This document shows, piece after piece, positions 1 to 64,000 of a stretch of 64,000 nt of DNA. Position 1 is the stretch's first letter. Every line of letters begins with the position of its first letter. Below the pieces are notes generated by a model that was not told the origin of the DNA, ran no database searches, and saw only the letters and a program-made list of their open reading frames with translations. The position numbers and the translations under genes are program-made. Source of the stretch: Arthrinium phaeospermum (lineage: Eukaryota > Ascomycota > Sordariomycetes > Amphisphaeriales > Apiosporaceae); NCBI GenBank assembly GCA_006503535.1, contig QYRS01000003.1:3038001-3102000 (forward strand), read 5' to 3'.

Positions 1-186
1 GGAACGAAAAGCTGCATAACGTTAACAGCCACGCAAGCAAGAGAGCCCAGTAAACAGACACGATGCATGGGAGTTCTTGGATTGTAACACGTTTGTTCCT
101 GCACAACAAAAATGTTCTTTGTACGCTAGCCTCTGAAACAGTGAAATCGCCAGCATGGACTTATTACATCGTAACAACGCACCACT

Positions 187-3100
187 CTACACATCCTTCA
201 TGATCTCATCAGGCTCCTCACAGTCACTATAAACAGGACACCCCTCTAGATACCCCAAGCCATGCTCCTTGAGCAGCATGTAGGCCATCTCCGCAGCCTT
301 AGTCTGGACCTCCTCCTTCTTGAGCCCGCCATCCACGTCCACCAGCAGCCTGTCCCCGACGTAGACTTTGCACGAGTAGGGGAGTGGACCGACTGCGTCC
401 GGATCCACACGCACTTTGTACCGCACCTTCTTGTCCCCGGCGATCTCGCCGAGTTGGTTCTTGGGGTGCCGCACGTCGACCTTGTCGCGGAGGAAGCGTT
501 GGAGGTAGGGAATGATGCCCGCGCGCTCGGCGAGAGCGTGGCAGGCCTTCATGTCGCCTGTGTCGAGCCAAACGGCGCCCATGACGCTCTCAAACATGTC
601 GGAGAAGAACTTGGGCGTGCTGAGGTGGGCCAGGAGGGTCCAGGGGTACGTCGGGGCCCGGTCGAGGGCGTCGCGGATGGCGCCGCGTTGCTGGCTGTGC
701 CGATCCTCGACGGCGACCTGCAGGAGCGCGATCTCGCGCGAGTTGAAGCGCATGAACTTCCAGAAGGGCTCCTGAACCGTCACCTCGACGGGCACGTCGT
801 CGAAGAGCCTGCTCTCCTTGCGGGGGACCGTCCACTCCATGGCAACGAAGCCGAGGAGATCTGCGTTGACGGACCCCGTGCGGAGGAGGTGCATGTCCTG
901 CTCCGATAGGTCATTGCCCCACAGCTCGGTGACGACGACGTAGTCCAGGATGGCGTCCCCAAGGAACTCGAGGCGCTCCATGCTCGTCTCGGTCGAGGCT
1001 CCCACGCAGTACGAGGCGTGGGTAATGGCTGCGAGCAGGAGGCTCTTGTTGGTAAACGTGTGGCCGATGAGCGTCTCCAAGGGCTCGAGGAATGGAGGTA
1101 GCGCCGGGTTGTCGGGGATCTGCTGGCAGAGCATGAGGCGACTAGCCTCGAGGTCCAGCCAGCCTATCTCCTCTACGAAGAGGCGGATGCAATCGAGAGT
1201 CTTTTCCAGCCCTCCGTCCAGGTATGATACCCATATCAAGGCTTCGACGACGTCGGCTAGGGTCTTCGTGGACATCCTGCGCTTTCCACTCACTTCCTCG
1301 GTGGAGGAAAAGTCTTCTACGCATTGCGGCTGCCACTTCTTGCCCGTGAAAGCCTTGGTAAGGATATATTTGTCCAGCCCATGTTTGATGGCAGCGCGGT
1401 ACAAGCGCGAGTTGGAAACAATTAAATCCTTCTTCTTTGATAGGTAACCCTCGGGGTAATACGGGTCTATTTTATGGTTAGAGGATATTATGTTTAGTAC
1501 ACAACGAACGAACGGGTGTTAAAGAAGGCGTATGGAGGTGGGACGAAAAATGAATAGGAGTGACATACGGTGTGCCATAACATTGACAGCAGTCAAGAGT
1601 TTGAGGAGAGAGTCGCCCATAAACTCGAATTTCTCATAGCTGGTGGCCTCTCTAGCTTCCGGGGAGCTGATCGCGGTGATAATCCTGGAGTAGTCTTCGA
1701 TTTTGAGAGATTTCAGAGGTCCTGCGCAGAGCCTCTGGGCAACAAGATAAATCTCCAGTATATGCGTGATCGAAGGGATCAACGAGCCGAACTGCACGTT
1801 TGAGATGGAAGTTGTGTCGACTTTGCAGAAGGATAGAGGCCAGGCTGACCCGTAAGGTTTGACCGAAACAGCATCGCCAGTATCGGGGCTGGGGGGTATC
1901 ACGTGGAGGAAGTCGCGGCGTTTGGGCCACTTCTTCAGAGCCAACCAAGGTTCCTCGCCCGTGTAATCTTTCAACTGATACCTGTTCCTTTCTTTGACCA
2001 GGTCCTCGCATGGCCTAGATGGCAAGAACCTGTCGTAGAAGTATGGAGCATCGTTGATGTTGATTCTCACTAGGTAAGGGAACCCGCCATCGGCTGAAAG
2101 AGACATGTCCTGTGTGAATTGATGCCGGCCGAGGTCGTTAATAGATACACTTCCTTGCTTCGACCTGAACTGAACGACATGTTGTCCGAAGTCCCTTGTC
2201 TTGAGGCGATAACCGTATGCCAGCTGGATTAAAGCTGTCGTTTGATCGTAATCGATATCACTGCTGTTAATCGCATAGGGTTTGTGAGACCGTACTGTCC
2301 ATGGCGTCGTGTCCCAGTAAATATTGAACTTGGGAATGCTTGGGATTTCCACAGGAAGTATGGCGTCGAACTCATTCAATACTTCGCCATCCGGACCCTT
2401 AATCCTCATAGGGTGACAGTATAATTGTGAGTCCGACCATGACTTCGCAATTTCCGGCCAAGGACTCCATAGATCGTTGACTTCGATGATTGATGCGCGC
2501 GGATCGACTCCCCGAAGAAGCTCATGATCCTTGAGCGGCATCAAATAGTCATTAACGAGTTGAGCTCTGTAAAGAGCGACATACGCCTGGAAAGCAGCGT
2601 CTTTGAAAGCATTGATCTCTGAGACCCATGCATTGGCACTCCGAACCCGACGCAACTCAGTGGGGAGTATTGGGGGCAGCACGACCGTGGCTCTTATCTG
2701 AGGCTGCCCTTTTGGCAGGTTTGTCTCTTCGCGAACATAGTATGGCCTTGTGTCGATATATTGCCGAGAACCCAGTACTGCACAGAAGTGCTCCAAATGT
2801 GGTTTGCCATCGTCGAAGTCGAGTTGCGCGCCCGTTGTCGGAATGAAAAACGGGGCAACATAGGCCTCTTCCTCAACTGCATGCTCTAAAGCATCAAGTC
2901 GTCTCAATTCACGCTGATCGTCTTCGTACTTCTTCTTCATATCTTCCTCAAGCCGCTGCCAGTCCATATGTCTTGCCGAGCCACCTTCCACGAGAATGAC
3001 TAGCTTGGACTCCCTCATCCTGGCTCTGCCCCGTCTTTGTATGAAAGATTTGAGGTCGGTGGGCTGGTCAAAGCAGACGACAAGATTGCACGCTGGCACA

Positions 3101-4860
3101 TCAATACCTTCTTCCAAGACATTGGTGGCTATCAGCAAGTCTAGATCCCCTGAACGGAATTTATCCAGTGCGAGGGAAGCTTCTTGGTTGAGTTCGCCGA
3201 CATCTCTCCGTTTGCCAGCATATCGCGACGAGCCAACCATGACACCGACCCGAAATCGACTGCCCAGTTCTGGATGTTTGGAGATCATGTGCATGAGAAC
3301 GTTGACTGTGCCAGTTTCCTTGACGAAGATGATGCCTAATGTATCCGCATCGCAGCCCATTAGTAGGTTGATGAGTGCCTGGAGTTTGAGAGACACATTC
3401 GTGTTTTCCGTAGATGACAACCCCGTATCGACTTGCCCAAAAAGCGTAGAGAGATAATGCTTCTCATTGAACTCCCAAGATGAATACAAGACCTTGTTAG
3501 TCTGGACAGAACCAACGAATTGGGCAAGAGCTGTCTTGATGAAGTAATCGGCGGCATAATGTCCAAGTTCACGGCAAATCTCTTCACTCCTTCTGCAGAA
3601 TGACCTCATCTGCCTGAAGACATAGGTATCGTTCTTGTCTAGCGCGTTGCACAGTTCTATGCGACTGCGCTCGGTATTCTCAGCCCTTTTGCGCACCACG
3701 AAGGGGTCTCGCCGGATGTCCAGCCCGTGGTATACACGGTGTAGGTTAGACATGAGAGCTGTGGGAGTGATATGACCTGAAGGTACTTGAGCTTCGAAGG
3801 GCTGGATGGAGAGAACCGGACGGTTGACCATAGATAGAAGCTCCGTTCTATGCCGTGATGGAGCCCTGCAGACAGCGTCCAGAGTTTCTTCAAGTTTCTC
3901 CAGGGCATCCTCGTCGGATCCTATGACGGGGCTTGCGGTGAGCCCGAGAATAAATGGTACGGGACGGCCGCTGGTTTTGTAGTCTCGGTATCGAGCCATG
4001 AGTCTTGCCCCCGCGCTTTTACCTGTGCAGTTATGCGCTATGTATCGTTAGCCACATACCAGTATGCATGGTAGGGATTGCAAATACCTTCGTCAAATAC
4101 CAGAAGCGTCAGGTTGCTCAGATGGACGAATGCGTGATAAACGGCATCGGTCAGGACTTGGTAAGTAGAGACTACTACATTGACATTCTGTAAAAAGGCA
4201 TTCCATATTGATGGATCCGACCAAGCATCGACATTGTCATTGCCAGTAAGCACCTTGACTTGGGCGCTAGGAATTTGTGACTGGATGGTGCCATACTGCT
4301 GTTCACAGAGGGCGATCGTGGGGGCCAAGAACCATATAATCTGTGCAATGGAGTCAGTTACTCACGAGTTATTCATTGGGAAAGTCTATGTTCAATAATA
4401 CCTTGCCAGGTGGCGTGCGTTCGAGCTCTGCTTGGATTCGAAGCACAGCCCTGGAGAGTTATCATCAGGTGCGTGCTCGTACGACACGGAAGTAACTATC
4501 TGGTCCGTGATGGGGTGTATGTTCTTACACTTGTGTCTTCCCACTTCCTGTATCCATCTGTACATATCTGGTGAGTAAAGACAGAACGGCTACTGGCGTT
4601 TCATGCGTACTTACAGCAACAATGATATTCTGCTTCAGACTCTCCTCCAGCATCTCCAGCTGGTAAGCCCTAGCATGCAGGCTGGTAGCCTTATTTGCTT
4701 CGGCCTTCTCGGACTGAGATGATGGGGCAATGTCGATTTCCTCCATTACTTGGGGATCTAAATCGATCTCGTCTCCAAGCGGTAGGCAGTCTTCCAGATC
4801 CTCTATATCGAGATACTCCCCCGAGCTTGAATCGGAAAGGTAACCCGGGCCGCTGTCCAT
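187..4860 (-). CDS. dcl2: Dicer-like protein 2 (RNA interference ribonuclease)
   Basis: Cuts double-stranded RNA into small interfering RNAs for quelling and antiviral RNAi. Exons read as complement(187..1466, 1569..4037, 4088..4340, 4402..4450, 4529..4557, 4615..4860), giving 1441 aa, the usual size for fungal Dicers. Walker A MDTGSGKTQ is near residue 83 and the DEAH box, split by an intron, near 191-194. Helicase C motifs LLIATNVLEEGIDVP and QRRGRAR lie near 493-532, followed by the Dicer dimerisation region. RNase IIIa has YEKFEFMGDSLLKLL (about 993) and ADVVEAL; RNase IIIb has MERLEFLGDAILD (about 1180) and SDMFESVMGAVW, so the acidic catalytic residues are present in both. A dsRNA-binding-like region ends the protein (about 1346-1426). 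I see no PAZ domain, as is common in fungal Dicers. The phrase ARAYQLEMLEESLKQNIIVA points to the DCL2 rather than the DCL1 branch. Start chosen at MDSGPGYLSDSSSGEYLDIE; an in-frame upstream ATG (4995) is less likely. Divergent from the RCC1 gene. Confidence 0.93.
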
Positions 4861-5367
4861 CGTCGTGAGAAGCAAGACAGATGGCGAGAGTGAATAGCAA
4901 TACCACAAAAGAGTACTAGCGATTAGGTTGAAGCCGGCAGGTCCAGATGCAGTGTTTGGGGCATCGTTGAAAACCAAGAAAACAGAACGCACCAAGGAGG
5001 GATCTTCTTATAGGCCAGCCTGACTCCTCACTTGCCGGATTTCCAAAGGTCGACGACGGGCTGATCGATGCAGGAGGCCCGCCACTTGGCAGAAGCTGGT
5101 AGAACAAGACTACCTTTGCGCGGCCATGCAAAGTTTCATTCGAATTGCGAATGTTGGAAATGGTTGGCCAGGCAGTTGGTTGCCTTGATGGGCTCGAGTA
5201 TTAGAGGTCGTCAGTCAAAGCAATGTGAGGTTGAGAGGTCCGTATTGCTGGAAGTAACTTGGCAAGGTTGGTAACGAGCCACGATAATTGGCCAGTATGC
5301 TCCTGCCTGCCTGCCTACTTACACACAACATTATCATCCCATCTCCAATATCAAGCCCACAGACATC
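4861..5367. promoter_or_regulatory. Divergent intergenic region, dcl2 / RCC1-like gene
   Basis: About 0.5 kb between two diverging start codons, so it should hold both promoters. I recognise no specific operator. Open frames here are short and unconvincing. Confidence 0.5.
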
Positions 5368-6531
5368 ATGAAAAGCATGGAACTGTATGCAACAGGCAAC
5401 AATGCCTGGAACCAGTTGGCTTTCGAAAAGGCAGAGGATACTGCGAATGAGCCAATTGATCTCAACAGCTTCCAGCTCGTTCTGAGGGACCCTGTCATCG
5501 AACGGCCTCATGCATCATTAGCCTGTACATTAGGTAGGCCTCCCGCAAGCTGCACTGACGACGAGAACTACATGACCCGGGCATGTCGACTGACCAAAAA
5601 CTTACAAATCATGCAGTGAACACATCCAACGGGATTCGGACAGCTGGCTTCCCTGAGGATTGGATGCAATCGCCAATTCTGAAGGACCAAATACTTGCGT
5701 CCTTGGCCGCCGTCGCTGGCAACGGAGCAATTGCAGGTGGGCACACCACACCACACACCACCATATAGACTCCACCCAGCCACCCCTACCTAGTAGGCTA
5801 ACACCGAATACCAACAGTATACGATGGCGAGGCCGTGAAACAATACCAATCGGTTTTACATTTCCAACAAGGAAAGACTCAAAGAATCTTCACATCTCTG
5901 CGAGATGTCTCCCAGCTAGTAGCATACGAGACCGGCTTTGCCGCGCTGTCTACCACAGGCCAAGTATGGACTTGGGGTGACGGGCGCTATGAGGCTTGCA
6001 TCTCCAGGGAGGTATCAGATACCAGGTGAGATGCACGCCCATACTATTGCCGTACTCTCTAGAAGAACTCGGGAACTAACCGAGTTTCCTTGTTATTTTA
6101 GCCCGGCAGAGGAACCAGCAACAGTATCAGAGCTCGAGGACTTGCCCACAGGGAAGGTCAAGAAGCTGGCTGCCGCTGGCTACCTCTTAATGGCGTTGAC
6201 AGAGGGCAACGATTTATATGCTTGGGGCGGCCATCCTGGTTTGCCTGGCTTTCTAGACGACATCTCTGCCAGTCCGTCACCGGTTGTGATTGAAGATCAT
6301 GATATCGCCGATTGCGCCATCGGACAATCTCACGCTGTGGTCCTTGCAATGAGCGGCGAGGTTTACGCTGCTGGAGCGAACGCAAATGGCCAGCTGGGTA
6401 TTACTACAGAAACAGACAGCCCATGGTCAAGAGTACCCTTTTCGCCCGGGCCCGACGGAACCATCATATCTGTAGCCTGCGGCCCACGTAATTCGTTCAT
6501 GATCGTGCAAAAAACTTCTCATCACACGTAG
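5368..6531 (+). CDS. RCC1-repeat (beta-propeller) protein
   Basis: Exons 5368..5533, 5617..5736, 5818..6025, 6102..6531 give 307 aa, and the frame closes at every junction. RCC1-type blade signatures are visible: MELYATGNNAWNQL at the N-terminus, TTGQVWTWGDGRYE in the middle, and EGNDLYAWGG and SGEVYAAGANANGQLG in the C-terminal exon, each with the G-x-hydrophobic-x-x-W/A-G pattern of an outer blade strand. Such proteins are propeller scaffolds or exchange factors; true RCC1 has seven blades and about 400+ residues. This one shows about four clear signatures and is shorter, resembling small fungal RCC1/ATS1-like proteins rather than the Ran exchange factor. The specific partner is unknown. 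An alternative start is the methionine at 5377. Its 3' end is only about 85 bp from the converging proteasome gene. Confidence 0.8.
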
Positions 6532-6615
6532 CAACATTCATCTCTTGACCCTCTATGTTGTTCTATTATACATGCGAGTGTCGTCGTTAGCCGCAAGCTG
6601 AAGGAGGATGGAAGA

Positions 6616-7742
6616 TTACAGATTCGTCAAGTAATCCTCGATCTCCTGGGGTGTCAACTTCCGGAATCGAGGGCCAGTTGCACCCTCAACACCCTCAACA
6701 CCGAGGAGGTGGTCTGCCGGCGGGCCGACGATACCTAATAACTGTTAGTATATAGAAGCTCAGGTAACCACAACAATTCGTTCGAGTCCGACTTACCAAT
6801 CTCGATGGTCTCGCCGTTCATTTCTCCCTCAATGGTCTCTTTCAGAGTAAGCAGGGCGATGTGAACAGCATCCTCGAGCTCCAGGCCTTCTGTGTATCGC
6901 TTCTCCAGGAACGTCTTGGCTGAGGTTGCGCTCTTGCCGATGGCTGTCGCCTTCCAAGGGAAGTAGCTTCCAGACGGGTCGACCTGGTAAAGCATAGGAC
7001 CACCCTTAAGAGTTCCACCGGTCTTTCCAGTCTTCTTCTTCTCGCCGTCCATATCCTCCGATTCACCCTCAACCTCCTTCTGCTCGTCCGGGAGAATACC
7101 CTCGTCCCAGCCAGCAATGAGCAGACTGACACCGTAGGGGCGAACACCACCAGACTGGGTAGCTTCCTGCATCACTCGGGCGACATCCTGTACTAATATC
7201 CGGGTCGGGGGGTACTCGTTGTAGACTCGCTTGTAGTTTGTGTGGGAGACCTTCCGTGCCTTGTCGACCAGGACTCTGTAATCCGGACCCATGCCGGAGT
7301 AGACCATGCCGATGTTGGGTGTGATGAGACTGATCTTGGACAGCGATGCCGGGTCGGCGAGGGGCGAAGACGACTTCTTCTCGGTCGCTAGGACAATTCC
7401 GTTTGTGGCTGACGAATTGTAAGCATAGATGCCCATGGACATCTAGTCATGGCTGTATAAACCAGAGGACGGCAATCTTACCTTTGATGCCAAGAGCAGT
7501 GACACCTTGGTTAACGGCATTGAGTGCATACTCTAAAGAACATGCTGGTTAGCAACTACCCGCTGGTATCTCCATGCCCGGGACAGCTCGAGCTTGAGCT
7601 GTCGTTGTGATGGTGACGTACCGATCTGGACCAGCTTCCCACTATCAACCAAAGTCAGTGATGATTCCCAAGTGGAGCTAGCTGTCCTGGCAGCTTACCT
7701 TGGGGAGAAGGTGGTCAGAGAGAAAGAGTATCGATCCGCCAT
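6616..7742 (-). CDS. PRE8: 20S proteasome subunit alpha type-2
   Basis: Structural alpha-ring subunit of the 20S proteasome in nucleus and cytosol. Exons complement(6616..6734, 6797..7408, 7482..7532, 7622..7641, 7699..7742) give 281 aa. The protein opens [20 protein letters not shown], the alpha-subunit N-terminal signature, and continues [20 protein letters not shown] and [15 protein letters not shown], diagnostic of alpha-2. Residues [19 protein letters not shown] and [20 protein letters not shown] follow. The C-terminus ends [18 protein letters not shown] and is longer than the roughly 250-residue yeast subunit. A charged Glu/Lys-rich insertion lies at about 7021-7098. The second exon is only 20 nt. 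Introns carry good branch sites (TACTAAC near 6750). Confidence 0.96.
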
Positions 7743-8786
7743 GGCTTCGACAGACTGCTGATGTTGGCGACGTCGTATGTAATGGGAAACCTTGAGTACA
7801 GATGTTGACGTCGTTGGTTGTGGGGGATTAAAGAAGGCAAGGCAAGGCTGGCGGGCGGTGGGTTGTTTGGGGAGGGAGCTTCACCAACCAGGCACCGTGG
7901 AGTTTGCGCGTTCGAGAGCTTCCTTACACCTGGACCTTCAGCCTGGCCAGCTACGCTACAGGGTAGGTACCTACTATGGATTAGGTGGGCGGGTGCCAGG
8001 CAAGGTGGGAGCTGAAGCGGGCGATTTGAGGCAGGGTCCAAGCTCCTCCAACCCGCGAGCCGCCCAACCAAGTGCCAAGTGCCTCACTTCGTCCCCCACC
8101 CCGGCGCTTGCTAAGTTCCGTGCCGACATAAGTAAAGGGTGGTGAAGTGCCAATTGGTTTGATGGTGGGACTTTCTTCTCCTTGTCCTGGCAACCCTCGA
8201 AATTTCTTCCGCAGCATGAAATGCCATTTCTTCAAGAGGACAGTTCCAAAATGATCCCCTAAGCCAGATTCACAACCGCGACTCTATAAGCTATAGAAAA
8301 ACGCGGACGGTTTCAGCACAGGCGGCCATGACAGCCGGAGTTGTGGCATCACTTGCAGCGTTTGGCCAATGAGAAGCTGGCATCCTAGGCTGATGACCAA
8401 TTCTTGTCCACCTCCGTTTGGAGACCATTCTGACTTCCTGCCACCTATTTCCTCATCCCACCATTCCCGAGATCTGGACAACAGGAACCCCTAGCCCAAC
8501 GATTATCTGCCTGTTCGCAAGGCTTGCAAACACTTCGCATGCTTCCAAAGCTGAGTCATCACAATAATATGATGCATTTCTTATAGGTTTCCTTACAAAG
8601 CCGCTTTATTAGCAGCCTGTTTCTCTTTGTGTATTACTGAACAACCTTACGAACCCGAGAGGAAAACCGCCTTTGTCTTCCTTTTCGCCGCAGAAACAGG
8701 GAGCTGAGTCACAGGTTTATACACTCTACCAACCACCAAAATCGCATTATCTGGCTCGTGCCGATTCAAAGGTGGTATCGTGAGCA
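7743..8786. promoter_or_regulatory. Divergent intergenic region, PRE8 / RING-CH gene
   Basis: About 1 kb between diverging starts. Two CCAAT pentamers lie on the + strand at 8366-8370 and 8397-8401, roughly 390-420 bp upstream of the RING-CH start; they are candidate sites for the CCAAT-binding complex but such pentamers are common. No coding sequence is supported. Confidence 0.4.
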
Positions 8787-9760
8787 ATGGATTCGTTTAC
8801 TGGAGAGGCCAACGGCCCTGACACTGCCAACCCTGGCAATGACGCACATGCGCAAGGAGATCACATCGACCCAGAAAATCATCCTCACGCCCGGCAGTGC
8901 CGCATTTGTCTTGAAGATGTATTGCCACGGTATGAGCGAGGCATTGGTCAACTCTTGGGGAACCGTCCCCCGAGAAGAATCTATTACAGCGAGGATAGTG
9001 GGTACCTGATAACCCCCTGCATGTGCAAAGGCGGTTCGAAATATGTCCACGAAGGCTGTCTGCAGGGATGGAGATACAGCATGGCTGGCACAGACAATCA
9101 GTTTCAGTGCCCGACTTGCAAGTACCGGTATCAACTGGAAAGGATGACGTGGGCGAAGAGGCTTCGAAGCCCGATACTGGCATTTGCACTCGCCGTCATA
9201 ATCGTCATTCTCAGTATCTTCTTACTTGGCTTCGTCGCGGACCCTATCATCAGTCTGTGGCTGGACCCTGTGGCAACCGTTGGAGAAGGCATTGGCTTTT
9301 TCGACTCGGATGACGATGGTGAATTCCCACTGGGAGACTTCGACGAGGAAGGATGGTCGGTTCACTTCGTCAAGGGAATGTTTTCACTCGGCTTGCTTGG
9401 CTTTGTGAAGGCGTTCTTCGCCATGGGTCCTTGGCAGTGGTGGAACTTGCGGACTTCAGGTGTTATCGGCGGTGCCCGACGCCGTGGAGGTACTGGGCGT
9501 GATCGAATGGAGAACATCAACCTGTACTTGGTGATGATCGGAGTAGTCACGTTTTTCTGGGTAAGCATGTACCACTGAGCACCTACCTTTTTGGGGATCT
9601 TTTACTAACTGTTGCTCTCTAGGCTGTTTGGAAAGGAACTCGAAAATGGACCCAACGCACATTGGACATGGCAAGTCAAAAAGTCCTGAATGTGCAGAAG
9701 GATGAGCAAGATGAGGAACAGCCCGAGGCTGAGAATCCAGACTCAAGGAAAGACCAGTAG
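8787..9760 (+). CDS. RING-CH (MARCH-type) membrane E3 ubiquitin ligase
   Basis: Predicted membrane-bound ubiquitin ligase. Exons 8787..9560 and 9623..9760 give 303 aa; the intron is 62 nt with an ACTAAC branch site. The RING-CH (C4HC3) zinc domain begins CRICLEDVL near residue 38 and ends CPTCKYRY near 112, with CMCKGGSKYVHEGC in between; the His in the fifth position and the W of LQGW are as expected for RING-CH. The loop between the first and second zinc pairs is long. Three hydrophobic segments follow: about SPILAFALAVIIVILSIFLL, a segment at VKGMFSLGLLGFVKAFF, and LYLVMIGVVTFFW running into the second exon. An Asp/Glu-rich loop (FDSDDDGEFPLGDFDEE) separates the first two. The tail is acidic. 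Such proteins usually act in ER, Golgi or vacuole membrane quality control; the substrate is unknown. Confidence 0.88.
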
Positions 9761-11085
9761 CTACTGAGTTATATTTCCTGTCCGATAACTTCGCAGTCAC
9801 TATACCAGCATTGTTTTTTTTGCTGCGGACCGCATTCTTTTGGTGATCAACGTGACTGTCTCATTCATGCACACTCTTAAGTTGCCACGAAGCTGCTCTT
9901 CCATATCGTGTCAACTAGTCTGTGTGCAGATATTGAGTGCCCTGTGACTGTCTTTTAGCCTAGGCGTCTTGTCTCTGCTTCTCCAGACTCGGTCCTTGGC
10001 CGTCGGTTGATGTAGCCTTATTGTCAGCAGCTCCTTGGAGTTTTGCTCTCATGACTTCAGCTTACTTCTTTACGGGAATCTCACTCCTTTACGGGCATGG
10101 GACAAGCTGAAGCCTGGCCAGATCGATACATGCATGTTCTGAAATTGTGGTTTTTACTCGGCAAAGCAAGCGACCCTTGCGATCTCTAGCACCCGTGGCT
10201 GTTGTAGCCACTTATCCATGAGTTGAATAAAATTACTTTCTCATAAGCTACCGACTGGAACTATCTGAAGCAATTATCTGTATGATTGAAGGGCTATGCG
10301 TATGCAAATGCATCAGCCAACGTTCTGGGGTCAGCCCACCGAAAGGGGCTAGAGCACGATCAGAGCCCAGCTCCAAAGCGGGTCGGTCACTCCTGCCGCT
10401 GTCAGTCGTGATTGGCAGAAGCTAATGACTGCTGCGAGGGAGGGTCCAGATCCCAAACTAACAGCCTGTTAATTAAATTATTCATACTCCGTACATTCGG
10501 GCTGATCACCCGCTGAAGTCTGCCGGAAACCTTTGCGATCTGCTTGTAAGAATCACCGTCCTGTCATCACTGCGGAAAAGACATAAAGTGATGGAGCTTC
10601 GCTGAAAGGCCCTGTCAAACTGCCTATTTTAACTTCCTTGGCCGCGATAGCTGCAGCACTGGTTTTGTATTTTGTCGGTCGCTCGAACCCCTTTGCCGCA
10701 TTTGCGCCTACGATCGCGCAGTTCCTCTCCAACGATCTGCCCGGCCGCTACACCATCCGGAAGCAAGCAGCATCGTCCAGTCCTTCCAGTCGTCGACGAA
10801 GTCAAGGGGGATACTATCGTTCCAACCAACGGACCTTCAACCAGGTCAATCCATCCGAGTCAATCGCATCCCCGATACACGTTACAGCAGCGCATCGTTG
10901 CGGCCAGCTTTCAATTGCGGGTTACCGTCTGATACGGGAAATTGCATGTCCGCTTGGCGCAAAGTCTCACACACGATCAAATAGAACAGTTGGCAAGTCG
11001 CCTCACAACTAGAAAAACACGAAATCTTTGTTACTCGATTCCTCCGCTCGTTGCCATTGAGACCTCCGGTCTCCTACGAATCGCA
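9761..11085. other. Intergenic, RING-CH gene to GT34 gene
   Basis: About 1.3 kb holding the RING-CH 3' region and the GT34 promoter and leader. The frame of the GT34 gene is open upstream as far as an ATG at 10942, but that extension has no recognisable sequence. No other gene supported. Confidence 0.5.
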
Positions 11086-12137
11086 ATGCACTTCGCATAC
11101 CCCCCGAGGAAAAGCTCGAATCCGCCCCCATTCCTGCCACGATCCTCGAGAATATCGACACTGCGACGGAACCGGATAAAGCTCGCTGCGATTGCGGGCT
11201 TGAGCATCATATTCCTCATCTGGCTCTTTTCCGGCGGCAAAACAAAACACAGTCCTCAGCGCATCATCACAGGAAACCCCCCGGTGGTAATCGTCACCGC
11301 GTTTGAGGAGAAGACCGTCGGGTCTGAATTCATAAGAAATGCCAAATCGAACAGGAGGGAATATGCCAAAATGCATGGTACGGAACAAGAGAAATCGCAA
11401 TATTTATGGCGCGAAAGATTACTGACATGGCACTACAGGCTACAAAACACACCTTGTGTCGGCCGGCGACTATGACCTGAACGGCTCACCTCTCTCCTGG
11501 GCAAAGGTGCCAGCTATGAGACACGCCATGGCCAAGTACCCCAACGCAAGGTTCTTCTGGTACTTGGACCAGAACTCGTTGATCATGAATCCTTCTCTGA
11601 AGGTCGAAGACTATGTGATGAGTGCCCGCAAGCTGGAGTCCAACATGATCAAGGACCTGCCAGTCGTACCTCCGGACAGTATCATCAAGACCTTCTCTCA
11701 TTTGAAGGGGGACGATGTTTCGTTTGTGCTCACCCAGGACAAGGAAGGACTATCATCCGGTAGCTTCATAATACGCAATGGTGACTGGGCCGAGTTCTTC
11801 TTGGATACGTGGTTTGACCCATTGTACCGAAGCTATAACTTCCAGAAAGCTGAGACCCATGCCTTGGTAAGCCCCTTTTTCTCGATATTGCCAAGGCTTG
11901 TCGCTTACGTGCAAATAGGAACATATTGTGCAGTGGCACCCCACTATACTGTCTAAGCTTGCTATTGTGCCTCAGCGATTGATCAACGCTTATAGCAAGG
12001 GCCAAGGCGACCTGTACAAGGAGGACGACATTGTCGTGCGCTTTCCTGGATGCCTCTTTGGTTCGAACCCGAGCGAGTGCGAGGAAGAGGCGAAGAAGTT
12101 CTTGCCTAGATGGCAAAAGGCATTTGGACTTTCTTAA
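11086..12137 (+). CDS. GT34 family glycosyltransferase (alpha-1,6-mannosyltransferase complex subunit, MNN10/MNN11-like)
   Basis: Type II Golgi membrane protein of the GMA12/MNN10 family, which elongates the N-glycan outer chain in the mannan polymerase complex. Exons 11086..11377, 11439..11866, 11919..12137 give 312 aa. A short basic cytosolic tail is followed by a membrane anchor LAAIAGLSIIFLIWLFSGG (about residues 36-54), then the luminal domain beginning NPPVVIVTAFEE. Family landmarks: HGYKTHLVSAGDYD, WAKVPAMRHAMAKYPNARFF, YLDQNSLIMNP, SSGSFIIRNGDWAEFFLD and an EHIVQWHP acceptor-side motif. The usual DxD-like metal motif reads LDQN here, as I recall for the MNN11-type subunit, so this may be the non-MNN10 partner. 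Start chosen because it gives a compact tail before the anchor. Confidence 0.87.
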
Positions 12138-13717
12138 GTAATGCCTGGGACTGAGGGCGACCAAGGGGCGGCTGATGGGACATTGACTCTTTCACGAAGA
12201 CTATGGACGAGGCAACGCTTTAAAGCAAGGGTGTACGTAGCTGGGGCGGCTTGACCAGCAACTGGCGTTTGATGCGTTTGGGGCATCTGATGGGATCTAC
12301 ACACTTAGATATGGCGCTTATTGGAGGCCGCATGTGTTTGGCATGCGGATTGCAGCATTTACACGGCGGTTAGAGTGTAGGAAGTATACCGAATATTGAC
12401 TTTTCACTTGATACCAACAAATTGATTGGCTGGCAGTCTTGTGGGCATAGAGTCGTCCCTGGCTGCCGTGTCCGATGGGGGCGTATGAAACCTTGGACAA
12501 CATGTTTTCGAGGCAAAACCACGTGGCCGGATAAAGGGAATGGTAATCGAGAAAACAACGTGAGATATTCTCAAAGTCCGTGGTGCTCAAGCCTCGTGGC
12601 CCATGGTTGCGGGTCTCAAGTCTCACAGGTGGTACGACTGTCCACTGAATGACGATAATACCGCCGTCTTCGGCACCTCCGGAGATTCTTGGGAAACAGG
12701 CCTGGACTTCTCGAGATGCATGTACATTCACTTTACCTAGAATTCGAAAACTTCATTCTGGTTTACTCAATTGTTCTTCTCAAGAACTTGATCTCGATTT
12801 CTCAATGTGAGAACGCTGGACCAATAGAGGTCTATCTGGGGCATGTGCATCATAATTTGAGGAACGCGAGCAGGATGTGAAGAAAACAATGGAAAGTCAA
12901 ATATGCCATGGATCGGCCGAGGCTGAGAAATCGCGAGGTTTCCCTGCGGCCCATGATATGTAAATTAATGCGACGAATGCGATGATGCAAGGGGGTTAGA
13001 CGAGAGTAGCCAGTCAGCGAGCCGAGAAATGTCAGCTGTGCTGGTGCGAGTGAGTGCCTCGGATCTGATAAGATCAGATAACTCGCACTCGCGAGCCGAG
13101 CTTAGCCCACTGCAGCTGTGGGCTCCCGATGAACTTTAGAGCAGTGTTGATCCAGCATGGAAACAACCCCGTTCCGCCGTTCAACGACGTGGAACCAGCC
13201 CCTAACTGGGTCACGCTGCCCGTTGGGCTTCGGGGACCTGAGGACATCCGCCAGGGCTTATTGGCTGGCAATGGCTATCCGTATTGGCCGTAACGGGGGT
13301 TTCCTTTGTTCTCTCTGTTTCTGCACGGCATGTGAAGAGTTGCTTCTCGGTAATTGTCGTACTGCATACTACGCACTACGCAATGCGAGGTGGATTTGGG
13401 GGAGGGACCAGGACAGGGATCTTGGTGCGGGTTAGCGCAGGCTTCGCAGACCCCCCGAGATAAATGTACGGGCACATCCAGAACTTGGAACTTGCTTGCC
13501 CTGCTCTTCTCTCCAGTCGAATATGTAATTTAAATCAACCACTGAACAACACAATCCTTCGAGGAACCCCTTCCTGTTCGGTTCTGTCTCTGTCGTCTCA
13601 AAACGCACCCATCATTCCATCTATCAACCTTGCCCGTGCGTGATACACTCAGCTCAAAGTCAGTGAGGAGGGCCATACTTCAGACAAGCACCCCATCTGG
13701 GGACAACTGTCGCAATC
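12138..13717. other. Intergenic, GT34 gene to S1P lyase gene
   Basis: About 1.6 kb. The only structured element I see is the nested palindrome with GATA cores at 13044-13088, listed separately. No coding sequence supported. Confidence 0.5.
13044..13088. promoter_or_regulatory. Nested inverted repeat containing GATA-factor cores
   Basis: Inner arms ATCTGAT (13063-13069) and ATCAGAT (13073-13079) are separated by AAG; outer arms GTGCGAGT (13044-13051) and ACTCGCAC (13081-13088) also pair. The element contains TGATAA and AGATAA, matching the HGATAR consensus of fungal GATA factors (AreA/WC type). It lies about 630 bp upstream of the S1P lyase start. Binding is inference. Confidence 0.35.
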
Positions 13718-15566
13718 ATGCCTGGCTCTACGCGCATGCCCATTAGCCTGCGGGAAAGCTTCGAGAGAGTGAAGCGAAACCGGCCGGCAAACTCACTGGC
13801 CTTGATCAATCTTGATCTGTAAGTAGAAGCAACCCGTCTCTCTCTTCCGGCCAAAACCAAATAGAAATCGCCGGCTGTGGGCTAACTCGGCTTTCCCGCC
13901 TCTACAGGGTACGGAACGTCGTCTTCTTTTTCTTCGTGTGGCGCATCATCCGACGCACCTTCTGGAAGCTCAAGGGCCGCGGCCTCTTCGGCGCAATTGC
14001 AGAGCTATATACAGACCTCCGGCGAATTCTCTATGGCTATTTCCTGCGCGCCCCGGGTGTTCGCACCCAGGTGAAGAAGCAGGTCAACGAGGCCCTCTCC
14101 AAGATGCAAGGCAAGATGATCCCCGCCGGCCAGACCCGATACCTGAGCCTTCCGAAAGAGCCGTGGACCGACGACGCCCTGCGCACCGAGCTCGACACCC
14201 TCGCCAACATGGATCACACGCGCTGGGAGGACGGGTTCGTGTCGGGCGCCGTCTACCACGGCGAGGACGACCTGCTGAAGCTCCAGACCGAGGCCTACGG
14301 CAAGTTCACCGTCGCCAACCCGATCCATCCGGACGTGTTCCCCGGCGTGAGGAAGATGGAGGCCGAGGTGGTGGCCATGGTGCTGTCCTTGTTCAATGCG
14401 CCGCCCAATGCGGCCGGTGTTTCGACGAGCGGTGGCACAGAGAGTATCCTGATGGCCTGCTTGAGCGCAAGGCAGAAAGCATATGTGGAAAGGGGCGTCA
14501 CAGAACCTGAGATGTACGTTGCCAGCTCGCGAGCCATGTTGTCCTGGGCTGAATACTAATGAGTTCAAATAGGATCCTGCCAGAAACGGCTCACACGGCC
14601 TTCCACAAGGCGGCTGAGTACTTCAAGATCAAGATTCATCTTGTCGCATGCCCCGCACCCTCTCACCAGGTCGACGTCCACCGGGTATCCCGCCTTATCA
14701 ACAGCAACACCGTTCTCCTGGTAGGCTCGGCCCCCAACTTCCCCCACGGCATCATCGACGACATCTCGGCTCTATCCAAGCTTGCCGTAAAGCGCCGCAT
14801 CCCCCTTCACGTCGACTGCTGTTTGGGATCTTTCCTGGTCCCCTTCCTCGAAAAGGCCGGCTTCGAGACCGAGCCCTTTGATTTCCGCCTCAAGGGTGTG
14901 ACGTCCATCAGCTGCGACACGCACAAGTACGGCTTCGCCCCCAAGGGCAACTCGACGGTCCTGTACCGCACCCAGGAGCTGCGTACCTACCAATACTTTG
15001 TGTCTCCCGACTGGAGCGGCGGCGTGTACGCGTCGCCGGGCATCGCCGGGTCGCGGCCGGGCGCCCTCATCGCCGGCTGCTGGACGTCGATGATGCGCGT
15101 GGGCGAGCCCGGATACGTGGACGCCTGCGTGCAAATTGTGGGCTGCGCCAAGAAGATCGCCGAGTACATCACGACGACGTCGCCGCCCCTGTCGGCCGAG
15201 CTCCAGATCATCGGCCGCCCGCTCGTCTCGGTCGTCGCCTTCACCGCCCGCAACCTCAACATCTACGACATCGCCGACGCCATGTCCGCCAAGGGCTGGC
15301 ACCTCAACGCCCTCCAGAACCCGCCCGCCATGCACATCGCCGTCACCCGCCCCATGGTCAAGGTCTGGGAGAAGCTCGTCGCCGACCTCGAGGCCGTCAT
15401 CGAGGCCGAGCGCGAAAAGGAGCGTGTCCGCGCCGTCGAGGGCAAGGCCAAGGGCGCGGCTACCGGTGACAGCGCGGCCCTGTACGGCGTCGCGGGCAGC
15501 TTGCCCAACAAGACGGTCGTTGTCGACTTGGCGACTGGCTTCTTGGACCTTTTGTACAAAGCTTAA
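13718..15566 (+). CDS. DPL1: Sphingosine-1-phosphate (dihydrosphingosine-1-phosphate) lyase
   Basis: PLP-dependent ER enzyme that splits phosphorylated long-chain bases into a fatty aldehyde and phosphoethanolamine, the exit step of sphingolipid breakdown. Exons 13718..13818, 13908..14513, 14573..15566 give 566 aa, normal for the family. A single N-terminal membrane anchor VRNVVFFFFVWRIIRR sits near residues 35-50. The PLP site is SCDTHKYGFAPKG with the Schiff-base lysine at about K354; the cofactor aspartate is in LHVDCCLGSF (about D317), and VSTSGGTESILMAC holds the phosphate-binding stretch. DWSGGVYASPGIAGSRPG is a further family landmark. The first exon encodes MPGSTRMPISLRESF; the GTAAGT donor and CTACAG acceptor restore the frame exactly. 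Confidence 0.96.
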
Positions 15567-16675
15567 ATTGCCCTTTTCTTCATGGTCATTGTTTTGAAGG
15601 TGTAAAATTGTAATGCTGGAGTTTATAGGGGGGCAGGCCATGCGAATCTGTATTTTTGGACGGTACCGGGCGGACATATGTTTATACGCATAGACAGCCC
15701 TCTCTCTCTATCCTTACCCTCAACCGTATATCCATATCACTCATTGTAGGTAGTCGTACTAGCAGCAGTAAAAAGCTGGAAGCTTGTGGTAAAAACCTCA
15801 GGAAGCATGCATTATTTAATACAACAGTAACAATTAACAATTCATAATGTGTTCATCGTGTGTTTGAATGCATGCCTAATTCTACATAGAAATGCCACTG
15901 GTATGGTGATAACAAAAACTGTTGAAACTCGAACCAAAGATACAGAAGGGGATGATGGGTGGTCTCCACCCTCCTTTCCTGGACCCCTTCGGGCCCCCGA
16001 GAACGCCGTGCGTGTTCGTGGTTGATAATGTGTGTGCAAACATGATAGTTTCTCCTATTCTGAATCCCGAATACAGCCACCCACGTGCGTGCCTCGCCCC
16101 GGATATGAGCATCGTCCCATATTCCAGCCAAGCAAAGCTATGTATCTCAGTTATACCTCCCGCCGCCGCCCGTTGATCCTACAACCCACCGCCGCCCTTG
16201 GGTGGAAGATGGCAACCACCGCCAATGCAAACCAAACGATTTGTTGTGTTTTTCGATCTTCCCCTCTCAGCTAGTCGAATAAAATCGTTCTTCCCTCCCC
16301 ACACTCTTCTCTCTATATAAAGCCCAATAATAGGAGCTTCCGTGCATATTCTCTCTTCTCCTCTCCTTGGTCCCCCCCTGAAACATCTCTGGTTAATAAA
16401 ACTTTCCGTCGGGGTCAAGTCGTTGTTGGACATTATCGTCTCATAATTTGTATCGTCAAACCGGCACGACAAGATGGCTGTGGCGGTGCGTTCCGCTAGT
16501 GATGGCCACTGCTGATCTTGTCCTGCGTAAGTTGTGAAGAGTGTTCGTTCACCACGGAAGCAACATCGCCGACCTGCTTACGTTCGGAGACTTCGGTGGC
16601 GAACGCCTTGAGACGCTTAATATTCTGCTTCGACGCCAATCCTCGGGATAACCACTCCCTCAAGGCTGCTGATTG
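15567..16675. other. Intergenic between convergent S1P lyase and kinase genes
   Basis: About 1.1 kb of 3' flanking sequence for two converging genes. Open frames on both strands are short and carry no family motif. I see nothing else in it. Confidence 0.5.
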
Positions 16676-18299
16676 CTATTGCAGAGGCTCCGAGGAGCTG
16701 GAAAGGCGGTTGAGGTGTAGATAGACATCGGTGCCGTACCTGAAGTCGATATCGTTAGCGTTTTGTGTATTGGACTTGACATATAGTGTATGATCCTAAT
16801 TACTTACCCTTCCATGCTGATCAGCTTCAGATCGCCTCCAAAGTAGCGAGCATAAAGTCGAGAGATGGGTAAACCGTAGCCAAACCCGGCCATTGGCGCC
16901 TTGAAATCGCTCTTATCGAAGTCTGGGTCTAAGTTCGGGGTGCGGTCGACGGTTGTATACATATAAGTCCACACAAGCGGTATGGCACTACGGGGGATGC
17001 CACCCCCTTCGTCCGATATCTTGATTGTGATGTCTTCTCTGCCTTCGGCCACTATGACCTTGGTGACGGGGAACTCCTGCTTGTCCTGGCCGTGCGTCTC
17101 GACCACGGCGCGCAGAGAGTTCTTCAACGTCTCGAAGAGCATGTGCGACAGGTGACCGGGCACGTACATGAAGTTCAGGTTAGGGTTGCAGACGAGTTGG
17201 ATCTTGGGCGCTTCGAAGAGGCCGTAGTGGTCCTCGCATACGAACCGGGCGTTCTCGATGGCCTCCTGGGCGAGGTCCCGCACGTTGGTCTTGGTGCAGA
17301 TGATGCCGACGTAGGTGGGGTCCCGGTGGTGGCTCTGGTCCGTCAAGGCGATGTGCTGCCCGATGAGCATGCGGATGCCTATCCGGGACATGTAGAAGCG
17401 GTCGAGGAAGGATTGGATGTTGTTGTCGATTTGCATGCGCTGGCGCTTGCGCTTGTACTCGAGGATGCCCTGCGCCATTGTCGTCACCACCCCATCGTGC
17501 CGCCGCTTGATCTTGTTGAGCGTCTGCGAGAACTTCTGGTTGTAGGCCTGCAGGTCGGGCGGCCAGTCCCCGGAGTCGTCGACCATGGCGAAGTACCGCC
17601 GGGCGGCGTGCGGCTTCTTGGATCCACTGCTGATGTTCTCGTTCATGGAGGCGTACTGGCCCTGTTCCAAGCTGGGGTTGGGCGTGGCCTCGGACAGCAT
17701 GGCAGAGGTCTTGCCGTTGAAGCGGCCGGGCTTCAGCAGTCGTTGCCGTACGTCTTTGTCTAGGTCTGGCCGTGGAAGCGTGGTGATTTCCTGTTGTCAC
17801 ATGTCAGGGTCCGTGAGTCCCGCCTAAGAAAGTTGCGACCGCAGCCGGTGGAGGGGGATTGGGGATGCTGCTCACCTCAAAAGACTGTGCATACCAGTCG
17901 GCCACCCTCTTGACCGAGGGCATGTCGCTAAGGCCATCAGGGAGGGTGTTGAGCTCTTCGACTCGATGTGCGAGGCGGATTGGGAGTTCTTCGGCGAGGA
18001 ATTGCGAGGCCCGGAATAGAGTTCCTGTAGGATAGGCTGGTGGGTTAGCGAGCAAGCAAGCGACACAACAGCTCATACAATATTAATTCGAACCTCAAAG
18101 GGCGCAAACAAGACCCAAACAATTGCGAGTAGCGACGGAAATGCAGTGCAGTATTTTTTTTTCTTGCTGTTCTTTGGAACTCACCGATCGAGGGCTTCTC
18201 GCCGAACTGGACCATCTGCCTCAAGCTCACTCCAGTAGCCGGGAAGTTTGCATAGTGACGGATGGTATCCATCAGCTGGGTGGAAGCTTTCCAAGACAT
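16676..18299 (-). CDS. Mitochondrial pyruvate dehydrogenase kinase-type protein kinase
   Basis: Phosphorylates and inactivates a mitochondrial 2-oxoacid dehydrogenase, most likely the E1-alpha of pyruvate dehydrogenase. Exons complement(16676..16739, 16808..17790, 17876..18024, 18185..18299) give 436 aa. The N-terminal helical domain includes TGVSLRQMVQFGEKPSIGTL and FLAEELPIRLAHRVEEL. The GHKL ATP-binding domain shows the N-box region FETLKNSLRAVVE, G1 ISDEGGGIPRSAIP, and G2 GFGYGLPISRLYARYFGGDL, ending YGTDVYLHLNRL. The second exon/intron boundary uses GTGAGC. A short low-complexity insert (about 17600-17700) separates FNGKTSAM from the ARRYFAMVDDSGDW stretch. The BCKDH kinase subfamily is a weaker alternative because the C-terminal motif favours PDK. 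Confidence 0.9.
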
Positions 18300-19817
18300 G
18301 ATGGGCGGTATTATGGCTCTGGGAAGGAGCCGCCAGTGCTGCTGAAGACCGGCCGAGTCTGGAGGATGCTCAGGAAAAGCGCGAAAAGGGGCATTGAGGT
18401 TCCATGGAGAGTTGGAGGACCAGTGTGTGCAAGCCAAGGTCGAAGGTCGTGTGATACGTACTGAGGTGACGGCTTCGCTTCGGCAACAAGGAAAGTTGAA
18501 TAGCAGCTTAAAAGGATAATGGGAACTCTATGCCGAGTCCAGCGAGCTAACGCACCCCTGTCCAAAAGGCTCCAAAGCCCATGTTGGACCCCGCGATTTA
18601 CTACTGCTATGACGGAACACGGACGTACACTCTACCCGAGGTCCTTATTTACAGGGCATCTCATAGGCCCAAGGTCCCTACAGCAGGTGGCCTCAGCTAC
18701 TCGGTGGGTAATGTTTTGTGGCCGGTGGACTCTCTTGCGACTAACTCTGCGTGTGGAAGAGTCAATAAAGATGGTGGTTGATACTCGCCTATTTTCTTAT
18801 TCTCTATAGATCTTGGAACTGAACGAACATGTGAGGCTCCGTGTAACAGACTGGTTTTTCGTTTCCTGCAATGTACACACTGCCAAGTCGGTGAGGTCTG
18901 CCTACTGGTCTGCCCAATCGCCTCGTTCATACTATGCGGCATTATGAGAGGAAGGCACAGCATCTCACTCACACACTAAGTCGATTACCGACACTTACCG
19001 CTCGAGTGAAGAATTCCTAGTACTACTCTGCTACCCAGACTCGGCATGGGGGTTGGCTTCCAGCCAAATAGGGGGGCTGGCTACTGGGTCTCCTATAGAA
19101 GTGGTGTATACTCCGTACTTATGTAGTAGAGAACCAAAAGCTGAGGCTTGCACCCCCACCTTCTTTGCAGCTGCAAATGTGAGTCTCAGATCTAAACGTG
19201 GCTGTTCTCAGGCGGGCGCGAACATACACCCTGTGCGTGCCTTTCTTCTGCCTGCGCGGAATGAGAGACAAACAAACGACGACGCAGCAGCAGCAGCAGC
19301 AGCCAGTAGCAGTACGGCATGACGTAAAGTAAAAGCTAGGACAACTACAGACAGCTACATGCACATAGCTCTCTCCGCGATTAGTTCCGAAAATGTCTCT
19401 CTTTCACAAAGCACATGCTTGAATCCAGTCTTACCACGACCGTTGGCCGACCAAGTGCATCGAATGTATGGTATTTACACTATATACTCAGATGTCGCTA
19501 ATGAAACACCTGAGGATATTTTAATAATGTACGCCTGTTCATTGGGTTTAGAGGTTCCAGCGGTGTGCATTAACCAATCCACTTGCTACGCTGGCTTATG
19601 GCGTGGCAGGTCAAGCAAATCTTCCTCAGGTTCAGATTTTCGATCAACTCGAGTTGATGAAGTGAAGCCATCTTGGGCCTTGCTGAAAACCTACCCGTAA
19701 GACAATGAGACGTGTAAATAAAACGACTGAGGCAACGACGGCAGCTGTGGGCAATCTACCTTGTTTACCTTGATCGTCCAAACCTCAATTTAACCTAGCT
19801 TCTTAACCAATTGGCGA
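18300..19817. other. Divergent intergenic region, kinase gene / coiled-coil orphan
   Basis: About 1.5 kb. It contains a CAG x6 microsatellite at 19285-19302 and otherwise nothing I can assign. Promoters of the two diverging genes must lie here. Confidence 0.5.
19285..19302. repeat. CAG trinucleotide microsatellite, six units
   Basis: Six perfect CAG units in non-coding DNA, upstream of the coiled-coil orphan gene. Confidence 0.9.
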
Positions 19818-21107
19818 ATGTTCCAGCCGCTATCTATCCGCAAGCTTCTTCTTACCTTGTACCCCAACCAATTCAGCACACACCAGCAGCAGCAGCCACG
19901 CCTGATGCCGGAGGACTCCGAGGACGATGCATTCTCTGAACCGCGAACGCCATCTCTCGATGGCGTCCATAGCGACGAATACATAACAGAGGATGGGGCC
20001 ATGAGCCTATCACCGCCGCCTTCGCCCTCGATGAGCCTTCATTCCCTGGGCATGTCTCCGCTCTCCCCATTGCGGCATTCCCCGGTTTTACATCGTACTG
20101 CGAAGCCGCAGTATCCTGCAACAGTTGATGAGAACAGCAATCAACAGGATTTAAGCCAGGACAGCCGAGATGTGCTGGTGCAAAGGCTCAACGACCTGGT
20201 TTCTAGGCTATCGGGCGATGGGGGCCTGCTGGGAGACGGCATCGCCAACCTGCACGCGCGAGTGGACGAGATGGAGCACATCTTGGGCCAAAGCTCTAGT
20301 GCCCAACCTCAGAAGGGGCATCGGGGGAATCAATCGTCAGTGGGAAGCAGCAGCTCCGTCGGGGGCGACGGTGCTTCCATGTTGTCGGGCCTACCCTCGC
20401 CAGCTCAGCCAAAGTCGCCATCGGCCGACGCACCTTCGTCAGATGCTCGTACCGAAGCCGTGCCACCGCAGCAGCAGCAGCAGTCGCGCCAAAGCGAACC
20501 CGAGGAAGCGCGGCCACAAAGGCGGAGAAGTCATTTCGGAGATCCCTCGGATCACGCGCGGCAAGTCCTGCGCGACGCAGAACAACTACGCGAGGCAATG
20601 CTAGGAGTCATTACGAACCTCAAAGCTCGTCAAGAAGAACAAGATGTAATTCGGCGTCTCCGTTTCCTCCTTTCTTTTCATCGCATAGCTAACATACCCC
20701 CTTTAGCACATCCATTCCTTGTTGATCACCCGGGCCGAACGAGCGGCTCAGAGGATCATTTACCTTGAAGATCGTGTGCAAGAGCTGTAAGTGTGCTTCG
20801 CAATTTCTGTCTGTGTACTTACCCATGCTGATTTCGGGCCAGGGAGGATGAACAAAGCGAGGGTGAGATGGACATACTCAACCTGCAAATTCAGTTGAGC
20901 GCGATCGAAGTCCAGTGCCTGGGCTACGTGCCCCAAGATGCAGACCCAGAGCTCGTGGAGAGCATAAACCACTGGAAAGCTGAATGGGATGCCGTGAAGC
21001 GCAAACGGGCTCTCAGGAAAGAAGAATCTGCCAACTCCTTCTTTGAACCTCCGAAGGAGCAGCAATTGCGAGCATATGCGATGGCAGTCAGGACACCGCC
21101 AACCTAA
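19818..21107 (+). CDS. Hypothetical coiled-coil protein
   Basis: Not recognised. Exons 19818..20645, 20707..20786, 20843..21107 give 390 aa, and both introns restore the frame (the second by splitting a Leu codon). The N-terminal half is low complexity: a Gln run, acidic patches (MPEDSEDDAFSEPRTPSLDG), Ser/Pro stretches (SLSPPPSPSMSLHSLGMSPL) with several SP sites typical of proline-directed kinase targets. From about residue 245, heptad-like helices (RQVLRDAEQLREAM, ITRAERAAQRIIYLEDRVQE, MDILNLQIQLSAIEVQ) predict a coiled coil, then a basic segment WDAVKRKRALRKEE. A structural or scaffold role is possible but unproven. The in-frame ATG at 19905 (MPEDSEDD) is an equally plausible start. Confidence 0.65.
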
Positions 21108-23101
21108 CCCGCCCCCTTTATCACAATCATCACATGTGCGATACGCTCTTTGGAGGTCAGAAAGAGCACATCTTCGCATCATCACTACCAGAGACCAGTT
21201 CTGTATGACTTGATGGAATGTATCGATAGTCAGGCGTAGACGGGGCTATTGGGGTGGCATCGCATCGCCATCCAGCAGGCAGGCAGGCTTTGCGAAGATC
21301 TTCATTGGCAACCCCGAATAAGGCTCGCATCTATGCCACGTGCGGCAGGCCGAACACAGCAGGCCAAAGTTACTATTTATAGGATAGCAACACCTTGACA
21401 TGGTGTGAAGTCGCGATTAGAGACGACTCACATTTTTGCCATTGTGTGTCGTATCATTCCTAGATAGGGATACACTGCTACAGCCTTGTAAGTCTGGCAG
21501 TGCACCTGTCTGCCTGTTTGGTGTTTGGCCCGCCTGCTTCTTGTATTAAAACACCACCATATAGGCGTTCAGGAATTGACAAACAATTTATATACGATCC
21601 AATAGGAGCAAGGCCCCTGCCCCCCTCGCCATGTTCTTCCATCGGCGATCTTGCCAGGACTGCGATCCGATTATCCGCTCCGACCATCTTCACCTTGCTA
21701 TACCCTCCTTCGGAATGGGCGATGTACGCCTGGCGCTCTAGCGTATGGCACGAGTGTTGGTATACTATAGTCAAGGTAGGCCATGATCATCTGGTACAGC
21801 ACATTGGAATTCTGTGCCAAATATCCATGCCCGACAGAGAGCATATCACGAATTCGCTGCAAAAGTTCATCTTACGTCTGCGTGCAAATCGGCTGTACCC
21901 TTAGTGCGTGATATGACAATATTGTAATCTGCATACCAACCTGCCGTTATGGGGTAAAAAGGGTTCGGGCGGTCGTTTCATGGCGTTGGGAGAATATGTC
22001 ATAGTGCATCGCATGGAATCCCTCCAATTCTTGGCCAACAGCGCCCAGTCGCTTCTGTCCGTCTTGGGGCGCGGGGTTTGGCGGGCTTGGTGAGCTTGGT
22101 GAGCTTGGTGGTAAGCTTGTAGCCTCGGTGAACATGATAAGCCCTCTTGACTTGAGCTTGTCAGTGCCGAGGCCGTCTTGGAAGGAATTGGCGACAGTTG
22201 GCAACATGAACCAGATCTCGAAATCTGCCTAATGCCTGCCTACACCCGCTACACTGCAATGCTACGGCAGTATTACATTACGCCTCGTGCGTAAATGTTA
22301 CCAATACGCTTGAAGGGTTCGGCTCAGGTGTCGAGTCTGTACACGTAGAGTGCATATCACATATCACTCCTCCCAAAACGCCCTGTCTGCCTCGCTACCT
22401 CAATCTTCGAGCCGTGTAGACTAAGCCACTTCAAGGCATATCACATCCAACCGTCGCCGTCGCCCTTGCACTTTCACTCGGCACACGTCATACTGGCAAC
22501 ACTCCATCAAGCAACACATCGTTCTCTCGACAGCTCTGATTTGCCAGTCGACGAAGACGGTGGCTGATGGCACCCTTGCTCGTCGCAGCCGGGTGTGGTC
22601 GCATGACGTTGGAGGTGAATCCTTCGAGGGGGATATTGCGACTGCTATTCGGTACCGGCAGCGTGAAACTTGGAGACAGGCAGCCTTGCCGGTGCAGCGG
22701 TATAGCAATCGACCCACACAACAAGAACAAACGTCGTTCGAGTCTGCATTAGCCCGGCGATCAGCGGGCTGTAGTCGACAAGAGATGGATTAACCTTCCT
22801 TGACCAGAACCCTGAGAAACCTGGGGTATTACGGCGGGGTCGTCCAGAAGGGCCTGTCAGATCCAGGATGAGATGGAAGCTGTGGTAGAAATACAACTGG
22901 CCCTCCTCCCTAGATGTTGTTGAATGAGATATTGCTTCCCCAGGTCTCTCATTACGAGCCCTTCATTCCTCCCCATTTGATATCGCCCTCATCCTCCTCC
23001 CCTATTTTGGTGGAAAACGAGGTGACTATACACGCAAGGCATCCATCCACGTGGACCATCAAGAAAATTCGACACTGGTTCCTCCCAAAACGGCCGTAAC
23101 C
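21108..23101. other. Intergenic, coiled-coil orphan to MFS transporter
   Basis: About 2 kb with no convincing gene. A short tandem repeat of GCTTGGTGA-type units lies at 22085-22111. Small open frames (for example 21500-21904 and 22560-22793) lack family motifs. The last part should be the transporter promoter. Confidence 0.45.
22085..22111. repeat. Tandem 9-bp repeat, three units
   Basis: Three consecutive units GCTTGGTGA, GCTTGGTGA and GCTTGGTGG in non-coding DNA. Confidence 0.85.
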
Positions 23102-25910
23102 ATGGCATCGTCTCACGGGTCTGACAATGGAGAGAAGAAGCTGTCCCCGCGGAAGGATTCCAACTCCAACCACTCGGACGTCTCGCGGTCGGAGATTGAG
23201 AACCCCACGAGCCGCGGCGACACCGCTGACACCCTCGAAGCCGACAAGCAGCAGAACGCCGCCGCCGCCCACCCGGAGCTGGACGAAGAAGAGCGCAAGC
23301 GGCTCGAGGCGTCGGCCAAGCTGGAGAACCCGCTGCGGGGCCTGAGCGCGACGGAGCTGGCGCGGCGCGGCGAGGAGTTTTGCGCGCGGCACGGGCTCAC
23401 GGCCGAGGACGACGTGCGGGCGTTCCGGCTCGGCGCCGTCATCGCCGGCCACCTGAACCAGTACGACGACGTCGCGGACATGCCCGAGGGCCTCCGGCTG
23501 ACGGACCGCGAGCGCGACGTGCTCGACCGCGAGGTCACGCACAAGTGGTCCCAGCCCACCATGCTCTACGCCGTCATCGTCATCTGCTCCCTCTGCGCCG
23601 CCGTCCAGGGCATGGACGAGACCGTCGTCAACGGCGCCCAGGGCTTCTACAAGGAACAGTTCGGCATCGGCGATCCCGAGTCGCAGAGAGGTATGTGTTG
23701 CTGCTGTTTTACATGCATTATCACAGACTTGAGATATAGATACACGAGTGGAAGAACGAACGAACGACAATCGAGGCAAGAAAACACTCACGAAATCTGA
23801 GAAATGAAAAATAGTCCACACAATTCTAGCCCCTTTTCACTCCACCTGACACACACTGCATCTCGTGTACTGTTTTCTCCACGACTATCATACAGAACCC
23901 AGCTAATACAAAGAAACTCGTCGTCTTAGACTCGTGGCTTGTGGGGCTGGTCAACTGTAAGTATACTCGCCCCTTTACTCGGCGAAAGAGCGGTCGTGGA
24001 CTGATAATGGTTTCCTATAGCTGCACCCTACATCTGCTGCGCCTTCCTAGGATGCTGGCTTACGGAGCCCATGAACAAACTGTTTGGTCGCCGCGGAACA
24101 GTATTTGTGTCTTGTGGAATCTCTGCGGCGGCATGCTTCTGGCAGGCATTCACGAACACTTGGTGGCACATGTTCATCGCTCGATTTGCGCTCGGTCTGG
24201 GTATCGGCCCCAAGTCGGCTACCACTCGTAAGTCTACCTCACACTTGAGAACCCGTTGGATGGTGACACCCCTATTCACTGAAATGCCTCCACAGCCATC
24301 TTCGCCGCTGAATGCTCGCCGCCCAAGCTGCGCGGCGCCCTGGTAAGCGACTTTCCGTGTTTATTCCTTCCTGTTCTAGTGTTTATTTTACGTTAGTCCA
24401 GTATCCCACGAGAAATAGAATAACTACTTATTCTAAAAACTTCCACTTTTCCCTCTCGAGACATTCTATTACTATGAAAAGAGTAAATGCTGACACCGAC
24501 GAAAGGTTATGCAGTGGCAAATGTGGACGGCCTTTGGCATCATGATCGGCTACGTCGCGGACCTGGCCTTCTTCTTCGTGCCGGACCATGGCATCGACGG
24601 CCTGAACTGGCGCCTCATGATGGGGTCCGCCATGATCCCTGCCGTCATCGTCTGCGCCATCGTCTACTTCACGCCCGAGTCCCCGCGCTGGTACCTGACC
24701 AAAAACCGCCAGGCCGAGGCCTTCCGCGCCATCTGCCAGCTGCGCTTCGAGAAGGTCCAGGCCGCCCGCGACCTCTTCTACATGGACACCCTGCTCCAGG
24801 TCGAGCGCGAGGCCATGCACATCGGCCAGAGCAAGATCAAGGAGCTCGTCACTGTCCGCCGCAACCGGAATGCCATGCTTGCCTCCGAGATTGTCATGTT
24901 CAGTAGGTCGTCCTCGTATTATTTGAATGGTCTGCGTCTTACAGAAACAACGTGCTGATTTCGTCTTCTACAGTGCAACAATTCTGCGGTGTCAATGCCA
25001 TTGCATATTACTCGTAAGTTTATAACTAGTAACTCACAAAATAGGAGTTCCAGAGCAAGCAATCTAGTCCAGGCAGTTGGCTGACTTATTTACCCTCTTC
25101 CAGGACCGAGATCTTCAAGGACGTCACGGGCAGCGACGTCACCGCCTTGGGTGCTTCGCTGGGCTTTGGTGTTATCAACTGGCTCTTCGCCATCCCTGCC
25201 TTCTACACCATCGACACGTTTGGCCGCCGGAACCTGCTGCTGACCACGTTCCCGCTCATGTCCCTCTTCCTCTTCTTCACGGGTTTCAGTTTCTGGATCC
25301 CCAAAGACAGCCCGGCGCATCTGGGCTGTATCGCGCTCGGTATCTACCTGTTCGGCGCCGTCTACTCTCCTGGCGAAGGCGTAAGTTACAACTCAACCCT
25401 TATGATTTTTACTACCTGTGGCAGAGACACTAACACCTGGACCTGCAATAGCCCGTCCCCTTCACCTACTCCGCCGAAGCCTACCCCCTCTACATCCGCC
25501 CCATCGGCATGTCCCTCGCGACCGCAACGACCTGGTTCTTCAACGCCGTCCTCTCCCTGACCTGGCCGTCCATCGTCCAGTCCTGGACCGCGCAGGGCGC
25601 CTTCTCGTGGTACGCGGCCTGGAACCTCGTCGGCTGGGTCCTCGTCCTCCTCTTCGTCCCCGAGACCAAGGAGAAGACGCTCGAGGAGCTCGACGCCGTC
25701 TTCAACGTGCCCCTGCGCCGCATCGCCCGCTACGGCGTCGACCAGTTCTTCTACTTCTGGGGCCACTACGTCCTGCGCCGCGACCTCGCGGCCCCCAAGC
25801 CCCCCTCCTCGGCCGACGTCCTCCAGTACGCCGAGGAGCAGCGGCGGCAGAGCTACAGCGCGCGGGAGAAGCAGCAGGTCGAGCACCGCGATCCTACTGC
25901 CCGCGTCTAG
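23102..25910 (+). CDS. MFS sugar/polyol (myo-inositol-like) transporter
   Basis: Plasma-membrane or vacuolar sugar-porter-family transporter. Eight exons: 23102..23690, 23930..23956, 24021..24227, 24296..24342, 24506..24902, 24974..25013, 25104..25380, 25452..25910, giving 680 aa. A cytosolic N-terminal extension of about 160 residues (with GLSATELARRGEEFCARHGL) precedes TM1, as in a known fungal inositol/sugar transporter group. Sugar-porter signatures: GRRGTVFVSCG after TM2, RFALGLGIGPKSATTPIFAA, SPPKLRGALV, the PESPRWYL motif, QQFCGVNAIAYYST in TM7, FGRRNLLL, and PETKEKTLEEL after TM12. Exon 2 is only 27 nt. Intron 1 is 239 nt and intron 4 is 163 nt, both long for this window. Intron 4 ends in a weak AAAG acceptor but the junction gives GALVMQWQMWTAFG, as expected. 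The substrate cannot be told from sequence. Confidence 0.9.
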
Positions 25911-26430
25911 AGGTTTGTGTGGAAGAAGATGTGGTAGGAAGCTAGTAGTAGAGCTTGTGCATACACAGTCTTAGAAGGGGTAGATGGTTGTTCATTCGTG
26001 GGATGGTTCTTGTGTGTCAGCTTGCTAGTAGTGTGGACAAAGTATGAGGCAGGAGGATGGGATGCTGGGTTATAAAGGGGCTGTTTCCTTTTGGGACGAA
26101 GTCTGTCGCTTTCGTGTGAATGAATACCCAAGGTAGTGAGTTTCTCACTCTTAAGTAATTAATAATACATTTATCTATTTCAAATCAAGTGCTTAGTATG
26201 AACCTGTTCTCGATTAAGTCACGGTCGTTTTTATTAGATCGGTAATGGCACACCGACTACTCGAGTAACATATGGCAGACTTTCTTCGGCGACTCTTCGT
26301 TAATATTGCATTGTCTATCTAAGCGCTAAATTCAGTTGACACTACGGGCTCCGGGGTTTAAAAATCATTTAAACCCTTTCTTAAGCTAGAAATAAGAAAG
26401 ACCTCAAGCTAGAATCGAGAAAGAAAGGTA
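25911..26430. other. Intergenic between convergent transporter and DUF7918 genes
   Basis: About 0.5 kb, AT-rich. It holds a perfect 9-bp inverted repeat (26354-26376) and two imperfect copies of an 18-mer AAGCTAGAA..AGAAAG at 26383-26400 and 26405-26422. No gene seen. Confidence 0.5.
26354..26376. terminator. Perfect 9-bp inverted repeat between converging genes
   Basis: Arms GGGTTTAAA and TTTAAACCC flank a 5-nt loop AATCA. It sits about 55 bp beyond the DUF7918 stop codon and may lie in its 3' end region. Fungal 3' ends do not normally need hairpins, so the terminator label is only a tentative class. Confidence 0.25.
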
Positions 26431-27744
26431 TCAGTCAGAGGTCAAGTCGATGACCTTCTCGACTCTGCGCTTCTTCGACTCACCCGGGATAGGCGAGCCA
26501 TTCTCCTTCACAGGAGGCTCTCTCTTGTTGTGTTTGGCCCCGTTAGAACGAGGTTGCTCGCCACCCTGGGCGCTGGCGCGGGCGGCACGCTCCCGGTGGC
26601 CGACGAATCTCCGCTAGAACTTGTTGTTAATCATACGCTCAAAGACTTGAAGGTATACTATACGAGTCTACTTACGGGTTCAACCCCGAGGTCTCGGAGG
26701 CGCCCGAGCGCCTGCTCCCGCAATTGTCGTATGGTTCTGTCTGCGACGGCGGAAGTCGCCTGGGCACGGGCGGAATCTCGGCGGCAAGCGTCCTCAGCTT
26801 GCTTGAGTGCCTCGTTCTGCTCCTGTGTGATGATAGCCTCCTGGTAGAGACCCTCTGGTAGGCAACATGTCAGTAAGTTCAATAGCATGATACTTGTATT
26901 GAAGATGTACTAACCTCTTGAGCGGTAGGCGAACCGATAGATGGCAAGGGGGCCAGCGTCAGTGGACAGGCGCTTGACATCTCGGTAGCGGGGTGCGTTG
27001 ACGGCGCCAGGAGGAGACCTTTTAGATCATCAGTATACTTGGGCTTGGATAGATATTATCGACAGGAGAGTTGGCAATAGGTGCTTACGCCTGATCATCG
27101 CTGAACTCAGTTCCATGTGAAATGGCTCGGCCTTTCAAGGACTTCTCGGCAACCTCAGCAAGTCTTGTAGTGTCAGTGCCATTGCTGAAGTTGCTGCTTC
27201 CCAACTCCTCGACTCTGAAGACTCGGAGCTCAATGACTCCTAGATCGCGAACCTTCTCGCGTTCGTTCTCCGTGCGCCAGTTACAGTTATCATCAACTAG
27301 AAGTACCAATCAGAAAAAGGAACATGATTGGTGGTAACAACCAGGAGGGAAATTGTACTCACTGGTCGTGACTCCTGCAAACTTAAAGGCTTGCTTAACG
27401 ACAGTGCCATCGCGGGTTCTAGCGACTCGTTCCTTGATGTCAACTCTGAAGTGGCCGTTCTTTAGATTGTTCCCACGGCAGAGTTCGCCACGAATCCACT
27501 GGCCATCGATGTAGGCGGCGAGGTTCAGGGTGTGGGGCACGGGCTGCTGATGGTCATAGGTGGAGTTGACGCGCACATGGATCGTGAACTCCTCGCCATT
27601 GCGGCACTGGATGAACTTGCTTGACATCCGAGTACCATGTTCGCCGGACTCGTTGGAGTGGTCGGGATCAGCATATTCAAAAGCAGGCCGGCCACCGATC
27701 CAGATGGTGACCTCGATGGTACTGACTCCGTCAATGATAGCCAT
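26431..27744 (-). CDS. DUF7918 family protein with C-terminal NLS and SUMO-interacting-like motif
   Basis: Fungal-specific family of unknown function. Exons complement(26431..26613, 26676..26854, 26915..27018, 27089..27296, 27363..27744) give 351 aa, all phases closing. The N-terminal beta-rich DUF7918 domain starts MAIIDGVSTIEVTIWIGGRP, includes the conserved SKFIQCRNGEEFTIHVRVN and YIDGQWIRGELCR stretches, and continues through IELRVFRVEELGSSNFS. The fourth exon is a helical, coiled-coil-like stretch (QEQNEALKQAEDACRRDSAR). The tail is disordered and ends KKRRVEKVIDLTSD: a basic nuclear-localisation-like cluster directly followed by VIDLT, the consensus of a SUMO-interacting motif. That suggests a nuclear, SUMO-linked role, which is inference. 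The intron before exon 3 ends in AAAAG, a weaker acceptor. Confidence 0.85.
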
Positions 27745-29630
27745 TGTGGTGTAAGTTTGGCACAAGGGTTAGAGTATGGATAGGGGGTGTCCGGGTATAG
27801 ATCGGCGAATCGCAATCGATGTCGCAAATCGACGTCGATAAGGTGTTTGGTTCGCGGATGTGGAAGCCTGGTACAGAGCCGGATGCCACGGAGGAGGAGA
27901 TGCTCGATCCCAATATTGGTGTGGGATACCTATTGGCGAAGCACCGTCCACAAGAACGAGGTAGAAGAGAAAAGAGCTCAAATCCGTTGCCGCTTGCTCA
28001 AACCTGTTTGCGCGTACTTTTTGCTGCTGGGGGGTATACGGCCAACTTCAACAAGGCAAATCTGGCCGCACAGAGGTCGCAATAACTTGCCTTAAGCGGG
28101 CGCGATTTTATTATTAGTCTTGTCGTCGATCGAATCCGACGTCGAAGAGCGGAAAAGAGTCTGTAGTGTGTGGTGTGGAAGTGAATTCGACGGCGTATAG
28201 GCTGGTTGCTGTAGAGGGAAATCACCGCGCAGGTTCAAAGGATGCGATGAAATATACAGCGAAGCCGCGGCGTATTAGACAAAAAGTTGCGACTGAAGTA
28301 AAGATGCGACGGAGGTACTGAAAGAGAGCAGTGAATACTTCTTCGTTGCCTCGCAAAACTGAGTTGGCACAAAAAGGGCGCGACAGAAGGAATGGCTAGC
28401 GCTTGCGGTTGCCAGCAAAAGCCTGTGAACTGGATGGTCCTGGTGCCTCGAGATGGAACAAAAACAAGACGCGTTACCAGTTTCTGACCGTAGAGACTCT
28501 CCAAAGACCTTTGCGCAAGGCACCGCGATAGATTCTGGGTTGAGAGAGGTGAAGAAGAGAGGGCGAAGATGAGGCTTATACGGCGTCGACAGTAACCCTA
28601 AGACGACGGTGAATGTGACGGCGTATAGGAGGGAAACGTGACCTTCACTGCCAGTTGCATGCAATATGATCTTGATTATGGCACAAAGGCAAAATGTAAT
28701 TAGAATGGGAGAACAATTAACCAAGGGAAAGAAACTTGTTGCTGTGGTTGACAGATATCCTGTGGGTGTGCACTCGAAAGTGAACGGATGGTCAAGGTCA
28801 CGGATTTTTGCTGCGTTCAATGGTTATGTTTTGGGTACGTATTACTGAAAGGGCAAGTGCGGTCTACAAGAACTGTTATTATTTTTTTGGCAGGGCCGCT
28901 TCCTTCCTTTGCAGCCATACTGGTAGGCCACCTCTTTGCGGATTGGAAGGCACACCTCCCTGTGATCAATCTAATCTAATCTGGGTGCAGCTCTGTAGGG
29001 GAAACAGAGAATTCAGCCTCGTCACTTAATCTTTATTTATAAAGTGCTGAGATAGAAAGACATTCTTCTTTCTACAGAAGGGAAGGAGTAAATGCGGTTC
29101 ATTATAACTCCGTGTTGTATATTATAGTTCGGCGAGAGAACAATGGTGATGGTTTGTATCTCAGCGAAGAAATACAGACGATAATTTATGTTTCGGCGAA
29201 GGAAGTAATAGTGCTGCATTGCATTCACATTGCCAGGAGGCTAACCTCGTTTAACGACTGTTCTCGTATAAATAGAGCGAGAAACGGCAAGAGTTATCTG
29301 TTATTCTAAGTCAGCCCTGCCTGGGGAAAATGTTGCAACTTGGGAACTGCCAGGTTTTGCTTAATGTCTATTGAGTTTGCCCGGCCACCTAGACCTAGCA
29401 TCAGAGAAGGACAGGGCCTCTATAGTACTAGAAGAAATCAAGCGAGCAAAGCCCCAGGCTTGGCCATACATAAATGATCGACTACCTACATGTACAAGCC
29501 AACGACTCCCAAAGTTCGGTGTACAAGCTGTCTTCATAACATCTCGAGGGAGACGGCAGCAACATCATGCTCACACCTGTCCGTAAAAGCCAATAGTACC
29601 TAGCCAACCAACAGACAAGCCAAATCAGCA
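27745..29630. other. Intergenic, DUF7918 promoter to H3-mimic gene 3' end
   Basis: About 1.9 kb. It contains the DUF7918 promoter and the 3' flank of the H3-mimic gene. An open frame of 181 codons at 28275-28820 (-) has no family motif and irregular composition, so I do not call it. Nothing else is recognised. Confidence 0.45.
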
Positions 29631-31190
29631 TCAGCCCCATCGAGCCCGGTTCTCCCTGTCGTACACCGCCTCACTGTAGCCATTCCACTCTCGCTCCATC
29701 TCGCGCGCACTGATCTCACTGGTGGTCGACTGGCCCGGCAAACGCTCGCCGTAGAACTCGATGCCCTGAAAGTCAAGATAACCCTCGACGCGGCCACCGC
29801 CCAAGAACTTGATCCAGCCACGATGCGAGTTTCCATACATAATGGGGCCTTCATGCTCGCGACCACGCCAGATGAAAGATAGCTCATTGTTGGAGGATTC
29901 GTAGGGACGTTGGTCTAAGCGGAAGACACCCTCGACGATACCAAGGTCGAAACGACCCCAGAGGCTGCTGCCAGCAAGGGTGAGGACAAGGTCGAAGTCT
30001 TCGCCAACGTGAGGCCACCCTCCGGACACGTCCGGAGAGGCGATGTCATAACGGCCGTTGAGGAGGCCCAAAGGTTCGAGGCTCACAGGGCGTTCGTGTT
30101 CGACACTGGAATAGATGGTGTCCGAATACTCGGTGTAGGGCGGGGGCGGCTCGTCGTCAACATCCATAGGGTCGTTGTGGTAGCCATGACCCAGAGCACT
30201 GACAGGCCGGGCGGAGAACTTGCGGGCGGTTTGTTTGGTGCGACCACGCGGCTCTATACCTTGGGGAGGGCTCATGTAACCCTCTAGAGAGCCATCAAGA
30301 GCACTGACAGCGTAATAAGCGGATTTGCGAGCAGTCTGTTTGGTACGAGGCTTACGCGCCGCCTGAGGAGATGCCGCTGAAGCAGAATATGTGGGCTCCG
30401 GGGCCGTCGATTTCCCCTTGTTAGTTGCTGCCTTTTTGTCCTGAGCTGGCTTTGCCTTTGACTTTGGTGTGGCAGTCTCGGACTTGGATGATGATGCCTT
30501 CTCCTTTGCTGGCTTGGAAGAGGTAGCAGCTTTGGGAGTAGCATCCTTCGGAGGAGCCTTAGCCTTGCTAGCAGTGGGCTTGGATGCAGCCGCCTTCGGA
30601 GTAGCAGCTTTGGTCGCACCAACAGTCTTGGGAGTGGCCGCCTTAGAAGTTGTCGCCTTCGGGGTAGCAGCGGTGGTCTTCGCCTTCTTGGAAGCGCTCT
30701 GAGCTGACGATGTGGTGGCGGTGCCCTTGGAGACAGTAATGTTGATGCCGCCAACGCTGACCGTAACATCCACGCTCTCCTCGGCCTTTCTCTTGGCTCC
30801 GGTCTTCTTCTCGGCAGGTGTCGTGGTAGCGGCATTTGCTTTGAGAGCCTTCTTGGCCTCGCGGTCCAGCTTGGTCCATTCCTTCTTGAGTTCGCCCTCG
30901 AGCTTGGATACGTGAGCCGGCACCTTCAAAGCGCCACTGCCCGCGGCCTTGACGGCGTCGAACAAACGCATGCGCGCCACGGCCTTTGTCTTGGAGGGCG
31001 GCAGGCCATAGTGGACGAGCTGGGCCTCGAACCAGTGGGCCGGGTGGTCCTTGTCGCTGCCCGAGTCGAAGTGAGTCTTCAGCTCGGCCAGCGTGGCACG
31101 GCGGTGGCGGTTGTGACCCGAGGCTTCGGCATACAGATCGCCGTTAGCGAACGCGAAGCCGTCCCTCGCCACAGGGGGTACCGACGTCAT
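29631..31190 (-). CDS. Chromatin-like protein with two internal histone H3-tail mimics
   Basis: Single-exon gene, 519 aa. Family not named by me, but domain order is clear. Residues about 1-115 form a conserved-looking helical, SAP-like region (LAELKTHFDSGS, HWFEAQLVHYGLPPSKTKAV, KLEGELKKEWTKLDREAKK). Residues about 120-280 are Lys/Ala/Thr/Pro-rich with five ATPK units, like a histone H1 tail. Then come two H3-tail mimics: RTKQTARKS at 282-290 and RTKQTARK at 317-324, each followed after five or so residues by VSAL. These equal H3 residues R2-S10 and R2-K9. After an acidic Pro-rich linker (MDVDDEPPPPYTEY), a beta-rich domain of about residues 372-487 (LGLLNGRYDIASPD, LWGRFDLGIVEGVFRLD, GWIKFLGGGRVEGYL) resembles an orphan domain I associate with other fungal hypothetical proteins. 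A nuclear role and recognition by H3K9 or K4 writers and readers are inference. Divergent from DAD3. Confidence 0.85.
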   Translation of the reverse strand: MTSVPPVARDGFAFANGDLYAEASGHNRHRRATLAELKTHFDSGSDKDHPAHWFEAQLVHYGLPPSKTKAVARMRLFDAVKAAGSGALKVPAHVSKLEGELKKEWTKLDREAKKALKANAATTTPAEKKTGAKRKAEESVDVTVSVGGINITVSKGTATTSSAQSASKKAKTTAATPKATTSKAATPKTVGATKAATPKAAASKPTASKAKAPPKDATPKAATSSKPAKEKASSSKSETATPKSKAKPAQDKKAATNKGKSTAPEPTYSASAASPQAARKPRTKQTARKSAYYAVSALDGSLEGYMSPPQGIEPRGRTKQTARKFSARPVSALGHGYHNDPMDVDDEPPPPYTEYSDTIYSSVEHERPVSLEPLGLLNGRYDIASPDVSGGWPHVGEDFDLVLTLAGSSLWGRFDLGIVEGVFRLDQRPYESSNNELSFIWRGREHEGPIMYGNSHRGWIKFLGGGRVEGYLDFQGIEFYGERLPGQSTTSEISAREMEREWNGYSEAVYDRENRARWG

Positions 31191-31843
31191 GGTTGACTGG
31201 ATAACGGTTGGGATCCAGCAGCAGCAGCAGCAGATGTACTGTTTGTATCAAACAGGTCAGGTATACTGCAACTGCTGGATGACAGAAAGTGTAAGCGATC
31301 TCAAAATGAAAAATCGTATAGCCAAGATCTCGAATTTCCTGAGTATCAAGTATCTACCCCACGTCAGGGAGTAAATTGAGTTTTATGGAATGAACCTGTC
31401 AAATGTTACTGCAAACGAGATCAGGCCCTGCCCTGTGCAGGAGAGCTTGTAGAAGAGCTGGGTGAAAGCGGTGTGGTGCCTATCAGGTCGCCAGGTAGAT
31501 ACGATGCCCAAGAAACTGATTTTGGCTATAGCAGCAAGTATGATAGAAGCACAGAACGTTTTGGATACAGACCACTTAGGTTCTATTTCAGGGGATCATT
31601 TATTAATGTAGATCCCTTGCGTTGGAATGTCCCGGGACTTATACACGCCCAAGTACCAAAGTACCATCGACAAAGTGGGGTCGCTTCCTCTAAACCAACC
31701 TGCCTGCATCCTCCCATTGATGCGCGTCCCCCACTATCAATCAAGAGGTAGATCGCGAATTTCAGCAATTGAAGCCCGCGCCGCCATCCACAACCCATGT
31801 CATCAGCGAAGAAGCGAGCCCAGCCATAACACCCACCGCCACA
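31191..31843. promoter_or_regulatory. Divergent intergenic region, H3-mimic gene / DAD3
   Basis: About 650 bp between diverging starts. It carries a six-unit CAG/CTG repeat at 31216-31233, only about 26 bp upstream of the H3-mimic start and so probably in its 5' leader. No specific operator recognised. Confidence 0.45.
31216..31233. repeat. CAG/CTG trinucleotide repeat, six units
   Basis: Six perfect CAG units on the + strand (CTG on the sense strand of the H3-mimic gene), close to that gene's start codon. Confidence 0.9.
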
Positions 31844-32224
31844 ATGGACGCGCCGACCACGAACCCGCTCCTCGCGCCGCCGGAGCTCTCGCCGCTCGAG
31901 CAGGAGGTGCTCGAGGAGTACGAGCGCCTGGCCGAGAACATGAAGAATGTACGATCTTCTTATATGCCCGTCTTGTCCTGCCAATTGATCAATCGAACAA
32001 GGAAGGGAGAGCTGGTAGCTAATTGATTCCCCCATTCCACACAGCTCGCGACCGTCCTCGACACCATGGCCTCGCAGCCCACGACCGAGATCCTCGACGG
32101 GCTCCGCGAGCTCGAGCGCAAGACCAGCCTGGTCTTCACCCTGCTCAAGGCGAGCGTCTACAGCATCGTGCTGCAGCAGGAGATCGGCTGGGACCAGCAG
32201 CAGGGCAACGCCGGCCAGCACTGA
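31844..32224 (+). CDS. DAD3: DASH/Dam1 complex subunit DAD3
   Basis: Small subunit of the outer-kinetochore DASH ring, which couples kinetochores to spindle microtubules; fungal-specific and nuclear. Exons 31844..31948 and 32045..32224 give 94 aa, the usual length. Recognised from LSPLEQEVLEEYERLAENMK in exon 1 and TEILDGLRELERKTSLVFTL plus LLKASVYSIVLQQE in exon 2, which form the conserved helical core. The intron (96 nt) is phase 0 and falls between MKN and LATVLD. The tail WDQQQGNAGQH is variable. Confidence 0.95.
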
Positions 32225-32767
32225 TGTGACGGTAACGACTATCTATACCCAATGCACACGCATACAGACGACCAAGTCCTTGGTGGGAAATAGGAAAAGG
32301 GTGGGGAAGAGACGAAAACCGTCAAGGCAGGTTTGTTTGCGTCCTCGCCAAGTTGTGCATCTTCAAAGGCAATACGGGTGTTCGAGGGGTCAACAACAAT
32401 CATTGTTGCCCTATCGCCCTGGCTCTCGAGTACCCATCCCTATTGCCTTCTGACAGATACACAAGCCCCACAGACGCAGAACACACCACGAAGAAAGGGA
32501 ATGAGATCATGAATACAATGAGATGCGCCTGGGAGGCGTGAAGATACCCATAGAGGATGATGTTCATATACACAATAGCAAGCCAAGTCAGTTTCGCGCA
32601 GGGAAGTGCGTATAGGCCGGGCCATGCCCATCCACGATATTGTCAATACAGGGATTGTTGAACCCGCCCAACCGTCTTGAAGCTGTGGGGCAGGATTTAT
32701 ACGGTTTGGTCATTGTCTACAGTATTGGTACAATTATACATCCCGACGCCGGCTATGCCTGGGTTGA
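32225..32767. other. Intergenic between convergent DAD3 and uS5m genes
   Basis: About 540 bp of 3' flanking sequence. Nothing recognisable. Confidence 0.5.
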
Positions 32768-34171
32768 CTATAACACATTGCCACCAAAGTACACTTTCCG
32801 TACATCGACGAGCTTCTTGCCACGTCCGATGGCAATTTCGTTAGGGTCTTTCTGGTTGGTCAGAGCCTCGAAGCAAGCCTTGACCGAGTTCATGGGGTTT
32901 CTCGATCGGGGCATCTTGGCAGCAATATCGTGGATGCCGCATGCGCGGAACATCTCGAAGAAACGAGCGGAGGCGCGAAGACCAAAGCCTTGCGAGAAAC
33001 GTTAGTAGATAAACCCAAGTACGGAGAGGTGTTTAAACTTACCAGGAGGGCGGGCATCCAGCTTGACGATGGTACCTCCGAACTTGGTCGTTACGGATCC
33101 GAAAATCGTACGGTCCTCGTACCTGGGGACCGGCTTCATGTTCCGGATGGCAAGCAGTTTCGCCTTCTGCACCGCGGCGCCGTTCTCCACCGACTTGGCC
33201 TCACCAATACCCAGACGTCCGTTTCCGTTACCGGCAATTGCCAGCACCCAAACGCTTCGGATCTTTCCCAGACGGGTCTGGTTGTGGACCATGCGTACTA
33301 CCAGAATCTTCACGGTGAGATCCAGCATCTCTCTGACTGAAAGACCAGTTCGCCTCTTCAGATCCTGGTAGATACCCTCATCGTCAAGACCTTGGTCCTC
33401 GGGGTCAATGGGGTTCTGGTAGATGCCCGATATGCCGGGAATGTCCTTGCCCAGGCTAGGTGCCAACGCGGTATCCGAAGGCGCATTGTCGTCATTCAAC
33501 ATGGAGCGCTCGAAAAGCAAGTCCAAGCCCTCAGCGTCACCCTGCTTTCCCTCCAGGGCCTTCGCCCTATCAGCCTGGGCGGTCACTTTGGCCAGCTGCC
33601 CCTTGACCCACTCCTTCTGTTCTTCGCTGAGTGTCGGATCGTTCAGCTTGCCCTCCATCCAGGCCTTCGCCTGAGGGGCATCGGTCTCCTTGGCGAACCT
33701 TTGAATGTCGTTCACAAATTCGTTCTCGCTCAGCCATCGTATCTTGGTGAAATCTGGCGAGCTGTGTTTCTTGGGGCGCCTGTCGACTACGGGTGCCAAC
33801 CGGCTGAAATCGTCGAGGTATGGTATCGCGTAGGGGTCTCTTCGGAGACGACCTTGTATCGTCAGATCCTTGGGGTCAATGGCAGCCTCACCGGCCTGGA
33901 GAGCCTCCATCTGTTCGGGCGAATAGTGCTTCTTCAGAACCTCGATTTCCTCCGGGGTGTAGGGCTGGAAATTTTCTTCGGTGAATTTCTGGACCTTCTC
34001 GGGCGACGTCAATCCCATCTCTTCAGCCCGTATGTTCTGGAATCGCTGCTTCTTCCGGGCCTCTACTCGCGCCGAGCTGTGGAAGGCGGCATTGCATGTG
34101 GGCGTTGCCGGCTTGAGCGCAGCGGCGAAGCGCTTCGAAAGCAGACATCTTGCTGGGCGTGCCACACTCAT
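32768..34171 (-). CDS. MRPS5: Mitochondrial small ribosomal subunit protein uS5m
   Basis: Mitochondrial ribosomal protein S5. Exons complement(32768..32988, 33043..34171) give 449 aa. The N-terminus (MSVARPARCLLSKRFAAAL) is Arg/Ala-rich without acids, a typical mitochondrial targeting peptide. A mitochondria-specific extension of about 270 residues precedes the S5 N-terminal dsRNA-binding-like domain (VREMLDLTVKILVVRMVHNQ, then AIAGNGNGRLGIGEAKS). The S5 C-terminal domain spans the intron: KFGGTIVKLDARPPG joins GFGLRASARFFEMFRACGI, followed by IAAKMPRSRNPMNSVKACFE. The intron is only 54 nt, has a CTAAC branch site, and the split glycine codon closes the frame. Length is larger than yeast counterparts only through the extension. 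Confidence 0.95.
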
Positions 34172-35154
34172 CGCATCGTCTGGGTGAAGCAGAAAAAGAC
34201 GCCCAGGGTGCGTTTCAATGGCTTATTGGTGGGATGTGGCTGCTTGCGTCGCTCGCGTGGGATCTGGCTGCTCCATTAAACGGGTCTCGACAATTTTTTG
34301 GAGTAGCTAGCGGATATACTGTTCCGCCGAAAGCTGTCTTTCAGTCTTCAGTGGGAGGTACCTTTAGGTTACGGCCTCTTTGAGCTTGGACCGTTCTAGG
34401 ACAGCTGCTGTTACCGTATTGGCTGGGCAGTTGATGCCGCTAAAAGGCTAACTTTGACCGGGGGGTTTTTCAGACAAGGGACATCCATCCCGACTTACCG
34501 AGATGTCAAGTAGGAATGAATACCCGACACCGATCAGCAATTGGACTTCCGATCTTACAGTAACAGACATGGCCGCCCATCAATTCATTGAGTCGTTCGC
34601 AGGCCCTCGAGGCGTGGCCTCCACCCGGGGATGACGGCCAATCTGTATGTGATGTGTGTTCGAGCCTACGAGCCCACTATGCGCCGGTTCGTCGAACCAT
34701 TACTTGGGCAGGCCCCAGCCAATCAGCAGCACGGCGCAGTTGCACTCAACTCTGCTGCAGTCTTGAAACAGGAGTTCCGCCGGGATCGTGGCCCACGATT
34801 TGTCGCCCTGATACCGAACCAGGCTTAGTTGTCCCTGCTTGCCGTTTCTGATGCGGGAGCCTCAAGTCTGATGTTCCTGGCTGGGGTTTCTATTGAAGGA
34901 CTTGCCAGTGCAATACTTTTTTCCCACCCTCCTTCCTTTCACATTGTTTCTTCGCCCGTAAACCCATCTTATCTTCTTTTGCTTGTGACTGGTGCACTAT
35001 CTTCATTCATTTCTCGAGTTACCGTCCTTTCTCTTCACCCGTTCGAGCCTCCGTCGCCTTGATACCCATTTCTTTCCACTCGCTAGGCAAAAACGTCAGG
35101 AACGTCGCATACACCCACACCTACACCCGCATCCGCACCTAATATATCGTCGCC
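34172..35154. promoter_or_regulatory. Divergent intergenic region, uS5m / small membrane protein
   Basis: About 1 kb. The part from about 34900 to 35130 is pyrimidine-rich on the + strand, as is usual for leaders of well-expressed fungal genes, and leads into the ATG of the 71-residue protein. No other element identified. Confidence 0.45.
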
Positions 35155-35370
35155 ATGGCTCCCGGACAATTCGACTGGTTTCTCAAGATCGGCGCCACCC
35201 CAGAAGCCGTTGCTGTCTTGAACGATCAACCCATTCTGTTCACCATCCTGCTGATCGCTCTCGTTGCTATCATTCTCGAATGCACCCTGATCTGGTATAT
35301 CCACCATGCGACGCTGAAGCCGGAACAATTGAAGAAGAAGGAGAAAAAGAAGGCGCCGGCCAAGAAATAA
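35155..35370 (+). CDS. Small single-pass membrane protein with lysine-rich tail (71 aa)
   Basis: Not recognised by name. One exon of 71 codons plus stop. The N-terminal 25 residues (MAPGQFDWFLKIGATPEAVA) are soluble, followed by one strong transmembrane segment at about residues 27-48 (PILFTILLIALVAIILECTL, then IWYI). The tail LKPEQLKKKEKKKAPAKK is highly basic, so the positive-inside rule puts the C-terminus in the cytosol; a terminal KxxK-like pattern could favour ER retention, which is inference. Support for a real gene: Kozak-like context (GCCATGG), a long pyrimidine-rich leader just upstream, and strong codon bias for C/G third positions. It may be a micro-subunit of a larger membrane complex. 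Confidence 0.7.
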   Translation: MAPGQFDWFLKIGATPEAVAVLNDQPILFTILLIALVAIILECTLIWYIHHATLKPEQLKKKEKKKAPAKK

Positions 35371-35724
35371 GGGGCTACCCAACCTGGGTTTCTCCTCTCA
35401 GCGCTAGACGGGATCGAAGCGCGGTGCGAGTTGGACTCCTCTCAATGCAGCGAGCCGCCCAAGCTCCCTCTGGGGAATGCCTCCCGATTACACAACACAG
35501 CCAACAACAAATTCGTACAACAGGGCTTTTCACTATATTGCGCCGATGTGGTGGATGATGAGGCTCATTTCCTGAGCCGCGGAAGTTGGAGATTTGGCTT
35601 ATCAAACAGGTTTCCTGGCCGTTTCGAAGCGGCTTTGCTGGCGGGCTGCTTCTGGCACTTATAATACGTCACAAAACTTCTCGTATATATGAGATTCTCA
35701 ATTTGAACCAGTATAACCCTCCAT
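35371..35724. other. Intergenic between convergent genes
   Basis: About 350 bp of 3' flanks; nothing recognised. Confidence 0.5.
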
Positions 35725-37294
35725 CTATGCTTCTTGACCTCGGCTGAAATGTCTCAATTGCGAATGATGTTCCCTCACGTGTAGGTGGCCCGGGTTGATA
35801 TCATCATAAACCATATCGTCGTAAAGACCTTCTGAGTCTGGATATGCTGATTCATTCATCCCATCAGCAGTATACTCTTGGGCAAATTCGATGGGATATG
35901 TGGTTTGACATATCGATGCTGAGCTAAAATTGCCCTCTACGTCGATTGGCTCATAGTCGGTCGAGCCATGTTCTGGTTGCATAGCCCAATGTATGGTTTG
36001 CTGAGTCTCATCTTGCTCCCAATCGTCGAATCCATCAAGTATCTCAGCTTCTTCATCCCCTGGCGGCAATGAAAGTGCATCGTCTGAAAAGGACTCGTCT
36101 GCAGTAGCTTCCAGGTCGTCGTGTGCTTTTCTTGCAGCAGACTGGATATGGATCTTGTTCATCATGTTCGATCTCAGCAATGTCCATAAATGCCTGTGTA
36201 ATGAGTTGTGTTGATGAATCGAGTCCGTTCCAGCATCTTCAGGAGGCTCTTCGTCAATCTCGTTGCAAAGGTCTGCAACTTTTTCTCGTAGGGTTCCCCG
36301 CCATGTACCGGCATTTTCAATTATATTGGCAATCAGAGGCAATTGCCGGGAATGATGCCGAATCAGCTGTTCTATGAATGAGTATGTGACCACCCGATGT
36401 GAAAGCAGTAGACTGACCTGCATATAGTGTACGTTCCACATTGCTGGGGCTATATCAAGAAGTGTGGGTGGTATTGGAGTTATACCTTGTACTCCAAAGA
36501 ATCTGGGTTTGACCCCTATCATCCTATACAGTGCTGCAACGGTCAACTGGGCCGTGCATGTGCGGCGGCGGCGGATCGTGTCATCGATATCGTCCTGAGT
36601 ATCCGCCAGGCCGTTCGAGTCTTCAGCTTCCAATCCGGCGTCTTCGTTAGACCTTGATTGGTCAGACATGGACCGTGTTTGACTTCGGGTACCGTGGGAA
36701 TGCCTGACCTTTCCCGCGTTTTGCTGTGTCACTGAATCGACTGGACGCTCTCGACCGCCATGGACGATAGCGCGGTAATCCATATGACAGACGAGCCCCT
36801 CTATGGATGTCGTGACTGCTCCATGGGGCGAAAGCAGCGAAGACGCTTTGTCGGGATGGTCTACCTCGAGGCAGATACTTGGGCGTTCACTGTCATCAGT
36901 CTCGTAGTCGACACTTGTGCATACCACAGAAAGCCCGAGTGACAACCATAGCTGTACTTGGTCAGCAACAAAAGACTAGGGCATAGACACATGGAAGGGG
37001 GGTTGGAGCTCAGCTAACAGGCGATTGGCATATCGACTCGGCAAGAAATTCGAGGAGGTTATCGCAGGAATTAGACTCGGCTAATGTTGTACCTTCTATG
37101 CGAACCACCATCTGTAGAAGTACCGTTGACGGAACAATCCATAGCTGCCCCGACCTTACATGCTTGTGAACACCCATCAGATCAAGTTCAGGGTCGAATT
37201 GGTCAGCAAGAAATAGATAAGAGGCCACGGATAGCGATAATCCGTCAGGAGGAACAGAGAGCATAAATTCATCAAGATCCAGGGGATTGGCCAT
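35725..37294 (-). CDS. Hypothetical protein with acidic C-terminal half
   Basis: Not recognised. Exons complement(35725..36951, 37019..37294) give 500 aa; the 67-nt intron has a GCTGAC branch site and closes in phase 0. The first 140 residues look folded and beta-rich (MANPLDLDEFMLSVPPDGLS, GQLWIVPSTVLLQMVVRIEG, LWLSLGLSVVCTSVDYETDD). A low-complexity Ser/Arg segment (HGTRSQTRSMSDQSRS) is followed by a helical region (TCTAQLTVAALYRMIGVKPR, VTYSFIEQLIRHHSRQLPLI). The C-terminal about 150 residues are strongly acidic and probably disordered. No catalytic motif is visible. The folded N-domain / linker / helices / acidic tail plan would suit a regulatory scaffold but I assign no function. The upstream in-frame ATG at 37366 is an alternative start. 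Confidence 0.6.
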
Positions 37295-37999
37295 GCCAGA
37301 TGATGCAGACACAAGACACAAGCAGCGTTTTCCTGCGATGACTGGATGCTGGGGATGCCCGGTCAAGTCTAGAAGATGGTAAAATTATTTCGATATTTGC
37401 CAAAGAACCATAAGCTACTGCGATTTTTGCAATTGCATTAAGTTTTCACATGTCGACCAAGGGAGGAAGGCACATTGCTGCCCGTGAACGGAATGCATTT
37501 GGAGGGTGGGCCCGTCCTGTCGTGACTTCCCTTGCACTTGAAGTATTCGTTCCGATTCCGATCGGGTGCCTAAACGCTTGCTAAGCCTCCAAGTCATTTG
37601 ATGTCTAGAAGTGAATGCTAATACGGCCAACTGATGGTGAACTGAAGAGATCCGGTGTATAGGGGCTGTCCGATCATCGCAAGAGAAGGCATATTAAATC
37701 CACGATTGCACACCTATCTACCCCTATCCAGGTGCCATTGCATATAAGATACACATTCTGTCAGTATTCCTACGCTAGAGCCAGTACGGGTTTGTTCTTT
37801 GTCTGTATTAAATGTTGTCTCTAGTAATGTTGTCGGCCACTGTCGTTGAGCCTAACGAGACTCAGGGACTGCCTCTTTCCAAGTAATCTCAACCCAATCG
37901 GGCCCTGATTGGGCCATGGGCTAGCCTAATAGAAATACAGTGCGACATCCTCCTCATCATACAAAGCTAACATAATGCGGTCTCATACCATCTTGGGTC
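37295..37999. promoter_or_regulatory. Intergenic upstream of the 500-residue orphan, downstream of RFC1
   Basis: About 700 bp. It contains two CCAAT boxes arranged as an inverted repeat at 37893-37913 (listed separately). No coding sequence supported. Confidence 0.4.
37893..37913. promoter_or_regulatory. Inverted pair of CCAAT boxes
   Basis: CCCAATC and GATTGGG flank GGGCCCT, a perfect 7-bp inverted repeat containing a CCAAT pentamer on each strand, about 600 bp upstream of the 500-residue orphan and about 90 bp beyond the RFC1 stop. Candidate CCAAT-binding-complex site; function is inference. Confidence 0.3.
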
Positions 38000-40900
38000 T
38001 CATTTCTTCGCCTTGCTCTTGGAGGTGGCGGCCTTGGCCCTGCCCTTGCCCTTGGCGGGCTTCACATCTTCATCCTCATCAGCGTCGTCCTTTGCCGCTT
38101 TGGTAGATTTCTTGGTGGCGCGCTTAGGTTTCGCCTTGGGCTGTTTGATGTATTTGTCCTTTGTGATGTCACCTTCATCATCATTGGCCTCAGCCGGTTC
38201 GGCTTCTCCTTCATCTTCCTCTTCAATAGCCTCTTCTAAGTCTGGTACGTCCTTGGCTACCTTCTTCGGCTCGGTTATGCTACTGGCTTTCATAAAGGGG
38301 ACGGGATGCGATCTCGAGTTAAACCTGCAAAACAGTTAGCGCGAAATTCATATAGGGTGTCCGAAAACGACTTACAATCGAGTGAACGCAGCCTTGGCCT
38401 GTGTATCGATGTTGACATGACTTTCATCCTGAGGACCAACTCCGAGTTCCTTGATGGAATCGAAGTCTTCTCTAGTGAGAAAGTAGCTGTCCATAAGATC
38501 AATCACCTCATCAGCGGCCTCCTTTCCTTCCACTTGAAGGCGATTGACAATCTGTGACCACAGAACAGGAAGATACTGCTGTCGGACCTCGTTGGCATCT
38601 CCCGAGGATTTCAGACGCATGTGCGAATGAATCTCGCGAGTATATCTGCCGAGCTTTCCAAACTTGCTGTTGTTTCCAAGCCACGAGGTAAACGTAGAGC
38701 CCATCAGTGAGCCAGCGACAAAGCTTGCAGGGCGCACCGTACTGAAAACGGCGTGCGTGGGCATCAGACTCCAGTGTTGCTGTGGCCCATGGATCATGCG
38801 GTCGACCAGATCGCCGTCGCTAATGCTTTCAGCAGCTTTATCCATAAGCTCCAGGGCTTTCAGGTCCTGCTCTCGCTTGTGGCCGCCACCTAGCAAAGCT
38901 GGCTTCGCTTTGAGGTAGTTCTCCTGGATCATCAGATAGCTGAACTCGTGGTCGTTGAAGTAAAGCTGGATCTTGTCATTAAGAGTGGACTTGCTTGCTG
39001 GCGAGAAGAGCCCTCCTCCAAGCATCTTTTGGCAAATGTCCCAGGGCTTTAGGACGACAGATTTCTCCCAAGCCTTCGACATGTCTTTGCTCTGGTCGAA
39101 ATCCATGGAAGTCTGGTCCAATTTGATAGTGGACATCATGTTAATAATCTGTCGAATATCCCGGTTACTGCCTTCAATGAGTGCGTCAAGGACTTGCGGG
39201 GTCAACTTCAGGCCTTCTCGGTGGCTGACAGTCATCATCCGCGACCGAATTTGCTCAATCGTAGGTCGACGGAACGGGATGTCGAGTGCCACAAAGTCGA
39301 ATGGCTTCATCTTGGGCAGTCTTCGCTCGTTGCAGATGAGGATCATCGGGACCTCGGTCTTCTTGCAGAATTTGGCGAGAGCACCGACACCACCACGATC
39401 ACCAGCCGACATACCATCGACCTCGTCCATGATCAACACCGTATTCTTCTTTTGTTTGTCGACTTTCTTGCCGTCGCCAGCAAAGTACCCGGCCAGCGAA
39501 GTGTTGTTCATGACCTCGCTGACTCCTGACTCGACCATCTTTTTACTTCTTGTGTCACTGGCATTCTGTTCCAGGACATCGAAGCCTTCTAGTTTGGCTG
39601 CAAGGTGGGCTGCGGTGGTTTTGCCAATTCCTGGAGGGCCGGACAGAATCACAGCTCGATATCCTCCCAGGCCGTCTGCGCCTCGCTTTTGGAAGTCGTA
39701 CTTGCGCGACTTGGCCCAATCTCTCAGCCACTTTTGAATCTTTTCGACGGCTGCTTTGTTTCCACAGATGTGTTGAGGCTGTGTTGGCGCATACTTAGAA
39801 GTCCAAAGCTGAGCGGCTGGTGCTGCTGCTGCAGGAGCTGGGCCTGTCACGCCACGAGCAGCGGCCAGTTTTCGTGCCTTCTCTGCCTCGAGCTTACGCG
39901 CCTTCTCCTCACGTTCCATCTCGGCCGCTTGTTGTTTAATCTTTTCTTCCTCCTTCTGGCGCTTCTCTCGCACCTTTTCTGCAGCCTTCCCTGTGCCACC
40001 GCCAGCCGGCAGGCGGCGGATGAGTTCGAAAAGACCATTCTCATCAATCGTCTTGATGCCGTTGGCCTTGATCTTGGCCAGCTTGCTTGGCCCTGCGTCA
40101 GCACCAAGCACGACATAGCTCGTCTTGCTGCTCGGTTGGCCTGTCACCTTGCCGCCGTAGCGTTTCACCAGTTCCTGAGCTTCCTCGCGAGCGATGCCAG
40201 TCAGCTGACCAGTGAAGACGAAGGTCAAGCCAGTGAGACAGTCTTCTTCGCCCTCGGGCAAATCGTCGGTGGGATTAGGAGGAGGACCAGCACCGGCTTG
40301 ACCTTTTTTCCAATCGAATTTGGCGTTCGGGTCCTTTGGGGGTGGCGTGGGTGGCCTGACGGTGGGAATGTCATCAAGGATAGCTTGTATGCTTGTGTCT
40401 TCGGGCTCAGCTTCTTTCTTAGCTCTCGGTGCTCTGGGTTTCTTCGGAGCCGGTTTCTTCGAAACAGGCTCTTCATCTTCGTCGGATTCTGCCTCGGGCG
40501 TCTTTCTCTTCTTGCTAGTAGTGACTGCTTTTGTTGATTTAGTGACGATGGGCTTGTCATCTTCGTCGTCTGCTTCGCGCTTGGTACGGGATGCAAGTCG
40601 TTTCGACTTGGGAAGGAATTCTTCCTCGCTCTCTTCCTCGGCATAATCGTCGTTCTTTCTCTTGCTGCGGCTCTTGACGTCGGCTGCGAAGATATCGTCT
40701 CCACCTTCGCCGTCATCGTCGTCCATGAAAGCATCCTCATCATTATCCATGTCGTATCGCTTGAAGGTTGCACCGCGTGTCTTTTTGGCTGGCGCGGGCT
40801 CCTCTTTGACGCTTGCAGTCGTCTTCTTGTTCCTTGGGCTCGCTCGAACCTCTGTCTTCACCTCGGGGACGGATTTTGCCTCGGCCTTTGCGGCAGGCTT

Positions 40901-41344
40901 GGCGGCAGGCTTGGGTTTGGTCTTGCTGGAGGCAAAGTACTCGCTGGCTGTGGTCTCAGTGTCCTTGACGTCCTTCTCGCTGTAACAGTATCAGATATGC
41001 ACCCCGCCACGCAAATACATGGGCTTAGAGACTCACGCTGCCTTCTTTCTCGGCGTAGATCGAGTAGCGGGCTTCTTTGGTCTGTTGCACGTAATTTAGC
41101 TTTGGTATAATACGCAGGCCGGTTGAGCAGGCTTACTCTGGGACCACTTCATCGTCACTGTCTTCCTCGACCACTTTGCGAGCCTCTGTGACACATGTTA
41201 GAAGATAATTGTCATCGAGACTCCTAGAAACTCACTGCCTCGTCGTTTCGAGGTATCCTCCTCGGCTTTCTTCGGGGCAGGTTTTGGGGCAGGCTTCGGC
41301 GCAGCGCCGCCCTTGGGGCCAAAGAATGAGCGAATGTCAGACAT
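38000..41344 (-). CDS. RFC1: Replication factor C subunit 1 (clamp-loader large subunit)
   Basis: Largest subunit of RFC, which loads the PCNA clamp at primer-template junctions in the nucleus. Exons complement(38000..38324, 38376..40979, 41037..41081, 41137..41185, 41236..41344) give 1043 aa. The protein starts [13 protein letters not shown], the conserved PCNA-binding-like I-x-x-FF end. A long acidic/basic disordered region leads to a BRCT domain near residues 315-395 ([32 protein letters not shown]). The AAA+ module has Walker [17 protein letters not shown], Walker [18 protein letters not shown] and sensor region [13 protein letters not shown], then the RFC1 C-terminal domain ([20 protein letters not shown]) and a Lys-rich acidic tail ending [11 protein letters not shown]. 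Three short 5' exons are typical. Divergent from uL16m; two ACGCG cores lie about 150 bp upstream. Confidence 0.96.
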
Positions 41345-41795
41345 TCTCGCCTGTCTGTTGGGGTCTTGTGTACAACAAATCCTGTGATCCAGAGAAAAGA
41401 ACGGACTTGAAGTTGTGTAGACCAAATGGTCAGCAATGTACGCACGGGTGGACAATTCCGGACGCTGAAAGTACCTTGAAGTCTAGGAACGCGCTTCCAT
41501 GACGCGAAGTTTAATAGGATCGAAAGCGTGTCACATGTGGGCCACTGCTAGGCAAGCTTAGGCAGCGCAGAGCGCAAGTTGGCTTCCAGTCAGCAAGGGA
41601 TGCAGCACCCCTGTCTCTTGAGATATGCTAAAAGTGGGACAAAGCCGGATTGGTACTTTGGTACCTTGTGCAATCCCGAGCCTTAGCTGGGCGATTCAAT
41701 TGACGTCCAGCAGTTGAAGCTCAAAATTTAGGAATTGCGACCACGGACACATCAGGTTTTTAATACCTTCAACCCACCACGAAGACCCCGCCACG
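41345..41795. promoter_or_regulatory. Divergent promoter, RFC1 / mitochondrial uL16m
   Basis: About 450 bp between diverging starts, with an ACGCG pair at 41489-41506 (listed separately). No gene inside. Confidence 0.5.
41489..41506. promoter_or_regulatory. Pair of ACGCG (MCB-like) cores upstream of RFC1
   Basis: ACGCG occurs at 41489-41493 and again at 41502-41506, the second reading GACGCGAAG. MBF (Mbp1/Swi6-type) binds ACGCG-core MCB boxes in front of G1/S replication genes in yeasts, and RFC1 is such a gene. Placement about 145-160 bp before its ATG fits, but binding here is inference. Confidence 0.4.
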
Positions 41796-42669
41796 ATGAG
41801 GCCCAACAATCCCATGAGCCTCGCAGGCGCACTCAAGGGCCTTTCGATCTCGGCTTCGTCCACCGCGAGGCCGTCCCTGGGCCCGGCGGCCGCCCTGACG
41901 ATTGCGTCCCAGATTCAGCAAAGGACCCCCCACAATGCCAGGCTATTCTCCGTCACAGCCTCCCGCCCCGGCAATTGGCTCGAGCCGAGCCTCAACCGGA
42001 CGAAGAAGATGATGAAGGGACGGGCCCGCGTGGCCACGGGCGGTTCGGTCAAGGGAACCACGGTTGCTTGGGGCGACTACGGACTGCGCATGGTCGACCA
42101 CCAGCGGAGGATAAGCGCCAAGAACCTGAAGATTGCCGAGGATGCGATCAAGCTGCGCCTGCGTGGAGAGAAGTACCGTCTGTATAAGAGAGTGTGCTGC
42201 AACGTTGGTGTCTTCACAAGCGGTAACGAGGTATGTTTTCCCCAGCAGGGCGTAGAGGGGGGTAGGGGATGCGGACTGTTTCGCTAACTGTCGCGGTAGA
42301 TGCGTATGGGTAAAGGAAAGGGTGGGTTCGACCATTGGGCTGCGAGAGTGGCAGTAAACCAGATTGTGTTGGAGTTGAAGGGAATGCTCCACGAGCAGGT
42401 TGCCCGAGATGCTTTCAGATTGGCAGGCAACAAGCTCCCTGGTAAGCAGTGTGCAATTATAGATGCAGTGCATGAAGCTAATCTGTTTTCAAGGGCAATG
42501 GGAGTTCGTCAAGAAGGGCGAGCCGCCTGTGGTCGGCATCACCAAGCTGGACGGAGTCACTCTGGAAGAACTGAAGCGGCCACGGAGGAAGGTGGCAGCA
42601 GAAACAATTATGCCTGCTACACCAGCTCCCTCAGCTGAGGGTGCTCAGCAACCGCTCGATAACCCTTGA
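41796..42669 (+). CDS. MRPL16: Mitochondrial large ribosomal subunit protein uL16m
   Basis: Mitochondrial ribosomal protein L16, near the peptidyl-transferase centre. Exons 41796..42230, 42300..42441, 42494..42669 give 250 aa, typical for fungi. The N-terminus is a targeting-like, acid-poor stretch ([16 protein letters not shown]) with RLFSVTAS as a plausible processing region. The L16 core includes [39 protein letters not shown], and [17 protein letters not shown] with the conserved GKGKG loop, then [18 protein letters not shown]. All introns restore the frame; exon 2 begins exactly at MRMGKGKG. The C-terminal extension (about 40 residues after [10 protein letters not shown]) is fungal-type. 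Confidence 0.95.
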
Positions 42670-43527
42670 GAAAAAGGGTTGTGTAGTATATGTATCAAAT
42701 TATCGGATGTACATTCACCACAAATACAGGGAGAAGATGCTCATGTCTTCGGCACATGATTTGATACTTCGGCCAGTTCCCTAACGAACAACAGCTAAGT
42801 CCTTTGTAGGGATCTGCATAGCTTGTATTCAAGATAATGCTGCTGGGCTTTATTTCTGCAACGGTGGCATTGTTCCATGCCGAGAGGTGATAAATATTGA
42901 AACTGTGCATGGGACATTACATGTAGAGTGGGTAACATCTTTGTATGGAGGAGACAACCTCCATGTAAACTGTGCCAAATGATACCAGTGATATCAAGTC
43001 TCTATCCGGGGACTCGACTTTAAAGGCGCAGCACTGCCCTACAGTCGTTTGCAAGCTCAGGCAGCAGTTAGTGGCTGGTAACACTTTGTGGGCTGTTTGG
43101 TCTTACCCCCGAGACTAGCCCGAAAGTCGCCCCCGGCAACCAACCATCGTCAACCCCGTCGGCGCATGGCTCTTTTTTCTGGGCTGTAATTTTTCTCTGG
43201 CAACACATCAACGCATCGCTGCTTTCCAGCTTCGACAAGTCGCATAAACCTGCCAGATTCCAACCTTTGCAGATCGTCCGGGTAGTCCCGCTTTCTCTAT
43301 TTCTCCTGATTACTGTTTTGGCTATCGCAACATTTTTGTTGGTGTAGTTCAACTGGATTTCACAACTGCTTCTTGTCCGCTTCCTTCAGTTTGGCAGATT
43401 GCAGACCTTCCTTCTGTTTTGATTCTTTTCCCTTGTTCGTCTACACACATACCCGCGCCGGGCTCATCGACCACCACTGTCAAGCATCGGGGTCTACTTT
43501 TCGAAACGAGAAAACCAACCAAAAGAG
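42670..43527. promoter_or_regulatory. Intergenic upstream of the 756-residue orphan
   Basis: About 860 bp. The part from about 43290 to 43527 is T/C-rich and probably the 5' leader of the next gene. No other element recognised. Confidence 0.4.
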
Positions 43528-46221
43528 ATGGCGTCCCAAAAAGCTCATGTCCGCGCCACTTCCAGTCCTATTTCACGTCATGTTCGCCAAGGTACGTCCC
43601 CAATCTTCTGTTGCGTGGAATTTTTCCTGGGCCTGAGGCAGTCTTCCAAAATCATTTTTTATGTTAGCCCTCAGCAAGCCGATACAGCAATTATCGAGCT
43701 GCCCTTGAAGTTGATACAATCTCTGATGGTGCGAAACTAACCTGCTATCTAGATGTGTACCAAAGAGTAGTCCCTGGCTGCTCTAGAGGCGAGCATGATG
43801 GGGAGCGTCCGGTCCTGATATCCAACACGATGCTCCAGGCCTACAACAAGATGCGAGGCCCTGTGCCCGACCACTCGCCGGAGGACCCCCTATTCGAATG
43901 GATCCACCTCCGCGAGGACATGAGCGCCATGGACGGCAAGCTCCCCCCGTCTCACAACAAAAAGAGAGATATCCTACGGTAAGTCGAGCGGTCCCATGTC
44001 CTGTCGTGGCATGCGACCTGGCCGCCCCCACTGAAACTAACATGCTCAAACTATCAGTATGCTCCGCAAAGTCGACGAAACGCTCTCCGAAGGTAACGCG
44101 GCCGGCGACTCCCCTCGCGAGGCCGTCTTCGAGATCAACCGCCCCGCCGCGTCGGATCACCACATCAGCGCCCCGCCGCACCACGATTTCTCGACACACG
44201 TCCTGACCGCCTGCTGCGCCGACTTTGAGTTTGAGAGCGACGATAGTGACGACGAAGAGTCCTCCGTCCCCCACGGCCGCATCTCCCCTTGCACTTTCCT
44301 TGCCTGGTCCAAAGGATGCCGGCCCTGGAACGCAGACCGTCTCAAGGTCCCTATTGACGAGGTATGTGCGACTGAGCTAGCTAGCGACTTCTACTCTCCC
44401 CTTTGCTTTCCCTTTTTACCAGTGACGACTAACTCATGACATCTCTTACCCCCCACACAGAGCCAACCGCGCCAGCGCCCCCCGACCCCCGACCTGGTCG
44501 ACACGCCCCCGTACCCGCCGCGGCCCTTCCGCTACCCCGGCTGGGCCGTCGAGCGCCAGATCTGCGAGTCGACGGGCTGCGAGCTATCCCCCTGCTACGC
44601 CGTGCCCCCGAGCCCGTCCCTGATGTACGAGCCAGAGGGCATCGACGTCGTGCGCGCCCACGACCCGACGGCCTTCGCGGGCCGGTACTCGCGCATGGAC
44701 CCCGAGGCCGGCAAGGCGCTGCGCAAGCTCGTGCTCTACTATCGCCCCAACGCGCCGAGCGGTGTCGGTAGCGACAGCGGTGGCACGTCCGATCCGGGTG
44801 CTGCGACGGCCGGCGACGGCGGAGACGAGGAGTATAGCCATGTGAGTAACAGCAGCAGTAGTAGTATCTCCTTAGGCCTGTTAGCCTCCGCTCCCCCCTT
44901 TTCACCCTTTTCTCTACCAATCCAACATCGACACGTCACAAAGACATAAGATCAAGACCTATACCCTCCTTGAATTTGGATCATACGTCTAACCACCAAA
45001 CAGTCTAAGATAGAGGCCCTCCTCAACTCGCCGAGCGCTCGACCTCCTCACACCCCAGCCCGGGGCCTCCCCATCGCCCCCCACCTAGCCGGGCACCTCA
45101 GCAAGGCCTACGCCACCATCGCGGCCAACCAAGCGCAAGCCCAGGACCTCACGCAGGCCCAGCGCCACCAAACCGCGCGGATCCAGGGCCTACTGGAGGA
45201 GCGAGGGCACCTCGCGGCGGCCGTGGGCATGATCCAGAGCCGGCGCCAGCGGCAACCGGGCAAATCAATGATGCAGCAGCTGCAGAAGCAGCAGGTCGCT
45301 GCCCTGAAAACCCCCGAGGAGAAGAACCGGGAAAGACGCATCCGGAAACATGTCGCCGCGCACATCGCCGACGTGCAGTACAAGTCCATCGAGGCCGCCG
45401 ACGCGCTGGGCCAGGAGCGCATGAACCAGGAGACCAACGACGCCAGCATCGCGCGGCTGCAAGGGGAAATTGTTGTGCTCTGCAACGAAGTCGGCCTGAA
45501 GAGCCCTGCGGAGGTGTACGACGAGCTGGCGGCGGGTAACGGCTATGGCGACGCCGCCACGCAGACGCCTCACCATCATCATCATCCCGGCAATAACAAC
45601 CAAGGCCATGAGCAGAATGTTCAAGAAGCAGGAGCAAGCCAGGCTCGAGTTATCAGAGACAACGCTCAAAGCGGTACCTTCCCTTCCATGCCCCGCCAGC
45701 AAATCATCACCACAATCACCCCTCGCAGCAAGGCAACCCAGACACCGCGCCAGCAACCTTCACCTTCTCCCGCGCCTGCGCCTGCTCGCGTTCCTTCTCC
45801 ATTCGTCCTATCAGGAGCCTTCTCTCCACCACGGGAACAGCAAACCCCCCACAACGGCGGCGAGTTCGAAGACGACCCGCTCCCGCGCCTGAGATCGCAG
45901 TACCTCGAGATCATGAGAAGAACGAACAGCAGCAGCGACGGCCTAAGCGGAACCACCACCGGCCGTCCTAGTCACGGTCTCGCCATCTTCGGCAATGATA
46001 ATAATAATCAAAGTAGTGGCTACGGCGCGGCACTGCAGGCATCCCCAACAACGCAAAACAGCCGCCTCAGAGTCTTTGGCGGTGGAGCGGACCCCAGCCT
46101 CTACGAAGCCGACGCCGAGGGGGATGGCGAGGGCGAGTTTGATGAAGCCGAATATCTGGCAGTCGAGAGAATGCTGGAAAGCACCGAGGCATTCCTTGAA
46201 CGCCTGCAGAAGAAGCACTAG
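43528..46221 (+). CDS. Hypothetical 756-residue protein with helical middle and acidic tail
   Basis: Not recognised. Exons 43528..43591, 43675..43978, 44058..44361, 44461..44841, 45004..46221; every junction closes. The acceptor of intron 1 is the CTCAG at 43670-43674, because the nearer TTAG would hit a stop. The N-terminal half looks folded (ALEVDTISDGAKLTCYLDVY, FEWIHLREDMSAMDGKLPPS, CTFLAWSKGCRPWNADRLKV) with scattered Cys (RQICESTGCELSPCYAVPP) that could bind metal. Residues about 400-540 form long amphipathic helices (AANQAQAQDLTQAQRHQTAR, MMQQLQKQQVAALKTPEEKN), likely a coiled coil. The last 200 residues are Ser/Pro/Gln-rich with a five-His run, ending with an acidic helix (DEAEYLAVERMLESTEAFLE). 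No enzyme motif is seen. Confidence 0.65.
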
Positions 46222-46971
46222 TGAAGGGTGCGCAATTATGGGTTCTCTCCTTGGGGTTTTCTCTCTCGCGTGGTTGAAATAATAATGCTGGGACAGGTGG
46301 ATATCCTCTTCGGGCGTTCAAAAGGAAGGAAAAAGGTGTTGGTACTGGGTCAATTTTCGTCTTGTCAATTGTCTTTTTGCCGGAGAGCAAGAAGAAATAC
46401 GGGTTTTGTGAGGATAGGGGTATGGTTTTGGTGGCGTTTGTTTTCCATGTTGGAGATCATGTTGGACTAATATGTCAAAGTTGACCTGGGAACGAGTCTC
46501 ACCTGTTCACGTTTGAAATAGCAGCAGAAGAACAGAGACAGACCACGTAGATGCTGTTCAAGTCGTGCATAGCAGACCGTGTTGGACGGCTAATATGTAT
46601 TATACATATGTAATACACAACCACATTGCGATACCATCATACCCGAGTACAGGCTATATATGTGGCACCTAGGACCTGTATGTCTATCGAACGCATCGAC
46701 AAACGCCCGCATTATCTAAAATATCGCTGGTAGAAGCTGTCTAACCACACTATCGCTTTTCCGAGGTACCCAAATATATATGGCGTGTGTGCCCATGACA
46801 CCTACCTACAGAATATCGCTGTCAGACCATCTATCCCTGGCTAATTCGGCGCTTAATCTTTTCCTTTCCCCATCGCCTACCACACCCAGAAAACGTGGTG
46901 TTTATACAAAAATGAACTCGATTTCATCTCGGGGAGAAGCTTTCCCTTTCCCCTTCACTTCATTCATATCA
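46222..46971. other. Intergenic between convergent 756-residue orphan and RGP1
   Basis: About 750 bp of 3' flanks, AT-rich. An imperfect palindrome GTATTA(N8)TAATAC lies at 46597-46616. Nothing else recognised. Confidence 0.45.
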
Positions 46972-49476
46972 TCAAACCGCAAGGCCTTCTTCGGCCTCGT
47001 CCCGTTCTAACCTTTCGAGCCCGTCGCAAACAGCTCCGTACACCTTCAGGGGCACGGCAACTTCGAAGCTTTCGCACTCTAGATTTTCCGCCGCAACGAG
47101 GACGAGACCCCCACGGTCGTCTCTCGCGATTTCCTCCAAAAGGGGATGGGGGCCTTGTGCCCTCCGCTCGCCCTCGACGTCATCGACCGACGAGGAGGGC
47201 ACGACAAACTCGATCCGGATCTTCCACTCCAAGCTAAGTCCACTGGTGACGAACTCGGGAGTTGCATTGATGGGGATCGTGGGATTGAAGACGATGCGCC
47301 GGGAAAACATGGTAGCCTCGCTTGCGCTGCCGAAGGTCTTACGGGTCACGCGGTGAACGCTGGCTTCACTGCGGATGGCCAAACTGGGATCAATGCGCTC
47401 TGACGTCTCCAGAGCCGCGTGAATAGCATAGCATGGGGTCTCAGCACCTGTGAAATCGATGGCCATGTTGACCGACTCGCCTAGTCTGTAGGCAGGCCGC
47501 GCCAACATGACCACGCCCACACGTTGACCGTTGCGCGAAATTTCAAAACGGTTGTTGCTTTGCCCACTTTCCGAAGCGAGGTTCGATCGCATAATGGCCA
47601 TATCAATGGCTTCTTTCGCCGTTGATGCCTCTTCAAATATCGACGGGCGTCTAGAGGACGGCCCTCCAGCCGTCGGAGAGAGCAGGCCCATTCCATTCCG
47701 AGGCTGGTCCAGAAGATCATTCACGTAATCAACGAAGCCATTCATGGTCGAGTTTGGTCGCGGCGCCTTCTCGCTTTTGGGTAAGTCAAAGCCATTGGCC
47801 ATCTTGTCCAACAAACGCGACTTGCCAGCGTCTCGGAGGAGGATATAAGGCGACATTAAATCATGACCGAGTATCTCTCCGTGGCTGTTGACACTGCCCA
47901 GAACTCGGAACGGTATTTCGACGGATTTGACTTGTTGCTCCCGGGTGCCGCCTGGCCTCTGAGTGCCTATTACCACTGAATACGATATTTTGATGGCTTT
48001 GCCGCGGTGTGTCGGTGGCAACCCCTTTGGTAACCTAAAGGTGTACTCGTAAGTCCTGCTTTCGCCGGGGGCTAGGTTCAGGTCAACGAAAAGTATCGTC
48101 TGCGGCGTTGATAGTAGTGGTATCGATTTGGAGCTGGCTACTCCGCGCATGTCCTTCATGCTGCTGAGTTCGCCTGCGCCAAGTAGCTCGCCAATGGAGC
48201 TGCCCCATGAGCCCCAGCCAAAGCTCTTGAGTAACCCGCTGTCTCTCTTGGGGGTGTCAATGCCAATGACTCCTCCGCCCTGGCCACCCAGTACTGCCTT
48301 GCGTTTCACCTGCTCGAACGGCGCAAGCTCAATTAATGACCCGTCAAGGGTGAAGGAGCCCTGGATTTGCGCATAGCCCATCATGAGAGCCTCGGGCAGT
48401 TTCGCTTGGCCCAGCATGGACATATTCGAACTGCGCCGAAAATGAGGTGGCCGCACACCGTTGCGAAGAGGCTGAGTGACGTATTCTGACGCCAAGGTCT
48501 CGCTCGAGTTGTTGCTCATCGAATAGAACTCGCCACTACTCCGAGGCGTGCCGCCTGCCATGCTCGTCGTGGACAGGATACGTGCCGCTGGGGTTGGGGG
48601 TACCGAGTCTTCCGTGATGATGGGGATCGAGTCCCTTGAACGAACGGGAAGGGTCACAGACGTGCCTGCCGTAGATACAGGCGTGAGCTGGTGATCCTCC
48701 TCTTGCGTTCCGGGTGATGTTTCCCCCGTGCCCGACAATGGCGAGCTGATCATTGGGAATTTGAAATCCGGAATATGGCCGGGTCCGCGTCTGGGCGACG
48801 GTTGCCCTAGAGTCGGTGTACTCGGCGACGTTGAGCACCTCACCATGCTCTGCCTCGAGGGCCCAAAAGAATTAGTGTTGAACATAGGCGAAGCTTGCGA
48901 TCCGCCATATGGCCGGGAGGGTAATAAGGCGGACTGCGGCCCGTTCAATAGAGGCCCTCCACCTCCTCGGGATGAGATCTGCAGACTGGCAGAGCGCCCG
49001 TGGCCGCGCCCCGGCCTTTGCGGCGAGGTTTTGCTGCCATTGCTTCCAATGCTGCCATTACTCTGCGATTGTTCCTCGACTGTCGCGTTCGAACCTAGCG
49101 ACACAATAGACAAGGAGCGCTTATGGACGTGGCCGGGCCTCGTCGTCGGGGGCGGCTGCGGAGGGATCCACTGGGTGGTGGCATTTCTGGAGCGGGCGCT
49201 GCTGGCCGGGACATTAAGGGAAAGGGTCGAACGGTGGCCTCGTCCCCGGTTGGGCGTGGGAGGGGCGAGACCAATGCTGTTGGAACTGGGCTTCCTCGGG
49301 GTGCCCAGCAAGGGGGAAGGCTGTCGGGATCGATCGAGCGGGGTGTTGTGCGAAGTCTGGATGGGTCTGGCCACGTTCTTGAAGGTGATGTTGCACTTGA
49401 CGTCCTCGCCAGCGAAAACGGTCTGGTCGTTCCAGTGTATGAAGACGCGGATATTGCTGGAGCTGTCGGGCGACAT
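46972..49476 (-). CDS. RGP1: RGP1, subunit of the Ric1-Rgp1 exchange factor for Rab6/Ypt6
   Basis: Rgp1-family protein; with Ric1 it activates the Golgi Rab Ypt6 (Rab6) for endosome-to-Golgi traffic. Single exon, 834 aa, longer than the about 660-residue yeast protein through disordered inserts. The arrestin-like N-domain starts IRVFIHWNDQTVFAGEDVKC, then NITFKNVARP; a long Ser/Pro/Arg/Gly region follows (about residues 40-350). The Rgp1 core resumes with ALMMGYAQIQGSFTLDGSLI, PLLSTPQTILFVDLNLAPGE, RTYEYTFRLPKGLPPTHRGK and KISYSVVIGTQRPGG, and continues to FEISRNGQRVGVVMLARPAY and YAIHAALETSERIDPSL. The start MSPDSSSN lies immediately before the arrestin fold. Confidence 0.9.
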   Translation of the reverse strand: MSPDSSSNIRVFIHWNDQTVFAGEDVKCNITFKNVARPIQTSHNTPLDRSRQPSPLLGTPRKPSSNSIGLAPPTPNRGRGHRSTLSLNVPASSARSRNATTQWIPPQPPPTTRPGHVHKRSLSIVSLGSNATVEEQSQSNGSIGSNGSKTSPQRPGRGHGRSASLQISSRGGGGPLLNGPQSALLPSRPYGGSQASPMFNTNSFGPSRQSMVRCSTSPSTPTLGQPSPRRGPGHIPDFKFPMISSPLSGTGETSPGTQEEDHQLTPVSTAGTSVTLPVRSRDSIPIITEDSVPPTPAARILSTTSMAGGTPRSSGEFYSMSNNSSETLASEYVTQPLRNGVRPPHFRRSSNMSMLGQAKLPEALMMGYAQIQGSFTLDGSLIELAPFEQVKRKAVLGGQGGGVIGIDTPKRDSGLLKSFGWGSWGSSIGELLGAGELSSMKDMRGVASSKSIPLLSTPQTILFVDLNLAPGESRTYEYTFRLPKGLPPTHRGKAIKISYSVVIGTQRPGGTREQQVKSVEIPFRVLGSVNSHGEILGHDLMSPYILLRDAGKSRLLDKMANGFDLPKSEKAPRPNSTMNGFVDYVNDLLDQPRNGMGLLSPTAGGPSSRRPSIFEEASTAKEAIDMAIMRSNLASESGQSNNRFEISRNGQRVGVVMLARPAYRLGESVNMAIDFTGAETPCYAIHAALETSERIDPSLAIRSEASVHRVTRKTFGSASEATMFSRRIVFNPTIPINATPEFVTSGLSLEWKIRIEFVVPSSSVDDVEGERRAQGPHPLLEEIARDDRGGLVLVAAENLECESFEVAVPLKVYGAVCDGLERLERDEAEEGLAV

Positions 49477-50661
49477 GATGTAACCGCCGGCTGCGCTGCG
49501 TCCCTACTACTACTATGCTCGGTGTAAGTGCGTCGTAGGTGCAGGTGTAGTAGGTGTGCTGGGGGATTGGGATTGGGATCCCGTGGAGGTCGACTCGATT
49601 GGTCATAGACGTGAGCTCCTCATGTTAATCGGACCGCGAGGTGCCGAAGATTCCCTTGTTGAAGCATTGACGGGCGAATCAATCAGAGTCGTGGTCGGGG
49701 CCGGGATGGGAGAGAGAGAACAGCTAACCTAGAGTGAGTACTTCAGTCGAGCTTGAGGTCGGCCCCAGCTACAAGTGATTCAATCGATCCATCAATGGCG
49801 GATGCGCGTTGCGTCGCTTGGCTGGCACCGGGCTGGGGGGCAGGGATTGGGATTGAGCGCCCGAGACCAGCTGTGGAGTTAAGCCCATTTTATTACCTGA
49901 CTAACCTACCAGGCGCTGGAGCTAGCACCTGCTACCCCAGTTCGGCCCTTTGTCTGTGTCTGACCGTCTCACCTTATTCTCAAAGGGTGGACCGCTGAAG
50001 TTGCAAATACGACAAGTATATCGAATCCGTATCTATATCTATATCATCACGAGGCTGCTAGTCTTCTCCTCGCAAACTGCAAAAATGGTAACCGTAGTCT
50101 CCTCAGAACCAATTAGACACCGTGTCGAGGCTGCTAAAGACACAGTCAGACAGTCAGTCACCCATAGAACCGGACGGCGGGTTTCATTCGTGGTGTATAT
50201 AAATCTCACCACGAAAGGATATTGATTGCGGATAAAAACAAAGCAACTGTCTCCTAGTCTAGTTAGGTAGGTAGTTTATCTGTGCCGGCCTTATGCTAAT
50301 GGCACGAACTGATGGATGATGGGTAACATCGATATGGGTAACAACTCCAACTCCTCAACCCCTCCCCGTGGTATCATGTTGTAGTAGGTCCGTGGACCGG
50401 GATAAGAAGCCCCCTCCCCTGAAAATATCCTAAACAAAAAAAAACCTACAACGCCAGTTCCCATGTCTGCGCCCCAGAGACTTTTTATCCTGCCTCGAGA
50501 CCAAAGGTAAGGTGGTATCCTGTACGCCAAACTACTGCTTGCGCGCTGCATAGCCCACTGGCCCGTCTATCGAATCCCCGTCTCGCCCCGTAGAAGGTTC
50601 CCCCAACGATAAGGAGAATTTAGGTGGCATAATACACATATGAAAAACGAATGTTGCCGGC
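49477..50661. other. Intergenic, RGP1 promoter and WD40 gene 3' flank
   Basis: About 1.2 kb. A short TATATC-type repeat occurs near 50030-50045. No gene supported. Confidence 0.45.
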
Positions 50662-53600
50662 TCATGTCGAGTCACTAGCCGTCGTAGAGCCGGTGCCCGA
50701 AGATGACGGTCTTTTGTTATTGGACGAGTCGGAATCTCTCCGCTCTAAGGATGAAAGGTTGCTCAACCCGAGCTTCTCATCCAGCATTGTTATTAGCCGG
50801 GTTGAGTATTGCTCGAGGATACCATCCAGCATTGCATCACTCATGACTTTGCTCTGCTTTGCTCTATCTCCCAGAGCAAGAGAGGTGAGTCGTAACTCCT
50901 GATCCAGCTCGGCAAGCAAGTCTGTCGCCACCGAGTCTGAACCAGAGAGCTTCTTCCGATATGTTCGCAACGTCTTCACGGCCTGTTCCGTCGCCGTATT
51001 GAGGGAGCCAGACCCCCGGACGCTAGCAGAGGAGCTCTTGCTCTTGATCCCATTCGCCGAAGCCAAGGATGGGCGCCTAGCCTGCGAACGCGCCTTGGGA
51101 CTATCAGGCGGGCTCCCTGTCCGGCTGTCCGCTGAAGGCCTCCTACTTGGCGTATCTTCAGCGGCGGCCGACGCGGGACTGGACTGCGACGCAAGTGGCG
51201 TCCTGACCGAAGCAGACGACGCAAGATTGTAGTTAGAACGTCGTTTGGTTAGAGTTCGCGGGGGCGAACGTCTACCAGCCGAGGATGGTGGTCGCTGAAA
51301 CTCGGCAAGCTCAGCTTTGGAGAGAACACGTCTCAATGGTACCCGGCCCGTCGAAAACGAATCCTTCAAAGGCGATGGATCACGACTACTTGATCCAGAC
51401 GCCTGCTCTTGAAGGTCCAAGCCCCAGATCATAATGGTACCGTCTGACCCGGCACTGATGACATTTCTTCCGCCGTCACCATCCTCTACCAACGCTACTC
51501 CGTTGATAGCTTCGGTATGGCCCCATTCGCGGTCCACAAAGGCTCCTGTCTGGCCGTCGTATATCCTGATCGACTTGTCCGTATTCGAGAGACCCAGGAG
51601 AAAAGCTGCTTCCTGCTCCGTTGCCCCGCGGTGGATGAGCGAGTCGAGAACAACCGAATCGCCGCCCGAATTATCGTTGGACTTGAATACCTTGGAAAGC
51701 TTGCCAGAATCCATGTTGTATAGGCATACAGTTCGATCAAGCAGGGATGCGAAAATCGATTTACCTCCTGCAGCCACCGTTACAGAAGCCGGGGACGCCT
51801 TGAGGGAGAACGATCGCGAAACAATCGCCGCCTTCACGTCCGAGTCCCCCTCCTTCGATACCAACTCGTAGACATGCAGCGATCGGTCCAACGCACAGGT
51901 TATGACCTTGTCAGGACTAGGTATAAGGACTTGAACGACTTTCGCGGGGAATTCAAGAGTCTGGAAGAGCTCGATGTCTCCACTGGCGTTCTTGCGGAAG
52001 AGCTGTGCAGTGCGGTCCCGTGCACATGAGGCAATCAGGAAGTTGGTCTCATCCTCGTAGAGGGAGATAGATTGGCAGTTGGAAGAATGCGCCTTCGTCT
52101 CGAATACGCACTTCTCCGTGGCCAACTCGATGACCTTCAGCATGCCAAGCTTGTCTCCAGTTACAAGGTATTTGGCGTCGTTGGTTGCTTTAACAGTCGT
52201 CAGCTGGTTCCCCGGATCACTCTCGTTCTCAGAATATGCTTCCTCGGAAGCCACCTGAAGTGAGATTTTCTTTCTTCCTTCCATGTCCCAAAGAATTACA
52301 TCCCCCGATCCGGACCATGTGTAGAAGGCTGCTTCTATTTCGTTCGGCTGGGGAAGCACGTCGACTCCCAGAATAGCATCACCTTGGCCGGGGATCTGCA
52401 TGCGAGTGACGGTGGTATCTGGCTGTCCTGGGATATACGAGACATTCCAGATATCTATCGAACGCTTCGCATCGAGCGTCACAAGATTGTCCTTGAGAAA
52501 ACCCATAGCGATGAGTCCTGTAGATGAGTTGGACGTCTTCAAGACGCAGTTTTCGCTGGACTGCAAGAATGGCTCCAAGTCGATCGTGGCGAAATTGCCC
52601 GACTTCCCCCCAATATAGGCAACCTGATCTCTAACCGTAACACATGTGGTAGTAAACCCTATTTCTAGGACTTTCGCTAGTTTCATCTGTTTAGCAGTAT
52701 CGTCGAACAGGCAGATGTCTCCGGTTTCGGTGCAGACAATGGCGTGCGTCTCATCGATAGCCGCTGCACAGGAGAAGGTAGCTTCTATTAGTCCGCCCAG
52801 AAGAATGTTCCTCCCAGCCAACGATTTGGCAGACTGTGAAGACGAAGGCGAACTGGCCTCGGCTGGGAATCGCTGCTTCACAGGCGAGGCTACCGATGGC
52901 CCATCTTCGACTCGCCAGACTTTCACGTGCCGAACACCCAAAGTGATCAGGTTGTTCCCCATCCAAATCATGCCTCTGATGTAAGAGGTGCATCTGTTCT
53001 GCTGAAACAGCTTAGCAGCTCCCGTCCTCGGGTCAATGCGCCACAAGTAGAGGAACCCATCGTTCGCAGCACCCAAAGAGGCCAGGTATTTCGAATCCGG
53101 TGACCAAGAGACGGCATTTACGCCGAACATATGCTCGCTTATAGAGACGAGAGGTGTGTCCGAGGAACTGTCTTCGAGACTAAAGATGAGAACTCGCGGA
53201 GCGTAACCCGTCTCACCCACCGCTAGGAACCTCCCTTCGCGACTGAGGGCCAAGCATGTGGCGGCCTTGATCCGTTCTCTGCTTGTCCATGTCTTTGACG
53301 ACGCCGAGTCTGACCAGTCCAACGAAGAGTCCCTCTGGGGTATAGGAAGCCTGTTTCTGCTATCATTGGCTTTCGGAGTAGTTGTATTAGGTGTATTTGG
53401 CGAGTAAGGTAAGGCGGGTGTGTTGTATACGGGAACAGCGGTTGGGCGGGCCCTGAAGAAGCGCTGGGTGTAGTCTTGGTTTTCAATATCGGCCACCACC
53501 ACGGCCCCTCCAGCAATGTAGGCAAAGGACGACTGCGCAGTGTCGAAGCCGGTGGGAACTGCGCAAGTAGTGCCGACTACCCTCTTCAAAGAGAGGCGGG

Positions 53601-53706
53601 TCTCCGGTGGAGAAGGACGCCCACGACCGGGGGATCTTGGGGGTCGAGACACAAAAGGTGAATTGGAGGGCGTTAATCGGAGTCGATTCGTCGGAGTGGA
53701 GGACAT
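50662..53706 (-). CDS. WD40-repeat protein related to MABP1/WDR62
   Basis: Single-exon scaffold, 1014 aa. After a basic Ser/Pro N-terminus (RPPRSPGRGRPSPPETRLSL), WD40 blades occupy about residues 45-720: KAATCLALSREGRFLAVGET, FGVNAVSWSPDSKYLASLGA, YIRGMIWMGNNLITLGVRHV, QSISLYEDETNFLIASCARD and HTEAINGVALVEDGDGGRNV, the last ending in SAGSDGTIMIWGLDL. The paired-propeller arrangement with AVGETGYAPRVLIFSLED resembles the MAPKBP1/WDR62 group, which organises mitotic or kinase complexes in animals. The C-terminal 280 residues are disordered, Ser/Pro/Arg-rich, with a helix VATDLLAELDQELRLTSLAL and a short coiled-coil-like end (MLDGILEQYSTRLITMLDEK). The subfamily assignment is moderate; WD40 is certain. 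Confidence 0.85.
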   Translation of the reverse strand: MSSTPTNRLRLTPSNSPFVSRPPRSPGRGRPSPPETRLSLKRVVGTTCAVPTGFDTAQSSFAYIAGGAVVVADIENQDYTQRFFRARPTAVPVYNTPALPYSPNTPNTTTPKANDSRNRLPIPQRDSSLDWSDSASSKTWTSRERIKAATCLALSREGRFLAVGETGYAPRVLIFSLEDSSSDTPLVSISEHMFGVNAVSWSPDSKYLASLGAANDGFLYLWRIDPRTGAAKLFQQNRCTSYIRGMIWMGNNLITLGVRHVKVWRVEDGPSVASPVKQRFPAEASSPSSSQSAKSLAGRNILLGGLIEATFSCAAAIDETHAIVCTETGDICLFDDTAKQMKLAKVLEIGFTTTCVTVRDQVAYIGGKSGNFATIDLEPFLQSSENCVLKTSNSSTGLIAMGFLKDNLVTLDAKRSIDIWNVSYIPGQPDTTVTRMQIPGQGDAILGVDVLPQPNEIEAAFYTWSGSGDVILWDMEGRKKISLQVASEEAYSENESDPGNQLTTVKATNDAKYLVTGDKLGMLKVIELATEKCVFETKAHSSNCQSISLYEDETNFLIASCARDRTAQLFRKNASGDIELFQTLEFPAKVVQVLIPSPDKVITCALDRSLHVYELVSKEGDSDVKAAIVSRSFSLKASPASVTVAAGGKSIFASLLDRTVCLYNMDSGKLSKVFKSNDNSGGDSVVLDSLIHRGATEQEAAFLLGLSNTDKSIRIYDGQTGAFVDREWGHTEAINGVALVEDGDGGRNVISAGSDGTIMIWGLDLQEQASGSSSRDPSPLKDSFSTGRVPLRRVLSKAELAEFQRPPSSAGRRSPPRTLTKRRSNYNLASSASVRTPLASQSSPASAAAEDTPSRRPSADSRTGSPPDSPKARSQARRPSLASANGIKSKSSSASVRGSGSLNTATEQAVKTLRTYRKKLSGSDSVATDLLAELDQELRLTSLALGDRAKQSKVMSDAMLDGILEQYSTRLITMLDEKLGLSNLSSLERRDSDSSNNKRPSSSGTGSTTASDST

Positions 53707-56186
53707 CTTCTCGCCATGGAAGAACCAAGCAATGCTTTAGAATATGAAGAAAGGCGTGAAAAAGCGGCAATGGGCCCAATCGATGCTGAGAATGGGTAAG
53801 TTATAGGAGGCACAACGATTACCCAAGGCATTGAGTGGCTGGGTGTCTTCGTTGTTAAATCAACCGGCATCCGGACAGGCAGGTCGGGGAGGCAGCAGCT
53901 GTGGACGAGGGAACAGAGCGAGCGGGAGACCGAGGGAGGTCTCTCTTGGTGCGAGAGAGTTTGGAATGCCGGAATGAACAGACTCAATCGGAGGGTCTGA
54001 TCACAGTCAAGGAAGGCAGGAAAGGGCACAAGAGCCTGTTGAACGCTTTCGTCAAGTCAATCGGCAGCTGCAACGGGAGGTTCTTTTTTGTTCCTACTCA
54101 CAATGACGCGCGAAGGAGAAATTCTCTAGGTGAAAGAAGTCTTTATCTTAGTATTAGTCGGGCATGTATAGGACATGTATATTCGACCCCCCCAGTGGGA
54201 CTAAAGCGGTCTGGAGCTACCGTTTGCTGCAGGCGATGATGACAGCGGCATCGGCTCCCTGGATCAAACACGGCCGCATGAAGCGAGGAAGAGGCTGAAA
54301 ATAGAAATGGAATCTACATAGAAGGAGAGACCGTGGACCCGAAAGAGAGCGAGGGTTGGGAGGTGACCTGATTGTCACACATTCCCTCCTTCCTGCGCAC
54401 GAGAGATTCATAATACTACCCCGGATGCTGTGCACCACGTCCAGGACCACGAAATTCTTCCCTCGGCCACTAATAAAGCACCACCACTTACAATAATGTG
54501 CTGGGACGGTAGAGCAATTGGACCAACACAGCCTAGCTCCAGTTTGTGTTTGCTTTCCGTCAAGCCCATCCTAGCAGCTGCGAGCTTAATGGCAGCCAGG
54601 GAGTTACCGCCCGCCTGGGAAGTTGATTGGGTATGACAGGCGCCCTGACCAGCCTGGGGACCGAGTCTGCATGGGCTTGCAAGCCTTGCACCACCACCGC
54701 GGATTCTCACCACCCTGGTCGGGGCAAATCTTTACCATTTGCAGTGCGACGGCTCTTCCTAGTGCGCCCATCACAATCCTTGCCCAACTGCATGTTCCTG
54801 GTTCGGCTGCTGTGCATCTTTGAGGGGTTCGTCACACAAAGCACAAAGACAAAGACAATCATTCCACCCCAGAAGATCCCGCCATGCTGGCAGATTTCCG
54901 AATTTTGTTGCAACCGTCAACGCCGTTTTGCACACGTCCGCCCTAGGATATCCTTTCAACGGCATCATCCATCCCTAGCTGCCCTCGGCACGTAGTAGTC
55001 GATGCGGTACGTAGTTCATGCGCTGCAACTCAATAAGCTCCTTTATACACAGCCCGGCCGGCCGAGAGATGCATTGGGCATATCTTCAAGTGTACTTGGT
55101 TGACACAGACCAGGCACCACCTGGCACCTGGCCTGCATGAACGCAGCATCGAGCAAAAAGCGGAAAAGGGACTTTGCGAATAATGAGCTACAAGGATCCC
55201 TTGGAATAGCGCTCAATAGTCCACTAACTAAATGCGGGCTGGGTGACTTCAAAGACGCCCGCCAAAACCGCCAACCTCCAACCAGTCGCCAACGGAAATA
55301 CAAAGGAAAATAAAATAGAGTTATTACATACAAACGTAGATTCGAGTGTCTAGCTAGATATTTGATGAGTGTGCCATTCGAGGGTCTGAATACTATTACT
55401 TGGTCGTATCGCCCGAATGTTGTGCATGCAGCATGTCGAACTGTACGGCATCTCGTGCTAAGATCTGATTTATGTAGTCTGGGGTCTTCCACTCAGGGAT
55501 ACTTTTTCTGGGGTATCCATCAAAGAGGAGAGATGTGGTTCACGCGAGACACACACTGTCATGACATGCGCTCTGTCCAGCCTGCTCGAATACCACCTTG
55601 ATATCCGAAGGACTCCGAAGGCCTACACAATCAATGCGCCGGCGGTCCATTTCGCACGTAACGGAGACCAAGCACCAGGCACCAGGCACCAGGCGCATGC
55701 TACAACGCCTGAGCGAGACAGTTCAGAGCGCTGTTCAGAGCGTTCTTCAGCTTCATAGCCGCATCCCTGAGTGTGTGTACGGAGTACCTGTGTCGGATCT
55801 CGCCCGAATATATGCAGCCCATGGGCCACGACCTCTCCTTTACCGGGCTGGGCGGCTAGGAGGATTTCTAAGATCAACCTCATTAGGCCTTTCCGAACAA
55901 TAACGTACATGAACATGTACACCTAGAGTTCGCATTACACGTGGGGAGTGAGGCTGAGCTTGGCTTTGAAACCAACGTGCCACAAGAGAATTTAAATGCT
56001 TAGCAGATGCACAGATCAAGAGCTTTAAACCAATACATCATCAAGTGCCCGATGGATCGCAGAAAATACCTTCTGAACATGGCATGCATTAACATACATT
56101 CGTGACAGGTGTGGTGGTGTGGTTTACAGTATAATGTGACATATTACAGGTATCGTGTACAATGATCCAACCGAGACGGCCATATA
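53707..56186. other. Intergenic, WD40 gene to RRG9
   Basis: About 2.5 kb without a recognisable gene. It contains a three-unit ACCAGGC tandem repeat at 55674-55694. Open frames (for example 54627-54995 and 55043-55492) have no family motifs and mixed composition. The first few hundred bases are the WD40 promoter. Confidence 0.4.
55674..55694. repeat. Tandem ACCAGGC, three units
   Basis: Three perfect consecutive 7-bp units in non-coding DNA. Confidence 0.9.
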
Positions 56187-57218
56187 TTACAACAGTCTGC
56201 CGCCCAGTTTCCTCTGGGCACTCTCCTTGTCGTCCCTCTCCTTTTTGGCCTCGTCCTCTTTCCACTTGGGAACATACGGGTACTCCGTCCGAGGGCCCCT
56301 TTTTATGTTCCATTTGGGATCGCGTGTAATACCCTCCGCCCTCCACTTCTTAGGCGGCTTCTTGCCGAGCGCAGCCATTTGGGACCAGATGTTCTTGCCG
56401 CGGGTGAACCAGCGATCCTGGCGGTTCACCTCTTGCTCGACGGTCGGCTCCCATTTGGCTCTCAGTATACGCCGGATCACTTCCGGGGACACTTTAAATT
56501 TGGCCGCCAGCACGGGAAGGGTGTATTCCTTGGGGAACTGGGCATGCAGCGCCTTGATGCCGTCCAGCGCATCGGGAGACAATCGTTTGCGCGGCGCCCA
56601 TCCTTCTGGGAACTTCTCCTTGAGCGCCTCTTTTTGTATCTGCCACGGCTCTTTCTTCCTTTGTGGCCTGCTGTCAGGCTCCCGTTCCACCTCGCGGTCC
56701 CTTGAGCGTACGTTGATGTGCTTTGTTTTGTAAGGTTGTTCCCGGGGTTCCCGGGGTTCCCTCAAGTCTCGTTTTGATTTGGGCGAGTCTACGCGATTCC
56801 TTCCCGTCTTGGGGCCACGACTGGGGGCGACAGATTGGCGCTCACTCTCTGCAGAGAGAGCATCTATTGTGTCCTGCGACAGCTCAAACACAGCGCCGCT
56901 ATTTTGGGCATTATCCAGCTCAACAACGGGGACTTCGGGGTCCGCATATGAGACGGAGCCCGCTCCGTAGCCGCTTGAAAAGCCGGCTAAGTCTTGCTCC
57001 TGAGGGTGTTGAGGGTCATCGTGCCGAGGAACGTGGTGTAGTGGTTGCCTGGGATAGCAAGCTGCCGAGGCAGTCCTGAAGGACCTCACGAGACCATCCT
57101 GGCGGGAGGCGGCGGCCAATGAAGAAGGGTTGAGCCGATGTGTAGCTGCGGGGAGTTGGAGAGGAGTCAGGCTCTGCACGAATATGCGCAACGATGCGGA
57201 GCGACAGGAGCAAATCAT
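56187..57218 (-). CDS. RRG9: Mitochondrial RRG9 (required for respiratory growth 9)
   Basis: RRG9/neugrin-family protein needed for mitochondrial genome maintenance and respiration. Single exon; start placed at 57218 ([20 protein letters not shown]) because it gives an acid-poor targeting peptide, while the in-frame ATG at 57242 would add an acidic octapeptide; length from 57218 is 343 aa. The conserved core lies in the C-terminal third: [60 protein letters not shown] and a [20 protein letters not shown] segment. The middle is charged and disordered ([20 protein letters not shown]). The C-terminus ends [18 protein letters not shown]. Confidence 0.9.
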
Positions 57219-58134
57219 TTCGGTTTCGAATAATGTAACCACGAAGCGACGTGGAAGCCGTTTCGGTTTCGGAAATTGAAGACTGATCAGCTCGAAGAAT
57301 GTACTAAAACGAAGTTTTGGTTATCAGATGTAAAAGGTCGAGTATCGGGTGGCTTACGCGCAAAAAGATGCAAAAGCTAAGTGGCTTGGCATGGCATGGT
57401 CCGTGCATATATACAGGTGGATTTGCCATTCTCATGTACGTACTTTAACTATATCGCGAAGCGGATATTGCCATCCCCGTACTCATCCCGTCTTGACTCC
57501 AACTAGCAAGAGACTCCAACCTTCGGCAAAGTGATGTTTTGACCGAAGCATATTGCCTGCGTCCATCACAGCTGAGGGGTCTAGACCGTCCAACAGATGT
57601 TTGCCATCATGCCATGGACTCCGCTTGACTCGCACTCCGAAAATACTGATAGTTTCAGGGAAATCTCAAACTACCGGTACCTGAGCGTACCAATGAATCA
57701 TCAAGCAGAGTTGGAATAGGGTGTGAACCCCACACGCCTAGTGATTCTCATGCTCTGACGTCGGGGGGCAATGGTGCCTCGGTATCCTCAGAATCCCTAT
57801 GTTTGTCTCGGTTTGCGAGGTGCTTTCCTATTCCAGCGAGTCAAGATGGTCGATCAATACTACCAACATACCTGCCACCAACGTCAGTGGTCGTGAATAG
57901 CAAACAGCACATTGTCAATTTGCAGTTGTATCATGGACAGTTTGACCTTCATCTCGGACCTCACAATATCTGCCGTATACAAAGGTGGTATAAAACACGT
58001 CTGTCCCTTCGTATAGTTCCTCAGTAGTGGCCGGTATCACACATTTCTCCTTCTCCTAATATAGACTCTGTTCTCCGTTTGATAATCTTTCTGGCTTCTT
58101 ACCTCGTATCGAATTACGCTAGCCCGCTGTCAAG
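57219..58134. promoter_or_regulatory. Divergent intergenic region, RRG9 / DUF2236 gene
   Basis: About 0.9 kb between diverging starts. A pyrimidine-rich stretch lies at about 58040-58110, just before the DUF2236 start. No operator recognised. Confidence 0.4.
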
Positions 58135-59982
58135 ATGGGTATATTCACCAGATATTCAAACAGAAGATCAGTCTACGGCCACACGTTCAACTGGACGAGC
58201 GAGCACACCCCTGCCGAGGACTTCCATCCCTTGATCTACACATACGACAAGGTCGCAGCGGATGCCCTGGACAGCCTGGATGAGATTGTGCCTCCAGTAT
58301 CCCTCAGCTTCGCCCGAAAAGATATCCAGGAAACGTACGAGCCCAAGGAAACCGAGCCACAAGAGAAGAAGAGGCACCGGGATCTCTTTAAGCTGGTGAA
58401 GGAACACGAGAGAAATGACCCAATCCTTCGAAAGTTATGGACGGAAGTCAACACAGTACCAGACTGGGTGGACTGGGATCAGATTGAAAGGGGTCAGAAC
58501 ATGTTCTGGCGGTACGGCGGGCCTTCAATCACAACCGTATGCTGTTTATTGAGAACGGATTCGTAAAAGAAAACAAGAAAAAGCCCACTGACGTTTTTAT
58601 CAGTTGATGTTTTTATCCTTGCTTGGCGGCATGGGTGCGCGGCGGCCGGTCGAGACCCTTCACCGCACCGGGGGCTTCGGCGCCAACGTGGTGAACCGCC
58701 GGCTCCTCGAGACCACCCAGCACACGCTCGGCGTCCACGACGGCCTCGAGGCCATCAAGCCGGGGGGCCACGGCTGGGAATCGTCGGTACGGGTGCGCCT
58801 CCTGCACGCCTCGGTGCGCAAGCGGATCGTGCAGCTGGCGCGCGAGGACCCGGCCTACTTCGACGTGGCGGCGGACGGCGTGCCCGTCAACGACCTCGAC
58901 TGCATCGGCACCATCAACACCTTCTCGGCCACGGTGCTCTGGCTGGGCCTGCCGCGGCAGGGGATCCGGCCGCGCGCCCAGGAGACGGCCGACTACCTCG
59001 CGCTCTGGCGCTGGGTGGCGTACCTCATGGGCACGCCGCACGACTGGCTGGCGACGCCGGCCTCGGCCAAGGCCATGATGGAGTCCCTGCTCGTCAGCGA
59101 GATCGCGCCCTCGCCCAAGTCGGGCGTCCTGGCCAACAACATCATCACCGGCTTCGAGGGGCTCGGCCCCACCTACGCCTCGCGCGGCTTCATGTGCGCC
59201 GAGACCTACTGGCTCAACGGCCGCCAGCTCGCCGCCGAGCTCGACATCCCGCCCCCGACCCTCTACCACACCGCGCTCGTCGCGGGCCAGTGCCTCTTCT
59301 TTATGATCTCGGGTTACCTCTGTCGGAGCATTCCCGCGCTCGATGCGCGACACATCAAAGTAAGTGGCTACTGCTAGTCTTCCTTAAAATTGTTTCATAT
59401 CCTCACCCCAACACAAACGTTTCATCCTACCCCGGCATGCCGTGACGTGCATTTACACCCACAATGCCGGGTTTCGCTATATTTGGATGGCCCGGGGTGG
59501 GTATCTCGAAACATAGTCCTCCCCCCTTCCCCGACAACTTCCGCTACAAATATGACGCATTTTGGCGATCTTGGCCTCAAGCGACTCCCCCCTTATCAAC
59601 GGTTTGCCGGATTCCAGGACGATCGTGTTTGATGCTAACAAATTCACCACAGCTCGCCCGCCACGCCCTCTACGAGCTCCTCGTCCACAACAAGGCCAAG
59701 GGCGGCCTGGGCTACAAGTCCAAGTTCGCCTTCAAGTGGATCCCCGACCTCGTCAACGTCGAGACGCCGCAGGGCGCGCCCATCCCGGGGCGCCCTAGGA
59801 CCTCGGGCGCGCTGCGGCACGCCGGCGTCGAGCGCACCGCGCTGCTCACGCTCTTGGTCGTGGGCGCCCTCCTCGGCGCCATCGTCTGGTTTGGATTCCG
59901 GGCAGCTGCCGCTGTCTTCACCGGGGTGGTAGATATGCATACGCTCGGCAGAGGCTTGGAGTACGTTCGGGTTTATGCCTAG
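58135..59982 (+). CDS. DUF2236 / MpaB-type (rubber oxygenase-like) membrane protein
   Basis: Member of the family that includes the ER-bound oxygenases MpaB/MpaB' and bacterial rubber oxygenase; physiological substrate here unknown. Exons 58135..58536, 58604..59359, 59653..59982 give 495 aa. The N-terminal part (WVDWDQIERGQNMFWRYGGP) leads into the core: LGGMGARRPVETLHRTGGFG, RRLLETTQHTLGVHDGLEAI, VRVRLLHASVRKRIVQLARE, LDCIGTINTFSATVLWLGLP, and DYLALWRWVAYLMGTPHDWL. Several His and Arg residues that could bind haem are visible (HRTGG, HASVRKR). A C-terminal membrane segment LLTLLVVGALLGAIVWFGF fits ER anchoring. Exon 2 is very GC-rich and codon-biased. The second intron is 293 nt, long for this window. 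No secondary-metabolite cluster surrounds it, so a housekeeping lipid-related role is as likely as biosynthesis. Confidence 0.85.
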
Positions 59983-60515
59983 GTGATGATGGAACGGATG
60001 AGAATGTGTTATGTTGGGTTAGGCAATCATGATATAGGTAGCATGTATGTTCGAGATTTGAGCGAGTTCATGCGGGAATCGTTAAGAGTTGCGATTAGTT
60101 TCCTTGTGGGGATTTGTCATGATTATATACCCGAAGATATATGCTATAGTCGTGCTTGATCGATTTCATTACCAATGCGCATACAGAGAAGTAGTTGCGA
60201 ATGTTTTGAAGTAAAACGGACTTTTCTCTAGTCTATTATGTGCTGTCTGTTCCCATGTGAAGGATGCGTGCTAAACTTCGCTTCCTATCGATTGCTGAGG
60301 CAGAATTAGTTTCTCTGTGCCGTCCGAGACCCAGTGCCAGTAGCAATAATGTACAGATTGTGTAATGCCAATGCGAAATGTAAAATGTCTCTATGCCAAG
60401 CCGTGTAACTCCTGACCTGCGCTGCCTCATCCCTCCCCCAAAACGCCTTTGATATCCCATTTACAGGAAAACAGCAATTAACGATCCGTAGCCACCCAAA
60501 TAGCCTCTAGTGATT
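59983..60515. other. Intergenic between convergent DUF2236 and calcipressin genes
   Basis: About 530 bp of 3' flanks; nothing recognised. Confidence 0.5.
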
Positions 60516-61298
60516 TCATTCCATAAGCTCCACAGGCGGCCGCGAGGTATGCGCCATGATGGGTTTCGTGCTGCCCGACAGAGAAATCGGGCTGCTGAGC
60601 TCCATAGGAGAGTCTGTCATATCGTCCACGGCAATGGAGGGCAGTGTAGGGCTGTTGCCAGTGCTCTCCTTGGGCTGGAAGATGAGCGTGCTGCTGCGGC
60701 TTCGAGTGTGGGCGGAGGTGTTGCCGTCTGTCGGAGAGACAGGAGAGGTCATGCCAGCGTCGGGGGCACGGTGGTGCAGCTTGGCCAAGGCCGCGGCGAG
60801 GTCGTCGGCGTGGACGAGCTTGTTAGGGGCGTCCTCGAGGGTCTGCTCCCAACCGTGCGGCGGGGACGGGGGAGGGCTGATGAAGAACAGCTTGCCCGCA
60901 TCGGGGAGCGCCAAGTGCTTGTCTTGGTTCAGGTTTAGAGGCGTCTCTTGGCCGAAGTAGACGCGGCACCGCTGGCCCATAATGGCCTCGCCATCCCACA
61001 CCTGGCGCACCTTGATGGCGGACTCCTCGTCAAAGAACGAAACCACGATGCGGCGGAAAGACTTGAGAGGCGCCCAGGTGTGCACGGGCGCTGTTGCGGA
61101 GATAAGCTCTCGGATGGTCTGTAGGTTGTCTGGGCGGAAGATTTCAAGATCGCCAAGGTTGGTGAGCAACAGGGTGTTTGTCGGCGGTGTGGGCTGCGTC
61201 AGCGGCGGTAAGCTGGAAAGGTCGAGCTTGAGGGAAGACGCTCTCCTCATTCTAGAGGATGCAGGCCGCGAAGGCAGAGAAGTCGGCGATCCAGACAT
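60516..61298 (-). CDS. RCN1: Calcipressin (RCAN), regulator of calcineurin
   Basis: Binds and modulates the calcium-activated phosphatase calcineurin in the cytosol. Single exon; start at 61298 (MSGSPTSLPSRPASSRMRRA) gives 260 aa, the usual size. The RRM-like N-domain includes TLLLTNLGDLEIFRPDNLQT, PLKSFRRIVVSFFDEESAIK and AIMGQRCRVYFGQETPL. The family signature follows: KHLALPDAGKLFFISPPPSP plus PHGWEQ, equivalent to the ISPPxSPPxGW motif whose serines are phosphorylated in the family. The Ser/Thr-rich tail (MTSPVSPTDGNTSAHTRSRS) ends RPPVELME. The frame stays open 83 codons upstream to an ATG at 61547, with a basic, Thr-rich sequence; this is probably leader. Confidence 0.93.
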   Translation of the reverse strand: MSGSPTSLPSRPASSRMRRASSLKLDLSSLPPLTQPTPPTNTLLLTNLGDLEIFRPDNLQTIRELISATAPVHTWAPLKSFRRIVVSFFDEESAIKVRQVWDGEAIMGQRCRVYFGQETPLNLNQDKHLALPDAGKLFFISPPPSPPHGWEQTLEDAPNKLVHADDLAAALAKLHHRAPDAGMTSPVSPTDGNTSAHTRSRSSTLIFQPKESTGNSPTLPSIAVDDMTDSPMELSSPISLSGSTKPIMAHTSRPPVELME

Positions 61299-64000
61299 GG
61301 TTGTGTGTTGTGTTGTGTGTGAGTTGTTTCGCTTGGGTGGCGAAAGAGGGAAGTTCTCGAAGCCCGGTATTGACTTGATAGTAGTGGTAGGTAGGTTCGA
61401 GCGTAGCCCAGGTGATCTCGTTAAGGTTGCAATAAACAATCTTCGGGTTAACCTGTCAAGAGTATATGGTTGTAGTGCCTGTAAGTTTGTGTGTGTTGTA
61501 GAAGTTGAGAAGAAGATGGGTGTGAAGGAGGGCGGACGAGATCGCAAATATGTACTCTCACGATGGTGGCTGCGCTCGAAACGAAGATGGAAAGTGGTTG
61601 ACTGGCCAGTGGAACCCCCAGTCAGTTCTGGAACCTGGCCAGCGGTATGTCCAGGCGGGGAGAGGGATCAGTGGCCAGTGACTAGGGGCCCCACAGATGT
61701 AGGCGCTGCAAATCACCCTGGACAGGCCTTGGGGCTGCTGGGCACACCACCTAACGCCTAAAGCAAAACCCACTGAATGCCGGGGCTTGGCAATGTGCTT
61801 GGGCCCCTGGAGAGCCTTCCGCGGCTAAAAACGCCCCCCCAAACAGCGCAAGCGCATTCCAACAGAGCCCATCATCTCACCAAAGCACTGCTAGTAATGA
61901 TGGCATGGATGCAGCTTCGAAGGCAAAAAATACGATAAAACACAACATGGGAAGATATTAGGTATGCTCCTAGATGACTAGGGGGAGGCTGAGCGCTGTG
62001 CGCGTATCGCAACCAAATTGCATTTGAGAACTTCCAATACAACAATGTCTGCTATTGTGTTGTGATGTACGTTAATTACCGGCCACTGTCACTCAGAGTT
62101 TCATCAAAACACTACGTCAGTGACAATGGTTTCTGGGCACGTAACCTTGTCCGGGATCGATCGGTAAGCATCGCTGGTTGTCCATCTTCACGCTGGCACG
62201 GCAGCTGGCCGCCCGGCTCCAAAAATCAATACGTGCGAATCTTTTGATCATGCCGTGGGGGGAATGAATCAGTCAGCAGTTGGGTTGGCCGTCTCCCGTC
62301 TCGTCGGCCGTGGTGCGTGGTGTATGGACACCCGCATGCATGCATGATCAGCAAAGAAAAATACTAGTATACCTTTCCCATGTGCTGCAGCGCCAAGGTT
62401 GGCTTCAAACTGGGGATCGTCTGCGAATTGGTGATAGTCGGGACGAGCCAATCGTCTTGTGGCCTCCGGGGCCTTGGATATCCAGTCGAGCATCAGTCAG
62501 TCCCAACTGCCGCCCGTCAGTCCGAAAAAGCCTCTTCCGTCCCAAGTCATGCACTCCAGTCTCCATCCAGGGCGCCACGGCCTACTGGACTTCCGTTCAC
62601 CCTACTTACCTACGTACGGTGTCTGCGTTCGTATTTGCTCTCATGTTTGCAACCGACGGATCTTGCCACCAAGAGGCGCAGCCCTCTTTGTCTTCCGTAT
62701 CTCACATAGTTTAAGCAGGTAATAAGGTAGATGGGAATGCACGTCTGATGTGAAATCGCCGTCAACCGCCATCCATGGATCCACTGGTTATGCACATGTA
62801 GCTTATCAACTGGAGTGTGGTAGTATACAATTCCAATTAGAGTCAGTTGCTCGCAGTATTAAGATTGGTTCAATGTTGGCGCAGCATACTGCTCAAACCT
62901 TTCGTGAGTCCAGTTAAGCTTAGCAAGCAACCCCATCCCAGGCGTCGTCCGTTTCGAAGCCGGATGGCCCAACTACCACTAAAACGATTGGAGAAACATT
63001 GAAACAATTGCCAGGGGGTGATCGGTACTGTTTGGACCCTCCGACCTCCCGGCGTCATGAGATGATAGGCGACTGGCGAATTTGCGGTCGGGTGAGGCCT
63101 CTGTATTTTTTCTTGCCTTGCACTGCCTCAATCAACTCACCAAAACGGTGACCAACCTCTAGTCTTGGCTGCTTGGCGCAATGGCCCATGGAGCTGTCGG
63201 ATATCCACCGAGCCGCCTTTCTTGCCTCTCCGTCGCACACCAGGCGCGCCATAAGGAAAACTCGTTACGCGTCTTGGAGAACAGCTGGCGGCCTGTTTGC
63301 GCAATCTAGACCCGATAACTGTCCCCATTATCTCATCAATGCTAGCACGCAAGGCAGTGTTCGTTAGCCAGTTACATAACGGCCTCGGCCACTGCTGGCC
63401 AGGTGAACAATTTGCAATACGAAAGAAAGGAAGAATTGGCCTCCTTCCTTTTCCACACAGCCCTCAACAATAACAAAACAGTTCGAGTTGAGTTGAGTGG
63501 TGCCACGCTTGGCAACGACATGCCGGTTCATCCTGCTCCTCATCCCTCTACTGATCCCTCCTCTCTTCCAGATGCCCAGACAGCCTACAGCATATTCCCA
63601 CATACATGGATGCACTCCACTGCGACAGGCATGGAGTCGTTCCTGGCAAAGCCGCAAACCCACGTAAAGCCATTATCTGACCATTTGCTTGGCCTCCTCA
63701 GTATTGCCTCTTGACCCGGGCAGTGTCAGGCACCTCACATCTTACGAGTAATGTCTTGCTTGCACCGTCCGACTTCAATGTTTCTAGGCGATCATGGTTG
63801 GTCTCTTTTCTTTTCTTCTTCTTCCTTCTCTAACGTCAGGCACTCCATGAATCGACACGTTTTGCTCGGCTAGAGCCCACCGGCGTACCTTGATAAGATG
63901 GTTGACCCCGGGTCGGAATGGGTCCTATCTCCCGAACCCCAGCCGTAAAAGCCGTAGATGATAGGCCCGCAGTCCCTATTAACCTTTGTTGCCTTCCTAT
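61299..64000. other. Gene-poor right end
   Basis: About 2.7 kb. The first few hundred bases are the calcipressin promoter and leader. I see no conserved coding sequence: frames at 62280-62714 and 63403-63714 lack motifs and codon bias. No tRNA cloverleaf recognised. A gene could begin just beyond the right edge; a pyrimidine-rich tract lies near 63800-63830. Confidence 0.4.

Follow-up and report, generated by a model that had tools for sequence, protein, structure and literature searches.

A repeated histone H3 tail-like motif with mostly arginine at position 9 in an unannotated family of fungal proteins

Introduction

Short stretches that resemble the histone H3 tail have been described in non-histone proteins. 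ATF7IP, LIG1 and WIZ are reported to carry H3K9-like ARK mimics that are methylated by G9a/GLP and read by MPP8 or UHRF1 (PMC6172828, PMC10611923, PMC7585203), and the ATF7IP mimic is conserved among vertebrates (PMC6172828). The discussion in PMC7192584 attributes to Canzio et al. 2013 the auto-inhibition of Swi6/HP1 by an H3-mimic sequence. The ARKS proposal for SARS-CoV-2 ORF8 is contested, and its role in the nucleus is disputed in PMC10833455.

The protein considered here is encoded in a 64,000-nucleotide stretch of Arthrinium phaeospermum DNA, which we call the window. As far as these reports describe the known systems, it shares with ATF7IP, LIG1 and WIZ, likewise not histones, an internal stretch that resembles the H3 tail and is conserved among relatives. 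Those mimics centre on a methylatable ARK lysine, whereas the fungal family mostly has arginine there; the fungal match also differs in reaching upstream to R2 in almost half of the members and in occurring in tandem copies. As in Swi6/HP1, the internal H3-like stretch could keep the protein's own binding domain shut, but the window protein has no chromodomain by Pfam and the candidate internal partner is instead an acidic beta-barrel. A short H3-like motif in a non-histone protein is shared with ORF8, which is viral and has a shorter match. The titles and abstract openings listed for open-licence PMC papers contain no description of an RTKQTAR-type motif or of this protein family, and the only match there for KQTARR, ARTKQTARR, RTKQTARR or QTARRGG was ARTKQTARRSK used as an antibody test peptide.

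The family seems to present a genuine, if unusual, imitation of a histone, in which the core is kept and the silencing lysine mostly is not. Tandem copies that retain much of H3 2-8 with arginine usually in place of K9 would make a natural probe for readers of the unmodified, or K4/R8, side of H3, and the motif would give a testable handle on a family of fungal proteins that lacks annotation and whose members number in the hundreds (341 matches).

Sequences and predicted protein layout

Conservation figures cover the best-scoring matches: the best 120 of 341 and the best 120 of 298, which together with the window protein give 152 distinct sequences, the first set comprising 121 members. Five sequences (P0010, P0014, P0107, P0247 and P0270) were dropped from the charge counts, their C-terminal domain start not being recognised, and are also absent from the tree; both therefore cover 147 rows. 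The motif is represented by the peptide sequences PRTKQTARRSGAF and PRTKQTARKSAYY. Features of the locus are collected in Table 1.

Table 1. Features of the locus, in window coordinates
Feature	Position	Strand	Remarks
DUF7918 protein (PF25534)	27310..27765	-	Other flank of the 519-aa gene
Single-exon gene, 519 aa	29631..31190	-	One open frame; homologues of similar length
Residues 371-519 (C-terminal domain), modelled as a calycin-like beta-barrel of eight strands with terminal helices	29634..30080	-	
PPPPY, residues 348-352, PPxY-type	30135..30149	-	Downstream of acidic stretch
H3-tail-like copy 2, RTKQTARK, residues 317-324, then F325	30219..30242	-	
H3-tail-like copy 1, RTKQTARK, residues 282-289, then S290	30324..30347	-	Core conserved in homologues
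Second basic cluster KKAK, residues 168-171	30678..30689	-	
VDxTVxVGGINITVS-like stretch, residues 141-154	30729..30770	-	Modelled beta hairpin inside linker
Putative nuclear localisation signal: basic cluster KRKAE at residues 133-137	30780..30794	-	Inferred role; KR[KE][AREI] in 136 of 152 members
N-terminal domain, residues 1-123, SAP-like helix-loop-helix and long helix	30822..31190	-	
Divergent neighbour, beginning as DASH complex subunit Dad3 (PF08656)	31844..31948	+	Start codon of the 519-aa gene is about 650 bases away

The C-terminal beta-barrel is modelled confidently and the linker that carries the motif copies is modelled without structure. Up to the last motif the linker has a median charge of +25 and the segment after it one of -10 (134 of 147 members, those with QTAR before the barrel); the barrel itself has a median of -9 across the 147. 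Both lysines that bound the second basic cluster, K168 and K171, are almost invariant in the 121-row alignment. PP.Y occurs in 123 of the 152 members among the matches listed, and we take PPPPY to be a putative ligand motif for WW domains. The modelled hairpin, a stretch that many members keep, is similar to SUMO-interacting motifs or to strands used in oligomerisation.

Searches by sequence returned no known family: the window protein has none above cut-off in Pfam and NCBIfam, residues 1-123 match no Pfam family at E<=1, and a PDB sequence search with the 121-row profile gave nothing under E 0.8. Thirty family members searched against Pfam likewise gave nothing above cut-off; nine weak families appeared (best E 0.03), SAP not among them. 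Fold searches with the barrel returned retinoid- and fatty-acid-binding proteins, GID4, streptavidin and others, with scores at or barely over the tool's background, and the N-terminal domain gave weak SAP-type matches. The conserved basic clusters and these weak SAP-type fold matches suggest that the protein is probably nuclear and associated with chromatin or DNA.

The two copies in the window protein

The original prediction placed RTKQTARKS at residues 282-290 and RTKQTARK at 317-324, and the 519-aa frame reads exactly so; copy 1 is identical to H3 2-10. Its lysine register also stands on alignment, with K284 and K319 at H3K4 and K289 and K324 at H3K9, as does the phenylalanine (F325) that it noted in copy 2 where S10 would be. 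Copy 1 accordingly contains ARKS, a form of ARK[S/T], and copy 2 contains ARKF. Neither copy is followed directly by RGG. The 12 identities over 17 residues counted between the copies are correct, but the repeat unit of 17 residues proposed with them was dropped for one of about 30-31 residues, which is the prevailing spacing in the family; the interval in the window protein is 35. Five of the eight motif codons differ between the copies and every difference is synonymous, while the nine codons after the motif comprise five non-synonymous differences, one synonymous difference and three identities. If the copies are duplicates, the synonymous-only change within the motif indicates that it is held at the protein level.

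Motif conservation in the family

The top homologue among the matches listed is an Apiospora saccharicola protein that shares 84% identity along the full length. Named source organisms are mainly Apiospora, Xylaria, Hypoxylon, Daldinia and Pestalotiopsis, which we take to be Xylariales or their kin, and Fusarium, Trichoderma and Ophiocordyceps, presumably all Hypocreales. Two proteins from the chytrid Gaertneriomyces (P0037 and P0064; 46% and 44% identity) keep RTKQTARRG and group with Xylaria and Hypoxylon rows in the tree; they reflect either horizontal transfer or contamination.

Among the matches listed, QTAR is present in 138 of 152 members (239 copies), KQTAR in 112 (162 copies) and the complete H3 2-8 stretch, RTKQTAR, in 70 (81 copies); RTKQTARR is found in 58 members and RTKQTARK in eight. 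Fourteen members have no QTAR, 59 have one copy, 62 have two, 12 have three and five have four. Of the 101 gaps between neighbouring QTAR copies, 78 span 28-37 residues, and gaps of 30 or 31 are the commonest. The residues that precede QTAR vary more: of the 239 copies, 142 have Arg at H3 position 2, 102 have Thr and 68 have Lys at position 3, and 162 have Lys at position 4. At position 10, 124 copies have Gly and 68 have Ser. Some members have other residues in place of RTK (RPIQTARR, RFATPQTARR). Five Fusarium proteins (P0066, P0067, P0078, P0085 and P0095) split the motif, with one copy reading RTKQTAP (H3 2-7, no R8) and another reading QTARR without RTK.

The linker around the motif is otherwise variable, and the 5-mers present in the majority of first-set linkers (121) are QTARR, KQTAR, TARRG and ARRGG. 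The observed total in these linkers is 162 QTAR[KR] copies, whereas 200 composition-preserving shuffles gave 0.125 on average and never more than two. For RTKQTAR the observed total is 65 copies, and no shuffle produced any. Judged by these sequence comparisons, the motif and its repetition are a selected feature rather than a product of chance.

Position 9 and the family tree

The residue that would correspond to H3K9 is variable. Among the 239 QTAR copies, 182 have Arg there, 27 have Cys, 18 have Lys and seven have Asp, although the seven QTARD copies may not be the same motif. A FastTree tree was built on the two conserved domains, with 51 of its 144 inner branches drawn open. All ten rows with only Lys at position 9 lie inside one fully supported Apiospora clade of 11 rows. 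The remaining rows comprise 118 with only Arg, P0088 with one copy of each, five with other letters and 13 without QTAR before the barrel. One change between Lys and Arg is enough to explain this distribution; the simple reading is that Lys replaced Arg at the base of Apiospora, although the change count itself cannot polarise it. The presence or absence of RTKQTAR requires at least 39 changes on the same tree, so that R2-T3-K4 is labile and QTAR is not. Position-9 variability and the lability of R2-T3-K4 speak against the view that the whole stretch is strictly mimicked, and against K9 methylation as the mechanism of the family.

Methylation of K9 followed by recruitment of HP1, which the original prediction proposed, is therefore not supported as a family function, and a DIM-5/HP1 mechanism at that level is rejected on the variability of position 9. 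The prediction also looked to close orthologues to keep RTKQTARK, and here the outcome is divided. Of 13 Apiospora rows (P0001-P0012 and P0014, with P0010 and P0014 assigned by organism name because they are outside the tree, and P0005, P0008 and P0009 by their place in it), seven keep RTKQTARK, but P0006-P0009 keep both domains and QTARK and lose RTK. What survives of the overall claim is a selected, repeated H3-like motif in a protein with a nuclear or DNA-associated look; a conserved H3K9 mimic does not.

Possible roles of the motif

The reading that we favour, tentatively and from sequence evidence, is that a tandem short linear motif engages a factor that holds H3 residues 2-8, without K9 methylation. 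Conservation of the motif, with almost no copies in the shuffles, speaks for this reading, as do the synonymous-only change between the copies, the regular spacing, the few genome-wide occurrences, the charge layout and the variable position 9 of an unrelated AAA+ family (below). The linker that joins the SAP-like domain to the beta-barrel is basic and predicted to be disordered, and it bears up to four copies, usually one or two, at intervals of about 30 residues. The motif may be written [R/A]-[T/K]-K-Q-T-A-R-[R, in Apiospora K]-[G/S] and equals H3 2-8 in almost half of the members. Docking would most likely occur through Q5-T6-A7-R8, usually with K4, onto a factor that ordinarily binds the H3 tail, and tandem repeats would provide avidity. 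The factor might be recruited, or the protein might compete with nucleosomes for it; even an intramolecular lock is conceivable, with the protein's own acidic barrel as the putative partner. Both copies in the window protein are internal (residues 282 and 317) and do not form an Ala-first RTK start with a free alpha-amino group. Many H3K4 readers could not bind an internal site of this kind, which counts against the favoured reading, as do the lability of R2-T3-K4 and the 14 members that lack QTAR.

The main rival, which we consider appreciably less probable, is that the motif serves arginine methylation or nucleic-acid binding, with R8 (and R9) of QTARRGG and the ARGRI element acting as PRMT substrates or as DNA or RNA contacts. 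The likeness to H3 would then be convergent, perhaps through the context preferred by an H3R8 methyltransferase. Position 8 is Arg in 185 of 187 QTA[RK] copies in the first 121 members, the linker is strongly basic as far as the motif, and among the matches listed QTARRGG occurs in 78 of 152 members and ARGRI in 57. The presence of RGG and ARGRI beside the motif speaks for this rival and against an H3-tail partner. Such a role has no need to keep Q, T and A, however, and it leaves the full RTKQTAR in 70 of 152 members unexplained. Apiospora copies without RGG (ARKSA, ARKFS, ARKVA) nevertheless retain QTARK.

A basic nuclear-import signal or other transport motif is improbable. The motif is basic, lies in a region modelled without structure and is close to other basic clusters, but one of these, KR[KE][AREI], is separately conserved in 136 of 152 members among the matches listed, and import would not call for up to four regularly spaced copies. 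Q-T-A is not known as part of classical nuclear-import signals.

We give similarly little weight to a narrower form of the K9 mechanism, in which, in Apiospora at least, a DIM-5/KMT1-type enzyme methylates the position-9 lysine and the lysine then recruits HP1. The RTKQTARKS of copy 1 would suit it, and the genome has one chromo-shadow match above cut-off and one Pre-SET match that is partial and falls below the curated cut-off, so that the K9 machinery is probably present; its presence does not show that the window protein uses it. Against this mechanism, Lys at position 9 is the state of a single clade, ARK[ST] is found in just five of 152 members among the matches listed, and F or V follows K9 in the second copy and in several Apiospora relatives (ARKF, ARKV). 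It may be an Apiospora novelty. Least probable of all is chance identity without function: K, T and A are abundant in the linker and any famous motif could catch the eye, but the shuffle control, conservation in the members listed and the synonymous-only motif change disfavour chance for the QTAR core, although the H3 match outside the core could still be fortuitous.

Genome-wide search and an AAA+ ATPase with an H3-like start

A codon pattern for TKQTAR was searched in the 48.4-Mb assembly (19 contigs) and found at six places, against three for the backward control. Histone H3 accounts for one of the six, the window copies for two and the first exon of an AAA+ gene for another, while the remaining two look like chance. 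CenH3 was considered as a source of RTKQTARR and rejected: no second histone-like start was found, within the reach of an exact pattern that misses altered tails, and the match with Arg at position 9 is the AAA+ protein.

The 31-base first exon of the AAA+ gene (G000:C2:3977555-3977585; L008:556-586) reads MARTKQTARR. A predicted intron of 92 bases follows, and exon 2, from L008:679, carries the acidic stretch AAKYDYEDEES. Given removal of Met, the N-terminus of this protein would have a free Ala at position 1 followed by RTK. Two of its homologues have DUF7025 and AAA domains by Pfam; the protein is unrelated to the window-protein family and, with its H3-like N-terminus, constitutes a second, independent case. 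It is conceivable, though we consider it rather unlikely, that one H3-tail factor is shared by the two unrelated families, the tandem-motif protein and the DUF7025-AAA+ ATPase whose free N-terminus reads ARTKQTAR[RK], both of which would offer it the same residues of H3. H3-tail mimicry would then be a general device of filamentous fungi that does not rest on K9 methylation and that competes with nucleosomes or recruits the factor away from them.

Homologues of the AAA+ protein were taken as the best 120 of 200 matches. Among these 120, 115 start differently or are truncated, including the closest, P0122 (96%), and the Apiospora-like P0124-P0126; gene models easily miss short first exons. A start of MART or MMART is found in 11 of the 120, all within the nearest 26 relatives (a cut at 26 rows is arbitrary), and Met followed by ARTKQTAR in five. 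The five read ARTKQTARRTT in Apiospora arundinis, ARTKQTARKST (identical to H3 1-11) in Bisporella, ARTKQTARKR in Microdochium, and ARTKQTARRS and ARTKQTARGG in two Xylariales. Position 9 thus varies in the AAA+ proteins too, being R, K or G.
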